A DNA stretch of 64,000 nucleotides from Borrelia turicatae 91E135. Its GTDB lineage: Bacteria > Spirochaetota > Spirochaetia > Borreliales > Borreliaceae. The notes under the pieces are model-generated. The model had not been told where the DNA came from. It saw only the letters and a list, made by a program, of their open reading frames with translations, and did not search any database. Within the stretch, counting starts at the first letter, position 1. Each line of letters starts with the position of its first letter. The stretch is taken from the NCBI RefSeq assembly GCF_000012085.2, contig NC_008710.1, positions 62,001 through 126,000 on the forward strand. Reading direction: 5' to 3'. The translations under genes were made by a program, and so were the position numbers. Positions 1 through 64,000 of the stretch are shown here, one piece after another.

Positions 1-584
1 ATTTCATCCAAAGAGCTTATAATACAAAAATCAATTGCCTTTTCTTCTAATTTTGCATTAACTTTATCAAGCTTATCCGTTCTTTTATCGATTTTTTGAG
101 CTCCACTCAATTCAAATATCTTATTGCTTTCTAAACCGGGTCTATCCTGCCAAATCTTAGAAACTAAATCTTCATGTAAGATCTCAATATCTGTATATCT
201 ACAATTTTGAACCAAATCATTATAAAATTTTATATTAACATCTTCAGAATAAATCCCAAGCCTTAAGCCCTTAAGATTTGCATTTATGTAACCAAAAATA
301 TCCGGATACCCTTTAACTCCAAGCTTCATCAATTTAAACTCGGTTCCTTTAAGTTCACTCGATGCTTGTAAAAAATACCTACCATCTGTAAAAAGCACTG
401 CCTCTGTTTCTGTAACAATTACTGTCCCAGCACTTCCTGTAAATCCTGTAATAAATTCACGAACATTAAATCTAACATGAGAATATTCACTCATATGTGG
501 ATCATAACTTGCTATTAAATACGCATCGATTTCACTCTTCATCATCAAATTTCTCAAAGAAAATATTTTTGTACTAATTTCCAT
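1..584 (-). CDS. Xaa-Pro aminopeptidase (M24B family), 5' part only
   Basis: Leftward gene starting at ATG 584, with the 3' part beyond the window edge; 194 residues are visible without a stop. The start has an AAGGAG ribosome site just upstream. The visible part is the creatinase-like N-terminal domain of the aminopeptidase P/XPNPEP1 type: DPHMSEY near residue 29, FITGFTGSAGT near 44, LFTDGRYFLQA near 63 and SKIWQDRP near 142 all match that subfamily. The metal-binding pita-bread domain is outside the window, so activity cannot be judged. The expected role is removal of the N-terminal residue from peptides with proline second, as part of peptide scavenging in the cytoplasm. It is transcribed divergently from the next gene across a perfect inverted repeat. 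Confidence 0.85.
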   Translation of the reverse strand, partial: MEISTKIFSLRNLMMKSEIDAYLIASYDPHMSEYSHVRFNVREFITGFTGSAGTVIVTETEAVLFTDGRYFLQASSELKGTEFKLMKLGVKGYPDIFGYINANLKGLRLGIYSEDVNIKFYNDLVQNCRYTDIEILHEDLVSKIWQDRPGLESNKIFELSGAQKIDKRTDKLDKVNAKLEEKAIDFCIISSLDE

Positions 585-620
585 AAAAGCAAGCTCCTTA
601 GACTTTAAAAAGTAACTTTT

Positions 621-678
621 ATTTAATTATAACAAATAATTCAATTTTAAAAAATTTCTTTATTTGTTATAATTAAAT
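621..678. promoter_or_regulatory. Divergent promoter region with a perfect 19-bp inverted repeat
   Basis: Positions 621-639 and 660-678 are exact reverse complements separated by 20 nt, in the 121-nt gap between two divergent genes. Each arm contains TTGTTATAATT on the strand reading outward, so each arm supplies a TATAAT -10 box (668-673 rightward; 626-631 leftward). The -35 regions are poor, lying in A/T runs. It may be a symmetric promoter pair or a dimeric operator. Confidence 0.5.
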
Positions 679-705
679 CCAACAGTAAAATCAAAGGACA
701 AAAGT

Positions 706-1596
706 ATGAAAGATATTAAGGCTGTTATTTCTGATCTTGATGGCACACTTCTACTCTCAAATAGCCAGATAGGGGCTTTTAGTGAGATTGTAATAAAAAA
801 ACTAACAAAAGAAAACAAAAAGTTTATTATTGCAACAGGAAGAAGTAAAAATGAAATAATTTCTCTTACAGAACACCTAAACTCACATGTTTCATTTTTT
901 ATAACATTAAATGGAGCAAGAGTCTATAATAATCAATGGCAATTAATAAGTAGTTATGATTTGTCCTCTGAAATTGTAAATGAGATTTTAAATCTCAGAG
1001 AGAACAAATACAAAGATATACCCCATTTTTTACAGAAATCTGAAGATATAGATGAAAAGCTTTACGCTGATAACACAACTAAAAATGCTATCAATAATAT
1101 ATTTGAAAAACATGAATTGTTAAGGAAACACAAATATATAGAACATGAACTAAAAGATATAAGTATAAAATATCATGAAGTCAACAGTTTTAGAGAAATT
1201 AAAAATTTTAACAATATAGCAAAAATATTATTACTGCATGATGAAGAACCACAATTAATAAAATACGAAGCAACAATTTTAGAAAAATACAGAAAAGAAA
1301 TAAACGCTTATTTATCAACACCACACTCACTTGAAATTGTTAATAACAGAGTTTCAAAGGGAAGTGCATTAAAAGACGTCCTTAAAAGCATTCATATTAA
1401 TTTAAATGAAGCAATTGCATTCGGAGATGGGTTTAATGATGTTGACATGCTAGAAAATGTAAATAAAGGGTTATTAATGGGTAATGCAAATTATAGATTA
1501 AAGAAAATGTTATCGTATTTAGAAATAATAGGCACTAATGACAATGAAGCTGTTGCACATTACATTAATGACAACATTTTAGAAGAACCTGTATAG
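706..1596 (+). CDS. HAD-superfamily Cof-type phosphatase
   Basis: 296 residues, the usual size of the Cof/YidA group of haloacid-dehalogenase hydrolases, which remove phosphate from small sugar phosphates or cofactors in the cytoplasm. Motif I is SDLDGTLL at residues 9-16 (nucleophile Asp10, general acid Asp12). Motif II is the threonine of IATGRS near 45. The C-terminal FGDGFNDVDM near 241 is the acidic metal-binding motif, and a lysine (SKGSALK) precedes it. The large insert between motifs is the type C2 cap, which sets the substrate; the substrate cannot be read from sequence. ATG 706 follows an AAAGGA ribosome site. The next gene begins 13 nt after the stop, so the two are probably co-transcribed. 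Confidence 0.85.
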   Translation: MKDIKAVISDLDGTLLLSNSQIGAFSEIVIKKLTKENKKFIIATGRSKNEIISLTEHLNSHVSFFITLNGARVYNNQWQLISSYDLSSEIVNEILNLRENKYKDIPHFLQKSEDIDEKLYADNTTKNAINNIFEKHELLRKHKYIEHELKDISIKYHEVNSFREIKNFNNIAKILLLHDEEPQLIKYEATILEKYRKEINAYLSTPHSLEIVNNRVSKGSALKDVLKSIHINLNEAIAFGDGFNDVDMLENVNKGLLMGNANYRLKKMLSYLEIIGTNDNEAVAHYINDNILEEPV

Positions 1597-1609
1597 CATA
1601 GGACATAAT

Positions 1610-2848
1610 ATGAAAACAGACTTAATAAAATATGCAGAGCTCATTATCTTAAAAGGAATTAACTTACAAAAAAATCAATGCGTACTTATTACAGGATCAA
1701 TTGAAAATTATGAATTTTTAAAAATTCTAGCACAAAAAGCTTATGAGTATGGGGCAAAATACGTAGAATTAAATATTGAAGACACTGACATTTTAAAAAC
1801 CAGATTAAAATCATCACCAGAAGATCTCTTAGAGTTTATTCCAGATTTCAAGCATAAATTTTTTGAAGAAATGATAAATGAAAAATGGGCAAAAATACGA
1901 ATTGATAACACAGAAAATTTAGACACATTGAAAGATAATGATAGTAAAAAAATATCAAAATACTTTAAAGCACTAAATATAGCATCAAGAAAAGTTTCAA
2001 GTGCAATAATGAATAACGAATTAGCATGGTGCATAATTTGTGCTCCAGGTCCAAAATGGGCTGCAAAAGTTTTAAATAAACCTGAGAGTCAAAAAACATT
2101 AGAAGAATTTTTTAAAATTCAAAAAAAAATCATGTTACTTGACTCAAAAGATCCAATAAAAGCTTGGGAAGACCATGGGAAAAAACTTCATCAAAGATGC
2201 AAAATCCTAAATAAACTCAAATTAGAAAAAATAATTTTTAAAAACCAGAAAACAAATCTAGAAATATATCTTCTAGAAAGTTCTATTTGGACAGGTGGAA
2301 GTGAAAAAATAAGAGGAACTAACATTGAATTTAATGCAAACATGCCTACTGAAGAGGTTTATACAACCCCCAATTACAAAAAAACAAATGGAATCATGTA
2401 TGTAACCCGTCCAGTAACGGTACTTGGAAACTTAATAACCGGAATATGGCTAGAATTCAGAGAAGGAAAAGTAATTAACTTTGGATGTGACAATGAACAA
2501 TCAAGAAACATATTAAAAAGACATATGGAAACTGACATGCAAGCACAATATATAGGAGAAGTTGCATTAGTAGACTGTAACTCTCCAATATATCAAAGTG
2601 GTTTAACGTTTTGCAATATACTATACGATGAAAATGCAAGTTGCCACATTGCACTGGGCAATGCATATCCCTCTTGCTTAAGCAACGGACAAGAACTAAA
2701 GACTGATGCTGAAAAATTAGATTATGGCTGTAATGTCTCTTTAATTCATACAGACTTTATGATTGGTAGTAATGACATAAACGTTATTGGCATTGACAAA
2801 TCAAGAAAAGAACATACAATAATACAAAATGGACAATTCGTAATATAA
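1610..2848 (+). CDS. M29-family metallo-aminopeptidase
   Basis: 412 residues, matching the thermophilic aminopeptidase family (AmpS/AmpT/PepS). These cytoplasmic dimeric enzymes use two metal ions to release N-terminal residues from peptides. The five expected ligands fall near the usual positions: Glu in MPTEEVYTTPN (about 249), Glu in GEVALVD (about 316), His in ASCHIALGNAYP (about 346), and His and Asp in LIHTDFMIG (about 377-379). The gene is packed behind the HAD phosphatase and 17 nt before the DUF212 gene. With the M24B enzyme across the divergent promoter, it suggests a small peptide-use cluster, which suits an organism that imports its amino acids as peptides. Exact specificity is unknown. 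Confidence 0.85.
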   Translation: MKTDLIKYAELIILKGINLQKNQCVLITGSIENYEFLKILAQKAYEYGAKYVELNIEDTDILKTRLKSSPEDLLEFIPDFKHKFFEEMINEKWAKIRIDNTENLDTLKDNDSKKISKYFKALNIASRKVSSAIMNNELAWCIICAPGPKWAAKVLNKPESQKTLEEFFKIQKKIMLLDSKDPIKAWEDHGKKLHQRCKILNKLKLEKIIFKNQKTNLEIYLLESSIWTGGSEKIRGTNIEFNANMPTEEVYTTPNYKKTNGIMYVTRPVTVLGNLITGIWLEFREGKVINFGCDNEQSRNILKRHMETDMQAQYIGEVALVDCNSPIYQSGLTFCNILYDENASCHIALGNAYPSCLSNGQELKTDAEKLDYGCNVSLIHTDFMIGSNDINVIGIDKSRKEHTIIQNGQFVI

Positions 2849-2865
2849 AACGGAGTAATCAAATC

Positions 2866-3333
2866 ATGATAAAAGAGTTATTCACAAATGACCTTTTCTT
2901 GTCTTGTTTTGTTTCAGGCATTGTTGCACAAATGATTAAATATATTATTCAAGCAATGAAGACAAAAAAATTCAAAACAAATCCAAAATACCTTTTAAAA
3001 AGCATTTTCTTAGAAACAGGAGGAATGCCCAGCAGTCACTCTTCAACAGTAACAGCTCTTGCCACATCAATATTAATAACAGAAGGAATAGATACTAACT
3101 TTATTATTGCTCTGGCTTTTGCTTTAATAACAATAAGAGATTCATTTGGAGTCAGATACATGGCAGGGGTTCAAGCAGAATATCTAAACGCTTTGTCAGA
3201 ACAACTAAAAATGAAAATCAAAATTGAACCTTTAAAAATCAAAGTGGTTAAGGGACACAAAAAAAAGGAAGTATTTACAGGAATACTTATTGGCATAATT
3301 TCTGCATGGGTAATATGTAACAGAATAATATAA
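2866..3333 (+). CDS. DUF212 membrane protein, divergent PAP2-like
   Basis: 155 residues with hydrophobic segments near 10-27, 70-90 and at the C terminus. The hallmark of the family (B. subtilis YuiD type) is GGMPSSHSSTVTAL at about 52-65, which resembles the phosphate-binding SxxSxH signature of PAP2 phosphatases, plus DSFGVRYMAG near 93-102. A membrane phosphatase role on lipid phosphates is often proposed but I know of no proof. ATG 2866 has a GGAG ribosome site. The gene sits between the aminopeptidase and the lipoprotein gene with short spacers and the same direction. Confidence 0.75.
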   Translation: MIKELFTNDLFLSCFVSGIVAQMIKYIIQAMKTKKFKTNPKYLLKSIFLETGGMPSSHSSTVTALATSILITEGIDTNFIIALAFALITIRDSFGVRYMAGVQAEYLNALSEQLKMKIKIEPLKIKVVKGHKKKEVFTGILIGIISAWVICNRII

Positions 3334-3355
3334 ATAACAGATTATAAAGGAAAAA

Positions 3356-4825
3356 ATGAAACTACCAAAATTTTTAAATATACTGTTAATACTATTACTA
3401 ATTTCTTGCAATATGGCAAAATTTGGAGATTATAAACCAATATATTTCAAAGGAGAAGAAGATTTAAAAACCGCAAATGACTACATAAACTCATTAGGAT
3501 ATAAAACAATATCTGAATACACAACAAAAGTAAATATATTAGACTTCCCCGATTTCAAAGAGATAACAATAAATAAATTAATTCACCTTAATGACTATGA
3601 TCTTCGAAAAGATCTATTTTTAAAAAAATTACCTAACCTCTTCAATATAGAAAAGAAAAAAATACTCTATGTCGAATCAGCATTCACCAGTAGCGATCTT
3701 AGAAAATTAAAGCAAGATCAAAAGATTGAAGCAGAAATGCACTCACTTAACTACAAAACTAAAATTAAATATTTCTCAAGCATAACATTCATAACAATTA
3801 TAATACTTTTATTACTATTAAACATCAAATATGCACCCTTTATAATCCTTTTTCTAATAAGTTCATGTACTATATTCATATTTAGCGATGAAATACTATA
3901 TTTTTATCCTTTAACTATACTCTCTTACCTATTATTTACATTAATTGATAATTTTAATAAAAATTACAATAAAATATACCTAAGGGATATTAGCTTTACA
4001 GTATTAATTAAGAAAATTAAAATTCCAATATTTTTATTTTTATTTATAGTATTTTACTTTATTGTTATCATTAATTTTCTCACAACCAACCTCGAAGCAC
4101 TTCTGATTATTTTTGTATCAATATCAACACTTTGTATTTTTTTAATATTCACTTGGATAAAAACTGAAAGCAACCTCAAACACACATTTTTATCCTTAAT
4201 TGAAATCAAAGAACAAAAACGAGAAACAAAAATCCTAAAATTCAAAATCCTCATACATATAATGTTATTCATAGCATCATTAATGCCATTTTTTTATGCA
4301 CAAAACATACTTAATGCTTATAATAATTTTAATTATCTTTACAGTAAAAAATTGAACTATTTTGACTATTTAAACCCCAACAACATTTACTTAATGGTGG
4401 GACACAATGAAGAAATTCCAAATATTGTGGGTTATATGTATCACATATTTTACCAAAATGAGCTTAAATATAAAATCACATCTCAATATGGCAAAGTAAA
4501 CACACATGTAAAAGAGGACTATTTTGAAATAGAAAACAACAAAATAACTATCAACCAAAAAACTGTATACAAAGTAGACAAAGAATTTATATCCAAAAAC
4601 CTTAATAAAGAACTCCCAAAATTATTCTTAGATAATGGAAATCCAATCTTAATATATAAAGAAACACCCGCTAATATTGCAATCAATAAAGATAATTTTA
4701 CAATTTTGTTCTCTCTCTCATTACCATTTTTCTTATTGCTATTCCTATTTAAAGCAATAAGATTTACAATTCTTTTAAATATGAGTGAAAAAAGCTATAG
4801 AAAATATATTAGAGGAAATATTTGA
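3356..4825 (+). CDS. Putative membrane-anchored lipoprotein upstream of the Rnf-like genes
   Basis: 489 residues, not assigned to a family I know. The N terminus is a hydrophobic signal ending in LLISC (Cys18), a spirochete-style lipobox. Residues 19-135 are polar and probably extracytoplasmic. Several membrane segments follow (about 138-157, 160-177, 180-197, 224-268, 296-316 and 450-472), with a second polar stretch at 320-445. Two regions of transmembrane helices around a soluble domain recall a transporter or redox-complex accessory. Its TGA overlaps the ATG of the RnfC-RnfD-like gene by one base, so the two are translationally coupled and likely work together. I see no RnfG flavin motif (SGAT) here, so equating it with RnfG is not supported. 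Confidence 0.6.
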   Translation: MKLPKFLNILLILLLISCNMAKFGDYKPIYFKGEEDLKTANDYINSLGYKTISEYTTKVNILDFPDFKEITINKLIHLNDYDLRKDLFLKKLPNLFNIEKKKILYVESAFTSSDLRKLKQDQKIEAEMHSLNYKTKIKYFSSITFITIIILLLLLNIKYAPFIILFLISSCTIFIFSDEILYFYPLTILSYLLFTLIDNFNKNYNKIYLRDISFTVLIKKIKIPIFLFLFIVFYFIVIINFLTTNLEALLIIFVSISTLCIFLIFTWIKTESNLKHTFLSLIEIKEQKRETKILKFKILIHIMLFIASLMPFFYAQNILNAYNNFNYLYSKKLNYFDYLNPNNIYLMVGHNEEIPNIVGYMYHIFYQNELKYKITSQYGKVNTHVKEDYFEIENNKITINQKTVYKVDKEFISKNLNKELPKLFLDNGNPILIYKETPANIAINKDNFTILFSLSLPFFLLLFLFKAIRFTILLNMSEKSYRKYIRGNI

Positions 4826-7128
4826 TGTCTAACTCAAAAACGCTAAAAATAAAAAAACAGTATAAAGTAAATATAGATGAAATTCAAATGCCTGAATGTG
4901 TCTTAATTCCACTAGAAACAGAAAATGCAAAATCCACAATATATATCATTGAAAATCAAAGAATCACAGAAGGACAAATATTATCAAAAAATAAAAATGC
5001 AGAGCTATACACATATTCCCCAATATCTGGAACAATAGAAAAAATATATACAGCCAATCTTCCAGGTGAACACCAATTAAAATCAGCATTAATAAGATTT
5101 CACGGAAGAATCAAAAACGAACAAGAACTCTCAGTTGAGGAAGAATCAAGAGAAAAAACACTAGAAAAGTTAATTCGACTAGGAATTCCCTGGTTTAATG
5201 AACATTCACTATTTCAATATGTAAGTAAATGCAAAAAAATAGATAAAATGCTTTTCTTAATAAATGGTAAAGATCCATTCACAAATATCTCAGAAATATT
5301 AATAAAAGAAAAATTAGATGAAATTATTTATGGTTTTGAAACAATCGACAAAATATTTAAATTCAAAGAAATATTAATAGTACTTAGCAACTATCACTTA
5401 AAAAAAGAACTTGAACACTTAAATATCTTTCAAGATAAAAGATTAACGATCAAATTAATTCCCAATACTTCATATCCATATTCAAATCATGAAGTAATCA
5501 TGCACTTTTTATACAATGAAGAGAGCATAAAAAACAATATAAATCCAAATAAAAACATACTTTTAGCTAATGTCGAAGACCTTTATAATGTATATAGTAC
5601 GCTCAAAACAAACTCCCCATATAAAGAAAAGTTTATAACCATAAACGGCAACAAAAAAATACAAAGTAAAATAATCAAAGTAAAAATTGGAACATCTATC
5701 CAACAAATAATAAATGAAGATATTGATACAAAAAAATATGACATATTTATAAACAATCCCGCAAATAAGATAAAAATAAACAATCTAAATATACCTATAA
5801 CAAGGGATATATATAGCATTACAATATTAAAAAAAGAATCAATATTGAGTAAAATAAAACTCTTAAAAACACCTAGTTTTTCACCACGATATATGGAAGA
5901 GATTATTTTATCAAAGATTAAGGGCAAAAATAACATTTCTAATACACAATTACAATATCTGCAATATACTGAAACTGAAACAGAAGATGAAATAAACAAA
6001 GTAAAAAAAGAAATAAAGGAAAAGATTTTAAATCTGAGCCTCAACAATGAACCAATATACACTGAGAACAACTTAAAAGATATCTATTTAACTATTATCT
6101 TAGCCTTAATACCTAGTTTAATATTCTCTTTTACAAACAACATAAAATTTTTAATTGATACTTTAATATTAACAATGATAAGCTTGTGCTCATACATTAC
6201 AATAATGCTAAAATCCAAACATAAATATCTCTCGTTCTTTATATATACTTCATTAATTATCAATATAATCTTACCTTTAAATTTCTCTATAATATTAAAA
6301 ATAATATCATTACTTTTTACATTTTTAGTATTTTTTTATTTCTCAAAGCTTTCCAAATTTCTTGTAAACCCCATATTAATATCGTTTATGTTTTTATTAC
6401 TAAACTTTCCATCAAGTTTTAAGCATACATATTCTAAAAAACTCTCAGAGCAAGAAGATATAATTCCTACCTGGAATAAAATAATGCAGCAAAGTTCAAA
6501 CATTCAAAATTTAGAAAGCCTAAAAGAATTTAAAAGGTATGAAAACAAGCACATTGATATGATTGAAAAATTTATAAATGACAATATATTGTCTAATATA
6601 AATATAATGATACCAAGATTTCACATTGAAAACTTGTTAGGATTACAAAACGAAAAATATCTATCCCCCATTCTGATTTATATTGGTTTCTCATTTATTC
6701 TTGGAAAATTTATCATCAATAAATTAATACCACTATCTTTTTACATAAGTCTACTACTAATTGCTTATATCCTCAAAAATCTTGGTCTTTACAGTCATAT
6801 AAGTTTTGATATGCTAACTCTAATAATGTCACCAATTCCAATGATTTTAGTATTTACAATGAGCACAGAATTGCAAATAGCCCCTCCCTTTAAATTTGAA
6901 CAAATACTTTATGGAATTACATTATCTTTAGTATATTTTATAACATTAAGCTATATTCCACTTGAAACTTTAGCAGCTGTAATATCCATTTTTATCCTAC
7001 AGATAAGTTCAACATTAATAAAAAGATATAGCTTAACATTTCAGATAAAAAAAATATTGCATCATTTAAGCATAAATCAAGCAAAAACAATAAAATATAA
7101 AAATGACAATGGAGAAGAAATTATATAA
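4825..7128 (+). CDS. RnfC-RnfD-like fusion protein without iron-sulfur or flavin motifs
   Basis: 767 residues from ATG 4825, with AGAGGA upstream; a TTG three bases earlier is a weaker start. Residues 24-95 look like the RnfC barrel-sandwich domain (VLIPLE, then SPISGTIEKI). Residues 115-335 follow the RnfC core: an IDKMLFLINGKDPF stretch, LIPNTSYP, an SLBB-like FITINGNKKIQ...VKIGTSIQQII segment and NIPITRDIYSITIL. The glycine loop that binds NADH/FMN is replaced by IPWFNEHSLF (121-130). No cysteine occurs between C136 and C455, so both ferredoxin-type clusters are absent. From 418 onward it is a polytopic membrane domain resembling RnfD (ILPLN...; SKFLVNPILISF; IPLSFYISLL; SPIPMILVF), without the SGAT flavin-attachment motif. 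Homology is inferred from remembered family consensus, not from a search. Confidence 0.65.
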   Translation: MSNSKTLKIKKQYKVNIDEIQMPECVLIPLETENAKSTIYIIENQRITEGQILSKNKNAELYTYSPISGTIEKIYTANLPGEHQLKSALIRFHGRIKNEQELSVEEESREKTLEKLIRLGIPWFNEHSLFQYVSKCKKIDKMLFLINGKDPFTNISEILIKEKLDEIIYGFETIDKIFKFKEILIVLSNYHLKKELEHLNIFQDKRLTIKLIPNTSYPYSNHEVIMHFLYNEESIKNNINPNKNILLANVEDLYNVYSTLKTNSPYKEKFITINGNKKIQSKIIKVKIGTSIQQIINEDIDTKKYDIFINNPANKIKINNLNIPITRDIYSITILKKESILSKIKLLKTPSFSPRYMEEIILSKIKGKNNISNTQLQYLQYTETETEDEINKVKKEIKEKILNLSLNNEPIYTENNLKDIYLTIILALIPSLIFSFTNNIKFLIDTLILTMISLCSYITIMLKSKHKYLSFFIYTSLIINIILPLNFSIILKIISLLFTFLVFFYFSKLSKFLVNPILISFMFLLLNFPSSFKHTYSKKLSEQEDIIPTWNKIMQQSSNIQNLESLKEFKRYENKHIDMIEKFINDNILSNINIMIPRFHIENLLGLQNEKYLSPILIYIGFSFILGKFIINKLIPLSFYISLLLIAYILKNLGLYSHISFDMLTLIMSPIPMILVFTMSTELQIAPPFKFEQILYGITLSLVYFITLSYIPLETLAAVISIFILQISSTLIKRYSLTFQIKKILHHLSINQAKTIKYKNDNGEEII

Positions 7129-7131
7129 ATT

Positions 7132-7701
7132 ATGAAAAATAGTTTAATAATGTATTTACTAGTAAATAATCTATTACTAATACACTTTATCGGAATTGAA
7201 GACATAAAAATCAAAGATAATAAGACATTATCAAAAAAGTATTTGATTGTTATAATAACTTCTTTATTAATTTATTCAAGTCTTTTTTACCTTTATAAAT
7301 TATTCTCAGAACATAACTTATTATTTATAATACCAATTATATATATAACATTGATCTACATACTAACGATAATACTAAAAACATTAAACAATATCTTAAT
7401 TGTTTACAACAACAAATCAAAATATTCTAACGACTTTCTGCTATCCAATAGCAGTTTAATTGCAATAACATTCTTTTCCTTAGATAAAAGTCATAACTTT
7501 TTAGAAGGCATCAAAATACTCATTTTGTCTTCACTCAGCGTCCTAATAGCCCTTATATTAATAACCCTAACAAAGAAAAGTTTTGAAAAAAAATTAACAT
7601 CAAAAATATTAGCCAATGAAACAATATATTTTTTTATAATGTTCATTTTATCTTTAATTCCAAATATAATTATGTTAATAAATAATATCGAGGGTCTATA
7701 A
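7132..7701 (+). CDS. RnfA/RnfE (NqrD/NqrE)-like membrane protein lacking cysteines
   Basis: 189 residues with six predicted membrane helices, the size and topology of RnfA/RnfE. The N terminus YLLVNNLLLIHFIGI matches the family's LVNNFVL..FLGI pattern. The following cysteine-containing CPFLGVS is replaced by EDIKIKD. The second half keeps FLLSNSSLIA where the family has PLITTNCAVLG. The protein has no cysteine at all, so it cannot ligate the [2Fe-2S] cluster that RnfA/E or NqrD/E hold between them. The gene begins four bases after the RnfC-RnfD-like stop, and its own TAA overlaps the prfB ATG (TAATG). A second family member, RnfB and RnfG are not present in the window. Confidence 0.6.
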   Translation: MKNSLIMYLLVNNLLLIHFIGIEDIKIKDNKTLSKKYLIVIITSLLIYSSLFYLYKLFSEHNLLFIIPIIYITLIYILTIILKTLNNILIVYNNKSKYSNDFLLSNSSLIAITFFSLDKSHNFLEGIKILILSSLSVLIALILITLTKKSFEKKLTSKILANETIYFFIMFILSLIPNIIMLINNIEGL

Positions 7702-8778
7702 TGAGAGAAAAAATAAATGAACTTTTGGAACAAATTGAAAATGTCTGGAGGAAGCTTTGACAGCAATAAGATCAAGGTAAAACTTAAAGAATATGAAAAA
7801 CAAATAAATGATGAAAATTTCTGGAATGATAATAAAAAAGCACAAGAGATTCTTAAAAATCAAAATATTTTAAAAGCCAAAATTGAACCTTGGGAAGACT
7901 TGATATGTAAACTCAAAGACTTAAGAGAACTCTGCGAAATTGCAGAAAGCGAAGAAGACACAGCGCTACTCGATCAAGATATTAATAAACTAAGAGAACA
8001 GTATAAGCATCTCCTAACATTATCTTATTTTAAAGAAGATATTGATATAAATAATGCATTCTTGACAATACACTCAGGAGCAGGTGGCACAGAAGCTTGT
8101 GATTGGGTTAGCATGTTATATAGAATATACCTAAGATATTCTGAGAGACATGGATACAAAACAGAACTCATAGACTTACTTGAAGCTGAGGGAGGCATTA
8201 AATCTGTTACAATTGAAATAAAAGGAGAATATGCTTACGGATTTTTAAAAAGTGAAGTAGGAATACATCGTCTTGTAAGAATTTCTCCTTTTGATGCTGC
8301 AAAAAAGAGACACACATCTTTTGCATCTGTTTTCATTGATCCTGTAATTGATGATAAAATTGAAATAACAATTAAACCAGAAGATATTAGAGTTGATACA
8401 TATAGAGCCTCGGGAGCAGGAGGGCAACATGTCAATAAAACATCATCTGCTGTTAGAATTACTCACCTTCAAACGGGCATAGTAACTCAATCTCAAACTG
8501 ATAGAAGCCAACATAGAAATAAAGATCTAGCAATGAGAGTATTAAAATCAAAACTTTATGAACACTACAAAATACTAGAGCAACAAAAAAGTAAATCTAA
8601 ACAAGAGGAAAAAAAAGATATATCTTGGGGCAATCAAATAAGGTCTTACATCTTTCAACCCTATACTTTAGTAAAAGATCACAGAACAAAATTTGAAAAT
8701 CCAAATATCATCTCTGTTATGGATGGAAACATTGATAACTTTATAGAAGAATATCTTAAATGGAAAAATCTAAGTTAA
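7701..8778 (+). CDS. prfB: Peptide chain release factor 2, with programmed +1 frameshift
   Basis: RF2 ends translation at UGA and UAA. The gene is read in two frames. ATG 7701 opens a 19-codon frame ending CTT TGA at 7755-7760; a +1 slip on CTT (7755-7757) continues as GAC from 7759 to TAA 8776-8778, giving about 358 residues. The slip site is preceded by an internal Shine-Dalgarno-like GGAGG (7747-7751), as in the classical autoregulatory prfB frameshift. The product carries the GGQ peptidyl-hydrolysis motif (SGAGGQHVNKTSSAVRITH) and helical domain 1. The start overlaps the TAA of the upstream gene and has a GAGGGT ribosome site. It is not a pseudogene: the site is the expected sensor of RF2 level. 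Confidence 0.9.
7747..7761 (+). other. prfB: prfB programmed frameshift site
   Basis: The site reads GGAGG, AAG, CTT, TGA, C. The SD-like element ends three bases before the slippery CTT, and the UGA is followed by C, the poor termination context found in other bacterial prfB genes. Low RF2 gives a pause at UGA and a shift into the +1 frame. Confidence 0.9.
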
Positions 8779-10166
8779 TCATAATATTATTTTTAATCTT
8801 AACATTAAAACTAGCATATCCTCAAAGTAACATTGAGTATGGCTTTTCTTATATCATCAACACACAAGATGAAAATAAAAATCTTCAAGAAGGCATTGAG
8901 CAAACACTAGATAAAATTTATAAGACAATCAATGAACATATTGTCAATAACAATGATAAAGATTTCATCAGACGCATTTACATAAATCAAAATATAGTAA
9001 ATAAAGAACAAGAGATCAGCAAACTAAAAGAAGATATGGACAAAAAAAAGCTACAGAATGCAATAAGTTCCAGAGAAGAAAATAAAATAGAAATCAAGAT
9101 AAATGAGCTTAAAAAAGACATTGAAAATATTAAAATTAAACAAAAAGAATTTGAAGAGTACCTTATAAATTTAAAAAAAATGAAAACAAAATACATAAAA
9201 CATAAAGAAAAAATACATCCATCAAATTTAAACACAGAATTTTTAATAAGCCAAGAACTATTTTTTATCAATTACATACATCTTAAAAAGATAGAAAAAT
9301 ATTATCTAGTTGAAATTAGCAATATCACTCCTCAAGGAGTCAAGGTTAAAAAAGAAATTTTTCACCTATCATCATCCGTTGATGATATTGCAAACAAAAT
9401 AGCAGAGCTTAGTTTTGAAGAAATATTAGGAAGAGAATTTATTAAGATTAAGATCAATGTCATCAATAATTTAGATGCCAAAATATATATAAATGAACAA
9501 TTTGTATCAAAAGGAATATATAACAATGATATATGGGATATTTCTAAACTCCCTAACAAAGAAATTATCATTAACATCATAAGCACAACTTACAAACCCC
9601 ATACAGTAAAGCAAAAGGTAAAAAGCGGAGATACAATTAACTTAAATATTAACTTACAAAAAGCAAATTATAGAAAAATACCAATTACAAGTAATGTAAC
9701 ATCCAAAGTATTTAAAAAAGGAATATTCATAGGAGAAACTCCAATTGAAATTGAAGAACCTGAGGGCATAGAATCTATTTTATTACAAGCTAAAGGATAC
9801 AAAAACATGTTCAAAATGATAAGCAAAGAAGATAAAGAAATTAATATTGAAATGTTAAAAGACAATAAAAGCGAGCTTATCATCAAAAGAGATCAATTCT
9901 ATATAAACCTCGGAATCTTCACATTAAGCTTAATAGGTACTGCCTTTGCCATAACAAAATATAATGAATCATCAGAACTTTATAATATCGCTTTAAAGAA
10001 TATTATTAAACGTAAAATAACACCTCAAGATCTATACAACGTAAAATCAGAACAAATGATTACAACATTTTTACTTGGTACAGGAATCACACTTTCTGTT
10101 GGCAGTTTTATACCGTTAATAATTCATCTGGTAAAATATATTCAAGAAGCAAGCAGAGGTGAATAA
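8760..10166 (+). CDS. Exported or membrane-anchored PEGA-domain protein with coiled coil
   Basis: 468 residues, function unknown. An N-terminal signal (residues 4-20, ending near AYPQS) is followed by a long charged heptad-like region (about 80-150, rich in K/E/I) that should form a coiled coil. Residues about 230-365 look like two PEGA-type beta domains: the patterns AKIYINEQFVSKG and SKVFKKGIFIGETPIEIEEP, with a KPHTVKQKV strand between. Two hydrophobic segments near 380-400 and 437-458 would place the C terminus in the inner membrane. The start overlaps the end of prfB by 19 bases. PEGA domains often bind surface or S-layer-like structures, but no partner can be named here. Confidence 0.6.
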   Translation: MEKSKLIIILFLILTLKLAYPQSNIEYGFSYIINTQDENKNLQEGIEQTLDKIYKTINEHIVNNNDKDFIRRIYINQNIVNKEQEISKLKEDMDKKKLQNAISSREENKIEIKINELKKDIENIKIKQKEFEEYLINLKKMKTKYIKHKEKIHPSNLNTEFLISQELFFINYIHLKKIEKYYLVEISNITPQGVKVKKEIFHLSSSVDDIANKIAELSFEEILGREFIKIKINVINNLDAKIYINEQFVSKGIYNNDIWDISKLPNKEIIINIISTTYKPHTVKQKVKSGDTINLNINLQKANYRKIPITSNVTSKVFKKGIFIGETPIEIEEPEGIESILLQAKGYKNMFKMISKEDKEINIEMLKDNKSELIIKRDQFYINLGIFTLSLIGTAFAITKYNESSELYNIALKNIIKRKITPQDLYNVKSEQMITTFLLGTGITLSVGSFIPLIIHLVKYIQEASRGE

Positions 10167-10216
10167 ATTATTGTAAAATTACTTAGTAAACAATAAAAAA
10201 TAGGAGAATGAGAATT

Positions 10217-11062
10217 TTGGGTATTTTTGACAAGATAAAAAATTTATTTAAGAACAAAGAAAAAACACAAATATTTGAAAAATTAGAAGATATTCTCTTA
10301 GAAGCAGATATTAAAAATGATATAGTAATTGAAATAATAGAAAATATAAAAAAACTTAAGGTCAAAGATGAAGAAGAAACATTCTTAAAACTAAAAGACT
10401 TTCTTAAAAGTTACATAAACCAACAATCCCTCAACCTAGAGAATAAAAGATTAAACATCTTATTGATAATTGGGGTAAACGGAGTTGGCAAGACCTCAAG
10501 CATCATAAAGCTTGCAAATAAATTTAAAAATGAAGGTAAAAACGTATTAATAGCTGCAGCAGACACATTCCGAGCAGCAGCAATTGAACAAATTAAAATA
10601 CAGAGCGAAAAAATAGGAATTAAAGTCATATCTCAAAATCAAGGAAGCGACGCAGCAGCAGTAATATTTGACAGCATTTCAAGTGCAAAGACCAAAAATT
10701 ATGATATATTAATAATTGACACAGCAGGAAGACTTCAAAACAAAGAAAATCTAATCAAAGAACTCCAAAAAATGGATAATGTAATCAAAAAGCAAATGAT
10801 CAAAACAGATGTTAACTATAAAAAGATACTAGTAATAGACTCTATCGCTGGAAAGAATATAAACAATCAAACAGAAATATTTAACAAAGCAATAGAAATT
10901 GATGGAATAATAGCCACAAAATTTGACTCATCATCTAGAGCAGGTGGAATAATAAATATTTCAAAATTATTTAAGAAACCAATATACTTTTTTACATTTG
11001 GAGAACAAGTAGAACATATTAAAGAATTCAACACTGATGACTACTTGAATAAATTATTATGA
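10217..11062 (+). CDS. ftsY: Signal recognition particle receptor FtsY
   Basis: GTPase that docks SRP-ribosome complexes at the membrane. I choose TTG 10217 (281 residues, beginning GIFDKIKNLF like other FtsY proteins), ten bases after TAGGAG; ATG 10208 sits only one base after that site. The protein is a bare NG domain with no acidic A domain. G1 is GVNGVGKTSS, then DTFRAAA, DTAGR and TKFD. The usual DATTGQ motif before G4 reads DSIAGK, so the conserved glutamine is lysine, and the P-loop has SS where TT is common. These are mild deviations and the enzyme is expected to be active. It overlaps the next gene by four bases (ATGA). Confidence 0.85.
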   Translation: MGIFDKIKNLFKNKEKTQIFEKLEDILLEADIKNDIVIEIIENIKKLKVKDEEETFLKLKDFLKSYINQQSLNLENKRLNILLIIGVNGVGKTSSIIKLANKFKNEGKNVLIAAADTFRAAAIEQIKIQSEKIGIKVISQNQGSDAAAVIFDSISSAKTKNYDILIIDTAGRLQNKENLIKELQKMDNVIKKQMIKTDVNYKKILVIDSIAGKNINNQTEIFNKAIEIDGIIATKFDSSSRAGGIINISKLFKKPIYFFTFGEQVEHIKEFNTDDYLNKLL

Positions 11063-12093
11063 CAACAAAGATAGTAATATTATTCTTAATATTTATAATA
11101 CCAAGTACATATGGGCAAAATTACTTTATATCCGACGTATTTTTCAATAAGTATCAAGAAATATATGAAATTCCACAAACAGGATTCTACATTGAATACA
11201 TGAAAATTAATGAAATTGAAAAATTTAGTCTCTTTAAAGACCTACAACTGATAAAATATAAAACACAGAAAACAATAAAAGATGATAAAAAAAAACTAAC
11301 ATTCTATAATGAAAAAGATATCAAAACAAAAGAAGAAATTTATGATAATTTGAATAATAAAATACAAGAAATAAAATATAGTCCTAAAGGAATAATTCTT
11401 GAATCTGTAAATTATTTTTACAAAAACAATGATTTAATTTATAAAGAAATCAAAATTTTAAATCAAAAGCCAAAAACACTACACTACATGAAAGATTCTA
11501 ATGGCAAGCTTTTAAAAATAACAGGTTCAGATTTTCAAGTTTGGAATTACGGAATCAATGGAGAGATCAAGTCCACATACTTTGACATAAAAAAATCCAA
11601 AACAAAAGTAATTCAATATGATGATCAAAAAAGACATTTAGAAAGCATAATATTAGACAATAACAAAATCAAATCTAGAGAAAAAAATCAATATTTAGAT
11701 GATAATGAAGTAATCAATACAGAAGAAAAAGAAGAAGGCAACATAAAAATTATATCAAAATATAAAGGTCCCAACTTAATCAAAAAAGAAATATACAAAA
11801 ACAATGAAATAACAGAGATCAGTGATTTTGAATATAATGAATCTGGAAACGTTATAGTTGAAAATGTAATTGTAAAAGAAAACAAAAAAGAACATAACAC
11901 TAAAACAAAATATGAATATAATTCTGATAATAGACTAACGTCAAAAACAATTTATGAGAATAACTTAATATTATTAAAAACTGACTATTTTAATGATCAT
12001 GAATACGAACAAGAAATATACTACGATGGAAATCCTATCTTTAAAGTAAGATATAAAAATGACGAAATTATTGAAGAAATAAAAAGATATTAA
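11059..12093 (+). CDS. Exported repeat protein of unknown function
   Basis: 344 residues. A signal peptide (residues 5-20, ending STYGQ) is followed by a low-complexity, lysine- and asparagine-rich body made of short repeated beta strands such as ESVNYFYKNN, YDDQKRHLES, FEYNESGNVIVEN and YEYNSDNRLTSKTIYEN. These resemble the YD/MORN-like repeats of YwqK-type proteins, but I cannot assign it firmly. It should be periplasmic. The start overlaps ftsY by four bases and the lolC start follows after 11 bases, so it is transcribed with the lipoprotein-export genes. A link to lipoprotein transport is only positional. Confidence 0.55.
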   Translation: MTTKIVILFLIFIIPSTYGQNYFISDVFFNKYQEIYEIPQTGFYIEYMKINEIEKFSLFKDLQLIKYKTQKTIKDDKKKLTFYNEKDIKTKEEIYDNLNNKIQEIKYSPKGIILESVNYFYKNNDLIYKEIKILNQKPKTLHYMKDSNGKLLKITGSDFQVWNYGINGEIKSTYFDIKKSKTKVIQYDDQKRHLESIILDNNKIKSREKNQYLDDNEVINTEEKEEGNIKIISKYKGPNLIKKEIYKNNEITEISDFEYNESGNVIVENVIVKENKKEHNTKTKYEYNSDNRLTSKTIYENNLILLKTDYFNDHEYEQEIYYDGNPIFKVRYKNDEIIEEIKRY

Positions 12094-12104
12094 GAGAGAT
12101 AAAA

Positions 12105-13352
12105 ATGGGATTAAATAAATTTTTATTGAAAAGATTGATTTTAGATGAACAAAATAGCTTATCACTCACAATTGTAATAATTTTAAGCATAGTGCTTGGA
12201 CAAATCATTATCATTATCACAATATCAATAATGAATGGTTTTCAAAATGACTTTTTCACAAGCATATCTACTTTAGAGAGCGGTAATTTAAAAATTGAAA
12301 GCCAATTAAATGATCAAGAACTTAATGCTCTTAAAGAGATTAAAGAAATAATTCAAATAAATAAAATCTATGAAACACAAGGTATTGGAATCGAAAACTA
12401 TTACTATCCAAGTATCTTGAATATAATTGCACTTGACACAAAAGACATAATAGAAGATAAAAATTTTATCCTACTAACAGGCCTTACACAATCTGAGCTT
12501 CAACTTAACGATGATGAAATCATAATAGGAGATGTACTCTCATACAACTTAGGCCTACTTGAAGGCGACATAATAGGATTAATATTAAGTGATGAAATAA
12601 AAAATTTACAAACATTAAAAAACGAAATAAAATACTTCAAAATAAAAGCCATTTTTAAGAGCAATTATGCCAAAATAAATGAATCCACAATATTTATGAA
12701 CATTAATTACTTTTACAAAAAACAAATTATAAAAGATTCAGACATTAAATATCAAATCAAAACACAAAATTTATATCCTAGCAAAAGCTTAATAAACAAA
12801 ATAAAAAATATTAATCCCAATATCCAATTTAAACCATGGAACGAATATAATAAAGAATTCTATAAAGCACTAAAAATAGAGAGGAATACAATGTTAATCA
12901 TTTTAACAAGCATATTTCTTGTCATTGCCGTTAACACATATTATTTACAAAAAAGAATAATAATCAATAAAAGCAAATCAATTTCAATAATCTTATCTTT
13001 AGGGCTTAAATCGCAAAAAATCAGGAAAATTTTCTTAATTCATTCAGTAATAATCTGCATACTCGGGGGCATTATTGGATTAATTACAGGCATTATAATA
13101 TCTTCAAATATCAATGAAATTTTAAATGTAATTGATATTTTAATAAATAGCCTGATTAATACTATAAATTATATATTAAAATTAAAACTAGAAAATATAG
13201 AAATAAAAATAGTTAAAAATACAATTACACCTAAAATATTTTTAAGTGATTTAATGTTCACACTATTTTTTGCTTGCTTGTTTACCATATGCTCAAGTCT
13301 AAAGGTAACAAAAAAGATCAAATATGTTGATAAAATAAACGGAGCCTCATAA
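12105..13352 (+). CDS. lolC: LolC/LolE-family ABC permease
   Basis: 415 residues with the layout of lipoprotein-releasing permeases: one N-terminal membrane helix (about 20-42), a large periplasmic domain (about 45-255), and three C-terminal helices (about 258-280, 305-330 and 378-400). The first helix carries the family hallmark IMNGFQNDF. Together with the adjacent ATPase and second permease it should form the inner-membrane complex that extracts mature lipoproteins and hands them to the periplasmic carrier LolA. Borrelia depends heavily on surface lipoproteins. The start ATG has AGAGAG upstream. Which permease corresponds to LolC and which to LolE is a guess from gene order. Confidence 0.75.
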   Translation: MGLNKFLLKRLILDEQNSLSLTIVIILSIVLGQIIIIITISIMNGFQNDFFTSISTLESGNLKIESQLNDQELNALKEIKEIIQINKIYETQGIGIENYYYPSILNIIALDTKDIIEDKNFILLTGLTQSELQLNDDEIIIGDVLSYNLGLLEGDIIGLILSDEIKNLQTLKNEIKYFKIKAIFKSNYAKINESTIFMNINYFYKKQIIKDSDIKYQIKTQNLYPSKSLINKIKNINPNIQFKPWNEYNKEFYKALKIERNTMLIILTSIFLVIAVNTYYLQKRIIINKSKSISIILSLGLKSQKIRKIFLIHSVIICILGGIIGLITGIIISSNINEILNVIDILINSLINTINYILKLKLENIEIKIVKNTITPKIFLSDLMFTLFFACLFTICSSLKVTKKIKYVDKINGAS

Positions 13353-14033
13353 ATGAAAAATATTATATGTATAACGGAAATACATAAAACATATACTAAA
13401 AACAAAACAAAAATAAAAGTATTAGAAAATTTAAATTTAAATGTAAAAGATGGTGACTTTATTTCAATTCAAGGCAAAAGCGGATGTGGAAAATCTACAC
13501 TTTTTAACATCATATCAGGAATTGATAAAATGGATTCAGGCGATATAATTTCATGCGGAATATCTTTAAAAGATGCAAATGAGAAAACCCTAAGTTTATA
13601 TAAAAACAAAAAAATAGGTCTTGTATTTCAAAATCACAATTTAATTGATGAGTTTAGTGTATTTGAAAATATTATTTTACCTAAAATAATTGAGGGGAAA
13701 GATAACTTAGAAACAATAAATAGAAAAGCTCTACGCTTAATGAAAATATTAGAAATAGATAAAAGAGGGGATCACTACCCTTCAGAGCTCTCAGGAGGAG
13801 AAGCACAAAGAGCAGCAATTGCAAGGGCTTTAATAAATGAACCGAATATAATCTTATGCGATGAACCTACTGGTAATCTGGATATTAACACCGCAAAAAC
13901 GGTAGAATCTTTATTAATAAACACAGCTAAAACATTTCATAAAACACTAATTTTAGTCAGTCACAATCCAGAATTTTCAAACAAAGCAGATATTAAATAT
14001 GAATTTAAAGAAAAAACATTAAAGAGAATATGA
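13353..14033 (+). CDS. lolD: ABC transporter ATP-binding protein, LolD-like
   Basis: 226 residues, a complete ABC ATPase. Walker A is QGKSGCGKST near 38-47, the Q-loop is VFQNHNLI, the signature is LSGGEAQRAAIARAL near 143, Walker B is IILCDEPTGNLD near 166, and the H-loop is LVSHNPEF near 204. It follows the LolC-like gene without a gap and its TGA overlaps the start of the LolE-like gene, a standard lolCDE arrangement. It energises lipoprotein release from the inner membrane. MacB-type export ATPases are the closest alternative, but the permeases on both sides favour the Lol assignment. Confidence 0.85.
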   Translation: MKNIICITEIHKTYTKNKTKIKVLENLNLNVKDGDFISIQGKSGCGKSTLFNIISGIDKMDSGDIISCGISLKDANEKTLSLYKNKKIGLVFQNHNLIDEFSVFENIILPKIIEGKDNLETINRKALRLMKILEIDKRGDHYPSELSGGEAQRAAIARALINEPNIILCDEPTGNLDINTAKTVESLLINTAKTFHKTLILVSHNPEFSNKADIKYEFKEKTLKRI

Positions 14034-15280
14034 TGCGTCCAAATATCAAAGAACTCACAAAAATAGCATACATAATATTTATAAATTCAAAAAATAAAAA
14101 AGCCTTGATTGGTTCTGGAATGTCTTTAAGTTTAGTCATGATTCCTTTAATTATTGTCTACTACATGTCAAACAATATAATGAATTCTACAATAGAAAAA
14201 TACATTGAAAATGAAGGATTTTCCGTACAAATTGAATATAATGAAATTCAAAAAGATACATATCTTAAATCTAAGCTAGAAAAATTAAAAAAAGAATACC
14301 AACATGATGAACTAAGATATTTTTTTGAAAGAAGAACCTACGGAATAATCGGAAATAATAAAAAACAAGGTGTATTAATAAGAGCAGTAGAGAACAAATT
14401 TATTGATGAAAATAAGCATATAAAATTAATAGACGGCAAAAAAAGCTTCAACAAAAATGAAATATTGATATCAAAACAAATTAAAGATAGACTTAATTTA
14501 AACATCAACGAATCTATTTATATAGTAGTACCAAATAATAAGCATCAAAAGATATTCCCCAAAGCAAAAAAGTTTAATATATCCGGAATCATTGAAACAG
14601 GTTTAAGAGAAATTGATAAAAACTTAGTTCTCATTTCACTACAAGATTCAAATATCATGTCGGAAGAATTTTCGAAAAGTATAATTGGAATTTCTATCAA
14701 ACCCAATACAAAAGAAAAAACTGATAATTTAAAGAAAAACATTAAAAAAGAATTCCAAGAATACAAAATAAAAACATTTTATGAGCTTTACTTAAACAAA
14801 TATACAAACTTAGATATCAGCAAAAAACTCTTAATATTTATTATGGCATTTATTGTAATATTTGCAAGTATTAATATATCCTCATCCCTTTGTATGTTAA
14901 TACTTGAAAATAAAAAGAAAATTGCAATATTTAAATCAATTGGAATGAATAATTCAAGTCTCAAACTAATATTTATATTAATAGCACTTGTTCTAAGCTC
15001 AATATCTTGTATAATAGGAATAATTATTGGAAATTATATAACCATTAATATCGAACATTTAATTAATATAATAGATATCATTATTAATACAATTTTAAAA
15101 ATATTTGGAACTGATAACACAGAACTTTTAAACTCTGATTATTATATCTCTGAATTTAATATCAAAATAAGTTACAAATTTAGCTTAATTATTCTTTTAT
15201 CTTACACACTAATCAGTATTACAACAACGCTTATTCCTCTAAATATTATTTCAAAGTTTAAAGAAAAAGAAATTCTATAG
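14030..15280 (+). CDS. lolE: LolE/LolC-family ABC permease
   Basis: 416 residues with one helix at about 25-46, a periplasmic domain at 50-265, then helices near 270-290, 315-340 and 385-407. It ends the lol operon and overlaps lolD by four bases (ATGA); ATG 14033 is an equally possible start. The opening helix lacks the clear MNGF motif of its partner, consistent with divergence between the two permease subunits. The stretch IFKSIGMNNSSLKLIFI before the third helix is the coupling-helix region that contacts LolD. It is the last rightward gene before a convergent pair. Confidence 0.75.
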   Translation: MMRPNIKELTKIAYIIFINSKNKKALIGSGMSLSLVMIPLIIVYYMSNNIMNSTIEKYIENEGFSVQIEYNEIQKDTYLKSKLEKLKKEYQHDELRYFFERRTYGIIGNNKKQGVLIRAVENKFIDENKHIKLIDGKKSFNKNEILISKQIKDRLNLNINESIYIVVPNNKHQKIFPKAKKFNISGIIETGLREIDKNLVLISLQDSNIMSEEFSKSIIGISIKPNTKEKTDNLKKNIKKEFQEYKIKTFYELYLNKYTNLDISKKLLIFIMAFIVIFASINISSSLCMLILENKKKIAIFKSIGMNNSSLKLIFILIALVLSSISCIIGIIIGNYITINIEHLINIIDIIINTILKIFGTDNTELLNSDYYISEFNIKISYKFSLIILLSYTLISITTTLIPLNIISKFKEKEIL

Positions 15281-15289
15281 ATAAATCAA

Positions 15290-15309
15290 TATTTTTATAC
15301 ATAAAAATA
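15290..15309. terminator. AT-only hairpin between convergent genes
   Basis: A 9-bp perfect stem of A/T pairs (15290-15298 with 15301-15309) lies in the 29-base gap between lolE and the convergent gene. It may act as a weak bidirectional terminator. The stem has no G/C pair and the minimal loop is two bases, so support is weak. Confidence 0.35.
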
Positions 15310-16593
15310 CTATCTTACAAATACATTCACAATCTTAATAGAGGACAACTCTTCTTTAATATTTGGATAAATCTCTTTTGGGAAAATAGTCTTTAACGAA
15401 AAACTTTGCCTAGAATAAGGCTTAAGAAAAGAATTGGATTCAGAAATTAACTTTCGTTGCAGCGACCTAATAATCTGACTATCCTTAGAAACATAAGTCA
15501 CTTCAATTTCCAAATCTTTAATATTATCCTTTGAATCATTGTAAACCTCTATTAAAGAATTAGCCTCATAAATTCCAAAAGATTCATTAAAATAACTTCC
15601 AAGATATTTAAAATTTAATATTGAAGAACTTGTTTCTAAATTAACACTAGACAAATTATCAACTTCACTAAAAAATTCAACTAAACGTATATCAAGAACC
15701 ATTTTTTTAGGATGCCCATTAATCTCTTTAGAAATACTGTATATAAAATCAATTGGGGCATACACACCTTTACTCCATTTATTAGGAAAATCACTTGTCT
15801 TTTCAAAAACCTTATTTAAAATAGGCCTTCCCAAATCATCATAAACAGTAACACCATAATAAATCCTTTTAATAGGATCTTTAGCTGAAACAACTCCTGC
15901 TTTTAGCTGATAAGCATGTGCATCTTCAAAAACTAACACCTTAGCATCTTCAACTTCAACATGATATAAAACATAAGGACCTGCAGCAAGATTAACAGAT
16001 TCAACCACTAAATCAGATGCCCTTGTAACTGAGGGTAACCCTTGAAAAGTAGTCCTATGCACATCTTTTACTTCATCAAGCTTTTCATAGCCACCAATAA
16101 AGGAATGCATTATTGTATATGTAATAAATGCAATAATAGCTATTAATACAAAACTTAACAATAATATTAATACTCGATGTTTTAACCTCTCAGCTTCATC
16201 ATAATCTTTTAAGTTAATCCCACTCACTATTCCAAATTCTCGAGCCTGTAAACTTACATGTATCAATTTTTTATTTAAATTTTTACTATCTATTCTTTTT
16301 ATAAGTCTCTTATAAAAATTAAAAAATGAAGCAAAAATAGATTTATTATGAAGAGAATACAAATATATAGTCTCAAGTTCTCTTAAAGAATCGCTCAGTT
16401 CTCCCATTTCCTCTAATCGCCGAGCTCTATCATATATCTTAGAAAAACGCATTTCAATATTTTCAATATCAGCATCAGAGATATCTGCTCGTTCAATAAT
16501 ATCTTTTATACTGTTTTCTTTTAAAATCTTATTTTTATACTTAGACAGCTTAGATAAATAAATCTTAATTCTTTCCTCAGAAGTTTTACTCAT
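15310..16593 (-). CDS. Single-pass membrane protein of unknown function
   Basis: 427 residues. The cytoplasmic N-terminal half (1-135) is helical and charged, with a region near 60-105 that looks TPR-like. One strong membrane helix lies at about 139-161. The remaining 260 residues are beta-rich and would lie in the periplasm (for example YGVTVYDDLGRPILNKVFE, and an immunoglobulin-like region around 320-400). I do not recognise the family. It overlaps the preceding gene by eight bases, so it is co-translated with the 105-residue protein. Confidence 0.6.
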   Translation of the reverse strand: MSKTSEERIKIYLSKLSKYKNKILKENSIKDIIERADISDADIENIEMRFSKIYDRARRLEEMGELSDSLRELETIYLYSLHNKSIFASFFNFYKRLIKRIDSKNLNKKLIHVSLQAREFGIVSGINLKDYDEAERLKHRVLILLLSFVLIAIIAFITYTIMHSFIGGYEKLDEVKDVHRTTFQGLPSVTRASDLVVESVNLAAGPYVLYHVEVEDAKVLVFEDAHAYQLKAGVVSAKDPIKRIYYGVTVYDDLGRPILNKVFEKTSDFPNKWSKGVYAPIDFIYSISKEINGHPKKMVLDIRLVEFFSEVDNLSSVNLETSSSILNFKYLGSYFNESFGIYEANSLIEVYNDSKDNIKDLEIEVTYVSKDSQIIRSLQRKLISESNSFLKPYSRQSFSLKTIFPKEIYPNIKEELSSIKIVNVFVR

Positions 16594-16903
16594 TATCTTC
16601 TAATTCATCAACTTTTTTTAAGAGCCAATAAGCAATATTTTTAGCAGTATCTTTTGTAATAGAAATCCCAACAAAAGAATTTATTAAAATTATCTTCTCT
16701 TTAGAACCCTTAAACTCTCCAGAAATCTCTTCCAAGACACCCTCTTTAGTCTTAGTATAAACAATTTCTTCAGGAATTTCTGTGGATTCAAAGACAAGAT
16801 CACAAAAAATCTCTCCAGTATTAGTTACACTGCCATAAATATTATTAATAGGTACTAATTTATAATCCTCTGCTTTTTCAAATCTATAAATTATTTCTTT
16901 CAT
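16586..16903 (-). CDS. Small soluble protein of unknown function
   Basis: 105 residues, no signal peptide or membrane helix. It alternates predicted beta strands (DYKLVPINNIYGSVTN, IFCDLVFESTEI) and ends in a helix (NIAYWLLKKVDELED). I do not recognise it. It is the first gene of a leftward two-gene unit with the membrane protein that follows, with an eight-base overlap. It is divergent from sufS across a 196-base gap. Confidence 0.6.
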   Translation of the reverse strand: MKEIIYRFEKAEDYKLVPINNIYGSVTNTGEIFCDLVFESTEIPEEIVYTKTKEGVLEEISGEFKGSKEKIILINSFVGISITKDTAKNIAYWLLKKVDELEDNE

Positions 16904-17045
16904 AAAACGAATTATAACATAAACATATCTTTAAAAGATAAAAGCTTAAAATTAAACATAATGATAAAATATAGACATCAGAACACAAATTGACTTAACA
17001 AAAAAATATAAGAAATTTTATATGTCAAAATAAAATAAAAAATAA

Positions 17046-17054
17046 TGGTATAAT
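17046..17054 (+). promoter_or_regulatory. Extended -10 promoter for sufS
   Basis: TGGTATAAT is a perfect extended -10 element (TG, one base, TATAAT), 46 bases upstream of the sufS ATG. No good -35 lies 17 bases further up, which is common for extended -10 promoters. Confidence 0.55.
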
Positions 17055-17099
17055 TTTTAAAATAAAAATTCTTACATAAAAATAAAGAGTACTAAACAA

Positions 17100-18368
17100 A
17101 TGGATCTTAATCTTATAAAAGACACAAATGAAACAGTCAAAATCCTAAGGAAAGACTTCCCTATTCTAAATAAAACTATTAATGATAAAAAAATCATTTA
17201 TTTTGACAATGCCGCAACTTCTCAAAAACCACAAAGTGTGATTTCATCTATAGTTGAATACTACACAAATTATAATGCAAATGTGTACAGAAGCGGACAT
17301 GAACTTGCAATACAATCCAGCTTAAAAGTAGCAAAAGTAAGGAAAATTGTCAAAAATTTTATCAATGCAGAATCTTGTAAAAACATAATATTTAATTCTG
17401 GTACTACAGATGGAATAAACACAGTAGTAAACTCATTACTTTTTTCAAAACTTTTAAAAAAAAATGACGAAATCATTACAACAACGCTCGAACACAATAG
17501 TAATTTGCTTCCTTGGATAAATATTGCCAAATTTTTAAAATTAAAAATTAAACTTGCAAAATTTAATGAAATGGGAATCATTCAACCAGAACAAATAAAA
17601 AACTTAATTACAAATAAAACAAGAATTATTGCTATATCTAGCATAAACAATATACTAGGAACTATACAAGATTTAGAAACAATTGGAAAGCTTGCTAGAG
17701 ATAATAAAATTATTTTATTCATAGATGCAGCTCAAATGGCACCACATATGAATATAGATGTAAAAAAAATAGACTGTGATTTTTTAGTATTCTCAGGACA
17801 CAAAATGCTTGCTCCAACAGGCATTGGGGTCTTATATATATCAGATAAAATTATAGATAAACTCAACAGTTCCAAATTAGGAGGTAACACCATAGAAGAT
17901 ATTTTCATGAAAAATGGAGAGCTTAACTTCAAAACCCTTGAACCTCCAAATAAATTTGAATCGGGTACACCAAACATTGCAGGAATTATTGGTCTTGGCA
18001 AAGCAATAGAATATATTAATAACGTCTCAATGGAATTTATTCAAGAACATGACAGAGCACTGATTGAATATTGTGTTGCAAAATTAAAAGAAATTGATGA
18101 AGTTGAATTCATTCTAAATAAAGATATCAAACGAAAATCAATAATATCATTTACAGTAAAAGATATTCACTCACACGACATCGAGACATATCTTGATACA
18201 ATGGGAATTGCAATTAGATCTGGGAAAACTTGCGCTTACCTTGCATTTTTTTCAGAAAATATCAAAAAAGACCATCTACTAAGAATAAGCTTTTACTTAT
18301 ACAATACAAAAGAAGAAATTGATACTTTCATATCCTGCTTAAAGAGCACAATAAAAGCATTTTATTAA
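17100..18368 (+). CDS. sufS: Cysteine desulfurase, SufS type
   Basis: 422 residues, group II (SufS/CsdA) pyridoxal-phosphate enzyme that takes sulfur from cysteine as a persulfide. The PLP lysine is K235 in SGHKMLAPTGIG, the PLP-contacting histidine lies in TTLEHNSNLLPW, and the catalytic cysteine is C378 in IRSGKTCAYLAF. The start ATG 17100 follows AAAGAG by ten bases. The next gene is a SufU-like acceptor, so the two form a sulfur-transfer pair. No sufB, sufC or sufD is in the window. In an organism with almost no iron-sulfur proteins the likely sulfur use is tRNA thiolation; that is inference. Confidence 0.88.
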   Translation: MDLNLIKDTNETVKILRKDFPILNKTINDKKIIYFDNAATSQKPQSVISSIVEYYTNYNANVYRSGHELAIQSSLKVAKVRKIVKNFINAESCKNIIFNSGTTDGINTVVNSLLFSKLLKKNDEIITTTLEHNSNLLPWINIAKFLKLKIKLAKFNEMGIIQPEQIKNLITNKTRIIAISSINNILGTIQDLETIGKLARDNKIILFIDAAQMAPHMNIDVKKIDCDFLVFSGHKMLAPTGIGVLYISDKIIDKLNSSKLGGNTIEDIFMKNGELNFKTLEPPNKFESGTPNIAGIIGLGKAIEYINNVSMEFIQEHDRALIEYCVAKLKEIDEVEFILNKDIKRKSIISFTVKDIHSHDIETYLDTMGIAIRSGKTCAYLAFFSENIKKDHLLRISFYLYNTKEEIDTFISCLKSTIKAFY

Positions 18369-18480
18369 ATTTATCTTTAAAAAAGCTCACAAAAGCTATT
18401 AATCATATTACATAAAGATTACAACACTCAATAATATCAAAGATAATGTGTACAAATTTTACTCATTACATAAAACTTAA

Positions 18481-18513
18481 ATTAAATCAATATAAAAATA
18501 TTATTGATTTAAT
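18481..18513 (+). promoter_or_regulatory. Perfect 12-bp hairpin between sufS and sufU
   Basis: Positions 18481-18492 pair exactly with 18502-18513 around a 9-base loop, ending 25 bases before the sufU ATG in a 170-base spacer. No T-run follows, so it is not a classic terminator. It could trim or stabilise the sufU message or act as an operator. Confidence 0.35.
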
Positions 18514-18538
18514 CAAGCAAACCTCTTAAAATTGAAAT

Positions 18539-18943
18539 ATGTTTTCAGAAGAAACAAAAAAAGAACTAATACGATTTAGCAAAATAAAAAAGTATTATTT
18601 TAAAACAGATAAAAATCAAAGTTCAGTATATCATCAATCTAAGTGCGGTGACCAAATAACTTTTAAAATCAATGAAAGCAACAAAAAAATTAGATTAAAA
18701 TACAACGCATATGGATGCATAATTTTTCTCTCAAGTGCTTATATCTTAACTAAGCTATGTGATAATAAACCTAGAAAAGAAATACTAGAAATCATAACAA
18801 AAACAATCAATAAAAATTTTGAAAATTTAGAAGAAATTGATAAAAGCCTTAAAAATTTTGAAAATTTCTTATATACAAATAGAAAAGATTGCTTCATGCT
18901 ACCATACAAAGCTCTAAAAGAGATCTTGAATACCATTAAATAA
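18539..18943 (+). CDS. sufU: SufU-like sulfur acceptor / scaffold
   Basis: 134 residues related to the SufU/IscU fold. The three zinc- or sulfur-binding cysteines and the aspartate fit the family: CGD at 36-38, Cys60 in AYGCIIFLSSAYIL, and Cys118 in RKDCFMLPYKALKEIL (family pattern R..C..L...AL). It sits right after sufS, as in Gram-positive SUF operons. There SufU is a zinc protein that accepts persulfide from SufS. It is shorter than typical SufU (about 140-150 residues), mainly in the middle. No clear ribosome site precedes ATG 18539, so translation may be weak or the start slightly different. Confidence 0.75.
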   Translation: MFSEETKKELIRFSKIKKYYFKTDKNQSSVYHQSKCGDQITFKINESNKKIRLKYNAYGCIIFLSSAYILTKLCDNKPRKEILEIITKTINKNFENLEEIDKSLKNFENFLYTNRKDCFMLPYKALKEILNTIK

Positions 18944-18965
18944 CTTTTAATTTAAGGAGAATTAT

Positions 18966-20495
18966 ATGAAAATATACTCTCACTCATCAATAGGATATGA
19001 AGGTGAACTCATTGAAATTGAAGTAGATATTAGAAAAGGAATATCAGGAATTGACATTGTTGGACTAGCTGGAAGTGAAATCAAAGAATCAAGAGAAAGG
19101 GTAAAATCAGCTATCAAAAATTCAGAATTTACTTTTCCAAAAGACAGGATATTAATCAATCTAGCACCAGCCGGTATCAAAAAAATCGGTACAGCAATTG
19201 ATCTTTCAATCGCAACAAGCATTATAACTATAAAAGAAAATCAAAACAATAACTTAGAAGTTTTAATATTAGGTGAATTACAATTAGACGGACAAATAAG
19301 AGCAATTAAAGGAGTATTGCCTGCCATTTCACTTGCAAAGAAAAGAGGAATCAAATGTATAATCATACCTTTTGACAATTTAGAAGAATCTCTTTTAATA
19401 GAAAATCTAAACATCTGGGGAGTAAAAACTTTAAAAGAAGCCCTAGAAATAATAAGCAATCTTAACAACAATATATTTCCAGCAAAACACACAATTAACT
19501 TTAAAACAGAATACAATGAAGAAAAATTTGAATACGATTTTAAAAACATAAAAGGACAACATAGAACAAAAAGAGCACTCGAAATCGCAGTCGCTGGAGG
19601 TCATAACATCATGTTATTTGGTCCTCCTGGAAGTGGAAAAACTCTCAGCATCAAATGTGTACAGTCAATCTTACCTCCACTTACAAATAAAGAAATCATT
19701 GAAACAAACAGAATCTGGTCAGTCGCGGGTAAATTAATAGATACAAAAATCATAAGACAAAGACCATTTAGACAACCCCATCAAACTGCAAGTAAAGAAG
19801 GAATAATTGGTGGAGGCTCCAATGCACTTCCCGGTGAAGTATCACTTGCTCATAATGGAATTTTATTCTTAGATGAGGCTTTGGAATTCCAAAAATCAAT
19901 ACTACAATCACTTCGCGAACCAATAGAAGATAAGATGATCTCAATAGTAAGAGCAAGTTCAAAATCATTTAAATATCCTGCAAATTTTCAGTTAATGATT
20001 GCTACAAACCCCTGTCCTTGTGGCAACCTTGGAAAAAATGATACAGAATGTTTTTGTTCACAACAAGAGGTTTCAAACTACTGGAAAAAACTTGGAGCAG
20101 CAATGCTTGATAGAATTGATATTAGGGTACCAGTTAAACCAGTAGACAATGCAAAATTATTCCAAGAAGATAATGAAAGCTCGTGTGAAATCAGACAGAA
20201 AATAATAAAAACAAGGAACATACAAAGTAAAAGATACGCAAATATTGAAAATATTCACAAGAATTCTGATCTTAAACCAGAACATATTGCTATATTCTGT
20301 GAATTAGATAAAATACTTAGAGAAGAAATGATTTATATATTAAATAAACTCAATATATCATCAAGAGCAACTCATTCAATCTTAAAACTAGCAAGAACAA
20401 TTGCGGATTTAAAAGAAGAAAACCATATTTCAAGGGAATCATTACTAGAAGCTATTGAACATAGAAAACATGGAGAAAGATTACTAGAAGAGTAA
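18966..20495 (+). CDS. comM: ComM/YifB-family AAA+ ATPase (Mg-chelatase-like)
   Basis: 509 residues, full length. The N-terminal ChlI-like (Lon-fold) domain spans about 1-165, the AAA+ core about 190-400 with Walker A GPPGSGKTLS, and the LAHNGILFLDEALEF stretch holds Walker B. A CPCG...CFC cysteine cluster (ATNPCPCGN) follows, then the C-terminal helical domain. In other bacteria ComM is a hexameric branch-migration helicase used when incoming DNA is recombined. Here it may serve general recombination, since no competence genes are visible. ATG 18966 has an AAGGAG site. Its stop lies against the ldh terminator. Confidence 0.85.
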   Translation: MKIYSHSSIGYEGELIEIEVDIRKGISGIDIVGLAGSEIKESRERVKSAIKNSEFTFPKDRILINLAPAGIKKIGTAIDLSIATSIITIKENQNNNLEVLILGELQLDGQIRAIKGVLPAISLAKKRGIKCIIIPFDNLEESLLIENLNIWGVKTLKEALEIISNLNNNIFPAKHTINFKTEYNEEKFEYDFKNIKGQHRTKRALEIAVAGGHNIMLFGPPGSGKTLSIKCVQSILPPLTNKEIIETNRIWSVAGKLIDTKIIRQRPFRQPHQTASKEGIIGGGSNALPGEVSLAHNGILFLDEALEFQKSILQSLREPIEDKMISIVRASSKSFKYPANFQLMIATNPCPCGNLGKNDTECFCSQQEVSNYWKKLGAAMLDRIDIRVPVKPVDNAKLFQEDNESSCEIRQKIIKTRNIQSKRYANIENIHKNSDLKPEHIAIFCELDKILREEMIYILNKLNISSRATHSILKLARTIADLKEENHISRESLLEAIEHRKHGERLLEE

Positions 20496-20513
20496 AAAAG
20501 CCCCAATTGGGGC
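20494..20513 (-). terminator. Rho-independent terminator of ldh
   Basis: On the minus strand a GCCCC-AATT-GGGGC hairpin (20500-20513) begins four bases after the ldh stop and is followed by a run of six T (20494-20499). The T-run overlaps the comM stop codon, so one short element separates two convergent genes. Confidence 0.85.
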
Positions 20514-20517
20514 AAAA

Positions 20518-21471
<954 letters not shown>

Positions 21472-21480
21472 CTATCTCCA

Positions 21481-21516
21481 TATAAAATTATTTTATTGGT
21501 ATAAAATAATTTTATA
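21481..21516 (-). promoter_or_regulatory. Perfect 16-bp inverted repeat before the ldh start
   Basis: Positions 21481-21496 and 21501-21516 are exact reverse complements with a 4-base loop. The repeat ends 12 bases before the ldh ATG and touches its ribosome site. It overlaps the best -10 candidate, so it could work as a DNA operator or, if transcribed from further up, as an RNA hairpin beside the SD. Confidence 0.55.
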
Positions 21517-21540
21517 ACAGTTTATAACACTTTAAAACAA
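21512..21540 (-). promoter_or_regulatory. Candidate ldh promoter
   Basis: On the minus strand TTGTTT (21535-21540) and TTATAA (21512-21517) are spaced by 17 bases. Both boxes are imperfect. The -10 box overlaps the outer arm of the inverted repeat. Confidence 0.35.
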
Positions 21541-21650
21541 TTTAATAATATTTTATAAAAATGAAATATCTTATAACTTGGTTATTAAATTGTACCAAAC
21601 ATCAACAATGAATATCGCTGCACTAAAAATTTAACTGTTTAAACATAAAA

Positions 21651-23456
21651 TTAATTATCATCTGATTTAAGAATAGCAAGAAATGCACTTTGTGGTATCT
21701 CAATATTCCCTATCATCTTCAGTCGCTTCTTCCCTTCCTTTTGCTTTTCTAAAAGCTTTCTTTTTCGAGTAATATCGCCTCCATAACATTTAGCAGTAAC
21801 ATCTTTCCTAACAGGTGAAATTGTTTCACGCGCAATAATGTTTGAACCAATAGCTCCTTGAATCGCTATTTTAAATTGTTGTCTTGCAATCTCATCTTTT
21901 AATTTTTTACAAATACTTAAAGCCTTTGCTCTCGCACCATCCTTAAAGACTAACTGAGACAATGCATCAACTCTATCCCCATTAACCAAAATATCCAACT
22001 TAACTAAATCTGTTTCCTCATATCCTAATAGTACATAGTCAAAAGAAGCGTATCCACGACTTACAGATTTAACCTTATCGTAAAAATCAAAAAGTATCTC
22101 AGCAAGTGGCATTTTATAAATAACTTCAACACGTTTTGTATCAAGATAAATCAAATTTTCTTGCACGCCTCTTTTAAGCAAACAAACACTCATAACATTC
22201 CCCAAAAATTCAGTGGGAACAATAATATTTGCTCTAATATAAGGCTCAAGAGAAACTTCAATGTTTTCATTTCCAGGAAATTGTTCAGGACTCTCAATAA
22301 AATAAGAATTCCCTTTTTTGGGAATAATTTTATAACGCACTGATGGTGATGTTAATATCACATTAAGATCAAATTCACGTTCAATTCTTTCCTGAATTAC
22401 CTCTAAATGTAAAAGTCCCAAAAATCCACATTTAAATCCATGTCCAAGAGCAGCTGAGGCATCTTTTTCAAAAGTAAGCGATGCATCATTTAATTTAAGT
22501 CTATCCATTGCCTTTAAAAGATCATCATACTGATTAGCATCAACTGGATAAATAGAAGAAAACACAACGGGTTTAACTTCCTTAAACCCTTCAAGAGGCG
22601 CACTTGCTGGATTATCAACAAGAGTTACAGTGTCTCCTATCTTAACATCTGATATATTCTTTATGCCCGCAATAAAATAACCAACATCACCTGCTTCCAA
22701 AATCTCTTTTCTTTCAAGAATTATTCTAAAAATTCCAATCTCTTCCACTAAATATTCCCTATCTGCATGCATCAATTTAATCTTGTTGCCAGTTTTGATT
22801 TGTCCTTCAAAAATTCTAAAATGCACAATAACACCACGATAAGAATCATAATGTGAATCAAAAATTAAAGCCTTTAATGAACTCTTAACACTACCTTTGG
22901 GAGATGGAACATATTTACAAATAGCCTCAAGCAACTCATCAATTCCTATTCCATTCTTAGCCGATATGGGAACAGCAATATTTGAATCTAATCCTAAATC
23001 ATGTTCTATTTGCTCTTTTACAAAATCAATATTAGCACTTGGTAGATCTATTTTGTTAATAACAGGAATAATTTCAAGATTATGTTCAAATGCCATATAA
23101 AAGTTTGAAACAGTTTGAGCCTCTATTCCCTGACTCGCATCAACAAGTAAAAGTGCTCCCTCACAAGATGAAATTGCTCTTGAAACTTCATAAGAAAAAT
23201 CAACATGACCTGGGGTATCTACAAAATTAAGTTCATAAGTATTGCCATCACTACACTTATAATCAATAGTAACTGCTTGACTCTTAATTGTAATACCCCG
23301 TTCTCTTTCAATATCCATACTATCAAGAATTTGACTTTTAAATTCACGATCTGAGACTATTTTGGCTTTTTGTATAAATCTATCCGCTAAAGTTGATTTA
23401 CCATGATCAATATGTGCAATAATACAAAAATTTTTTTTATAAGAACTAATTTTCAA
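21651..23456 (-). CDS. lepA: Elongation factor 4 (LepA)
   Basis: 601 residues, the standard size. Ribosome-bound GTPase that resembles EF-G without domain IV. G1 is AHIDHGKST at about 14-22, switch II is DTPGHVDFS, and NKID is G4. The LepA-specific C-terminal domain ends in the KRLKMIGNIEIPQSAF region. The annotated start is TTG 23456, one base after GGGGAGG, which is unusually close. An ATT codon at 23450 would have better spacing. The gene follows an exported protein and the V-ATPase genes in the same direction after a 40-base gap. Confidence 0.93.
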   Translation of the reverse strand: MKISSYKKNFCIIAHIDHGKSTLADRFIQKAKIVSDREFKSQILDSMDIERERGITIKSQAVTIDYKCSDGNTYELNFVDTPGHVDFSYEVSRAISSCEGALLLVDASQGIEAQTVSNFYMAFEHNLEIIPVINKIDLPSANIDFVKEQIEHDLGLDSNIAVPISAKNGIGIDELLEAICKYVPSPKGSVKSSLKALIFDSHYDSYRGVIVHFRIFEGQIKTGNKIKLMHADREYLVEEIGIFRIILERKEILEAGDVGYFIAGIKNISDVKIGDTVTLVDNPASAPLEGFKEVKPVVFSSIYPVDANQYDDLLKAMDRLKLNDASLTFEKDASAALGHGFKCGFLGLLHLEVIQERIEREFDLNVILTSPSVRYKIIPKKGNSYFIESPEQFPGNENIEVSLEPYIRANIIVPTEFLGNVMSVCLLKRGVQENLIYLDTKRVEVIYKMPLAEILFDFYDKVKSVSRGYASFDYVLLGYEETDLVKLDILVNGDRVDALSQLVFKDGARAKALSICKKLKDEIARQQFKIAIQGAIGSNIIARETISPVRKDVTAKCYGGDITRKRKLLEKQKEGKKRLKMIGNIEIPQSAFLAILKSDDN

Positions 23457-23496
23457 ACCTCCCCTAAATTAAAATAAAATATTTAGGAATATTATA

Positions 23497-24483
23497 CTAA
23501 TACACACTTTTATTAAGTAAAAAATTCCTGATATGAATTTTTGATTTTAAAACATAAGGCGAAAATTTAGGAGCAAGATCAACAATCAACTTCCAAGTAT
23601 CTATAGCTCTTAACGTGTGTTTATGATCATCATAACTATAAGTAGCATAAGCAATGGTATACACTATTTCCCAAAAATCTGTAGACTCAAAACTAGTTTT
23701 AACATCAGTATATTCATTTATTTTTTGAACAAAAGACCTTAAATTTTTAAATTCATAAAGCGGTTCATAATAACTAACACAGTCATACATTTTAGTCAAA
23801 ATACCAATCGCAGCTACAAGTCCATGAGTAATTGCAAGTTCATAAGCACCAATCTTTAAATATACTTTTGATAATGACTGATGGGTATCGATAATATTAT
23901 ATTTATTAAATCTATAAAGATTAAAAGTAAAATCTAAACCAGAAGTTCCCCTTACCTGTTTTAAATAAGAATGTAAATAAAACGACATATTAAATTTATT
24001 ACCTGTACTACCTGTAGTATTCTCATATTTTTGAACGACATAGTGATAATTATAATAATCATCACTACTTGAGAATTTACTTAAAATTTCATTCAAGTAA
24101 TCAATCATATCAACATAATTATCTTCAATCTCAGCAATCTTTGCCAAAGAAAAAAGTATATTTTTTTCAAAAGATTTATCTAATAAATAATCTTTATCTT
24201 CCAAAGCCTTTTGAAGATGTAATTTTTCAAACACAACATTGCCAATCATGCTATAAGCAATGGATAAATAATAATTAGCTTCTGGATATATTCCTTTTCT
24301 AAGCAAAGCTTCCTGCAAATAATTAATTGCACTAGTAAGATTAGATTTAATAAATCCTTCCTTAGAATAAATAAATTGTCGTCCCTTTTCAAGTAAAATC
24401 CAATACGGAAATTCTTTCACACCTGATGAATTTAAATTGAAGATAAAGCTGAAAATAAAAAGGAGCAAAAAAGGTCTTAGCAT
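23497..24483 (-). CDS. Exported helical-repeat protein of unknown function
   Basis: 328 residues from ATG 24483; a GTG at 24510 would add nine residues but lies inside a stable hairpin. A signal peptide covers the first 20 or so residues. The rest is helical with TPR-like patterns (INYLQEALLRKGIYPEANYYLSIAYSM and DYVDMIDYL-type repeats), as in periplasmic scaffold proteins. I do not recognise a family. It lies directly after atpK and before lepA. A role in the ATPase is not implied by the sequence. Confidence 0.6.
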   Translation of the reverse strand: MLRPFLLLFIFSFIFNLNSSGVKEFPYWILLEKGRQFIYSKEGFIKSNLTSAINYLQEALLRKGIYPEANYYLSIAYSMIGNVVFEKLHLQKALEDKDYLLDKSFEKNILFSLAKIAEIEDNYVDMIDYLNEILSKFSSSDDYYNYHYVVQKYENTTGSTGNKFNMSFYLHSYLKQVRGTSGLDFTFNLYRFNKYNIIDTHQSLSKVYLKIGAYELAITHGLVAAIGILTKMYDCVSYYEPLYEFKNLRSFVQKINEYTDVKTSFESTDFWEIVYTIAYATYSYDDHKHTLRAIDTWKLIVDLAPKFSPYVLKSKIHIRNFLLNKSVY

Positions 24484-24495
24484 ATCTATAAATAT

Positions 24496-24530
24496 ATTAA
24501 ATTTTCTCACAAATTGCGAGAAAATTTAAT
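24496..24530 (-). terminator. 13-bp hairpin after atpK
   Basis: Positions 24496-24508 pair perfectly with 24518-24530 around a 9-base loop, 16 bases after the atpK stop on the minus strand. The 3' side is followed by ATATATTTATAG, a poor T-run. It is probably a processing or partial termination site that lowers expression of the downstream gene. Confidence 0.45.
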
Positions 24531-24546
24531 GCATAATCCTTCATAT

Positions 24547-24981
24547 TTAAACAAATTTAAATATCATCAAGAATACCATCACAAAAAGAGCCACAGATTC
24601 TATGAGACCTAAAACCAAAAGATTTGTCGCAAATCCCTTGCCAGTTTCAGCAAAAGCATCACAAGCACCTGCAGCCGTCCTACCCTGCGCAAAAGCAGAA
24701 ATAGAAATTGCAAGACCACCACCAAAACCAGCTCCAAACAATAACCAAGGATCCGCCTGTGTCATTATCCCTGCTAAAGTATTCATCAATATATAACCAT
24801 ATATTATTTGTGTCAAAGGTGCTGATACAAAAACAATTAATAAGAAAGGAGCTGGCTTACCTTGCATATAACATCTCTTCCATGCCCCAATAGCAGCACT
24901 TCCGGCAGCTCCCATACCCAAAGCTGAACCTATTGCAGCTATTGCTAAAGCCGAATTAACTCCTATTAAACCTATATTCAT
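24547..24981 (-). CDS. atpK: V-type ATPase membrane ring subunit K
   Basis: 144 residues with four hydrophobic helices, the double-hairpin proteolipid of V-type rotors. Glycine/alanine-rich helices 1 and 3 (ALGMGAAGSAAIG; GFGGGLAISIS) pack the ring. The ion-carrying glutamate is in helix 4, in GLIESVALFVMVF. It is the last ATPase gene of the operon and starts 21 bases after atpI. Whether the ring moves H+ or Na+ cannot be read safely. Confidence 0.9.
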   Translation of the reverse strand: MNIGLIGVNSALAIAAIGSALGMGAAGSAAIGAWKRCYMQGKPAPFLLIVFVSAPLTQIIYGYILMNTLAGIMTQADPWLLFGAGFGGGLAISISAFAQGRTAAGACDAFAETGKGFATNLLVLGLIESVALFVMVFLMIFKFV

Positions 24982-25002
24982 AATTCTCTCCTTATCTAAT
25001 CT

Positions 25003-26823
25003 TTAATTTTTAATTTTTCTAAAAGGCCTATAAGAATACCCATTCCATTCTTGCCCCAAATGGTTTGAAAATTCAAGCATATTAAGTCTTACCCCATGAA
25101 CAACAACAGATAACAAAGATAACGTTATATTTAAAATATGTCCAAAAAGCATCACAATAATGCCACTTATTATAAGACCAATATTAGATGATTTTAATAA
25201 AGCTGCTGACATACTATTAAAACTATCAGAAATTGCAAGTCCAGCAAGTCCAACAGCAAAAAGTCTAATATAAGATATTATGTCTGCAAATCCTGAAACA
25301 GTAGCTAAAAATTGCTCTATTATTCCCCCAAAGCTCTTTAATACGCACATAAAGAAGTTTGAACCATCTTGTTTCTCAAAAATAAAGACAAGTATTACTC
25401 CACCATATATCATATTAAGAATAATGCTATGCATAGGAAACCTATCTTTGCCAAGTATTAAATTGAGAACAAGATAATAAAGCCCAGGCATTATAATAAG
25501 CCAACCAATTTGAGCAATTGAATGTATATGTGGCTTTTCCTTCACTTTTTGAACAAAATTCCATATATGAGCTAATGATATTTGCAAAACACCTATTGTA
25601 AAACATATAAACATAATATTCTGCATACCATTCGTACCCGTCAAATACCCAAGCTTTAAAGACTTTAAAATAGGAAATAACTCAAGAATAAAAGGATTAC
25701 TGCCAAACCAAGTACCAGTCATCGAACCATATATTATTGCTGATGTACTTAAATAAAATATTAAAGCATGAATAGATGTTAAAGGCTTACCTTTTATAAA
25801 ATTGCCTAAACTGAGAAAAATGCCTACTAGTAAGAATATTATTCCATAAGCCGCATCACCAATTATCATTCCAAAAAACATAAAGAAAAATAACATAAAA
25901 ACACAACTAACATCTCTCTCTTTATAGCCAGGAATTGTATCTAAAACATCAAAAATAGGCTTGGCAAGCTTAGCAATTCCCCTTCTCTTTATATAAGTGG
26001 GAACAACATCATCATCCGGCTCTGCAAATTGTACCACAAATTTACCCTTAAGATTTTTAAGATCCTCCCGCTTATCTTCCGGAACGAATCCTGTAATATA
26101 TACAAAATTATCACACGCTACATCCATGTCAGCCATAACTTGCTCAAACTCAACAATTTGATCATACTCTTTTATTTCATCTCTTAAAACATCCCTATAT
26201 TTATTTAAAATCGATAATTGGGTCAACTTTTGATCTAAAATTTCATCAACAAATCTTAACTTATTCTCAATAAAATCAAGGTCAAACTCAAACTCATATT
26301 CTTCAGCTGTATCTATTGTTTGTTTAGAATAATTAATAGCTACAAAATAGGCCGTACCTTTATAATTATTAATAAGAGCAACTTTGGTTTCAGAGCATGC
26401 CAACAATTTTTTATATTCAGCAATCCCAGACTTAAAAAATTGTACGTAAATATTACTTTCTCTCAATTTATTAACTAGTTCAAGAGAAAAATATCCCCAA
26501 AAAGATATAATATCTCTCTTATGAAGTAATGACTGCTGCATGTCCCTTAAATCTTTAATTTCAGAACCTAAACTAATTATACTCTTTGCAACATCTAAAA
26601 AATTCTCATTTGAAGAGCTTAAAAGTTTTACTTCAGAATCATCCCCAAGTAAAGATAAAGCCTGAACCAAAATTCCCCTTTCCTCAATAACTTTTTCTAA
26701 AGATTCTGAAACTCTATTGCAAAAATTAATATGAACAACCCCCAATTCTCTTAAAATTTCGAGTGACTCTTTTTTATATTTCAATAAAGTCAAAATCAAA
26801 ACTTTGCTCATTTTTACAATCAT
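25003..26823 (-). CDS. atpI: V-type ATPase subunit I (a-type stator)
   Basis: 606 residues. The N-terminal 300 residues are the soluble peripheral arm, with coiled-coil stretches. From about 320 there are seven or eight membrane helices. The functional arginine expected near the ion path fits the segment SYIRLFAVGLAGLAI. The product forms the half-channels and binds subunit E. Fully in line with the V/A-type family. It begins 10 bases after atpD. Confidence 0.9.
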   Translation of the reverse strand: MIVKMSKVLILTLLKYKKESLEILRELGVVHINFCNRVSESLEKVIEERGILVQALSLLGDDSEVKLLSSSNENFLDVAKSIISLGSEIKDLRDMQQSLLHKRDIISFWGYFSLELVNKLRESNIYVQFFKSGIAEYKKLLACSETKVALINNYKGTAYFVAINYSKQTIDTAEEYEFEFDLDFIENKLRFVDEILDQKLTQLSILNKYRDVLRDEIKEYDQIVEFEQVMADMDVACDNFVYITGFVPEDKREDLKNLKGKFVVQFAEPDDDVVPTYIKRRGIAKLAKPIFDVLDTIPGYKERDVSCVFMLFFFMFFGMIIGDAAYGIIFLLVGIFLSLGNFIKGKPLTSIHALIFYLSTSAIIYGSMTGTWFGSNPFILELFPILKSLKLGYLTGTNGMQNIMFICFTIGVLQISLAHIWNFVQKVKEKPHIHSIAQIGWLIIMPGLYYLVLNLILGKDRFPMHSIILNMIYGGVILVFIFEKQDGSNFFMCVLKSFGGIIEQFLATVSGFADIISYIRLFAVGLAGLAISDSFNSMSAALLKSSNIGLIISGIIVMLFGHILNITLSLLSVVVHGVRLNMLEFSNHLGQEWNGYSYRPFRKIKN

Positions 26824-26833
26824 AAACGCATCC

Positions 26834-27430
26834 CTATCTATTTTTAATCAAGCTAGCTTTAGCCATTTTACCTCTTACAACAGCTGCTGTTTGCTGATCA
26901 CCAAGATAAATATTAATCTTTTTTATATTAATTTTTGCAGCAGGTATCATAACTTTTTCAAATAAATTTACCCTTTGAGAAGTAGTATTAAGTTCGGATT
27001 CCAATAACCTAATCTGATCATCTAAAACCTCAAGCTCTGCATTTATCTGAATCATACTCTTAATAACCTCTATTCCCCTATCTACCCAATAAGGAGTCAA
27101 TAAAAGGTCATGTTTAATATCTTCATATTCAACAAAGTCAAATACAGGAATATTGATGCCTGCAATATTTGCAAAACTCCTTACTACCCTTTTAATTTGA
27201 ATCCAATCTTGAAAAGTAAATTTTTCACCAAATAAAGCAATCCAAGATTTAATATCTCTCTTAAGCCTATCTTGCTCAAGCTTCCGAGCTCTTTTAAGAG
27301 CTTCAACTTTTCTAATTTCTAAATAAAGTTGTTGTTTCTTAAGCTGCAGGGTAGGCAAATATCTACCAAGCATTTTAAGGCTATCTTTTTGTTTTTTAAG
27401 CTCATTCTTAGTTAATTTAACTTTAGGCAT
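26834..27430 (-). CDS. atpD: V-type ATPase central-stalk subunit D
   Basis: 198 residues from ATG 27430, three bases after atpB, with AAAGGAT upstream. A longer reading frame extends back into atpB but lacks a ribosome site. N- and C-terminal long helices form the antiparallel coiled coil of the rotor shaft (KLTKNELKKQKDSLKML; SELNTTSQRVNLFEKVMIP). It couples ATP hydrolysis in A3B3 to ring rotation. Confidence 0.9.
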   Translation of the reverse strand: MPKVKLTKNELKKQKDSLKMLGRYLPTLQLKKQQLYLEIRKVEALKRARKLEQDRLKRDIKSWIALFGEKFTFQDWIQIKRVVRSFANIAGINIPVFDFVEYEDIKHDLLLTPYWVDRGIEVIKSMIQINAELEVLDDQIRLLESELNTTSQRVNLFEKVMIPAAKINIKKINIYLGDQQTAAVVRGKMAKASLIKNR

Positions 27431-27432
27431 TG

Positions 27433-28734
27433 CTAATCCTTTTTTTGAGGCCAATATTTCTCTACAAGTTCTGTTCTAATTCCAGTTTCTTTAGGTTCAA
27501 AACAACTAAAGAGAATTTCCCACCCCAAATCTAAGGCCTCCTCCAAAGGAATATTAACAGATAAGTCCATCAGCTTACTTTCAAACATACCACTGTACTT
27601 AATAAGCTTCTCATCCCACTCTGTCATATTAAATCCCATAGCTTTTTTCTCTATAGATTCCTTTGAAGATGCATAAAGCTTAATCATTGCATCCATAATC
27701 GTTCTATGATCATCTCTTGTTTTCCCGTTAACCATTTGCTTAAGTCTTGAAAGAGAACCAAAAGGTTCGATTCTGCCTCCCTTTAAATAATATTGCCCTT
27801 CAGTAATATAACCCGTATTATCAGGAACTGGATGAGTAATATCATCTCCAGGCATTGTAGTAACTGCAAGTATAGTAATTGAACCTGCCCCTTCAAAATC
27901 AATAGCTTTCTCATATCTAGATGCAAGCTGAGAATATAAATCACCAGGATAACCTCTATTAGATGGAACTTGCTCCATAGTAATAGCAATTTCTTTCATA
28001 GCATCTGCAAAATTGGTCATATCAGTCAAAAGTACCAAAACCTTTTTTCCTTGCAATGCAAATTTCTCGGCAACAGCAAGAGAAATATCAGGGACTGTTA
28101 AAGACTCAACAACAGGATCATTAGCTGTATTTACAAAAAAGATTGTCCTACTTAAAGCACCACCCTTTTCAAGATAATCTTTAAATGTCAAATAATCATC
28201 ATTCTTAAGTCCCATTCCCCCAAGAATAATTAAATCAACTTCCGCCTGAAGAGCTATTCTTATAAGAAGTTCATTATAAGGTTCACCGGATACAGAAAAT
28301 ATTGGTAATTTTTGAGACTCAACAAGAGTATTAAAAACATCTATCATTGGAATTCCTGTTCTGATCATGTTCCTTGGAACAATACGCTTTGCAGGATTAG
28401 CTGATGGCCCGCCAATTTCAATCAAATCATCCTCAAGACGCGGTCCTCCATCTTTTGGATTACCAGCTCCATCAAAAATTCTACCAAGCAAATTCTCAGA
28501 AAATGTCACTTGCATTGGATGACCTAAAAACTTAACTTCATCTGCAGTTGAAATACCTATAGTTCCGTTATAAACCTGAAGAGAAACTTTATCTCTATCC
28601 AACTTAATAACCTCTGCTAACGAACTTGAATCTTTTGACCTAACAATGGCAAGTTCTCCATATTTAACATTTTGTGCCATCACAGTTATTACATTTCCAA
28701 CAATAGATTCTATCTTGCTATATACTCTCTTCAT
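27433..28734 (-). CDS. atpB: V-type ATPase regulatory subunit B
   Basis: 433 residues. It is the non-catalytic B subunit: the Walker A position reads [12 protein letters not shown], without the GKT of the A subunit, as expected. [14 protein letters not shown] and [16 protein letters not shown] are family hallmarks. It alternates with AtpA in the A3B3 head. It lies 9 bases after atpA in the same operon. Confidence 0.93.
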
Positions 28735-28743
28735 TTATGCACC

Positions 28744-30474
28744 TCAAAAATCCAACTTCTTAGAACGTACTAAATCCTTTAAAGTATTTTCTAATTTATT
28801 AAACTTTTCTTCCTTAAAGGGATTAAGATTCATATCCAAAATATTTTGCCTTAGTTCATTTACAAAACTTCTTGCTTCCAATTTATTCTCAAATTTAAAA
28901 TCCGATTGTAAAATATCGTAAAGTATATCAAACATATAATTTTGACGCTCAGGACTTACAGCAGTATCAACACTATCGAACGAATTTTGTTGCAAATAAC
29001 ATGCATCTAAAAGCTCAGATTTCAAATAAACTAAAAAGTCACCAATACTTATACCTTCCTCACCAACAACTTTCATCATCTGATTTATCTCATTCCCTTT
29101 TGCCAAAAAAGACCTCGCATATCCTGTCTTTTCAGATTCAACAACCCCTCTATACTTACTCCACGACTCAAGAGGATTAATGGCTGGAAATTTTCTAGCA
29201 TCTGATCTCTCTCTTGTAAGACCATGAAAAGCTCCTACAACCTTTAAAGTTGCCTGAGTTACTGGTTCTTCAAAATTACCTCCTGCAGGACTTACAGAAC
29301 CACCCACAGTTACAGAACCAACATTACCATCATTTAAAACAACAATACCTGCCCTTTCATAAAACGATGCAATAACAGATTCAAGATAAGCAGGAAATGC
29401 CTCTTCCCCTGGTATTTCCTCAAGACGCCCTGACATCTCTCTCATAGCCTGAGCCCATCTTGAAGTTGAATCTGCCAGTAAAAGTATATCAAGACCCATT
29501 TGCCTATAATATTCACCAATAGTAATAGCTGTATACACTGATGCTTCACGAGCAGCAACTGGCATAGAAGAGGTATTACAAATAATACATGTTCTATCCA
29601 TTAATGATTTACCTGTTCTTGGATCTATAAGCTCAGGAAATTCTTTAAGGGTTTCTACTACTTCACCTGCCCGCTCACCACAAGCAGCAATAATTACAAC
29701 ATCAACATCAGCATTACGACTTGTAACTTGTTGAAGGACTGTTTTTCCAGCACCAAAAGGCCCAGGAATACAAAATGTACCACCCTTTGCAACCGGGAAG
29801 AATGTATCTATTATTCTTGTTTGAGTTACCATAGGCTCACTAGGAATAAGTCTATCTTTATAACTGGTAATTGGAACTTTAACAGGCCAATGAAATGACA
29901 TAGTGATGACATGCCTACCCCCAGCATCATTTTCAATAACAGCAATTTTATCATCTACAGTATAATTGCCATCACTAACGATCTCCACAATTTTGTAAGA
30001 ATCTTTTCTATAAAATGGAACCATAATTTTATGCTTAATTGTACCTTCAACAACGAATCCAAGATAATCTCCTGCAACAACAATATCCCCAACCTTTGCA
30101 GTTGCATTAAAACTCCATTTCTTACTCCTATCAAGTGCACTTAAGTACAAGCCTCTCTCCAAAAAAAAACCACATTGAGCAGCAAGTTCTGACAATGGAT
30201 TTTGAAGACCATCATACACCTGACTTAAAAGACCAGGACCAAGTTCAACAGTTAAAAGCTTATCCGTAAACTCAATATCATCTCCAACGGCAATTCCCTT
30301 AGTCATTTCAAACACTTGAGCATCAACTTCCCCATCTCTAATACGAATTATCTCAGCTTTTAAACTGCGTCCACCGGTTTTAATAAAAACAATCTCATTC
30401 ATGGAAACTGTACCAACTATCTCAATAGTAACCAAATTTCCAATAACCCCCACTACTTTTCCTCTAGCTTCCAT
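28744..30474 (-). CDS. atpA: V-type ATPase catalytic subunit A
   Basis: 576 residues. Walker A is GPFGAGKTVLQQ near 231, followed by ACGERAGE and the SRWAQAMREMSGRL stretch that includes the catalytic glutamate region. The family-specific non-homologous insert lies between the beta barrel and the core. It hydrolyses (or makes) ATP to drive ion movement. In fermenting spirochetes the pump probably works in the hydrolysis direction to maintain the membrane potential, which is inference. Confidence 0.95.
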   Translation of the reverse strand: MEARGKVVGVIGNLVTIEIVGTVSMNEIVFIKTGGRSLKAEIIRIRDGEVDAQVFEMTKGIAVGDDIEFTDKLLTVELGPGLLSQVYDGLQNPLSELAAQCGFFLERGLYLSALDRSKKWSFNATAKVGDIVVAGDYLGFVVEGTIKHKIMVPFYRKDSYKIVEIVSDGNYTVDDKIAVIENDAGGRHVITMSFHWPVKVPITSYKDRLIPSEPMVTQTRIIDTFFPVAKGGTFCIPGPFGAGKTVLQQVTSRNADVDVVIIAACGERAGEVVETLKEFPELIDPRTGKSLMDRTCIICNTSSMPVAAREASVYTAITIGEYYRQMGLDILLLADSTSRWAQAMREMSGRLEEIPGEEAFPAYLESVIASFYERAGIVVLNDGNVGSVTVGGSVSPAGGNFEEPVTQATLKVVGAFHGLTRERSDARKFPAINPLESWSKYRGVVESEKTGYARSFLAKGNEINQMMKVVGEEGISIGDFLVYLKSELLDACYLQQNSFDSVDTAVSPERQNYMFDILYDILQSDFKFENKLEARSFVNELRQNILDMNLNPFKEEKFNKLENTLKDLVRSKKLDF

Positions 30475-30485
30475 TCAAATTCCCT

Positions 30486-31031
30486 TTAAAAATTTTTACT
30501 CATTTGCATACTTAATTTTTGACAAATATCATCAAAATTCTTCTCGCCTATCTCTTCTATAAAGAGACTTCTTCTTGAAACTAACATTAACTTTAACAAA
30601 TAAATTACCAATTTTTCAAAGTTAAAATCATTTCCCACTTCAAGTTCTGTTAAAAACTGCCACTTTAACATATCAAGTCCCAATTCTACCTCAAAAGGAT
30701 TTTCCTTAAGACAAAGAGGTTTTAAAATTCCTAAATAATAACTAGAAAAATAAGAAGATTCTAAATACACATCCCTTGAAAATCCTAACTTCTCAGCTCT
30801 AATAGTTGCCAAAGTATATCTCATCATTTCTTCAAATTCAAGAAATTGATCAATTACCTTCAAATTCCCCCTAGCAAATCTAGATTCTGACAAATCCTTT
30901 AGACAAAGAAAATCTTCCCTGCTTAAAGCAATCTCAATGTTATCAAAAAAACCTGATATACTCCCCCCTTTACCAATTTTTAAATCAAGATAAGGTAATG
31001 ATGACATAACATAGTAATATGGACTTAACAT
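30486..31031 (-). CDS. DUF2764-like protein in the V-ATPase operon
   Basis: 181 residues. The N terminus [13 protein letters not shown] matches the start of DUF2764 proteins, which occur inside bacterial V-ATPase operons. The rest is helical. No subunit C, F or G gene is visible in this operon. DUF2764 occupies the place of the subunit C (central-stalk adaptor) gene, so it may replace it; this is inference from position. Spacers to atpE and atpA are 10 and 11 bases. Confidence 0.7.
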
Positions 31032-31041
31032 ACTACATCTC

Positions 31042-31638
31042 CTAAATCAACTTTATAACTTCTTTAAACCTTGGATTTAAATATTCAAAAAGAATATCAG
31101 CAACGGTTTCTGATGTAAAATCATAATACAAATTTCCATCTCTTTGTTGAATTGTAAAACCTTTACTTATGCCTTTAAAAGGTTTAATCTCAATTGCATC
31201 ATCAAGCCTATTTCCTATCTTTGCTCTTAAAACAGATAATAAATTAGAAAAATCAGATTCATTAAGCATTATATCTATCTTATCGTTCTTACTCCAAATA
31301 TCTACAACCTTAATAATAAGGTCCCTCAAAAAATTATCATCATAAACTCTAGAGACAGAATCCTTCAAAGCAGTCTTAAAAAGAGATTTAATATTTTTTT
31401 CAGTACCAATAATCAAATCCCTGACTGCTTGGCGAGATGCCTCAAGAGAATATCTTTTATACTCATTAGCTTCCGCTTCAGCTTGCATTTTTAAGTCCTT
31501 AGCATCACTCTCAGCTTTTAAAACAATAGCCTCAGCATCCCTCTTTGCATTAAGAATAATCTCGTTTGCTAATTTTTCAGCTTCCTCAAGTCCATCTTTT
31601 TTAATTTTATTTATCAGATCTTTAACTTCAAACTGCAC
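31042..31638 (-). CDS. atpE: V-type ATPase peripheral-stalk subunit E
   Basis: 198 residues, GTG start with an AAGGAG site. The N-terminal 100 residues are a charged helix rich in A, E and K ([20 protein letters not shown]), the stalk. The C-terminal globular part binds the B subunit. First gene of the operon atpE-DUF2764-atpA-atpB-atpD-atpI-atpK. Confidence 0.85.
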
Positions 31639-31702
31639 TAAAACTCCTTAATATACAAAAAAAATAACTCAAAATACTTAATAAACAAATCTTTCAATAA
31701 AA

Positions 31703-31731
31703 AGTATAACAATAAATTTTCAATTATTAAA
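31703..31731 (-). promoter_or_regulatory. Candidate promoter of the V-ATPase operon
   Basis: On the minus strand TGTTATACT (31703-31711) is an extended -10 element. A weak TTTAAT -35 (31726-31731) is 17 bases upstream. It lies 65 bases before the atpE GTG in the 110-base gap that separates the operon from the upstream gene. Confidence 0.5.
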
Positions 31732-31748
31732 AGCCAAATTATTGAGAA

Positions 31749-32144
31749 TTATACACCACTAAAAAAATCTCCTATAATTTTATAAACATTAATATCATGA
31801 ACTATAAAAAGTTTTTTTCCTGGAAATCTTTCTTTAAGCTTTTCACCAAAAACCTTAATACCCCTTTCTATAACCCTGTTACTAAATTCTATATCAACCA
31901 TATCAAGAGTTATTATTTCAATAATGACTAAATACCCTCTTCCAAATTTAGAACCATATCCAAGGGTAAAAGAAGTAGTAACACGAAAAAGCCCATCCAA
32001 AAGTCCATTAGCTGCCTTCCCTCTAGAGAGCCTACTTGGATGCACTTTATAAGAATTACCAAATTCATCTTCAAGAACACAATCAACATCAAGACAAATC
32101 TTAAACAATGCATTCTCAAATTCCTCAAACCTTGATATACCCAT
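31749..32144 (-). CDS. Conserved small protein of unknown function
   Basis: 131 residues, soluble, mixed alpha/beta, with one glycine-rich stretch (TLGYGSKFGRGYLVIIEI). No family recognised. It abuts the mutS2 stop without a gap, so it is read from the mutS2-rsgA-murI transcript. It ends before the atp promoter. Confidence 0.6.
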   Translation of the reverse strand: MGISRFEEFENALFKICLDVDCVLEDEFGNSYKVHPSRLSRGKAANGLLDGLFRVTTSFTLGYGSKFGRGYLVIIEIITLDMVDIEFSNRVIERGIKVFGEKLKERFPGKKLFIVHDINVYKIIGDFFSGV

Positions 32145-34481
32145 TTAAAATTCTACTATTGTTTTTCCAACTCCTCCATCACTTGGATGAGCAAAATAAT
32201 ATTTTTTAACAAATTTTACATCTCTTAAGAATGCATGTACTCCTTCCATAAGAAGACCTTCTCCTTTGCCATGAATAATCTCAAATTTACAAACATTTCT
32301 CAGTAACATATTATCTATTTTCCTGTTTAAAAAGTCTATAGCCTCAACCACTCTCATCCCCCTAATATCAACAGTTAGACTCAATTCATCATCTTGATTC
32401 TCAAAAGAAAAACTAAAATTTTTATCACGATCATTTTTGGACTTCTTATCATCCAATATTTTCTCTAAATTAGAAGATGAAACCGTAATCTTAAAAACAC
32501 CAGTATTTACAATAAACCCTTTTTTAGTAACACCTATTATTTCTCCTGAAGCATTTGACCCAGCAACTCTAACCTTATCACCCACTCTAAATTCAATCTT
32601 AGTGGCAATCTCTTGATTAAGCAATCTAATTTTAGTAGTTTTGGTAATTATATTATCCGTAATATTAGATATAAATTCCTTATTTTTAGTAGTACAAACA
32701 CTGCCCTCTTTTATCTCTCTAACTAAATTTTCTAAAATTTTCCTTGAATTTTTTAAAAATTCTTTCTGCTCATTTATCAATCTCTCTTCCAAATCTTTTT
32801 CTTTCAAAATAATATTATTCCGAATATTATTAATCTCGATTTCCTTAAGTTCAATAAGCTTAAGCTTATCTTTTAATTCCTCTTCAAGTAAATGAATTTC
32901 CTGCTCCTTTTTTGTAAGTCTTTCCAATATTTCATTAACTCCCGTCTTATTAGATGAATGAATCTCTTTCGCTCTAAGTACTATATTAGCATCAATAGAA
33001 GACTTACTTGCAACACTAAAAGCAAAGCTTTCACCTGGAACAGAAAACATTAAATTATAATTAGGTTCCATTTTGTCTAAATCCATCTGCATAGAAGCAT
33101 TAACAACAAATTCATGGGTGTATGCAAAATATTTAAGAGCATTGTAATGAGTTGAAATAATAACACAAGAATTAATATTAATTAAATGCTCAAGAACAGC
33201 TACAGCTAATGCTTGTCCTTGTTCAATATCAGTACCTGAACAAAATTCATCAAATATTAACAGGCTATCTCTTGTTGCATACTTTAAAATATAAGCAATA
33301 TTATTCATATGACTTGAAAAAGTTGAGAGTGAATTTGCAATTGATTGATCATCTCCAATATCAACTAAAATATTATCAAAAATCTTAAAAGTACTAGACT
33401 CATCAACTGGAACAGGAATTCCAAATTGGAACATAGCGCTCAAAAGAGCAACGGTTTTCAAAGTTGCCGTTTTACCACCAGCATTAGGACCTGTAATAAC
33501 TACAACTTTATTGTTTAAAGGACAAAAATTTATAGATTTTGCATGCTGTATTAAAGGATGACGAGCATTGATAATATTAATATTACTATCAAATCTAGGA
33601 AATACTCCTTGATTTCTTATTCCATAAATTGCTCTGGCCTTTAGAGAATCATAATATAAAAATTTATTATAAAGAGATTTTAAAAGAACAATATGTCTGC
33701 GAATCTCATCTGAGAGTTCTTGCAGAATTTTTAAAACTATACGCGTTTTTTCAAAACCTAAAAACCCTAATCTGTTATTCTCACTCACTATATCATTTGG
33801 TTCAATATAAAATGTTTCACCAGATGATGAAATAGATATAATATTACCCTTGATTTTATTTTTAAAACTAGATTTAAGTGCAATAGTATATTTGCCTGAT
33901 TTATAATAAATAAGCGTAGAGGTTAAATATTGCGAATTTAAGCTTATTATCTGCTTGAGCTGTTTTTCAATTTTTTTATCTAAATTTCTAATTTCAAAAT
34001 CAATCTCATCATAATTTTTGACAACACCTCGTTTGATTTTAAGTTCATCAAGATCAATATACTTACATAAAGTCTCTAATAAATGCTTTAAACTTGGATC
34101 TACAAATAATAATTCTTTTAAAATTTCAACTTCATCTTGAATCTTAAATTCATTTCTATCTAAAAAAAGCATTATTCTTAAAACTTCTCTTAGAAAAAAA
34201 ATAATATTCTTAATCTCCTCAATAGAAATTCTTGATTTTTCTTTAAGAAGTAAAATAATAGAATCACTTATACTCTCAAGACAAGAATTTGGATATTCGT
34301 CATAAACTTCAATAAGATTTTTGATCAATTTAACAAAACAACATACTCGATTAATTTCTTCCTCGGTTTTCAATATTTGTTGCTCACCTAAAAGGTTAAG
34401 CGTATCTGAAATAGCTACGTAAGAAGCAACTGAAGATAATATTTGATAAAAATCAATTTTTTCCAAATATTTCTCTTGCAT
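32145..34481 (-). CDS. mutS2: MutS2 ATPase / ribosome-rescue nuclease
   Basis: 778 residues from ATG 34481, the start that gives the typical [13 protein letters not shown] opening; ATG 34505 is possible but lies deeper inside rsgA. The MutS core and lever lie at about 1-300, the ABC ATPase has Walker [13 protein letters not shown] near 330 and [12 protein letters not shown], then a long coiled coil, a KOW-like segment and the C-terminal Smr domain ([15 protein letters not shown], then [10 protein letters not shown]). The family splits collided ribosomes or suppresses recombination, not mismatch repair. It overlaps rsgA. Confidence 0.9.
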
Positions 34482-35394
34482 AACTCTTATATCTCTTAAG
34501 CTCATTTATAATCTTTAGATAACTATTGTATCTAACTTCTGAAATTCTAAATCCAATTTGATTCATTATAAAACAATTTGGCTCATTTGCATGCAAACAA
34601 GAATTAAATCTACAAAAATCATTTAAATCTTTAAATTCTCTAAAATAATATCTAAGCTTAAGAGGTTCTAAGCTTTCAATGCCAAATTCCTTTATTCCAG
34701 GAGTATCAATTACCACTCCATTATCAGAATGAAAAGCCATAGCATAAACTGTAGTATGTCTACCTCGTGAATATTTATAAGATATTTCATTTATAGCCTG
34801 CGCTGCATTTAAATCCACCTCATTTATAAGTGAAGATTTTCCAACACCAGACTGCCCGACAAAAGAAGCTCTTGAATTCTTAATAATTTCCTTTATTTCT
34901 TCAATTCCCTGCAAAGTGATAGCAGAGGTTTTAATAACCCTATAACCTAAATTTTCATAAATTTTAATTAGAGTATCAACTTTAGTGCTTATGCCCTCAT
35001 CAATCTTATTTATCAAAATAATAGGAGTAATCCCTTGTTCCTCAGCAACTACTAATGCCCTATCAATAAATGAATTTTTAATCTCAGGAAGATTAGCAGA
35101 ACTAACAATTAAAACATTATCTATATTTGAAACAATAACTTGCCTAAGAGCAGCCTTTTTATTATAACGCCAAAGAACACTTTTTCGTTTAAGTCTTTCT
35201 TTAATATATACCTTGCCCTCATCATAAATATCTCCACAAACAAAATCGCCAGGAACCAAAGGACTATATTCTTTATCCTGGGTATTTAAAACTTTCCCCT
35301 TAATAACTCCTTCATAAATTTCATTGGTATTAACATTAACAATAGAATAAATATTATTCACACCCCAGAGAATCTCAAATCTAAGGTCATTCAA
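34453..35394 (-). CDS. rsgA: Ribosome small-subunit biogenesis GTPase RsgA
   Basis: 313 residues. An N-terminal OB-fold is followed by a circularly permuted GTPase: G4 INKID near 122 comes before G1 [12 protein letters not shown] near 178 and G3 [10 protein letters not shown]-terminal zinc finger ([14 protein letters not shown]) closes the protein. It acts late in 30S assembly. The gene overlaps both neighbours, murI upstream by four bases and mutS2 downstream. Confidence 0.93.
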
Positions 35395-36155
35395 TTGATT
35401 ATTCCTTTAAAATGCAAACCATATTTTTTACAAAAATTCTTATAGAAATACAAATTTTCATCTTGTGTTAAATAAAAATAACGTGTAAAACAATCATCAC
35501 GACTCTCAATGCTCTTTAATTCTTTAATAAGCTCATTAGTCACAAGTTCACGATTCTCATAAACAGGAATTCCTAAAAAATTTTCAATCATATCTTTAAT
35601 GTGCAAATAATGTGTACATCCTAAAAAAACCATATCCCGCCTACTAGCTTTAACCTCTAATTTTAAGAAATTTAAATATTTAAGTGCATCTTCCTTAAAT
35701 CTATCTCCATATTCTACAAAATTCACAAGCTCACTTGCGGGTTTTAAAATTAAATCCCAATGACAATCTTTTTCTCTTTGAATAAATTTACTATTAATGG
35801 TAGCATGTGTCGCAACTAAAATAACCCTTTTATATGCAAGCTCTTCTACTAAACAAACTGAAGGCAAAGTATATATTACAGGAAAACTAAAATTTAATTT
35901 GTCATATACACTAATAGAAGCTGTATTACAAGCAATAACAATTGCAGCAACATTATACATTTGTTCCAATTTCAAAATTAGTTCTAAAATCTCTTTTAAA
36001 AGAAAGTCTGAACTCTTCTCACCATAAGGAAAGTTTTTGTTATCTGCAACATAGACATAATTTCTCTTAACAAACCTTTTGCTTATATACTCAAAATAAG
36101 AAAGTCCACCAACACCCGAATCAAAAATAACTATAACATTCTTTAAATTGCTCAT
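35391..36155 (-). CDS. murI: Glutamate racemase
   Basis: 254 residues. Makes D-glutamate for peptidoglycan. The first catalytic cysteine lies in ACNTAS near 77 and the second in GCTHY near 180. The N-terminal FDSGVGGLS is the family signature. It is the first gene of a leftward unit murI-rsgA-mutS2-small protein, divergent from asnS. Confidence 0.93.
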
Positions 36156-36235
36156 AAGTCTTACTTAAATCTAAGTATAAAAATTAATTTATTCTCTTTC
36201 AATGACAATTGATAATATTTACAACCTAACAAACT

Positions 36236-36264
36236 TTCAAACTTATCATAGTTTAAATTATAAT
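36236..36264 (+). promoter_or_regulatory. asnS promoter
   Basis: TTCAAA (36236-36241) and a perfect TATAAT (36259-36264) are spaced by exactly 17 bases, 34 bases upstream of the asnS ATG. The ribosome site is AGAAGGGG. Confidence 0.6.
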
Positions 36265-36297
36265 TATTATTAATACCAAATTATAGAAGGGGCAAAT

Positions 36298-37683
36298 ATG
36301 CATAAGAGCATCAAAGAAATTTTAAATAATCCTATACTAGATAGTATAATCACAGTGAAAGGATGGATTCGTACAAAACGCAGTAATGGTAAAATCTCAT
36401 TTGTAGAAATTAATGACGGCTCAAATATTAAAGGAATTCAAGCGATCATTAATGAAGAAGATCATCAATTTGAAAAAAAAGAATTAAAAAAGCTCACAAC
36501 AGGTGCCAGTATATCATTAACCGGAATTTTAATCTTAAGCCCAGCAAAAGGACAAACCTATGAAATCAAAACAACAAATTTTAATATAATTGGAGAAGCG
36601 GATCAAGAAACATATCTTTTACAAAAGAAAAGGCACACCTTTGAATTTTTAAGAGAAATCCCTCATTTAAGAATTCGTACTAACACATTTGGGGCTGTGG
36701 CCAGAATTAGAAATCAAATTTCTTATAAAATTCATGAATATTTTCAAAAAAATGGATTTTTATACATACATACCCCAATTATTACATCAAATGACGGCGA
36801 GGGGGCCGGTGAAATATTTCGTGTATCTACCTTAGATTTTAATAACATCACAAACGGAAAAGAAGTTGACTTTAAAGATGATTTCTTTGGCAAACAAGCA
36901 TTCCTTACAGTAACTGGACAACTGCACGGCGAAGCTTATGCAATGGCTTTATCAAAAATATATACATTTGGACCGACATTTAGAGCAGAAAACTCTAACA
37001 CAACACGCCATGCCTCAGAATTTTGGATGATTGAACCTGAAATGGCATTCTTTACACTTGAAGACAATATCAATTTAGCAGAAAATTTTCTTAAGTACAT
37101 TTTAAAAGAGACTTTAAATAATTGTAATCAAGATATAGAATTTTTTGATAATTTCATTGAAAAAGGCTTAATCAAAAAAATTGAAGATGTAATAAACTCT
37201 AACTTTGAAGTTATTACATATACCCAAGCAATTAAACAACTTGAAAATGCAACAAAAACATTTGAAATAAAACCTTACTGGGGAATGGATTTACAAACAG
37301 AACATGAAAGGTATTTAACAGAAGAAATTATCAAAAAACCTGCCATAGTTATTGATTATCCAAAAGAATTTAAAGCATTTTACATGAAGATGAATGAAGA
37401 CGGCAAAACTGTTAAAGGAATGGATATTTTAGTTCCACGCATCGGAGAAATAATTGGGGGCAGTGAAAGAGAAGATAATTTGGATAAGTTGAATAAAAGA
37501 ATAAAAGAGCTAAATTTAGAAATAGAAACTCTTAATTGGTACTTAGACTTAAGGAGATTTGGATCAACTCCTCATTCTGGATTTGGACTTGGACTTGAGA
37601 GATTAATACAATATATAACAGGAATGGCCAATATTAGAGATGTCATACCATTTCCAAGGACTCCTAAAACTCTTTATTTCTAA
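36298..37683 (+). CDS. asnS: Asparaginyl-tRNA synthetase
   Basis: 461 residues, class IIb. The N-terminal OB anticodon-binding domain covers about 1-110 (ITVKGWIRTKRS). The class II catalytic core has motif 2 (TFRAENSNTTRHASEFWMIEPE) and motif 3 (GFGLGLERLIQYITG). It charges tRNA-Asn directly. The TAA lies in the loop of a hairpin that also covers the ribosome site of the next gene. Confidence 0.95.
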   Translation: MHKSIKEILNNPILDSIITVKGWIRTKRSNGKISFVEINDGSNIKGIQAIINEEDHQFEKKELKKLTTGASISLTGILILSPAKGQTYEIKTTNFNIIGEADQETYLLQKKRHTFEFLREIPHLRIRTNTFGAVARIRNQISYKIHEYFQKNGFLYIHTPIITSNDGEGAGEIFRVSTLDFNNITNGKEVDFKDDFFGKQAFLTVTGQLHGEAYAMALSKIYTFGPTFRAENSNTTRHASEFWMIEPEMAFFTLEDNINLAENFLKYILKETLNNCNQDIEFFDNFIEKGLIKKIEDVINSNFEVITYTQAIKQLENATKTFEIKPYWGMDLQTEHERYLTEEIIKKPAIVIDYPKEFKAFYMKMNEDGKTVKGMDILVPRIGEIIGGSEREDNLDKLNKRIKELNLEIETLNWYLDLRRFGSTPHSGFGLGLERLIQYITGMANIRDVIPFPRTPKTLYF

Positions 37684-37699
37684 TAAAAAGTTTTAGGAG
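37661..37699 (+). promoter_or_regulatory. SD-sequestering hairpin between asnS and the next gene
   Basis: Positions 37661-37671 (end of asnS) pair perfectly (11 bp) with 37689-37699, which contains most of the AGGAGG ribosome site for TTG 37707. The 17-base loop carries the asnS stop codon. Ribosomes finishing asnS would melt the stem, so translation of the downstream gene should depend on asnS. Confidence 0.6.
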
Positions 37700-37706
37700 G
37701 AAACAA

Positions 37707-38285
37707 TTGAAAATAAAAATTTTATGTCAAATAACATTAACGTTATCAGCATTGATGTTATTTTCAAATGAAAAATTTGAAAATAATTTAAAAATATTTT
37801 CAAATGTAGAAAAAGAAATTACAGGTAAAAAATCAAATTATCAATACAGTAAAGAAAAGCCCAGGATTAACAAATCCAATAAAATAAACTATCCACACAA
37901 AAAAGAAGACTATCATCATAACATTATAAAAAAAAAAGATACAAATCTACAAATTGATAAAACTAATAAAAAGCAAGACGTACAAAAACCCATAAACAAT
38001 ATCGTAAAAATAAGAAAATCTAACAAAATATATTATCCTCAAGACAAAAACAACATACAAACATCCAAATCAAAGAAAAATATATGGTATAACATCAAAG
38101 TTTATTCAACTCATACGAAAGATAGATTTAAAAAAATAAAAGCACTAAATAAAATAAATACACAAATAGAAAATAATTTTGCTTTAATTGGTCCAATCTT
38201 AGAAGATTATTTAGGAGAAATAACAAAAGCATTACACGTCATAGGGTATAGTGAACTGGAATATATCAAAGTCGAGCAAAACTAA
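37707..38285 (+). CDS. Lysine-rich exported protein of unknown function
   Basis: 192 residues from TTG 37707, seven bases after AGGAGG. A signal peptide (about 1-20) is followed by a basic, low-complexity region (30-125) with a repeated motif, KSNKINYP at 56-63 and KSNKIYYP at 104-111. A short helical domain ends the protein (INTQIENNFALIGPILEDYLG). No family recognised. A periplasmic binding role through the basic repeats is possible but unproven. The stop overlaps that of the convergent gene inside a terminator loop. Confidence 0.55.
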   Translation: MKIKILCQITLTLSALMLFSNEKFENNLKIFSNVEKEITGKKSNYQYSKEKPRINKSNKINYPHKKEDYHHNIIKKKDTNLQIDKTNKKQDVQKPINNIVKIRKSNKIYYPQDKNNIQTSKSKKNIWYNIKVYSTHTKDRFKKIKALNKINTQIENNFALIGPILEDYLGEITKALHVIGYSELEYIKVEQN

Positions 38286-38297
38286 AGTTTGCTCGAC
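38271..38297. terminator. Shared terminator hairpin with both stop codons in its loop
   Basis: A perfect 10-bp stem GTCGAGCAAA/TTTGCTCGAC (38271-38280 with 38288-38297) closes a 7-base loop. The loop holds the TAA of the rightward gene (38283-38285) and the TAG of the leftward gene (38282-38284). Both arms are coding sequence. Rightward the stem is followed by AAAAATTTT and leftward by TTTGATAT, so the T-runs are modest. Confidence 0.65.
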
Positions 38298-38872
38298 AAA
38301 AATTTTAAAATATCATTCAGTTCATCATCTAAATTTAAAAAACTTAACTTATATTCATCTTCTGATAAGCCTATTAATTCATGATTACTGTAATGTATCC
38401 AAGTGTTTAACTCATCTTCACTTGAATATTTATTAACATAATAATCGGGCTTATAATCCACATATCCACGCTCCTTATAATCATAAACAGCAATTTTAAC
38501 ATTTTGACTATCTATTCCTCTCTTTAGAACTTCTTCTCGCAAATGAATAATTGTACGGCCAGTATCAAAAATATCATCAACAAATAAAACATTATCCCCT
38601 GCTCTTAAATATTTTGGATCATAAGTCCATCCATCTATCATTATTTTTTTTTGCTTATTTGAAATATCATATGATCTTGCAACAACAGCAGCATAAAGAA
38701 GAGGTTTTTCTAGCTTAATAAATTTAAAGAATTCACTAATAATATTACCAAGATAAGCCCCTCCTCTTAAAGAAACATACATAATATCAGGAATAAATCC
38801 ATTTTTATAAATTTTATAAGCAAGCTTAAGACCATTTATTCTTATCTCTTCATAAGAAACAAATTTTTTCAT
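38282..38872 (-). CDS. Purine phosphoribosyltransferase (xanthine/guanine type)
   Basis: 196 residues of the type I PRTase fold. The PRPP-binding loop is VLFVDDIFDTGRTI near 95-108. LRGGAYLG near 34 is the pyrophosphate loop. It would salvage a 6-oxopurine to its nucleotide in the cytoplasm, which matters because Borrelia cannot make purines de novo. The hood region, which sets base choice, is not diagnostic to me, so xanthine versus hypoxanthine/guanine preference is open. The ATG has GGGGTG upstream. Confidence 0.75.
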   Translation of the reverse strand: MKKFVSYEEIRINGLKLAYKIYKNGFIPDIMYVSLRGGAYLGNIISEFFKFIKLEKPLLYAAVVARSYDISNKQKKIMIDGWTYDPKYLRAGDNVLFVDDIFDTGRTIIHLREEVLKRGIDSQNVKIAVYDYKERGYVDYKPDYYVNKYSSEDELNTWIHYSNHELIGLSEDEYKLSFLNLDDELNDILKFLSSKL

Positions 38873-39110
38873 TAATATAACACCCCAAAACGCATAAAAA
38901 TTAAGATTTATCTAAAATTTGACCATTTTTATTAAAATCAATATATTTGCTACTCTTGCAAGCGATCAACATTACAAAACAATTCATATTACTCATATAT
39001 AATTAAAAACAAAACTCATTAATATAAACAATACATCTTTTCCTAAAACATTTAAACATAAATTCTTAGTTAGAATCACTTCCATTTAAAACACTAACCT
39101 CATCACATAG

Positions 39111-39153
39111 ATTTTGTCTTATTAAAATTGAGAAATTTTTAATAAGACAAAAT
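39111..39153. repeat. Perfect 17-bp inverted repeat downstream of htrA
   Basis: Positions 39111-39127 and 39137-39153 are exact reverse complements with a 9-base loop. Stem and flanks are mostly A/T, with GTC/GAC in the middle. It is too long for an ordinary terminator in this genome and has no T-run on either side. Confidence 0.55.
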
Positions 39154-39173
39154 TAACAACTCTAAGCTCTAAA

Positions 39174-39204
39174 TAGGCTTAAAGATATCCATTCTTTAAG
39201 CCTA
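39174..39204 (-). terminator. 12-bp hairpin 22 bases after the htrA stop
   Basis: Positions 39174-39185 pair with 39193-39204 around a 7-base loop. On the minus strand the 3' side continues ATTTAGAGC, so the T-run is poor. It may be the htrA terminator or a 3'-end stabiliser. Confidence 0.45.
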
Positions 39205-39225
39205 AACTAAAAATAAAGTGTATTA

Positions 39226-40668
39226 CTAAAAAGAGACTTTAAAAGTTTGACCATCTCTTAAAACAGTATAAGTATTCTTCCCATGTTCAACAGCATCATA
39301 AAAATCCCTTAAGCTTTTAATACTTTTTGAATTAACAACCATAATGATATCTCCTGTTGAAATTTTAGGATTTGTACCTAAAGTTGGATCAACACTATCT
39401 ACCACAACTCCATTAGTCCAATTTCTTAAACCAAGTTGAGTTCTAACCTCCTTAGTTAAAGGATAAACAGTAAAACCTGGCATCAATTTTAGCTCTGAGA
39501 TATATTCCTTTTCATTACTGATTTTGGGCTTAACATCAAGTTCTATTTCAACATTCTTTTTCTCTTTTCCTCTTAAAATTTCAACTTTAATCTTCTCTTT
39601 TGCATAAAAATCATTAATATACTGCTTAACATCGTAGAAAAAATTCATTGAAACATCATTGATCTTGCTAATTACATCACCTGCTTTAAGCCCTGCTCTA
39701 AAAGCAGATGTACCATCATAAACACCCGCAATAATTGCTAATGATTCAAAATTATCCTCATAACCTAAGCTTTTAAGAAGTTCTGGGTCCTTACTTCTTA
39801 AACGATGCAAATCAACTCCCATCCAAGCCGATTCACTCTTCTTACCACTCATCAAAACATCGAAAATACTTTTAGCGTTATTAATAGGAACAGCAAAACC
39901 AAGTCCAAGATTACCCCCAGAAGGAGAAGCCGATATCCAAGTATTGATCCCAATAACTTCTCCCTTAATATTTACAAGGGGTCCCCCAGAATTACCACGA
40001 TTAATAGCTGCATCTGTTTGAATAAATGAATTTCGTGCTTTCAAATTAGGATTAACTGAACGATGAAGACCACTTATAATACCTGCTGTAACTGAAAAAC
40101 TAAAGTTATGGGGACTCCCAACAGCTATAACCCAATCCCCTATCTCAAGCATATCACTATCACCAAGCTCAGCTATTTCAATAGCTGCATCATTAGCCTC
40201 AAAACTAACAAGTGCAATATCTTTTTTATCATCCTTACCTACTAGTTTTGCTTTATAAGTTTTATTGTCATAAGTTCCAACTTCAAATTCAATCGCATTA
40301 TCTACAACATGACTATTTGTAAGAGCATAAAATAAATTTGTTTTCTTAGAATCTCTTCCAATAATTACTCCAGAACCACCCCATTGCGCCTTTTTTTCAA
40401 GGTTCAAACCTGGAATATCAAAAAAGAAGAATAAATGGAAAAGATCACGTGTTTTAACTATTCCAGTAGCATAAATTTCCACAGTGGATGGTAAAATCTT
40501 TTTAGATACCTTTCTAAAAGAATCCTGAAGAGACTCGCCAGCATCACCTTTCTCCTGTGCAAAAACAATAGTATTTTTATCAGATCCTAAATAATGTATT
40601 CCAACAAAAAATCCAATAGTTAAAGCTAAAAAGCTTGCTAAAAATACGGAAATAAAATTTTTCTTCAT
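39226..40668 (-). CDS. htrA: HtrA/DegP periplasmic serine protease
   Basis: 480 residues from ATG 40668, preceded by GGAGGTG at the proper distance; an upstream ATG overlaps that site. A signal or anchor helix lies at 5-25. The catalytic triad is visible: His in TNSHVVDN, Asp in KKDIALVSF and Ser in NRGNSGGPLVN. Two PDZ domains follow (about 265-365 and 385-475). The enzyme degrades misfolded envelope and outer-membrane proteins. It stands alone between a long 3' gap and map. Confidence 0.92.
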   Translation of the reverse strand: MKKNFISVFLASFLALTIGFFVGIHYLGSDKNTIVFAQEKGDAGESLQDSFRKVSKKILPSTVEIYATGIVKTRDLFHLFFFFDIPGLNLEKKAQWGGSGVIIGRDSKKTNLFYALTNSHVVDNAIEFEVGTYDNKTYKAKLVGKDDKKDIALVSFEANDAAIEIAELGDSDMLEIGDWVIAVGSPHNFSFSVTAGIISGLHRSVNPNLKARNSFIQTDAAINRGNSGGPLVNIKGEVIGINTWISASPSGGNLGLGFAVPINNAKSIFDVLMSGKKSESAWMGVDLHRLRSKDPELLKSLGYEDNFESLAIIAGVYDGTSAFRAGLKAGDVISKINDVSMNFFYDVKQYINDFYAKEKIKVEILRGKEKKNVEIELDVKPKISNEKEYISELKLMPGFTVYPLTKEVRTQLGLRNWTNGVVVDSVDPTLGTNPKISTGDIIMVVNSKSIKSLRDFYDAVEHGKNTYTVLRDGQTFKVSF

Positions 40669-40726
40669 TTTATACACCTCCATAATATAAAACCAAATCT
40701 TTTAAATAACACTTAATTAATATCTA

Positions 40727-41479
40727 TCAAATCTTACTCAAAATCAAAGGCAAACCATCAACAACAGCAACAGTATGTTCAAAATGAGCAGAACAACTAA
40801 AATCAGATGCAAACACTGTCCAATCATCATTCTTAACAGAAACTTTATGTCCCCCTAAATTTACCATCGGTTCAATTGCTAAAACCATACCTTCCTGAAT
40901 TCTAACATTTTTAAAAAAAGGCTCATAATAATTTGGAACACTTGGTTCTTCATGCAAAGCAAAACCAACACCATGTCCTGTATAATCCCTAACAATTCCA
41001 AAACCAAATGGTTTAATATAATTTTCTATAGCTTTTGAGATATCTAAAACTCGATTACCAGCCTTCATTTCATCAATTCCTCTATAAAGAGCAGCCTCTG
41101 TAACTTCTAATAATTTATTGACCCTAGGGCTTACTTTACCCACCTTAAAAGTCTTAGCCATATCACTATAAAACCCATCTAAAATAACTCCACAATCAAT
41201 ACTAATAACATCGCCATCTTTAAGTTCTCTTGTTCCAGGAATTCCATGAATAACTTCTTCATTTATAGAAGCACAAATAGTTCCCTTAAATCCAGCATAT
41301 CCCTTAAAAGCAGATTTAGCCCCATTCTTAGTAATAAAATCACTAGCAATCAAATCAAGCGTCTTGGTGTTAATTCCAGGAACAATATTTTTCTCAATTT
41401 CTAAAAAAGTCTGGGCCAAAAGTCTTGCAGATGCCCTAATTTTCTCAATCTCTGCTCTAGATTTTAATCTTAATTTCAA
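40727..41479 (-). CDS. map: Methionine aminopeptidase, type I
   Basis: 250 residues. Removes the initiator methionine. The metal ligands fit the family: Asp in SIDCGVILDGFYSDMAKTF (two aspartates), His in YTGHGVGFALHEEP, and the two glutamates of AIEPMVNL and the later HFEHTVAV. It follows the TPR gene by four bases. Confidence 0.92.
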   Translation of the reverse strand: MKLRLKSRAEIEKIRASARLLAQTFLEIEKNIVPGINTKTLDLIASDFITKNGAKSAFKGYAGFKGTICASINEEVIHGIPGTRELKDGDVISIDCGVILDGFYSDMAKTFKVGKVSPRVNKLLEVTEAALYRGIDEMKAGNRVLDISKAIENYIKPFGFGIVRDYTGHGVGFALHEEPSVPNYYEPFFKNVRIQEGMVLAIEPMVNLGGHKVSVKNDDWTVFASDFSCSAHFEHTVAVVDGLPLILSKI

Positions 41480-41483
41480 ATAA

Positions 41484-43136
41484 TTAATTCCTCTCTTTAA
41501 GTATTTCTATCATATTCATATAAAGTTTACCTTCATTAGTTTCATAAAAAAAATTAGAAGTTAAAATAGCTTCTCGTCCCTTTTCAAATTCACCTAAATA
41601 AAGATAATTAATTCCACGCTTTAAATACACTTTTGCCACATCTTCACGTTCTCTTAAAGTAATTTTACTCTTATCATCAAGAGTGAAAGGCAAAAGAGAA
41701 ACTGTCTTACTAAAATATTCTTCAGATTCTTTATAATTTTTTTGATACAATTTTAAAACCCCAAGATTATAATAAAAACCATATAAATATTTGCCCACCT
41801 GATTCTCAATAATTATCTTTTCCGCAACACTTAAGTCCTTTTTAAGAAAAAAATAATAAAATTTATAGAAATAATACCAATCTTGAACTTCATCAACAGA
41901 ATCATAAATCTTAAAAAATAAATCTAAATCTTTTAGATCAGAATAAAGAAGCAAATTCCAAGCCAAAAGCTGAGCAATATCAGTACTATAATTTGATCTA
42001 TAAAATAAACGCCATAAAAAAGACTTTTTAGCCTCATACTTTAAATTTGCATAATTCAACACAAAGTAAAGTTTAAAAAATAAAGGACTATCTCTATACT
42101 TTTTTGCAATCTCATTTGCATTAAAATAATCATTGGCTTCAAAATAAATATTAGCCAAATAATAATTCACCATTTCATTTTCTTTAAAATTTTCATTAGC
42201 CTTATTTAAATAAGCAATAGCACGCTTTAAATCATTCTCCTTCTTAGCAATAAATGCCAGACCAAGATATACCATCATACTATAATCAGGAAAATCGGTA
42301 TAAAGTTTTAAATATTCAATCTTAGCATTGTTAATATCACCCTTCTTCAAATAGGCGTCTGCTAGCAAAAACATCAAACTTGGTTCATTACTATTATTAA
42401 GCTTAAGATTTGCAATAGTAAAATCCAAATTATCAAGACCGTAAGAAATATAGGCAAGCTCTTTGGAAAAATCCTTATCTTCCTTTATTTTCAAAAGTAT
42501 TCTCTTAGCAGAATCTAAATCCTTTTTCTCTATATACAAAAGCATTGCATCAATTAAAAATGCATTATTCTGAAGATTTAAACCTATAGTCTCAAAAGCA
42601 AGAGCATCTCTTTCACGTTCCATTTTGATTAAAAAGCTTTTAATATCTTTTACATCATAGCTTAAAATTAAACTTTTAATAAAAGCCTCATCATACAAAT
42701 GCTTATATTCCTTATATCCTAAAAGATACTGCTTTGCAATATCATAAGCCTCTAAAACAGCTCCTACCTTAAGTTTTGAATATACTTCAAGCGCCCTAAG
42801 CTTTAAATTTCCCGGCAAACTTTTAACACTTAAGTCCAAAATGTCCCTCATCAATAAATAATGTTTAATTTTAACAGAATAAAGCTTTGCCCTTTTAATA
42901 AGAGAAAGCCACTTGTATTCAGTATCAGCATAATAAGAATAAAATCTTATTGCATTCTCAGCACTCTCTAAATTTTCATTTAAAAGATAACCATCAACTT
43001 CTACAAGAATCTCATTAAAATCTAGTTCGCCCTTTAACATATATAAAACGTATGGATTCAAGCTCAAATAAACAAAAATTGATATAAAAAGGACTAAAAA
43101 TAAAATAAAAAATAATAACACTTTATTTGCTTTCAA
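41484..43136 (-). CDS. Membrane-anchored TPR protein
   Basis: 550 residues. One N-terminal membrane helix (about 5-28) anchors a large domain built of TPR-like helix pairs through its length, clearest near 245-330 (LADAYLKKGDINNAKIEYLKL; AIAYLNKANENFKENEMVNYYLANIYFE) and near 455-480. TPR proteins assemble complexes; the partner is unknown. It overlaps nusB by 14-15 bases at its start and lies four bases before map. Confidence 0.7.
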   Translation of the reverse strand: MKANKVLLFFILFLVLFISIFVYLSLNPYVLYMLKGELDFNEILVEVDGYLLNENLESAENAIRFYSYYADTEYKWLSLIKRAKLYSVKIKHYLLMRDILDLSVKSLPGNLKLRALEVYSKLKVGAVLEAYDIAKQYLLGYKEYKHLYDEAFIKSLILSYDVKDIKSFLIKMERERDALAFETIGLNLQNNAFLIDAMLLYIEKKDLDSAKRILLKIKEDKDFSKELAYISYGLDNLDFTIANLKLNNSNEPSLMFLLADAYLKKGDINNAKIEYLKLYTDFPDYSMMVYLGLAFIAKKENDLKRAIAYLNKANENFKENEMVNYYLANIYFEANDYFNANEIAKKYRDSPLFFKLYFVLNYANLKYEAKKSFLWRLFYRSNYSTDIAQLLAWNLLLYSDLKDLDLFFKIYDSVDEVQDWYYFYKFYYFFLKKDLSVAEKIIIENQVGKYLYGFYYNLGVLKLYQKNYKESEEYFSKTVSLLPFTLDDKSKITLREREDVAKVYLKRGINYLYLGEFEKGREAILTSNFFYETNEGKLYMNMIEILKERN

Positions 43137-43557
43137 ATGAGCTCTCCATATTTTTCAATAAAGCATCAAGTATCCCATTAACAAATTTATAAGAATTTTT
43201 ACTACCATACTTCTTGGCAATTAAAATAGCCTCATCTATTATGACTCTCTTGGGAACATCTAAATTTTGAAACTTAAGTGAATATACACTCATTCTCAAT
43301 ATGGCAAGATCAACCTTATCCATACGGTCTAAACGCCAATTAAGAGAAATATCACTAATCAATTTGTCAATAAATTCTAAATTATCATAAGTACCATTAA
43401 CCAAAACAGAATAAAATAATTTTAAATTTTCTTCTAACTCCAATCCATGATCTTCAAGATTAAAAATATCATAAATATTATCTTTTGCCTTACAATTAAT
43501 ATCAATACTGTAAATTTTTTGAAAAGCTAATACTCTAGCCTTGTGTCTCAAGTCCAT
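43123..43557 (-). CDS. nusB: Transcription antitermination factor NusB
   Basis: 144 residues from ATG 43557; a TTG six bases earlier is possible. All-helical NusB fold with the typical opening RHKARVLAFQKIYSID and the LDRMDKVDLAILRMSVYSL and AKKYGSKNSYKFVNGILD segments. It binds boxA RNA with S10 for rRNA antitermination. It is translated just ahead of the TPR protein. Confidence 0.9.
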   Translation of the reverse strand: MDLRHKARVLAFQKIYSIDINCKAKDNIYDIFNLEDHGLELEENLKLFYSVLVNGTYDNLEFIDKLISDISLNWRLDRMDKVDLAILRMSVYSLKFQNLDVPKRVIIDEAILIAKKYGSKNSYKFVNGILDALLKNMESSFESK

Positions 43558-43582
43558 AACCAAATATTATAATATCTTATTT

Positions 43583-44593
43583 TTATTTTAGACTAGAATC
43601 CAAAATTTGTATACTAGCAGACTTATTTAGTTTATCATAAATCTCTTGTTGTACTCTAGCAACAATTTGCTGCTGATGAATATTAACCATATTATTTTTT
43701 ATGGCATCCTTTACAGTCATATCAACATTAGGAGATATCTTATCTTGAAGACCTAAAAATCTCTGAGAATACATTTCAGTAACTTTAACTATATGAAAAC
43801 CCTCTTTTGATGATATTGGCTGAGAAATGTCTCCCTTCTTAAGCATAAATACTTCTTTAACAAAATCTAATCCAAGAACATTTTGTGCATTCTGATCACC
43901 CCTTGCCAAGAATCCAAGATCACCATTCTTAACCTTAGAACCCTCATCATTTGAATATTTTCTTACAGCTTCCTCAAAAGTAATCTTTTTCGATTTTATC
44001 TGATTTACAATATCCTTTGCATTTGCAAGAACCTCTGATCTCTTTTTATCTTTTGAAGAAAAGAAAACATGACTAATCCTTGCTATATCAGGATTAACAA
44101 ACTTAGTTTTATTAGCCTCATAATATTCAACTACTTCTTTTTCTCCTGGGATTTTTATTTCTGAAAATTTAGGCTGAGCCATCTTTAGAATTAACTTTTG
44201 TGCAGAAAGAGACCTCTTCATTGAAGATAAAAGCTCATTCCAATTTGTACCCTGACTTTCTACCATTTGTTTAATTTGCTCATCTGTAAGATTTAAAAGT
44301 CCAAACTGAGTTCTAATTGTTTGCATAACTTCCGCATCTTCAACCTTAATCCCTTGCTTTAAAGCCTCTTGACCAAAAAGGACATCGGCTATTAAAATCT
44401 GCAAAACTTGCTTCCTCTCAGCATTACTTAAATCTCTACCTTGCGTCTTTTTCAATGTATTTACTTTAGAATCAAATTCTGTCTTAGTAATAATTTCGTT
44501 ACTATGCAAATTAATAATTACAACAGGAGTATTTTGAGCAAAAGAAGTTATTCCTACAACAAAAAATAACAGAAAACACAAAACATTACCCAT
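43583..44593 (-). CDS. SurA-like periplasmic foldase with parvulin domain
   Basis: 336 residues from ATG 44593, which has AAGGTG upstream; a longer frame lacks a site. A signal peptide (to about residue 20) precedes a SurA_N-type chaperone domain (25-150) and one parvulin peptidyl-prolyl isomerase domain at about 170-270 (ISHVFFSSKDKKRSEV; DLGFLARGDQ; SKEGFHIVKV). A C-terminal helix follows. It probably escorts outer-membrane proteins to the BAM complex. SurA usually has two parvulin domains; this has one. Confidence 0.8.
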   Translation of the reverse strand: MGNVLCFLLFFVVGITSFAQNTPVVIINLHSNEIITKTEFDSKVNTLKKTQGRDLSNAERKQVLQILIADVLFGQEALKQGIKVEDAEVMQTIRTQFGLLNLTDEQIKQMVESQGTNWNELLSSMKRSLSAQKLILKMAQPKFSEIKIPGEKEVVEYYEANKTKFVNPDIARISHVFFSSKDKKRSEVLANAKDIVNQIKSKKITFEEAVRKYSNDEGSKVKNGDLGFLARGDQNAQNVLGLDFVKEVFMLKKGDISQPISSKEGFHIVKVTEMYSQRFLGLQDKISPNVDMTVKDAIKNNMVNIHQQQIVARVQQEIYDKLNKSASIQILDSSLK

Positions 44594-44687
44594 AAAAATC
44601 ACCTTTATATCAATCATTGAACTAAATCACTGCATAAGATTTTAACAAAACATTAAATTTAAATCTAGTTTAAAATAAGAATATCAT

Positions 44688-45881
44688 TCATCTATATAAA
44701 AAAGCCGCTATACCCTGTCCACCTCCAATACAAAGAGAGGCAATTCCTTTTGATTTATTATTTATTTTAATAAGACGTGCAAGAGTTAACAAAATCCTAG
44801 AGCCACTCACTGAAAACGGATGTCCTAAGGCAATAGCCCCTCCATTAACATTGATAATACTATCTCTCACATCATATTTTTGACGTAAAGCTTTCAAAAC
44901 ACTTAAAGATTGTGCTGCAAAAGCTTCATTTGTTTCAATAAAATCAATTTCACTTGGAGTTAAGTTAAATTTCTCTATAATCTCTTTAATAGCAAGAAAA
45001 GCTCCAAATCCCATATGAAGAGGGTTTAAACCTACACTTTTAAAACCACCAACATAAGCTAAAGGTTGTAATCCCATTTTGCAAACAAAATCCTCACTTG
45101 CCAATATTAAAAAACAAGCTCCATCATCTAAACTAGAAGAATTACCGGCAGTAACAGTACCTCCCTCCTTAAAGACAGGTTTTAAAGACGACAGTTTTTC
45201 TAAACTTAAACTATCACGTATCTCCTCATCACTACATATAACACTTTTAAGTTTTGTCTTTTTATCAAAAACTGATAAAGGATATATTTCATCATTAAAA
45301 TATCCACTATCTCTTGCTGCTGTTGCCTTCATATGAGAATTATATGCAAACTGATCTTGCATTTCTCTTGTAATTTCATACATTTCAGCCAAATTTTCCG
45401 CTGTAAGTCCCATCACAGTACTACTTGGGGTATCAACTAAAGCATCTTTATATATTGAATCCTCTATTTTAAAGTCGCCAAATTTTAAACCATCAAATCT
45501 AACACCTCTTGGCAAAAGATAAGGCGCATTACTCAAATCTTCTACACCACCAGCTAAAATAATTTCACTATTACCAAGAGCTATAGAATTAAACGCAAGT
45601 TCTAAAGACTTAAGTCCCGAGCCACAAACTTTATTTACAGTAAAAGCAGGAATAATTTCACCTAAACCAGCCTTCAAAGCAATTTGTCTGGCAATATTTT
45701 GACCAAGCCCTGCAGAAATTACATTTCCAACAATAACCTCATCCACTTTATCAATATTATTTCTCGCAAGCAAAGCCTTAACAATATCTGAGGACACATC
45801 AACAATATTCATTCCCTTTAAGACACCCCCAAATTTAGTAATCGGAGATCTAAGTCCGTCAATGATTGCTATTTTTCTCAT
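44688..45881 (-). CDS. Acetyl-CoA C-acetyltransferase (thiolase)
   Basis: 397 residues from ATG 45881, with GTGGGG upstream. Two acetyl-CoA give acetoacetyl-CoA. The nucleophile is the cysteine in NKVCGSGLKSLE near 85-90, the His is in ALGHPFSVSGSR and the second Cys in SLCIGGGQG. Borrelia lacks fatty-acid oxidation but makes isoprenoids through mevalonate, for which this is the first step. That pathway role is inference from the biology of the group. Confidence 0.88.
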   Translation of the reverse strand: MRKIAIIDGLRSPITKFGGVLKGMNIVDVSSDIVKALLARNNIDKVDEVIVGNVISAGLGQNIARQIALKAGLGEIIPAFTVNKVCGSGLKSLELAFNSIALGNSEIILAGGVEDLSNAPYLLPRGVRFDGLKFGDFKIEDSIYKDALVDTPSSTVMGLTAENLAEMYEITREMQDQFAYNSHMKATAARDSGYFNDEIYPLSVFDKKTKLKSVICSDEEIRDSLSLEKLSSLKPVFKEGGTVTAGNSSSLDDGACFLILASEDFVCKMGLQPLAYVGGFKSVGLNPLHMGFGAFLAIKEIIEKFNLTPSEIDFIETNEAFAAQSLSVLKALRQKYDVRDSIINVNGGAIALGHPFSVSGSRILLTLARLIKINNKSKGIASLCIGGGQGIAAFLYR

Positions 45882-46042
45882 ACAAAACCCCACACAAAAA
45901 AACTAATCTTCAACTATATAATAACAAAACACAATTTGAAAAAACAGAATATAAAAGATATTATAAATGATTTGATAAAAATTATCATCAATATCAATTA
46001 TTAAATACAAAAAAACACAATGATATATTCGAACAAAAATGT

Positions 46043-46048
46043 TATATT
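46043..46048 (+). promoter_or_regulatory. Possible -10 box giving a near-leaderless message
   Basis: TATATT at 46043-46048 would place the transcription start at about 46055, within two bases of ATG 46057. No ribosome site precedes this ATG. A -35 is only weakly visible near 46020. Confidence 0.3.
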
Positions 46049-46056
46049 AATTATGC

Positions 46057-47412
46057 ATGTATTTAGCAAAACTTAACCTCAAAATGATAATTATAATGTT
46101 GGCAATTAATTCTTATGCTTATAACCATTTAATCAAATATCAAAATGATAGGGTTGATAAATACCATTTTAACAATCTAAATGACGGCCTTGGATTTGCA
46201 CTTTGTGATTTTTTTGATGATCTCAGAAGCGGTTCTTTGATATTTATTCATGAATCAAAATATAATTTCATGATAAATGCAGAAGCACACATGTTAACTT
46301 TTAGAGGGAACAAAGACTCTCCTGAGCAATTAAGAACAAGAGTTGATCTTTTAGAAATTGGATTTATGTATTATTTTCCATTCTCAATAAAAACAAAAAC
46401 ACAATACTTTGGAAATATTGATATTGGTATTGGTATTAAAAATCTAATCTATGGAAACTGGGGTGGAGCTTTAATACAACAAGCAGTGCATTTTACCCTA
46501 AGACAATTAAGACCAATTCCTAAAAATTATGAAAATTACAATTACAGAGGTTTCTTAAGTACAGCAATCAATTATTCTTACATGAAGTTTTTTAATCTTG
46601 AAAATTATATAGACTTATCTTATTTTGCAGACTATTTTTTCAAAACAAGCATTGCAATGGACTTTAAAAATGAGTCTATAGGGATTGAAACTAAACTTTT
46701 TTATCAAACTCAAAGTAAAATAAATAGCATAGAAACATATTCAAAAACACAAGAAGCAGAAACTGGCATTGGAATTCAATACAGACTTCATTCTAAAAAC
46801 TTTTTTACAATAAATAACCTTAATTTAAACAATTTTTCAACTAAGGAAAAATTTTTCAGCGTAGGAGGATTTGGCATAATCTTTACTGAAGAATACGACA
46901 ATACATTGGAAGATAACTTATATCTCCTCAACCAAAATTTTTCTTTTGGATTTGACATTATGATCCCATTCCAAACTAGAAATTTAATATATTACATAAT
47001 AATACCCTCATTAAAATATTATTTTGCCATTGCAACAAATTATGATATTAATTTAGCTGAATTCAATAGCCGTACAAATAGATTTTCATCCGGATTGATG
47101 TATGAATTATTCACAAAAAATCGATTTATACTATACATATGTTCTGGAATATTCGTATCTTACAATAAAGATAAAAAAGATATAAAAGCAATTTACAGAC
47201 CATTAAAAATAAAAGATACACTGCAAGCAGGACTTGAAATTGAACCTGGCATATTAATAGAAACACTTAAATACAATAAAGTAAAATATAATGCAAAAAT
47301 ATTTACAAAAATTAATTATCACCCAATTGTTTATAACACAACAAATTATAATTTAGAAACACATAAATTAAATTTTAATTATCTTGGTATTGGTATAACA
47401 ATAAACATCTAA
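46057..47412 (+). CDS. Exported protein, perhaps a beta-barrel, of unknown function
   Basis: 451 residues. Hydrophobic N terminus (about 8-22, ending NSYAYN) suggests export. The body is rich in aromatic, alternating strands separated by turns (TQYFGNIDIGIGIKNLIYG; LNFNYLGIGITINI), and the last strand ends with a hydrophobic residue, as outer-membrane barrels often do. I do not recognise a family. There is no ribosome site before ATG 46057. It is flanked by leftward genes on both sides and so is a single-gene unit. Confidence 0.55.
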   Translation: MYLAKLNLKMIIIMLAINSYAYNHLIKYQNDRVDKYHFNNLNDGLGFALCDFFDDLRSGSLIFIHESKYNFMINAEAHMLTFRGNKDSPEQLRTRVDLLEIGFMYYFPFSIKTKTQYFGNIDIGIGIKNLIYGNWGGALIQQAVHFTLRQLRPIPKNYENYNYRGFLSTAINYSYMKFFNLENYIDLSYFADYFFKTSIAMDFKNESIGIETKLFYQTQSKINSIETYSKTQEAETGIGIQYRLHSKNFFTINNLNLNNFSTKEKFFSVGGFGIIFTEEYDNTLEDNLYLLNQNFSFGFDIMIPFQTRNLIYYIIIPSLKYYFAIATNYDINLAEFNSRTNRFSSGLMYELFTKNRFILYICSGIFVSYNKDKKDIKAIYRPLKIKDTLQAGLEIEPGILIETLKYNKVKYNAKIFTKINYHPIVYNTTNYNLETHKLNFNYLGIGITINI

Positions 47413-47513
47413 ATACATCAACTTAGTCAAGTTATATGAATGCAACAAATAATATCCTGTCCAAAATCAAAGATGATAAAAACTCAAACCCTCATAAATA
47501 TCAACAAATAACA

Positions 47514-48899
47514 TTAATAATCATTTTCATGTTCTTTATTCACAAATTTAACAACATGTGGTAAAAACAATATATCAGCTCTTCCTGTAGGCCCATTTCT
47601 ATGTTTAGCAACAATAATTTTAGTATCGATAGCACTAATCACTCTCTCATCATCAGAGCCACTTTTTAAGTCCTTATCTCTATGAAGTAAAATAACAATA
47701 TCTGCATCCTGCTCTAATGCACCTGATTCTCTTAAACTAGCAAGACTGGGTTCACGTCCCTCAGTATCTCTTGTAAGCTGTGAAAGGGCAACAATTGGAA
47801 TCTTAAGTTCTCTTGCAAGCTCTTTGAGTGCTTTACTAATTGAGGCTACCTGCTCATGACGTGGAACATTCCTAGCTTCGAGGGAAATAAGGCTAATATA
47901 ATCAACAAATAGTATATCTATATCCGAAAATCTTTTAAGCTTTCTAGCCTGAGTTGCAAGCGTTAACAAACTAATATTAGCAGTATCTTCAATATAAAAT
48001 TCAGAATTACTAATATCATTCACAACATCATTGATTGCCTTAATTTCATGACCTGACAAAATACTATTTTGAATCTTAAAACTATCAATATTAGCTTGGG
48101 CTGCTATTATTCTTTTAATCAAAGCATCAGAAGTCATTTCAAGAGAAAAAAAACCTACTTTCCTCTTTTTATCATTTCTCAATGCAATACTTGATGCAAT
48201 ATTAAGTGCAAAGGCGGTTTTACCAACACTAGGACGAGCACCAATAATAATAAAATCACTCTCTCTAAAACCTCCAATAAGACTATCAACCTTCTTAAAA
48301 CCACTTGGAATACCAAAATTAACTTCTCGTTTTTTCATGCTTCTCTCATATATCTCAGCATGAACTCTCTCAGCAATAATTTTTGCATGATTAAGATTTT
48401 TACTAGAACAATCTAATTCAATTGAAAGAATATGCCTTTGTGCTTCTTCCACAAATTGCTCAACTTTTTTTGTAGAATCATTAGCTAGATCATTCAGTTC
48501 CCTAGAAATTTTAGAAATATCTCTTCTAATGCGATGTTCTTTAACAATTTTCGCATAAACATTTATAGTCTTATCAGTTGGAAGATACCCTGAGAGAAAA
48601 CTCAAATAATCCTGCAATCCTGTTAAAGCTTTAAAATTACTTAAAAGCTGTGATTTAGGTGTTAAAGAAGATACTTCCTCAAATACAGTTATTGGATCAA
48701 TATTTTCTCTTTTTTCATAAAGAGAAATCATCGCTTTAAAAATCATCTCATGATTTTGACTATAAAAATCATCCGGTTTTAGATATAATAATGCCTCTTC
48801 CACCTTTCCTGGATTATAAAATATACTCGAAATAACTGCCTTTTCTGCGCCTTCGTTAAAAAGAAGTGTAGAGGCTGTACTTACTGAAGTAAAAGCCAC
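47514..48899 (-). CDS. dnaB: Replicative DNA helicase DnaB
   Basis: 461 residues, GTG start with GAGG upstream. The N-terminal primase-interacting domain covers about 15-115. The RecA-like core carries Walker A GARPSVGKTAFALNIA near 210 and Walker B DILFVDYISLI near 320, with the arginine finger region GPTGRADILFLPH at the end. It unwinds DNA at the fork. Encoded with S6, SSB, S18 and L9, a widely conserved cluster. Confidence 0.95.
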   Translation of the reverse strand: MAFTSVSTASTLLFNEGAEKAVISSIFYNPGKVEEALLYLKPDDFYSQNHEMIFKAMISLYEKRENIDPITVFEEVSSLTPKSQLLSNFKALTGLQDYLSFLSGYLPTDKTINVYAKIVKEHRIRRDISKISRELNDLANDSTKKVEQFVEEAQRHILSIELDCSSKNLNHAKIIAERVHAEIYERSMKKREVNFGIPSGFKKVDSLIGGFRESDFIIIGARPSVGKTAFALNIASSIALRNDKKRKVGFFSLEMTSDALIKRIIAAQANIDSFKIQNSILSGHEIKAINDVVNDISNSEFYIEDTANISLLTLATQARKLKRFSDIDILFVDYISLISLEARNVPRHEQVASISKALKELARELKIPIVALSQLTRDTEGREPSLASLRESGALEQDADIVILLHRDKDLKSGSDDERVISAIDTKIIVAKHRNGPTGRADILFLPHVVKFVNKEHENDY

Positions 48900-48915
48900 A
48901 AACTATACCTCTTCT

Positions 48916-49410
48916 TTAAACTTCCTTTTCAACACTCTTAGACTTTTTAAGAGAATGTTTTTTCTCTTCCCTTTTTATCTCAACTTTAATTACAGAATTA
49001 ATTCCCTCATAAAGCTTAATAGTTACATCATAAATTCCAAAAGTTTTTAATGTACCATGATGTATATCTATTTTTCTTCTCTCAATTTCAAACCCAAGCT
49101 TTAAAAGCTCATCGGCAATATTTAAGCTATTAATACTATGAAACAATTTTCCACTATCATTAGACTGCATTACGAATTCTAAATTGATCTTATCAAGTTT
49201 TTCTTTAAGCTCAAGAGCTGCTTTTTTTCTTGTTTCTTGTCTCTTAAGTATTGATCTCCTTTTTTGATTGAAAATATCAATATTATGCTTATCCGAAAAA
49301 ACAGCAAAACCTTTTGGTAATAAATAATTTCTAGCAAAACCATCCTTTACATCAACAATATCACCTTCTTTTCCAAGATTAATAAAATCTTCTTTCAAAA
49401 TTACTCTCAT
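48916..49410 (-). CDS. rplI: Ribosomal protein L9
   Basis: 164 residues from the second ATG (49410), five bases after AGGAG, giving the usual MRVILKEDF opening. N-terminal domain with [10 protein letters not shown], long connecting helix, and C-terminal domain, then a lysine-rich tail. Lies between rpsR and dnaB. Confidence 0.92.
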
Positions 49411-49419
49411 CATCTCTCC

Positions 49420-49713
49420 TTAATATTTCTTCACAAAAGGAAGTAAAGCCATATATCTAGCTTTTTTAACCTCTAGTGCAAGACGCCTCTGATGCTTAGC
49501 AGAAGTGCCTGTAATTCTCCTAGGTAATATTTTCCCTTGCTCTGTAACAAACTTCTTAAGGAAATCAAATTCTTTATAATCAGGAACTCTGTCCATATCA
49601 CAAAATCTGCATGTCTTTTTCTTAAAAAATCTAAAATTAGGGTTTTTTTTAAAACCATCTTGATGTCCATCAGTCCTTGAATCTCTCTGATGGGAATCTA
49701 TATCTTTATACAT
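49420..49713 (-). CDS. rpsR: Ribosomal protein S18
   Basis: 97 residues. The conserved core is [18 protein letters not shown] then [14 protein letters not shown]. It keeps the C..C pair of the zinc-type form. The N-terminal 30 residues are a polar, lysine- and aspartate-rich extension. It partners S6 on the 30S platform. Confidence 0.93.
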
Positions 49714-49725
49714 AAATTCAAACTC

Positions 49726-50163
49726 CTAAAAAGGTATATCTTCATTAAAACCGTCATCAAAACCAATATCCGTAAACGAATCTGGCTTCTTATAACTTTC
49801 AAAACCAACATCATTAGCACCTTTAGTAGTAATAAGTGAGCCAAACATTTGAATATCATCTACTAAAACACTGCATCTGTTCTTCTTATCTCCAGTGTTT
49901 TTATCTTGCCAACTCTCATACCTTAAAGAACCACTAATCACAACTTGTTTTCCTTTCTTAAGAAAAGAAGCAAGACTCTCAGCCCTCTTGCCAAAGAGAG
50001 TACAATCAAAAAATTGAGCATAATCCATCCATTCGTCATTTTTTTTTACCCTTCTGTTATTAGCTAAACCAAATTTAAGAATAGCCATACCTGCCTCAGT
50101 ATAAGTAAGCTCAGAATCTCTAGTAAGCCTACCAGATAATACTAAGGAATTAATATCGGCCAT
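49726..50163 (-). CDS. ssb: Single-stranded DNA-binding protein
   Basis: 145 residues. OB-fold over about 1-110 (INSLVLSGRLTRDSEL; KGKQVVISGSLRYESW) and an acidic C-terminal tip ending DIPF, which recruits repair and replication proteins. Between rpsF and rpsR. Confidence 0.93.
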   Translation of the reverse strand: MADINSLVLSGRLTRDSELTYTEAGMAILKFGLANNRRVKKNDEWMDYAQFFDCTLFGKRAESLASFLKKGKQVVISGSLRYESWQDKNTGDKKNRCSVLVDDIQMFGSLITTKGANDVGFESYKKPDSFTDIGFDDGFNEDIPF

Positions 50164-50174
50164 CTACAACCTCC

Positions 50175-50576
50175 TCAATCTACTTTTACATCAACATTAG
50201 AATTAAACTCTGATGATTCTTTTTCTTTAATATCTCTATTATCCTTGAACTCTCTAAAATTTCTTCTCTTAACTTTTTTAACACTAACCTTTTTGTTAAT
50301 CTTAACCAAGATCATATGCCTTAACAAATTTTTAATAAGTTTTAATTGAATTTCAAGCTCTTTCAAATTCTCACTATCCATCTTAAATTCTATTATTTCA
50401 TATCTACCACGCAACTGCTTCCTAATAGGATATTCTAATGCCCTCTCTCCAAGAGAATTTTCAGCAAAATCACTAGCATTAAAAACTGTTAACTGTTTTT
50501 TTACCTCTTCTAAAGCGGCTTTATATTCAAGTTCTTCACTCTTAAACAAAAAACAAGCTTCATACTTTTTTATCAT
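50175..50576 (-). CDS. rpsF: Ribosomal protein S6
   Basis: 133 residues. S6 ferredoxin-like fold at 1-95 (KKYEACFLFKSEEL; GRYEIIEFKMDSENLKELE) with a charged tail. First gene of the rpsF-ssb-rpsR-rplI-dnaB operon. The ATG follows GAGGAG and a leader that can fold in several ways. Confidence 0.92.
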   Translation of the reverse strand: MIKKYEACFLFKSEELEYKAALEEVKKQLTVFNASDFAENSLGERALEYPIRKQLRGRYEIIEFKMDSENLKELEIQLKLIKNLLRHMILVKINKKVSVKKVKRRNFREFKDNRDIKEKESSEFNSNVDVKVD

Positions 50577-50587
50577 TATAACTCCTC

Positions 50588-50633
50588 ATGGTCTTAATCG
50601 TACCATAAACCTTTTAAATTTATGGCAAAGGTT
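50588..50633 (-). promoter_or_regulatory. rpsF leader with competing hairpins
   Basis: Three perfect pairings share bases: 50588-50592 with 50602-50606 (next to the SD), 50603-50609 with 50619-50625, and 50608-50614 with 50627-50633. The first and second exclude each other and the second and third overlap by two bases. This layout could be a leader where S6:S18 binds to repress its own operon, as in other bacteria. Confidence 0.45.
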
Positions 50634-50641
50634 ATCTCAAT

Positions 50642-50650
50642 ACTATAACA
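50642..50650 (-). promoter_or_regulatory. Extended -10 promoter of the rpsF operon
   Basis: On the minus strand TGTTATAGT is an extended -10 element 66 bases before the rpsF ATG. No clear -35. Confidence 0.45.
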
Positions 50651-50907
50651 GATTATTTAAGTAGTATATAAAAATACTCATTTTTTTTCAATATTGAGAA
50701 AAAATCTTTTCAAAATACTCCTCACAGAACAATTAAAATCCTACCACACTATCTTTAAACCATTCTATTAAAAGGTACCTTCTATATACCATAAACAACC
50801 CAGCTAAAAATATTAAGTTCTTAAAAAGTCTCTTTAAAACAAAGTAAAAAAACAACTTATATAACACAAATTCATAATTTTAAGTAACCTTCTAACCTAA
50901 ATAAATT

Positions 50908-52617
50908 CTAATTATCCTCATCATCCTTATTAAGTTTGTAAACTTTTCCTGTCGAACCTTGTCTTTCAAGCTTATCATCTTCTTTCATTTCAATATATGC
51001 TTTAATACCATGTTTCACATTATCAGATGCAACAATAGCACTGGCCTTAAAAAGTCTTTCAGGAGAATAATTTTTAATCGCTTGTTTTATATAATAAACA
51101 TTTGTTCCATAATCAATTTTAATTGTATTATCAATTGTAACAATATTTAAAGCACCTGTTTTTTTAAGAAAATCTTCTGATATAAGCTCAGGACTGAAAA
51201 CTACAAACATTAAGTTTGTTGAAATAACATTAAACTCTTGAATATTGTCAAGACCTCCAAGACCTTGAGCTATAAGATGTGCAATTCCCATTCCTTCAAC
51301 TTCCCCTTCACTACCAGCAAAAAATGGCTCATCAACACCAAAAATCTGAAAATCAAAATAATTATAAACCCATTTAAAAGTAAAATAATACAAAGCAAAA
51401 AATGCAAATCCTAATGGTAATAAATAAAGCCAATTTGTCTTGGCATGTCCCTGTAACACCCCAAACATTAGAAAATCAAAAAATCCAGCAGAAAAAGTAA
51501 CACCAACTGCAATATCAAGTACATTAGCAATCAACAACGCAAACCCGGTATAAATGGCATGTATAAAATAAAGCAAAGGTGCAGTAAAAACAAATAAAAA
51601 TTCTAAAGGCTCCGTAATTCCAGTCAAAAAAGCTGCAAAAGCACCTGAAAATAGCAAAGGCACGATCTTACTCTTATCATCATGAATGATTCCTCTATAA
51701 ACCCCCAATGCTGCCCCAGGAAGTCCAAACATAATAGAGAGATAAAACCCACTATTGAACCTGGAAATACTTGGGGAAAACCTAACAAGATATGGATCTG
51801 CTAATTGAGCATAAAATATATTCTGAATACCACCAACAACTTGACCATCAATAACTTCTGTTCCTCCCAACGAAGTAAAATTAAAAGGAAATGTAAGAAT
51901 GGAATGAAGCCCCAAAGGAATGAGAAGTCTATTTAAAAACCCATAAAGGAAACTATTAAGATAGTTAAATTTAGCAATAAAAAATCCAAAAGAAGTAATT
52001 AATTCATTAAAATACGGCCAAATTAAAACAAATATTATCCCCAATAAAATACAAAAAGGAAAAACTACTATGGGAACAAAACGAAAACCAGAAAAAAAGT
52101 TTAAAGGTCCAGGCAACTCGATACAATAAAACTTATTGTGCAAATATCCAACTAATAGTCCAACTGATAAAGACCCCAAAATACCTGTATTTAAAGTTTG
52201 AATTCCCAAAATATTTACTTGACCAACAGAAGACATTAAATTAGGATCAACAAGTCTTGCAAACACATCAAGAAAATAATTTTCAGTAATATTAAAAATC
52301 AAATATCCAACAAGACCTGAAAGTGCAGCAGGACCCTTTTGAGCTCTAGCGACCCCAACAGTAATCCCTATAACAAAAAGCAATGGAATATTCAAAATAA
52401 TAATATTACTGGTACTCTTAATAAGTCCCAAAACAAGTTTAACAACAAAGTTATCAACGTAAAACAAATTAGAAGGATTTAACAGTGCAGATCCAATTCC
52501 AAGCATTAAACAAAAAATTGTCACAACAGAAATTGGTAATCTTACTGCACTAGAAAACTTTTGCAAATTAGCAAATCTAAAAACTTTTAAAAAATTTATC
52601 ACTCTAGACCTCTCCAT
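50908..52617 (-). CDS. malX: PTS glucose/maltose-type permease IIC with degenerate IIB domain
   Basis: 569 residues. The IIC domain (about 20-430) has about ten helices and the sugar-site motif GITEPLEFLFVF. The IIB domain follows at about 450-540. In IIB the phosphorylated cysteine is missing: the family pattern with D-A-C-x-T-R-L reads NVISTNL, so Ile465 is at the Cys position and Asn replaces the Arg. This domain should not accept phosphate. The protein may pair with IIB from another PTS protein, or may transport or sense sugar without phosphorylation. It is a single-gene leftward unit. Confidence 0.85.
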   Translation of the reverse strand: MERSRVINFLKVFRFANLQKFSSAVRLPISVVTIFCLMLGIGSALLNPSNLFYVDNFVVKLVLGLIKSTSNIIILNIPLLFVIGITVGVARAQKGPAALSGLVGYLIFNITENYFLDVFARLVDPNLMSSVGQVNILGIQTLNTGILGSLSVGLLVGYLHNKFYCIELPGPLNFFSGFRFVPIVVFPFCILLGIIFVLIWPYFNELITSFGFFIAKFNYLNSFLYGFLNRLLIPLGLHSILTFPFNFTSLGGTEVIDGQVVGGIQNIFYAQLADPYLVRFSPSISRFNSGFYLSIMFGLPGAALGVYRGIIHDDKSKIVPLLFSGAFAAFLTGITEPLEFLFVFTAPLLYFIHAIYTGFALLIANVLDIAVGVTFSAGFFDFLMFGVLQGHAKTNWLYLLPLGFAFFALYYFTFKWVYNYFDFQIFGVDEPFFAGSEGEVEGMGIAHLIAQGLGGLDNIQEFNVISTNLMFVVFSPELISEDFLKKTGALNIVTIDNTIKIDYGTNVYYIKQAIKNYSPERLFKASAIVASDNVKHGIKAYIEMKEDDKLERQGSTGKVYKLNKDDEDN

Positions 52618-52750
52618 TCAAAAACTTAAGACAATATGCATTATATAGCTTTTTTACAAAAAGAGAGGTACTAATAGAAAAATTTAAGAAGAAAATTATG
52701 CAATAACATCAATTTATCCTTCGGTTTCATACTAAACTATTCTTGATCAC

Positions 52751-52779
52751 TTGATTTATGTATTTTTTTGAACTAATAT
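52751..52779 (+). promoter_or_regulatory. Promoter of the hemolysin III-like gene
   Basis: TTGATT (52751-52756) and TAATAT (52774-52779) are spaced by 17 bases, about 66 bases upstream of the ATG. Confidence 0.5.
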
Positions 52780-52793
52780 ACCTAAAATAAATA

Positions 52794-52811
52794 AGAACAA
52801 ATGCATGTTCT
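52794..52811 (+). promoter_or_regulatory. Operator-like palindrome
   Basis: AGAACA (52794-52799) and TGTTCT (52806-52811) are perfect inverted half-sites with six bases between, starting about eight bases after the predicted transcription start. Could be an operator or a small leader hairpin. Confidence 0.35.
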
Positions 52812-52844
52812 AAAAATAAAAAGCATACAGAGAAGAGTAAATTT

Positions 52845-53531
52845 ATGTTTGAAAAAAATAAAAAATACACATCATATAATGAGCCAATACCTAAAAATGA
52901 ATTGTTTAGCTCAATATCTCACTTATTTGGCATTATTTTATCAATAATAGGAACAACGATCCTCATTACTCTATCAACTCATTCAAAAAAGTATCTCCAT
53001 GCAGTATTATTTCTTATCTATGGCTCATCAATGACATTATTATATACGATGAGTACTCTTTATCACATTTTTACAAAAGGAAGCAAAATAAAACAACTCT
53101 TTAGAAAATTTGATCATATTTCAATATTTATATTGATAGCAGGAACATACACTCCACCATGTCTAATTCTCATGCCAAATGCTTATGGAAAAATAATCCT
53201 CATAACCGTTTGGGGATTTGCTATTCTTGGAATTATTTTTAAATCAATATACGTAAACAGTCCTGGATGGCTCAACGGATGCATATTTATACTTATGGGA
53301 TGGAGCATCATATTCGGAATCAGACTCATTTATAACATTCTCCCTATACAAGGATTCTTATGGCTAGCACTTGGGGGTATTCTCTACACACTAGGAGGAA
53401 TAATTTACTCAGCAAGCAAAAAACTTAATCCAATAGCAAATATGAGAATGCATGACTTTTTTCATATTTTAATCCTATTTGCATCTTTTGCTCATTTTTG
53501 GTTCATGTTCAAATATGTACTCCCTTATTGA
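52845..53531 (+). CDS. Hemolysin III / PAQR-family membrane protein
   Basis: 228 residues with seven predicted membrane helices. The metal-linked histidines typical of the family are visible in [30 protein letters not shown] and MHDFFHI. The name comes from a Bacillus protein with haemolytic activity; in most bacteria the role is unknown, possibly lipid hydrolysis. ATG 52845 follows GAAGAG. Confidence 0.85.
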
Positions 53532-53549
53532 TTAAACATCAGATAGGAT

Positions 53550-53565
53550 CTGCTTGAACAAGCAG
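53550..53565. repeat. Small palindrome between convergent genes
   Basis: CTGCTTG and CAAGCAG (7 bp, two-base loop) lie between the hemolysin III and rseP stops. There is no T-run on either side, so terminator function is doubtful. Confidence 0.3.
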
Positions 53566-53575
53566 CATAAATTGA

Positions 53576-54859
53576 CTAAAGATTACGTAAATCGTTAAAA
53601 AACCCTAATATAAAAAGACTTAACATCAACAAAATACCAAAAATATAAAAATAATAAATAACTTTTGCCCTAAATCGTTTCCCACGCAAGATTTCAATTA
53701 AACTAATAAGAATTTGACCTCCATCAAGCATTGGAATTACAACAAAAAACAAATTCATACCAGCAATAAGTAAATTAAAAATAGCAATAGTATTAAACCA
53801 AGATAATATTCCAGCAGAAAAAGAATCAATAAAAATATTAATCATACCAACAGGCCCTGTGACATTTTTAGCATTATTCTTAAAATTAGTGAATAATGCA
53901 ACAATGGAGTAAAGAATATGACCTAAAATATTTAAGACTTTATTAAAAGAATTTTTAATAGCAATTCCTAAATTATCTGACTTAACCACTCGCTCTAAAC
54001 CAGGCAATAAATAAACTCCTAAACTTTTATTAGTATCTTGAAACACCAACCTGGAAGTTAAAATCTCTCCATTTCTCTCATACTTAATATCCACCACATT
54101 AGAATCAAGCTTCTCAATCAAATTGTTTAACTCCACATTATTATTTAAAATCACATCATTAATGCTTATTATCTTATCATTAGGTTTAAGACCGGCAACT
54201 TCAGCTGAAGAATTTGTTTTAACTTTAGAAATAATAAGATTTATCCAAGGACCAATTTCCTTTAAAAGCTTATCGAAACTTGTATAATCTTCAAAACTAA
54301 TAGTCTTACTGTCCCTTAAAACTATGAAAGTCACTCTTGAATCTTTTAAAGGAACAACTTTATTTAAATCGGAAAAATACCTTATACCACTATTATTAAC
54401 GCTTAAAATAACATCCCCATCTCTAAACTTACTCAAAACACTATTATTAATAACTACTATTTTATTAAAATAATCAGGATAAACAATACCTATCATTTCT
54501 ATTGCAATAAAAACAATTAATGCAAAAATTAAATTAAAGAGAGGCCCTGCAAAATATATTAATATTTTCTTAAAATTAGAAATACCAAAAATAGAATCTT
54601 TATCCGCTTCAAGCTGTCTATTTAATCTAAGCTCATTTTCTAAATGTTCAGCCCCTTTAAGCTTACAATATCCCCCCAAAAAAATAGGAGAAAATCTATA
54701 CTCCGTGTCTTTTATTTTAAATTTAAAAAGACTAGGGCCTATCCCTATAGAAAAAACTTCAACTTTAACTTTAAAAAGTTTTGCAAAGAATAAATGACCT
54801 AATTCATGAATGAATATTATAAAGGTAAACGCCAAAATACTAAGAAAAATATACATCAA
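53576..54859 (-). CDS. rseP: Site-2 intramembrane protease RseP
   Basis: 427 residues. The zinc site HELGH is at 18-22 in the first helix, and the LDGGQI motif near the C terminus carries the third ligand Asp. One PDZ domain lies near 195-260 (SSAEVAGLKPNDKIISIND). It cuts membrane proteins, such as signal-peptide remnants or anti-sigma factors. Follows cdsA and uppS in the usual order. Confidence 0.92.
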   Translation of the reverse strand: MMYIFLSILAFTFIIFIHELGHLFFAKLFKVKVEVFSIGIGPSLFKFKIKDTEYRFSPIFLGGYCKLKGAEHLENELRLNRQLEADKDSIFGISNFKKILIYFAGPLFNLIFALIVFIAIEMIGIVYPDYFNKIVVINNSVLSKFRDGDVILSVNNSGIRYFSDLNKVVPLKDSRVTFIVLRDSKTISFEDYTSFDKLLKEIGPWINLIISKVKTNSSAEVAGLKPNDKIISINDVILNNNVELNNLIEKLDSNVVDIKYERNGEILTSRLVFQDTNKSLGVYLLPGLERVVKSDNLGIAIKNSFNKVLNILGHILYSIVALFTNFKNNAKNVTGPVGMINIFIDSFSAGILSWFNTIAIFNLLIAGMNLFFVVIPMLDGGQILISLIEILRGKRFRAKVIYYFYIFGILLMLSLFILGFFNDLRNL

Positions 54860-54872
54860 TTACTCCCAAAAA

Positions 54873-55736
54873 TTACGACAAATATAAATAAAATATAGGA
54901 CCTGTTAAAAGGTATGAATCAATTGAATCAAGAGCACCACCTCTACCAGGAATAATATTGCCAGAGTCTTTAACTCCTGCACTACGTTTAAGTCCAGATT
55001 CAAATAAATCACCAATAATAGTAAAAAATCCTATTAAGACACCAAAAATCATAGCTTCTCCATAAGTTAAATTTATCAAACCTAAACATACTACAACTAT
55101 TGCAACAATAACAGAAAATAATATACCACCTAAAAATCCCATTATCGTTTTATTGGGACTAATAATTGTAGGTCTATAACTATTTTTTCCAAAAAAATAT
55201 CCAACAAGATAAGCAAAAGTATCATTACCACTAACCATAGAGAAAAGTATTAACAAAAGAATAGGTGCTCTTGGCAAAGTAGTAATAGCAACAACAAATG
55301 ACATCAAAACACCCGGATATATAAGTATGAAAATTATCGAAGTTGCCTGTGATAAAAAATTAACAATTTCATTTTCTTTAATGAAAACCAAATTAACAAT
55401 CCAGTTACTAAACACTAAAGTTATAACCAAATAAAATATTATATTTATACCCAAATCAAAAACATTGCAATGTACATATGTCAAAATTGGAGGAGCTATC
55501 CCTAAAAAGAAAGATAAAGTACTAGAAATGGAAGAAGATTTAACCCTAAGCAAATCATTAACTTCCTTTGCAGCAACTCCACTAAACATAAAAATTAAAA
55601 TATTAATAAATAAATAATTATTAAACTCTAAAAATATTAAAAACAAAACTAAAGGAACAAAAAACAAAAATGTCCCCAATCGTGCAACAAATGCTAATTT
55701 TTTAGACCTAAGATTAAATAAACTTTTATCTCCCAA
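54873..55736 (-). CDS. cdsA: Phosphatidate cytidylyltransferase
   Basis: 288 residues from TTG 55736, five bases after AGAGG and overlapping the uppS end by 11 bases; a longer frame would overlap uppS by over 100 bases. Eight membrane helices. The signature near the C terminus reads [19 protein letters not shown], then SID; common CdsA has GHGGxxDRxD, so His is Arg and the later Arg is Ser here. It makes CDP-diacylglycerol for phospholipids. Confidence 0.88.
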
Positions 55737-56418
55737 AATTCCTCTTCCTATTTTTAAAACATTCCAAGTCTTTATCATAATGCGAAACGGAATACTCTGG
55801 CCACAAAACACTTGAAAAAACAAATTCACAATAAGCAATTCTCCATAAAAGAAAATTACTTATTCTCATGTCTCCACCAGTACGAATTAAAAGATCAAGA
55901 TCACAAAGTTCAGGATTGTCCAAAAATTTAGAAAATACAATCTCATCTAAAGTCTCACACTGTAAACCACTTCCCAGAATTTTCTTAGTAGCTCTAACTA
56001 TTTCATTTCGACCACCATAATTAATTGCCAAATTTAACACAAGTCCATCAAAATTTTTTGTAAAATCAATAGCATCAATGATTGACTTTCTTACTTCCTT
56101 ACTTAAAGCTTCAATCTCTCCTGATACTAGTATTTTTATATTATTTGTACTATAAAATTCAAACTCAGAACTTAAATAATCGGCAATCACAAACATCAAA
56201 TGTTTTATTTCAGATTTTGTCCTATTCCAATTTTCTGTAGAAAAAACATAGAGAGATAAATATTTTATGCCTAATTTAAGAGAATATTTAACTATCTCCT
56301 TAGCTCTCTTTAAGCCTTCTTTGTGTCCTTCAAACAATGACAGACCTCTTTTTAAAGCCCATCTTCTATTTCCATCCATGATGATCCCAACATGCATTGG
56401 AAGGGAATTATTATTCAT
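55726..56418 (-). CDS. uppS: Undecaprenyl diphosphate synthase
   Basis: 230 residues, cis-prenyltransferase. The diphosphate site is [15 protein letters not shown] near 12-26, and [15 protein letters not shown] then SVLWPE close the active site. It makes the C55 lipid carrier for peptidoglycan from mevalonate-derived IPP. Starts four bases after frr. Confidence 0.93.
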
Positions 56419-56422
56419 AAAT

Positions 56423-56977
56423 TTAAACTTCCATTATTTCCTTTGTTTTTAAATCAAAAATCTCATCTATTTTCTTGATATAAGAATTAGTATCCCTTTG
56501 AATATCATCTAAAATCCGACGCAAATCATCTTCAGTAATCTGAGAATCTTTTTCTTGCTTCTTGGCCTTACTATTTAATTCCTGCCTTACATTTCTGGCC
56601 GCAACCTTATATTCTTCCGCAATTTTTTTTGCCTGCTTTACTATTTCTTTACGTCTCTCAACAGTCAATACAGGTACTTTAATTCTAAGGACTGCCCCAT
56701 CACTTGAAGGATTCATAGAAAGATCTGAACTAAGTATAGCCTGTTCTATTTTAGATAATAAGCTTTTATCCCAAGGCTGAATTACAATAAGTCTTGCCTC
56801 GGGAATACTAACATTGGCAACCCTAGTTAAAGGGGTCTTTTCTCCATAATAATCAACTAATACTTTATCAAAAAGAGAGCTATTTATCCTGCCCGTTCTT
56901 AAAGATTTATATTCACTCTCAAGAGATAAAAGAACTTTACTCATCTTCTCGTCCAATAAAGCCTTATATTCCTCCAT
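56423..56977 (-). CDS. frr: Ribosome recycling factor
   Basis: 184 residues. Helical domain I and a beta domain II, with [17 protein letters not shown] near 22 and [14 protein letters not shown] near 130 as hallmarks. It splits post-termination ribosomes with EF-G. Confidence 0.94.
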
Positions 56978-57013
56978 TCAAGCCTCCTTAAAAATTAAAA
57001 AGATCATAAATAA

Positions 57014-57850
57014 TTACCCAACACTTAAATATTTAAAATCTACTATCTCTATCTTGGTTAAAATTGATTTAGAAATCTCTTCAATCTTTTCTTTAACGGT
57101 AAGTTTATCATCCTTTACAAATCCTTGTTCCAAGAGAGCAATTTCTCCCAAATGCTTTTTAAGTTTCCCAGATACTATCCCTTTAATTACAGCTTCAGAT
57201 TTTCCACTAGCTTCCATCTGCTTTGTAAACATTTCTTCCTGCTCTTTAATATAATTAGAACAAATATCACCAACGCTTAAATAAAGCGGAGCAAAAGCTG
57301 CTACATGTAAAGCTAAATCCATTGCAAGATTATTTAAACTCTCATCTTCCATTTTTAAAACATCATCTACCTTTAATTTAATAAAAACACCTATCTTAGA
57401 TTGCTCTCCATGAAGATAATTTTTTACAAGTTCATTAGATGCAATATTTGAAATATAAATCTTACTTACATGAATATTTTCCTTGATTGTGGCTGCTAAA
57501 TTTTTAATTTCAAGCTCTTGCTGCTTATCTAAAGAATCTTTACCACTCTCAACCAATTGTTTTATCAAAGAATTTCCAAAAGTCACAAAATCACTATTCA
57601 TAGCAACAAAATCTGTTTCACACGAAATAAGTAAAAGACCCACTCTCTCTTTATTTACATAAGAAAATACTCGTCCCTCCTTAGCATCCCTACCACTTCT
57701 CTTATCAGCAGATGCAATACCCATTTCTCGAAGTTTTTTCTTTGCCAATTCAAAATCACCACCAACAGCATCTAATGCCTTCTTACAATCACCAAATCCA
57801 GCTCCAGTTACATCTCTAAGCTTTTTTACCTCTTGAGGACTAATACTCAT
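57014..57850 (-). CDS. tsf: Elongation factor Ts
   Basis: 278 residues. N-terminal UBA-like domain with [14 protein letters not shown], then the [13 protein letters not shown] nucleotide-exchange region and the dimerisation domain. Exchanges GDP on EF-Tu. 17 bases after rpsB. Confidence 0.94.
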
Positions 57851-57867
57851 ATTATTCTCCTTAAATT

Positions 57868-58632
57868 TTATAATTCTTTTTTTTCATCCTTAACTGCAAT
57901 TTCACTCATTAAGTCTTCTTCATTCAAATTTTCAACTATCTGAATTCCAACCTCTTTATCACTCTCCAAAATAGCATCAGATATTATCTTAGTAAATAAA
58001 GCAACAGAACGAATTGCATCATCATTTCCAGGAATTGGACAGTCAATCACATCCGGATTACAATTTGTATCAACAACTGAAATTATAGGAATACCAAGCT
58101 TTCTAGCCTCATTAATCACTATTTGTTCTCTTTTAGGATCAATAATGAAAACGGCACCAGGAAGCTCTTCCATATCTTTAATTCCTGTCAAATTTTTAGA
58201 TAATTTTAACTTTTCACGATTAAGTTGAGAAACTTCCTTTTTACTAATCATCTCAAAAGTTCCATCAATTTCCATTTTTTCTAATTTCTTTAATTTCTGA
58301 ACTGATTTTTTAATAGTATTAAAGTTTGAAAGCATTCCACCAAGCCATCTATTATTAACATAAGGCATATCACTTCTTCTAGCCTCTTGTTCAATTATCT
58401 CACTTGCCTGCTTTTTAGTACCAACAAACAAGACCTTTTTACCACTTTTTATAACACTTTGAACAAGTTCATAAGAATCTTTAATACCTTGCAAAGTTTT
58501 TTGCAAATCCAAAATATGGATTTCATTTCTCTCTGAAAAGATAAACCTTTTCATTCTTGGATCAAGCCTTTTTACCTGATGTCCAAAATGAACTCCGGCC
58601 TCTAAAAGACTTTTCATAGTAATAACTGCCAA
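57868..58632 (-). CDS. rpsB: Ribosomal protein S2
   Basis: 254 residues. [14 protein letters not shown] at the N terminus, VDTNCNPD and [10 protein letters not shown] near 190-215 are S2 signatures. First of the rpsB-tsf-frr run. Confidence 0.95.
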
Positions 58633-58667
58633 AACGACCTCCTAAATCCCTCGCTTTTACTCACTAC

Positions 58668-59267
58668 TTATATAGTGGAAATTACGTTTTCTCTAATAAG
58701 AATATCATAAAACAAACCAATTGGTAAGCCTATGATATTTGAATAACTACCATTAATATATTCAATCAAGATATCTGCAACACCATTTTTAAGACTTATA
58801 CCTCCAGCTTTATCTTTCCAATGCCCAAGTGCAATATAATGATAAACAATATCTGGGGTTAATTCCCTAAATTTAATAAATGAAACCTCACAGGCTTTAA
58901 TTATTTTTTCTTTCCCTGGAATAAATACACAAAAACTAGTTTCAACTTCAATAAGCTTATGACTATACCCCATTATCTTACTAAAAGCTTCCTTTTCATC
59001 ACTTAGTTTTCCAACATAAATTGAATCATTCTTTAACAAAGTATCAACAGTAATTAAACATTTATCCTTGCCATACTTCTCAATAGCATTAGTAAGTTTA
59101 AGAACCGCTATCCTCTTTGTAACACCAATTTCACCTGATTTCATTATTGAACCTTCATCAATATCAACACTAAGGGATAAAAATTTAATTTTCAAAGCCT
59201 CTAAAAACTCGGCCCTAGCAAAAGAATTTGATACAAGTGCAATCTCAAAATTTTCTTTATAAATCAT
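58668..59267 (-). CDS. maf: Maf-like nucleotide pyrophosphatase
   Basis: 199 residues, Maf/HAM1-like fold. The C-terminal half fits well (GHWKDKAGGISLKNGVA, then GSYSNIIGLPIGLF). The N-terminal substrate motif, usually SxSPRR, reads SNSFARAEFL, and the DTV motif is VDTLL. The catalytic Asp is kept but the substrate site is changed, so substrate preference is uncertain. It overlaps the following membrane protein by 11 bases. Confidence 0.75.
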   Translation of the reverse strand: MIYKENFEIALVSNSFARAEFLEALKIKFLSLSVDIDEGSIMKSGEIGVTKRIAVLKLTNAIEKYGKDKCLITVDTLLKNDSIYVGKLSDEKEAFSKIMGYSHKLIEVETSFCVFIPGKEKIIKACEVSFIKFRELTPDIVYHYIALGHWKDKAGGISLKNGVADILIEYINGSYSNIIGLPIGLFYDILIRENVISTI

Positions 59268-59535
59268 TCTTACTTCTCTCAGAAAATCCTAATAAAGATA
59301 TCAAAACTATTGAACCAATAACTGGGAACAAATAAAATAAAACATCCACTTGTCTATTATAATAATCGGAATAAAAAAGAGGTATAAAAAATAAAAATAA
59401 TACACTTCCTAAAAAACTTATCAAATAAACCAGCAAAAACCCAAATCTCAATATACCAAAAAAGACAACAAAAAAACTTACCACAAAAGAAATAATAATA
59501 TTAGTTAAAATTAAATGAAAAAAAAACGTTACCAT
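59257..59535 (-). CDS. Small membrane protein
   Basis: 92 residues with two or three membrane helices (about 5-27, 30-52 and 65-82). No family recognised. It overlaps maf and follows a lipoprotein gene. Confidence 0.55.
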   Translation of the reverse strand: MVTFFFHLILTNIIISFVVSFFVVFFGILRFGFLLVYLISFLGSVLFLFFIPLFYSDYYNRQVDVLFYLFPVIGSIVLISLLGFSERSKNDL

Positions 59536-59549
59536 GTCTCGGCCTTTAA

Positions 59550-60320
59550 CTAACTCGACAACTCAAAACCATGTAGACTCCCTAAATTCACAATAACACT
59601 ATATAAATCATCTTCAATAGCATTACCTACTGCCATAACAAAAATTACTAAATTATATTTAGGAGAAACATCTTTTGTAAAAAAGCTATCGCTAATATGC
59701 TTAAGATCAAATGGCCTATTTGTACTGTTCGTAACTTTAGATTTTTTCAAAGCTTCAGAAAACTCCCTATACAAATCATTAACAACATAAGATCTATATA
59801 CAGTCTTGATACTCCTAATAAGAGGGGCTGAAGAACTATTACCTTTTCTTATATTAATAAAAACCGAACCAGGGGTACTTTTTCTCAAATTTTCAAAATT
59901 AAGTTCAAAATATAAAGGAAAATTTCCTTGAATCCAGCTTTTGTCTAATTTCAAAGTCGGTTTCCCTGAAAAACGATCACCATCCAAATTAATTTTATAA
60001 AATCCCCTTCTATTAAACTCATTAACATTATTAAAAACACTCTTTAAAGCATTAAAATCTTTTTGAACACTTTCTGCAAAACCCCTAAAATGGTAATTTG
60101 ATCCTTCTGGATAAAATTTATAATATATATCAAAACCCCTAACCCTAGAATTATGGTTATTACCAAAATACCAAGAAGGCAACGCAAAAGCAAGAGTATC
60201 TCTGGAAGCTCTACTATCAATAACCAAAGGAGAATCGACTATGACAATATCCTCAAGACCACAACTAACTACTAATAAAAAAACAATTAATAATATAATA
60301 TTATTATCAAATTTTTTCAT
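59550..60320 (-). CDS. Putative lipoprotein
   Basis: 256 residues from ATG 60320. The signal ends LLVVSCGLED, a spirochete lipobox with the modified Cys at about 20. The body is mixed with strands (TLKLDKSWIQGNFPLYFELNF). No family recognised. The start lacks a clear ribosome site. Confidence 0.65.
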   Translation of the reverse strand: MKKFDNNIILLIVFLLVVSCGLEDIVIVDSPLVIDSRASRDTLAFALPSWYFGNNHNSRVRGFDIYYKFYPEGSNYHFRGFAESVQKDFNALKSVFNNVNEFNRRGFYKINLDGDRFSGKPTLKLDKSWIQGNFPLYFELNFENLRKSTPGSVFINIRKGNSSSAPLIRSIKTVYRSYVVNDLYREFSEALKKSKVTNSTNRPFDLKHISDSFFTKDVSPKYNLVIFVMAVGNAIEDDLYSVIVNLGSLHGFELSS

Positions 60321-60344
60321 ACTAAAACAAAAAAACAAACTAAA

Positions 60345-60947
60345 TCATCTAAGCTGCAAAAGCTTATTCTTGGCAAGATTAACATATAAGTTATTTTCAT
60401 AAGAAAAATTAGCAATCTCTGAGTATATATCAATAGCCAATTTTTTATCTCTAGTTTCAATTAATACTGCCTTACCAAGCAGGGCTCTAATTTTAATAAA
60501 ATCTAATTTAGTCTGCTTAATCAAATTATCATATATGATTAAAGCATTATCCACCTGTCCCATTTTTTCATAAATCACAGCTTTATTAAGATAGGCAAGT
60601 TCTCTTTCAATCCATTTTGAACCAATAACAATATCTAAATCCTCAAGAGCTTCTTTGTATAAACCTTTACTTTGAAAATAAGTAGATCTGGCAAGATAAA
60701 ACCGTGAAAGAAATTCATAAGCAACATCGTCTCTCTTATTTATAGACTCCTCTATCTTAGACTCTAATTCAAGTTTCTCTTCAATATTTTTTGCTCTTAA
60801 ATACAGATTTAAATCTCTCTCAAGATTTTCTACTACTTCCCCTCCTGCCTTAACATAATCTACATCCATAGAACTATAAAAATAAACAACAATTCCCACA
60901 AAAACAATAACTGCAAAAATACCTATAAAAAATTTATTTTTAAACAT
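60345..60947 (-). CDS. Membrane-anchored TPR-like protein
   Basis: 200 residues from ATG 60947, seven bases after AAGAGG and overlapping rpsA by eight bases. One N-terminal helix (about 7-26), then TPR-like helices (KGLYKEALEDLDIVIG; YLNKAVIYEKMGQVDNALIIYDNLI). Probably periplasmic and a partner for neighbouring envelope proteins. Confidence 0.7.
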   Translation of the reverse strand: MFKNKFFIGIFAVIVFVGIVVYFYSSMDVDYVKAGGEVVENLERDLNLYLRAKNIEEKLELESKIEESINKRDDVAYEFLSRFYLARSTYFQSKGLYKEALEDLDIVIGSKWIERELAYLNKAVIYEKMGQVDNALIIYDNLIKQTKLDFIKIRALLGKAVLIETRDKKLAIDIYSEIANFSYENNLYVNLAKNKLLQLR

Positions 60948-62601
60948 CAGCATTCCTCTTTAACAGATTTGCAAAGGGTTTATAAGATTCTTCATCATCT
61001 TCCTTAAACAAATAAGAAGAAATTTCTTCGCTTGATTTTTGCTCTTTATACGCCCTATAAGAAAGCAAAACTAATTTGTTTTTAAAATCAATATTGGTGA
61101 TTATAACTTTAAGTTTGTCTCCAATATTCAAATTTTCAAAAGTCTCCAAACTGGACTCTTTTGTATCTCCAAGTTGTATTTTACTAATAAATCCCATTAT
61201 TTTACCATAAACTCTTACCTGAACTCCCTTTGACTTCTTCTCTACAATTTCAACTTCAAGAGTATCACCTTTCTTATAGCTCTTAGAAAAATCATCCCAA
61301 GGATTCTCTTCCAACTGTTTAATTCCCAACTTAATATTTTGCTTCTTTGCATCAAGTTCAATTACTTTTCCACTAATTGAACTGCCTAATTTAAAGTATT
61401 CCTCAGGATTAACTTCGTCAATCCAAGAAATATCAAATTTACTAATATATGCGTCTATACCTTCTTCAATGCTCACAAAAGCACCCGTCTTTGTAATATT
61501 TTTAACAACACCCTGAACAACTTTACCAACAGCACACCTTTGAGCCAAATTATTCCATGGATTTTCATTAACTTGCTTAATACCTAAAGATATTTTTTGA
61601 TTTTCCTTGTCTATCTCCAAAATCTTAACTTCTACGATTTGACCAACTTTAACTAATTCCTGAGGACTTTTTATAACCCTTACCCAAGAAAAATTACTTA
61701 TATGAATAAATCCTGATATCTCACTATCAAGTTCAACTACAGCCCCAAAAGGTAATATTTTGACAACTTTGCCCTTTACAATACTCTCAACCTTATACTT
61801 AGCCTCAACAGAATCCCAAGGATTTGTCTTTAAAGCCTTAAGAGATAACTCCATCTTTACTGCATTTACATTTAATTTAATGATTTTCAATCTTAATTTA
61901 TCACCAACACGAATAAAATCTTCAATATTCTCAACACGATTAAATGCAATATTCCTTTTATGCAATACTCCTAAAACAAGATTTTTAACCTTTATAATAG
62001 CACTATAATCTGTAATTCTTTCAACAACACCATCAACTATATCCCCCTCATTATAAGAACTAACAAGTTCTTTTTTCTTTACAAGCTCTCTCTCTCGCTC
62101 CAAAGTTCGTCTATCAAGAATAAGCCTAAGACCATCGGTTTTATCTGCCTGAACAACATAAAACTCAACCACTAAACCTCTTTTTAATTTTTCATCTCTA
62201 AATTTAGAACTCAAATAAGATGGCATAAATCCAATAACATTCTCATTAATCTGAACTTTATAGCCACTTGAAAGTTCAGCTAAAATCTTGCCTTTAAGCA
62301 CCTTTCTATTTGAAATATACTCATCAATCTTATCTTGCAAATTTAGAGAATCAAGCTTTGCAACACTAAGAACTAATCCTAATTCTCCCCCTACTTTTGT
62401 AACTATTGCATCAAGCTTATCTCCAATACTTGGAATGGTTTCAAATTCATCGATTTTAATAAAACCTTCAGATTTATAACCAATATCTACAAGCACATAA
62501 TCTTTCATGACATTTATAACAACACCAGAAACACTACTACCTAGTTCTACTTTTTCAAGAACCTTTAGATAATTTTCTTGTAAATCTTCTTGATTTTCCA
62601 T
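60940..62601 (-). CDS. rpsA: Ribosomal protein S1
   Basis: 553 residues from ATG 62601 with GAGAGG upstream, inside the cmk end. Six S1 RNA-binding repeats are visible, for example GSSVSGVVINVMKDYVLVDIG, GDIVDGVVERITDYSAIIKV, GKVVQGVVKNITKTGAFVS and GDTLEVEIVEKKSKGVQV. It helps the ribosome load weak-SD messages. Usual length. Confidence 0.93.
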   Translation of the reverse strand: MENQEDLQENYLKVLEKVELGSSVSGVVINVMKDYVLVDIGYKSEGFIKIDEFETIPSIGDKLDAIVTKVGGELGLVLSVAKLDSLNLQDKIDEYISNRKVLKGKILAELSSGYKVQINENVIGFMPSYLSSKFRDEKLKRGLVVEFYVVQADKTDGLRLILDRRTLERERELVKKKELVSSYNEGDIVDGVVERITDYSAIIKVKNLVLGVLHKRNIAFNRVENIEDFIRVGDKLRLKIIKLNVNAVKMELSLKALKTNPWDSVEAKYKVESIVKGKVVKILPFGAVVELDSEISGFIHISNFSWVRVIKSPQELVKVGQIVEVKILEIDKENQKISLGIKQVNENPWNNLAQRCAVGKVVQGVVKNITKTGAFVSIEEGIDAYISKFDISWIDEVNPEEYFKLGSSISGKVIELDAKKQNIKLGIKQLEENPWDDFSKSYKKGDTLEVEIVEKKSKGVQVRVYGKIMGFISKIQLGDTKESSLETFENLNIGDKLKVIITNIDFKNKLVLLSYRAYKEQKSSEEISSYLFKEDDEESYKPFANLLKRNADV

Positions 62602-62603
62602 TC

Positions 62604-63272
62604 TCACCTCTCTATCACTTTTTTTTTCAAATTAAACGTCTTTATGATAATATTACATACATCATCTAAGCATTTATAGCTTGTATCAATATAAAACACT
62701 TCCTTATCCAATTTCAATTTACCATACTCTTTATTTTGATCAATCTCATCCCGTCTCTCTAGTGCTTGCTCTAACTCATTTAAAGTTACATTATCACTCC
62801 TTTGATTATACCGTCTTAAAGCTCGCACTTTAACAGAAGCATCAAGATAAATCTTGACCTCAGCTTCTGGAAATACTACAGTAGTAATATCTCTACCCTC
62901 TATTATATAATTATCATCCTTTAATTTAACTATTTCTCTTAATTTTTTATTAACAATATTTCTAACACCTATATAAGAAGAATAAAGAGAAACTTGAAAA
63001 TCTATTCTTTCATTTAAAATATGGCTTATAACATTTGTACCATTAAGCAAAAAATCAAAACCATTAAATTTGATATCATTTTGTGATACAAGTTCCAAAA
63101 TTTTACTCTCACTAAGCAAATCATATTCGTTTAGTGAAAACCTTTGAGCAATCAAAGTTATTATCCTATAAAAATAACCAGAGCTAATAAACTTAAACCC
63201 TAATCTCATCCCCAATGCTTTCGCAATCGAGCTTTTCCCCGAAGCTGACGGGCCATCAATTGCTATTACCAT
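62604..63272 (-). CDS. cmk: Cytidylate kinase
   Basis: 222 residues. P-loop GPSASGKSSIAKAL at 7-20; the CMP-binding region with GRDITTVVFPEAEVKIYLDA near 125-145 and RRYNQRSD follow. Phosphorylates CMP and dCMP. Conserved next to rpsA in many bacteria. Confidence 0.93.
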   Translation of the reverse strand: MVIAIDGPSASGKSSIAKALGMRLGFKFISSGYFYRIITLIAQRFSLNEYDLLSESKILELVSQNDIKFNGFDFLLNGTNVISHILNERIDFQVSLYSSYIGVRNIVNKKLREIVKLKDDNYIIEGRDITTVVFPEAEVKIYLDASVKVRALRRYNQRSDNVTLNELEQALERRDEIDQNKEYGKLKLDKEVFYIDTSYKCLDDVCNIIIKTFNLKKKVIER

Positions 63273-64000
63273 TTAATATTCTCCCAAAATTTGTGTCTTG
63301 AATTTATTAATCTTAGCTAAAGACAAAACCTTAATTTGCCCTTCTTTTAAATCATCCAATTTAATATTACCTATTCTAATTCTGTGAATTTTCTTTAAAA
63401 AAATATTCTTACTTAAAAAAACTTTTCGAATCTCCCTATTTTTACCTTCCGTTAAAACCAATTTAACAGAATTATTGCCAAGCATTACATAAGATTTTAA
63501 CTTAAAAATTTCCCTTCCTATCTTTATTCCATGTTTAAAATTAATAAGCAAATTCTCATTAACAGCCCTTTTTGACTCAACAATATACTCTTTTTCAACC
63601 TTACTCCTTGGATGAACAATATTATTTGCGAACTGACCATCATTAGTAAAAAGTAAAAGCCCAGAACTTTTAAAATCAAGTCTACCAATTGAAAATAAAC
63701 GTTCTTTAAACAAAGGCTGAACTAAAGATATTGCCAACTGTCTCCCCTCTGGATCAAAATTGGAACACAAATAATTTTTAGGTTTATGAAGGGCTATATA
63801 AATCTTACTTTCAACTTTACAATCCCTAAAAACAAATACCTGTTTTCTACACTCCACTCTATCACCCAAGAACACCTTATCTCCAAGTTTTGCAAGAGTA
63901 TTGTTTATTCTAACAGAATTCTTTCTTATAAGATCTTCACAAAACCTCCTAGAGCCCACACCTTTCTCTGCTAAAAAAACATGAACTCTAAGCCCTTTGC
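63273..64000 (-). CDS. rluB: 23S rRNA pseudouridine synthase, 5' end cut off
   Basis: The frame stays open through the window edge; residues before the internal GTG 63959 (LRVHVFLAEKGVGSRRF) complete the S4 RNA-binding domain, so the true start is outside. The catalytic Asp is in GRLDFKSSGLLLF. KNREIRKVF is the second family motif. RsuA/RluB/RluE family; RluB is the most likely type from context. Confidence 0.85.
   Translation of the reverse strand, partial: KGLRVHVFLAEKGVGSRRFCEDLIRKNSVRINNTLAKLGDKVFLGDRVECRKQVFVFRDCKVESKIYIALHKPKNYLCSNFDPEGRQLAISLVQPLFKERLFSIGRLDFKSSGLLLFTNDGQFANNIVHPRSKVEKEYIVESKRAVNENLLINFKHGIKIGREIFKLKSYVMLGNNSVKLVLTEGKNREIRKVFLSKNIFLKKIHRIRIGNIKLDDLKEGQIKVLSLAKINKFKTQILGEY

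Follow-up and report, generated by a model that had tools for sequence, protein, structure and literature searches.

A probable redox-dead derivative of the Rnf complex in Borrelia and other spirochaetes

By definition, Rnf and Nqr are pumps driven by redox reactions. In Rnf of A. woodii the Na+ path runs through the RnfA/E dimer and not through RnfD, a [2Fe-2S] cluster serves as the gate, and removal of the AE1 cysteines, or of RnfG or RnfD residues at the flavin sites, abolishes electron transfer and growth (PMC11889175). We found no paper that appears to describe a Rnf-derived system of Borrelia in the open-access full-text literature on Borrelia with RnfC, RnfD or Rnf complex. Here we describe a gene cluster of Borrelia turicatae 91E135 that very probably encodes a redox-dead derivative of Rnf. 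The window is the whole stretch of 64,000 nucleotides that was analysed (NC_008710.1, positions 62,001 to 126,000); the coordinates below are window positions, except for the last gene, which lies outside it.

2866..3333, + strand: DUF212 (divergent PAP2) gene, first of the spirochaete rnf operon (PF02681, 2.6e-37; synteny)
3356..4825, + strand: gene U, membrane protein of about 490 aa with a signal/lipobox-like N-terminus (hhalign, synteny)
4825..7128, + strand: RnfC-RnfD fusion gene, start TTG 4822 or ATG 4825 (TIGR01945, PF03116, Foldseek; 36/36 Borreliaceae)
4864..5844, + strand: RnfC part of the fusion (barrel-sandwich, core, SLBB-like), aa 15-341, without the FMN/NADH loop and the 4Fe-4S domain
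6058..7032, + strand: RnfD membrane part of the fusion, aa 413-737, without the flavin-binding Ser/Thr motif
7132..7701, + strand: RnfA-type six-helix protein, 189 aa, with Glu23 and Ser107 in place of cluster cysteines
L068:9823-10416 (= G000:C1:621822-622415), - strand: RnfE-type gene, 0.55 Mb away, between mcp and argS

The fusion had been proposed from the sequence alone, and profile and structure searches find both partners in one chain. Family profile searches match aa 15-341 to RnfC (TIGR01945, 1.3e-24) and aa 413-737 to RnfD (PF03116, NQR2_RnfD_RnfE, 1.8e-13). The TIGR01945 score of 86.6 bits is under the NCBI rnfC cut-off of 246 bits, while the Pfam cut-offs for RnfC_N and NQR2_RnfD are passed. 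Foldseek, given an AlphaFold2 model of the single chain, returned RnfC (8ahx_C, 2e-17) and RnfD (9eri_D, 2.2e-9); the model has a mean pLDDT of 73.6 and a pTM of 0.47, so that the relative placement of the halves is unreliable. The open reading frame has 768 codons for amino acids if counted from TTG 4822, and ATG 4825 overlaps the stop of U as TGATG. Numbered from the TTG, its cysteines are 26, 137 and 456. The original prediction was right that none lies between the last two, which it had numbered 136 and 455; C137 is the one invariant isolated cysteine left in the Borrelia fusion.

The RnfA-type gene begins three bases past the fusion stop. As a single sequence its product has no Pfam or NCBIfam match, but its family profile matches A. 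woodii RnfA (9eri_A, 1.5e-12) and NqrE (1e-8). In hhalign comparisons RnfA (0.0021) rather than RnfE (0.8) is its match, and it aligns at 5e-9 with the RnfA-like proteins of the redox-dead operons described below. Together with a residue alignment these results uphold the predicted RnfA/E-like protein, here of RnfA type, with Glu and Ser at the cluster cysteines. Its opening motif reads HFIGIED and not, as predicted, FLGI. A G-x-E-D motif, with Glu at the first cluster-Cys position, is found in 29/30 Borreliaceae RnfA-type proteins. The claim that the protein is free of cysteine holds for the cluster positions but not for the whole family, as 13 of 30 orthologues carry one cysteine, never at a cluster position.

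Both reading frames are intact and under purifying selection, and are not decaying. The fusion is present in 36/36 Borreliaceae genomes searched, at 63-98% identity and with no internal stops, and its dN/dS is 0.13-0.19 in nine of ten pairs, the tenth (L011/L014) being near-identical and hence uninformative. The RnfA-type gene is free of stops in all 30 Borreliaceae loci read, with dN/dS of 0.09-0.40, mostly 0.1-0.3.

It had been supposed that only C, D and one A/E protein were kept, which is not the case: gene U (3356-4825) also belongs to the system, and none of the Borreliaceae genomes searched is without an RnfE-type gene. When 61 genomes were searched with PF02508, the ordinary RnfA/E genes of other spirochaetes appeared, together with a second Borreliaceae gene, of about 200 aa, which a dedicated profile confirmed in 36/36. 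In one species its product hits RsxE/RnfE models (9e-9 to 3e-8), its family profile matches RnfE structures at 6e-18, and hhalign pairs it with RnfE (3e-8), not with RnfA. Phe and Ile occupy its cluster-Cys positions. The order mcp, RnfE-type gene, argS, all on the same strand, was seen in 30/30 Borreliaceae loci checked. With this gene present throughout the Borreliaceae searched, Borrelia has, as judged by homology, the complete membrane core of A, E and D. Another RnfA/E-like match in Borrelia, near C1:227 kb, was rejected as chance (E about 0.004, most copies with stops inside the match). Elsewhere among spirochaetes, and apart from the operon, an RnfE-type domain is fused to a CheR methyltransferase domain in genome G047 (L076:6194-7612, +; CheR 4.8e-17); in genome G053 the fused CheR-like domain is degenerate (L075:7871-9094, -).

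The canonical spirochaete rnf operon has the order U-C-D-G-E-A-B, with U of about 500 aa directly upstream of rnfC (L032-L035, L037, L041, L042, L045, L049-L051). A gene of the DUF212 family directly precedes U or rnfC in both kinds of spirochaete operon, canonical and redox-dead (e.g. L032, L037, L051, L122-L126, L131-L134, L137, L138). By hhalign, Borrelia U aligns at 1e-16 with U of canonical operons and at 3e-12 with U of redox-dead operons, against 0.1-0.6 for controls. The order U - C::D - A is kept in 30 Borreliaceae loci wherever both neighbours were recovered in full. Because U is homologous and DUF212 precedes it in both, the Borrelia cluster DUF212-U-C::D-A is evidently the spirochaete rnf operon without G and B, and with E moved. 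U itself matches no Pfam or NCBIfam family, and its predicted model (pTM 0.65) has no PDB match better than E = 1. Its dN/dS is 0.09-0.30. It was found in 92/128 genomes (about 70% of class genomes sampled), once each in nearly all, apparent double copies being mostly pieces of one gene. We class U, by homology and gene order, as an undescribed accessory protein of spirochaete rnf operons. Further along the window, a gene for a PEGA-domain membrane protein (8760-10166) lies between prfB-like and ftsY-like genes.

RnfE-type profile searches left a clear score gap between Borreliaceae, treponemes and a few other families on one side and canonical RnfE on the other. The redox-dead loci so grouped have the order DUF212-U-C-D-G-E-A in L121-L126, L133 and L137, the G position of L126 not being assigned. 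Reduced operons are DUF212-U-C-D-A in G053 (E elsewhere), DUF212-U-C-D in G047, and DUF212-C-D-E-A in the 1.14-Mb treponeme G108. Members include Treponema putidum (G213) and G108 itself, a T. pallidum-like genome (locus L132) whose order RnfD, RnfC, PAP2-like, pseudouridine synthase matches the annotations of TPASS_0151-0154; TPASS_0151 is listed as NQR2/RnfD (PMC4403809). Several loci deserve separate mention. The far end of the L132 operon carries a GH57 gene identified by Pfam (2431-4332, -), and GH57-like ORFs flank the operon by eye in L036, L038 and L043. Family f7 has Rnf-like operons without U (L043:1074-5863, -; L135:3492-7683, -) that carry RnfB with 20-21 Cys and RnfC Fe-S motifs; in L043 the A, E, G and D proteins are cysteine-free, an intermediate type. 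Near DUF212 in G049, a C-D pair (L136:5778-8038, -) has no RnfC FMN/NADH motifs and keeps a flavin-site-like SATPL in RnfD, a mixed state. In treponeme G324 an RnfC-like gene is in two ORFs (L131:6696-7972, -), by sequencing error or as a pseudogene.

Cofactor residues were audited in canonical spirochaete operons, redox-dead operons and Borrelia (3 rows), and counts are given in that order. The RnfC motif GGAxFP is present in 10/10, 0/11 and 0/3, as is ECEPY (10/10, 0/11, 0/3), and the RnfC 4Fe-4S motif in 10/10, 11/11 and 0/3. Counts for the RnfD flavin Ser/Thr motif are 10/10, 1/12 and 0/3, and for the RnfG flavin Thr 9/10 and 0/5, the gene being absent in Borrelia. Both RnfA cysteines are found in 10/10, 0/9 and 0/3, the first RnfE cysteine in 10/10, 3/10 and 0/3, and the second in 10/10, 0/10 and 0/3, so that redox-dead operons keep at most one of the four cluster cysteines of RnfA/E. 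Among 30 Borreliaceae, CxxCxxC occurs in none of the fusions and an SGAT-like motif in none of the RnfD parts. The first RnfA cysteine is replaced by Glu or Asp in 5/5 Treponema rows and by Glu in the Borrelia rows; outside these genera the position is Ser, Tyr or Ala, and Glu is not conserved.

The original prediction that the redox signatures are gone is thereby confirmed for the FMN/NADH, flavin and cluster residues, with no redox site left. Its remark that no RnfB or RnfG lies nearby extends to whole genomes: searches of 36 Borreliaceae returned nothing for FMN_bind (PF04205, RnfG) or ApbE (PF02424), and nothing significant for the RnfB FeS domain (PF04060). The proposed comparison of Treponema and Borrelia operons revealed shared losses in RnfC FMN/NADH, RnfD and RnfA/E, with treponemes keeping the RnfC 4Fe-4S motif. 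The suggested cause, the nearly iron-free life of Borrelia, is for the most part not upheld. The losses in the RnfC FMN/NADH sites, RnfD, RnfG and RnfA/E are shared with treponemes and other spirochaetes, so iron poverty is rejected as sole cause and fits only the last step, the loss of the RnfC 4Fe-4S clusters. By this comparison, only that domain loss, the loss of RnfG, the C-D fusion and the relocation of RnfE are specific to Borrelia, and the loss of the electron path is older than Borrelia, or convergent.

The pattern looks like one vertically inherited Rnf operon that has gone redox-dead in several lineages, which is the origin we favour. Nearly all genomes with U have a single copy of it, and this speaks for one inherited operon in two states. 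It is favoured also by the other Rnf/Nqr systems of the redox-dead genomes read, which are differently arranged and located elsewhere (L046, L127, L130) or were not found. An RnfC tree puts canonical forms on one side (98/99) and redox-dead and Borrelia copies on long branches, and does not nest the latter inside the former; the redox-dead copies may instead descend from an old paralogue.

From subunit homology, synteny, conservation, and the absence of cofactor residues and of RnfB, RnfG and ApbE, the best overall explanation, which we hold with middling confidence, is that a spirochaete Rnf core (C, D, A, an unlinked E, and U) has stayed in its old place, lost its recognisable redox sites and kept a redox-independent task. 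That this task is ion conduction we propose only tentatively, transport being inferred. RnfA and RnfE would still pair as an inverted-topology six-helix dimer beside RnfD, an assembly that is assumed for Borrelia, the RnfE gene being unlinked. The RnfC part would be a cytoplasmic cap, and U would extend into the periplasm. Glu23 of the RnfA-type protein, at the first cluster-Cys position, could bind Na+ or H+ directly through its carboxylate. Na+ or H+ might then move through RnfA/E without electrons, by passive or gradient-driven alternating access or as a leak, perhaps gated by the RnfC part or U. Such electron-free movement is favoured because the Na+ path lies in RnfA/E (PMC11889175) and a carboxylate stands at the cluster position. 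The charged residues of the A. woodii path are only partly kept in Borrelia (RnfE E115 is kept, R67 and RnfA E88 are not), which counts against conduction; RnfA T110/T111 are L/S. With more hesitation still, we suggest that spirochaete Rnf may have a second, electron-independent function that survives alone where the redox pump was lost or replaced, either a cofactor-free ion path or a membrane-energy sensor, with Borrelia as the minimal form. Because of the hint from the RnfE-CheR fusions, the core might also be wired to chemotaxis.

The main alternative, though less likely, is that nothing is transported any longer and that the complex acts as a scaffold or sensor in the membrane. Its conformation would then inform another system, possibly that of chemotaxis, of the state of the membrane or of a redox state (the latter through the RnfC 4Fe-4S domain, if present). 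The fusions of RnfE-type proteins to CheR (G047) and to a degenerate CheR-like domain (G053) are a hint rather than proof, and were found in only two surveyed genomes. In 30/30 loci the Borrelia gene has mcp and argS as its same-strand neighbours, which points the same way, but argS in the same cluster is housekeeping and the mcp link is unspecific, the Borrelia MCP being an ordinary one. A specific shared receptor was considered and rejected: the MCP near the T. denticola-type operon has its best Borrelia match in the MCP beside RnfE, but in the opposite direction about 20 MCPs of T. denticola-type genomes score equally well, so that the pairing is no evidence. NqrA offers a precedent, as a cofactor-free RnfC relative retained structurally (PMC4014512; PMC12174285).

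We consider it improbable that the complex is still a redox enzyme, binding flavin or metal in a non-standard way or using an electron partner encoded elsewhere. All known binding sites along the electron path are lost together, Borrelia has no ApbE for flavin attachment, and in A. woodii neither electron transfer nor growth survives the loss of the AE1 cysteines or the flavin sites (PMC11889175). This has to be set against the RnfC 4Fe-4S domain kept in 11/11 redox-dead operons outside Borrelia, the RnfB gene with 20-21 Cys in L043 and L135, the invariant C137 of the fusion, and the non-canonical RNF postulated for T. pallidum (PMC7512555). Still less probable is that the RnfD and RnfA/E folds are re-used to carry an organic solute, by secondary transport or facilitation: the constant linkage to a PAP2-like gene would suit it, as would the GH57 gene of L132 and the GH57-like ORFs at L036, L038 and L043, but fold and profile searches show no resemblance to a substrate-binding family beyond Rnf/Nqr. 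A functionless remnant being lost is hardly credible, for although the fusion, the gene relocation and the losses of RnfG and the RnfC 4Fe-4S domain resemble erosion, there are no stops in 36 genomes, dN/dS lies at about 0.1-0.2 (fusion, U) or mostly at 0.1-0.3 (RnfA-type gene), and the genes are retained in chromosomes of about 0.9 Mb and in the 1.14-Mb treponeme.

If a redox-independent task is the right reading, a conserved Rnf core without cofactor sites would imply a core job that needs no electrons, and the redox-dead complex would isolate the ion-moving part of the Rnf machine for study. To our knowledge Borrelia has no respiratory chain, and the system bears on how it manages membrane energy without one. 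The genes are not known from animals and occur in 36/36 Borreliaceae genomes searched, so that their essentiality is of interest. The results also bear on whether T. pallidum has an Rnf pump, as proposed.

Three described systems are closest. The flavin-based 'noncanonical RNF' postulated for T. pallidum (PMC7512555) may correspond to the T. pallidum-like locus L132, which is of the same operon type as the Borrelia cluster (DUF212, C, D, E, A); L132 differs in lacking the FMN/NADH, RnfD flavin and RnfA/E cluster residues, with only the RnfC 4Fe-4S motif kept. Na+-NQR (NqrA-F) is similar in that NqrA, too, is related to RnfC and has no redox cofactors, and in that RnfD, E and A have NqrB, D and E as their homologues. 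NQR, however, retains flavins in NqrB/NqrC and NqrF, Borrelia has no NqrC-type FMN_bind protein, and the Borrelia fusion is closer to Rnf (TIGR01945 1e-24 vs nqrA 1e-8). From Rnf proper (RnfABCDGE, ferredoxin:NAD+ oxidoreductase; A. woodii 9eri, C. tetanomorphum 7zc6, A. vinelandii 8ahx) Borrelia differs by the absence of RnfB, RnfG, ApbE and the FMN/NADH, flavin, 2Fe-2S and 4Fe-4S residues, by the fusion of C and D and by the unlinked E; yet C, D, A and E are all recognisable by profile, C and D by fold as well, and the order C-D-...-A is that of canonical spirochaete rnf operons.
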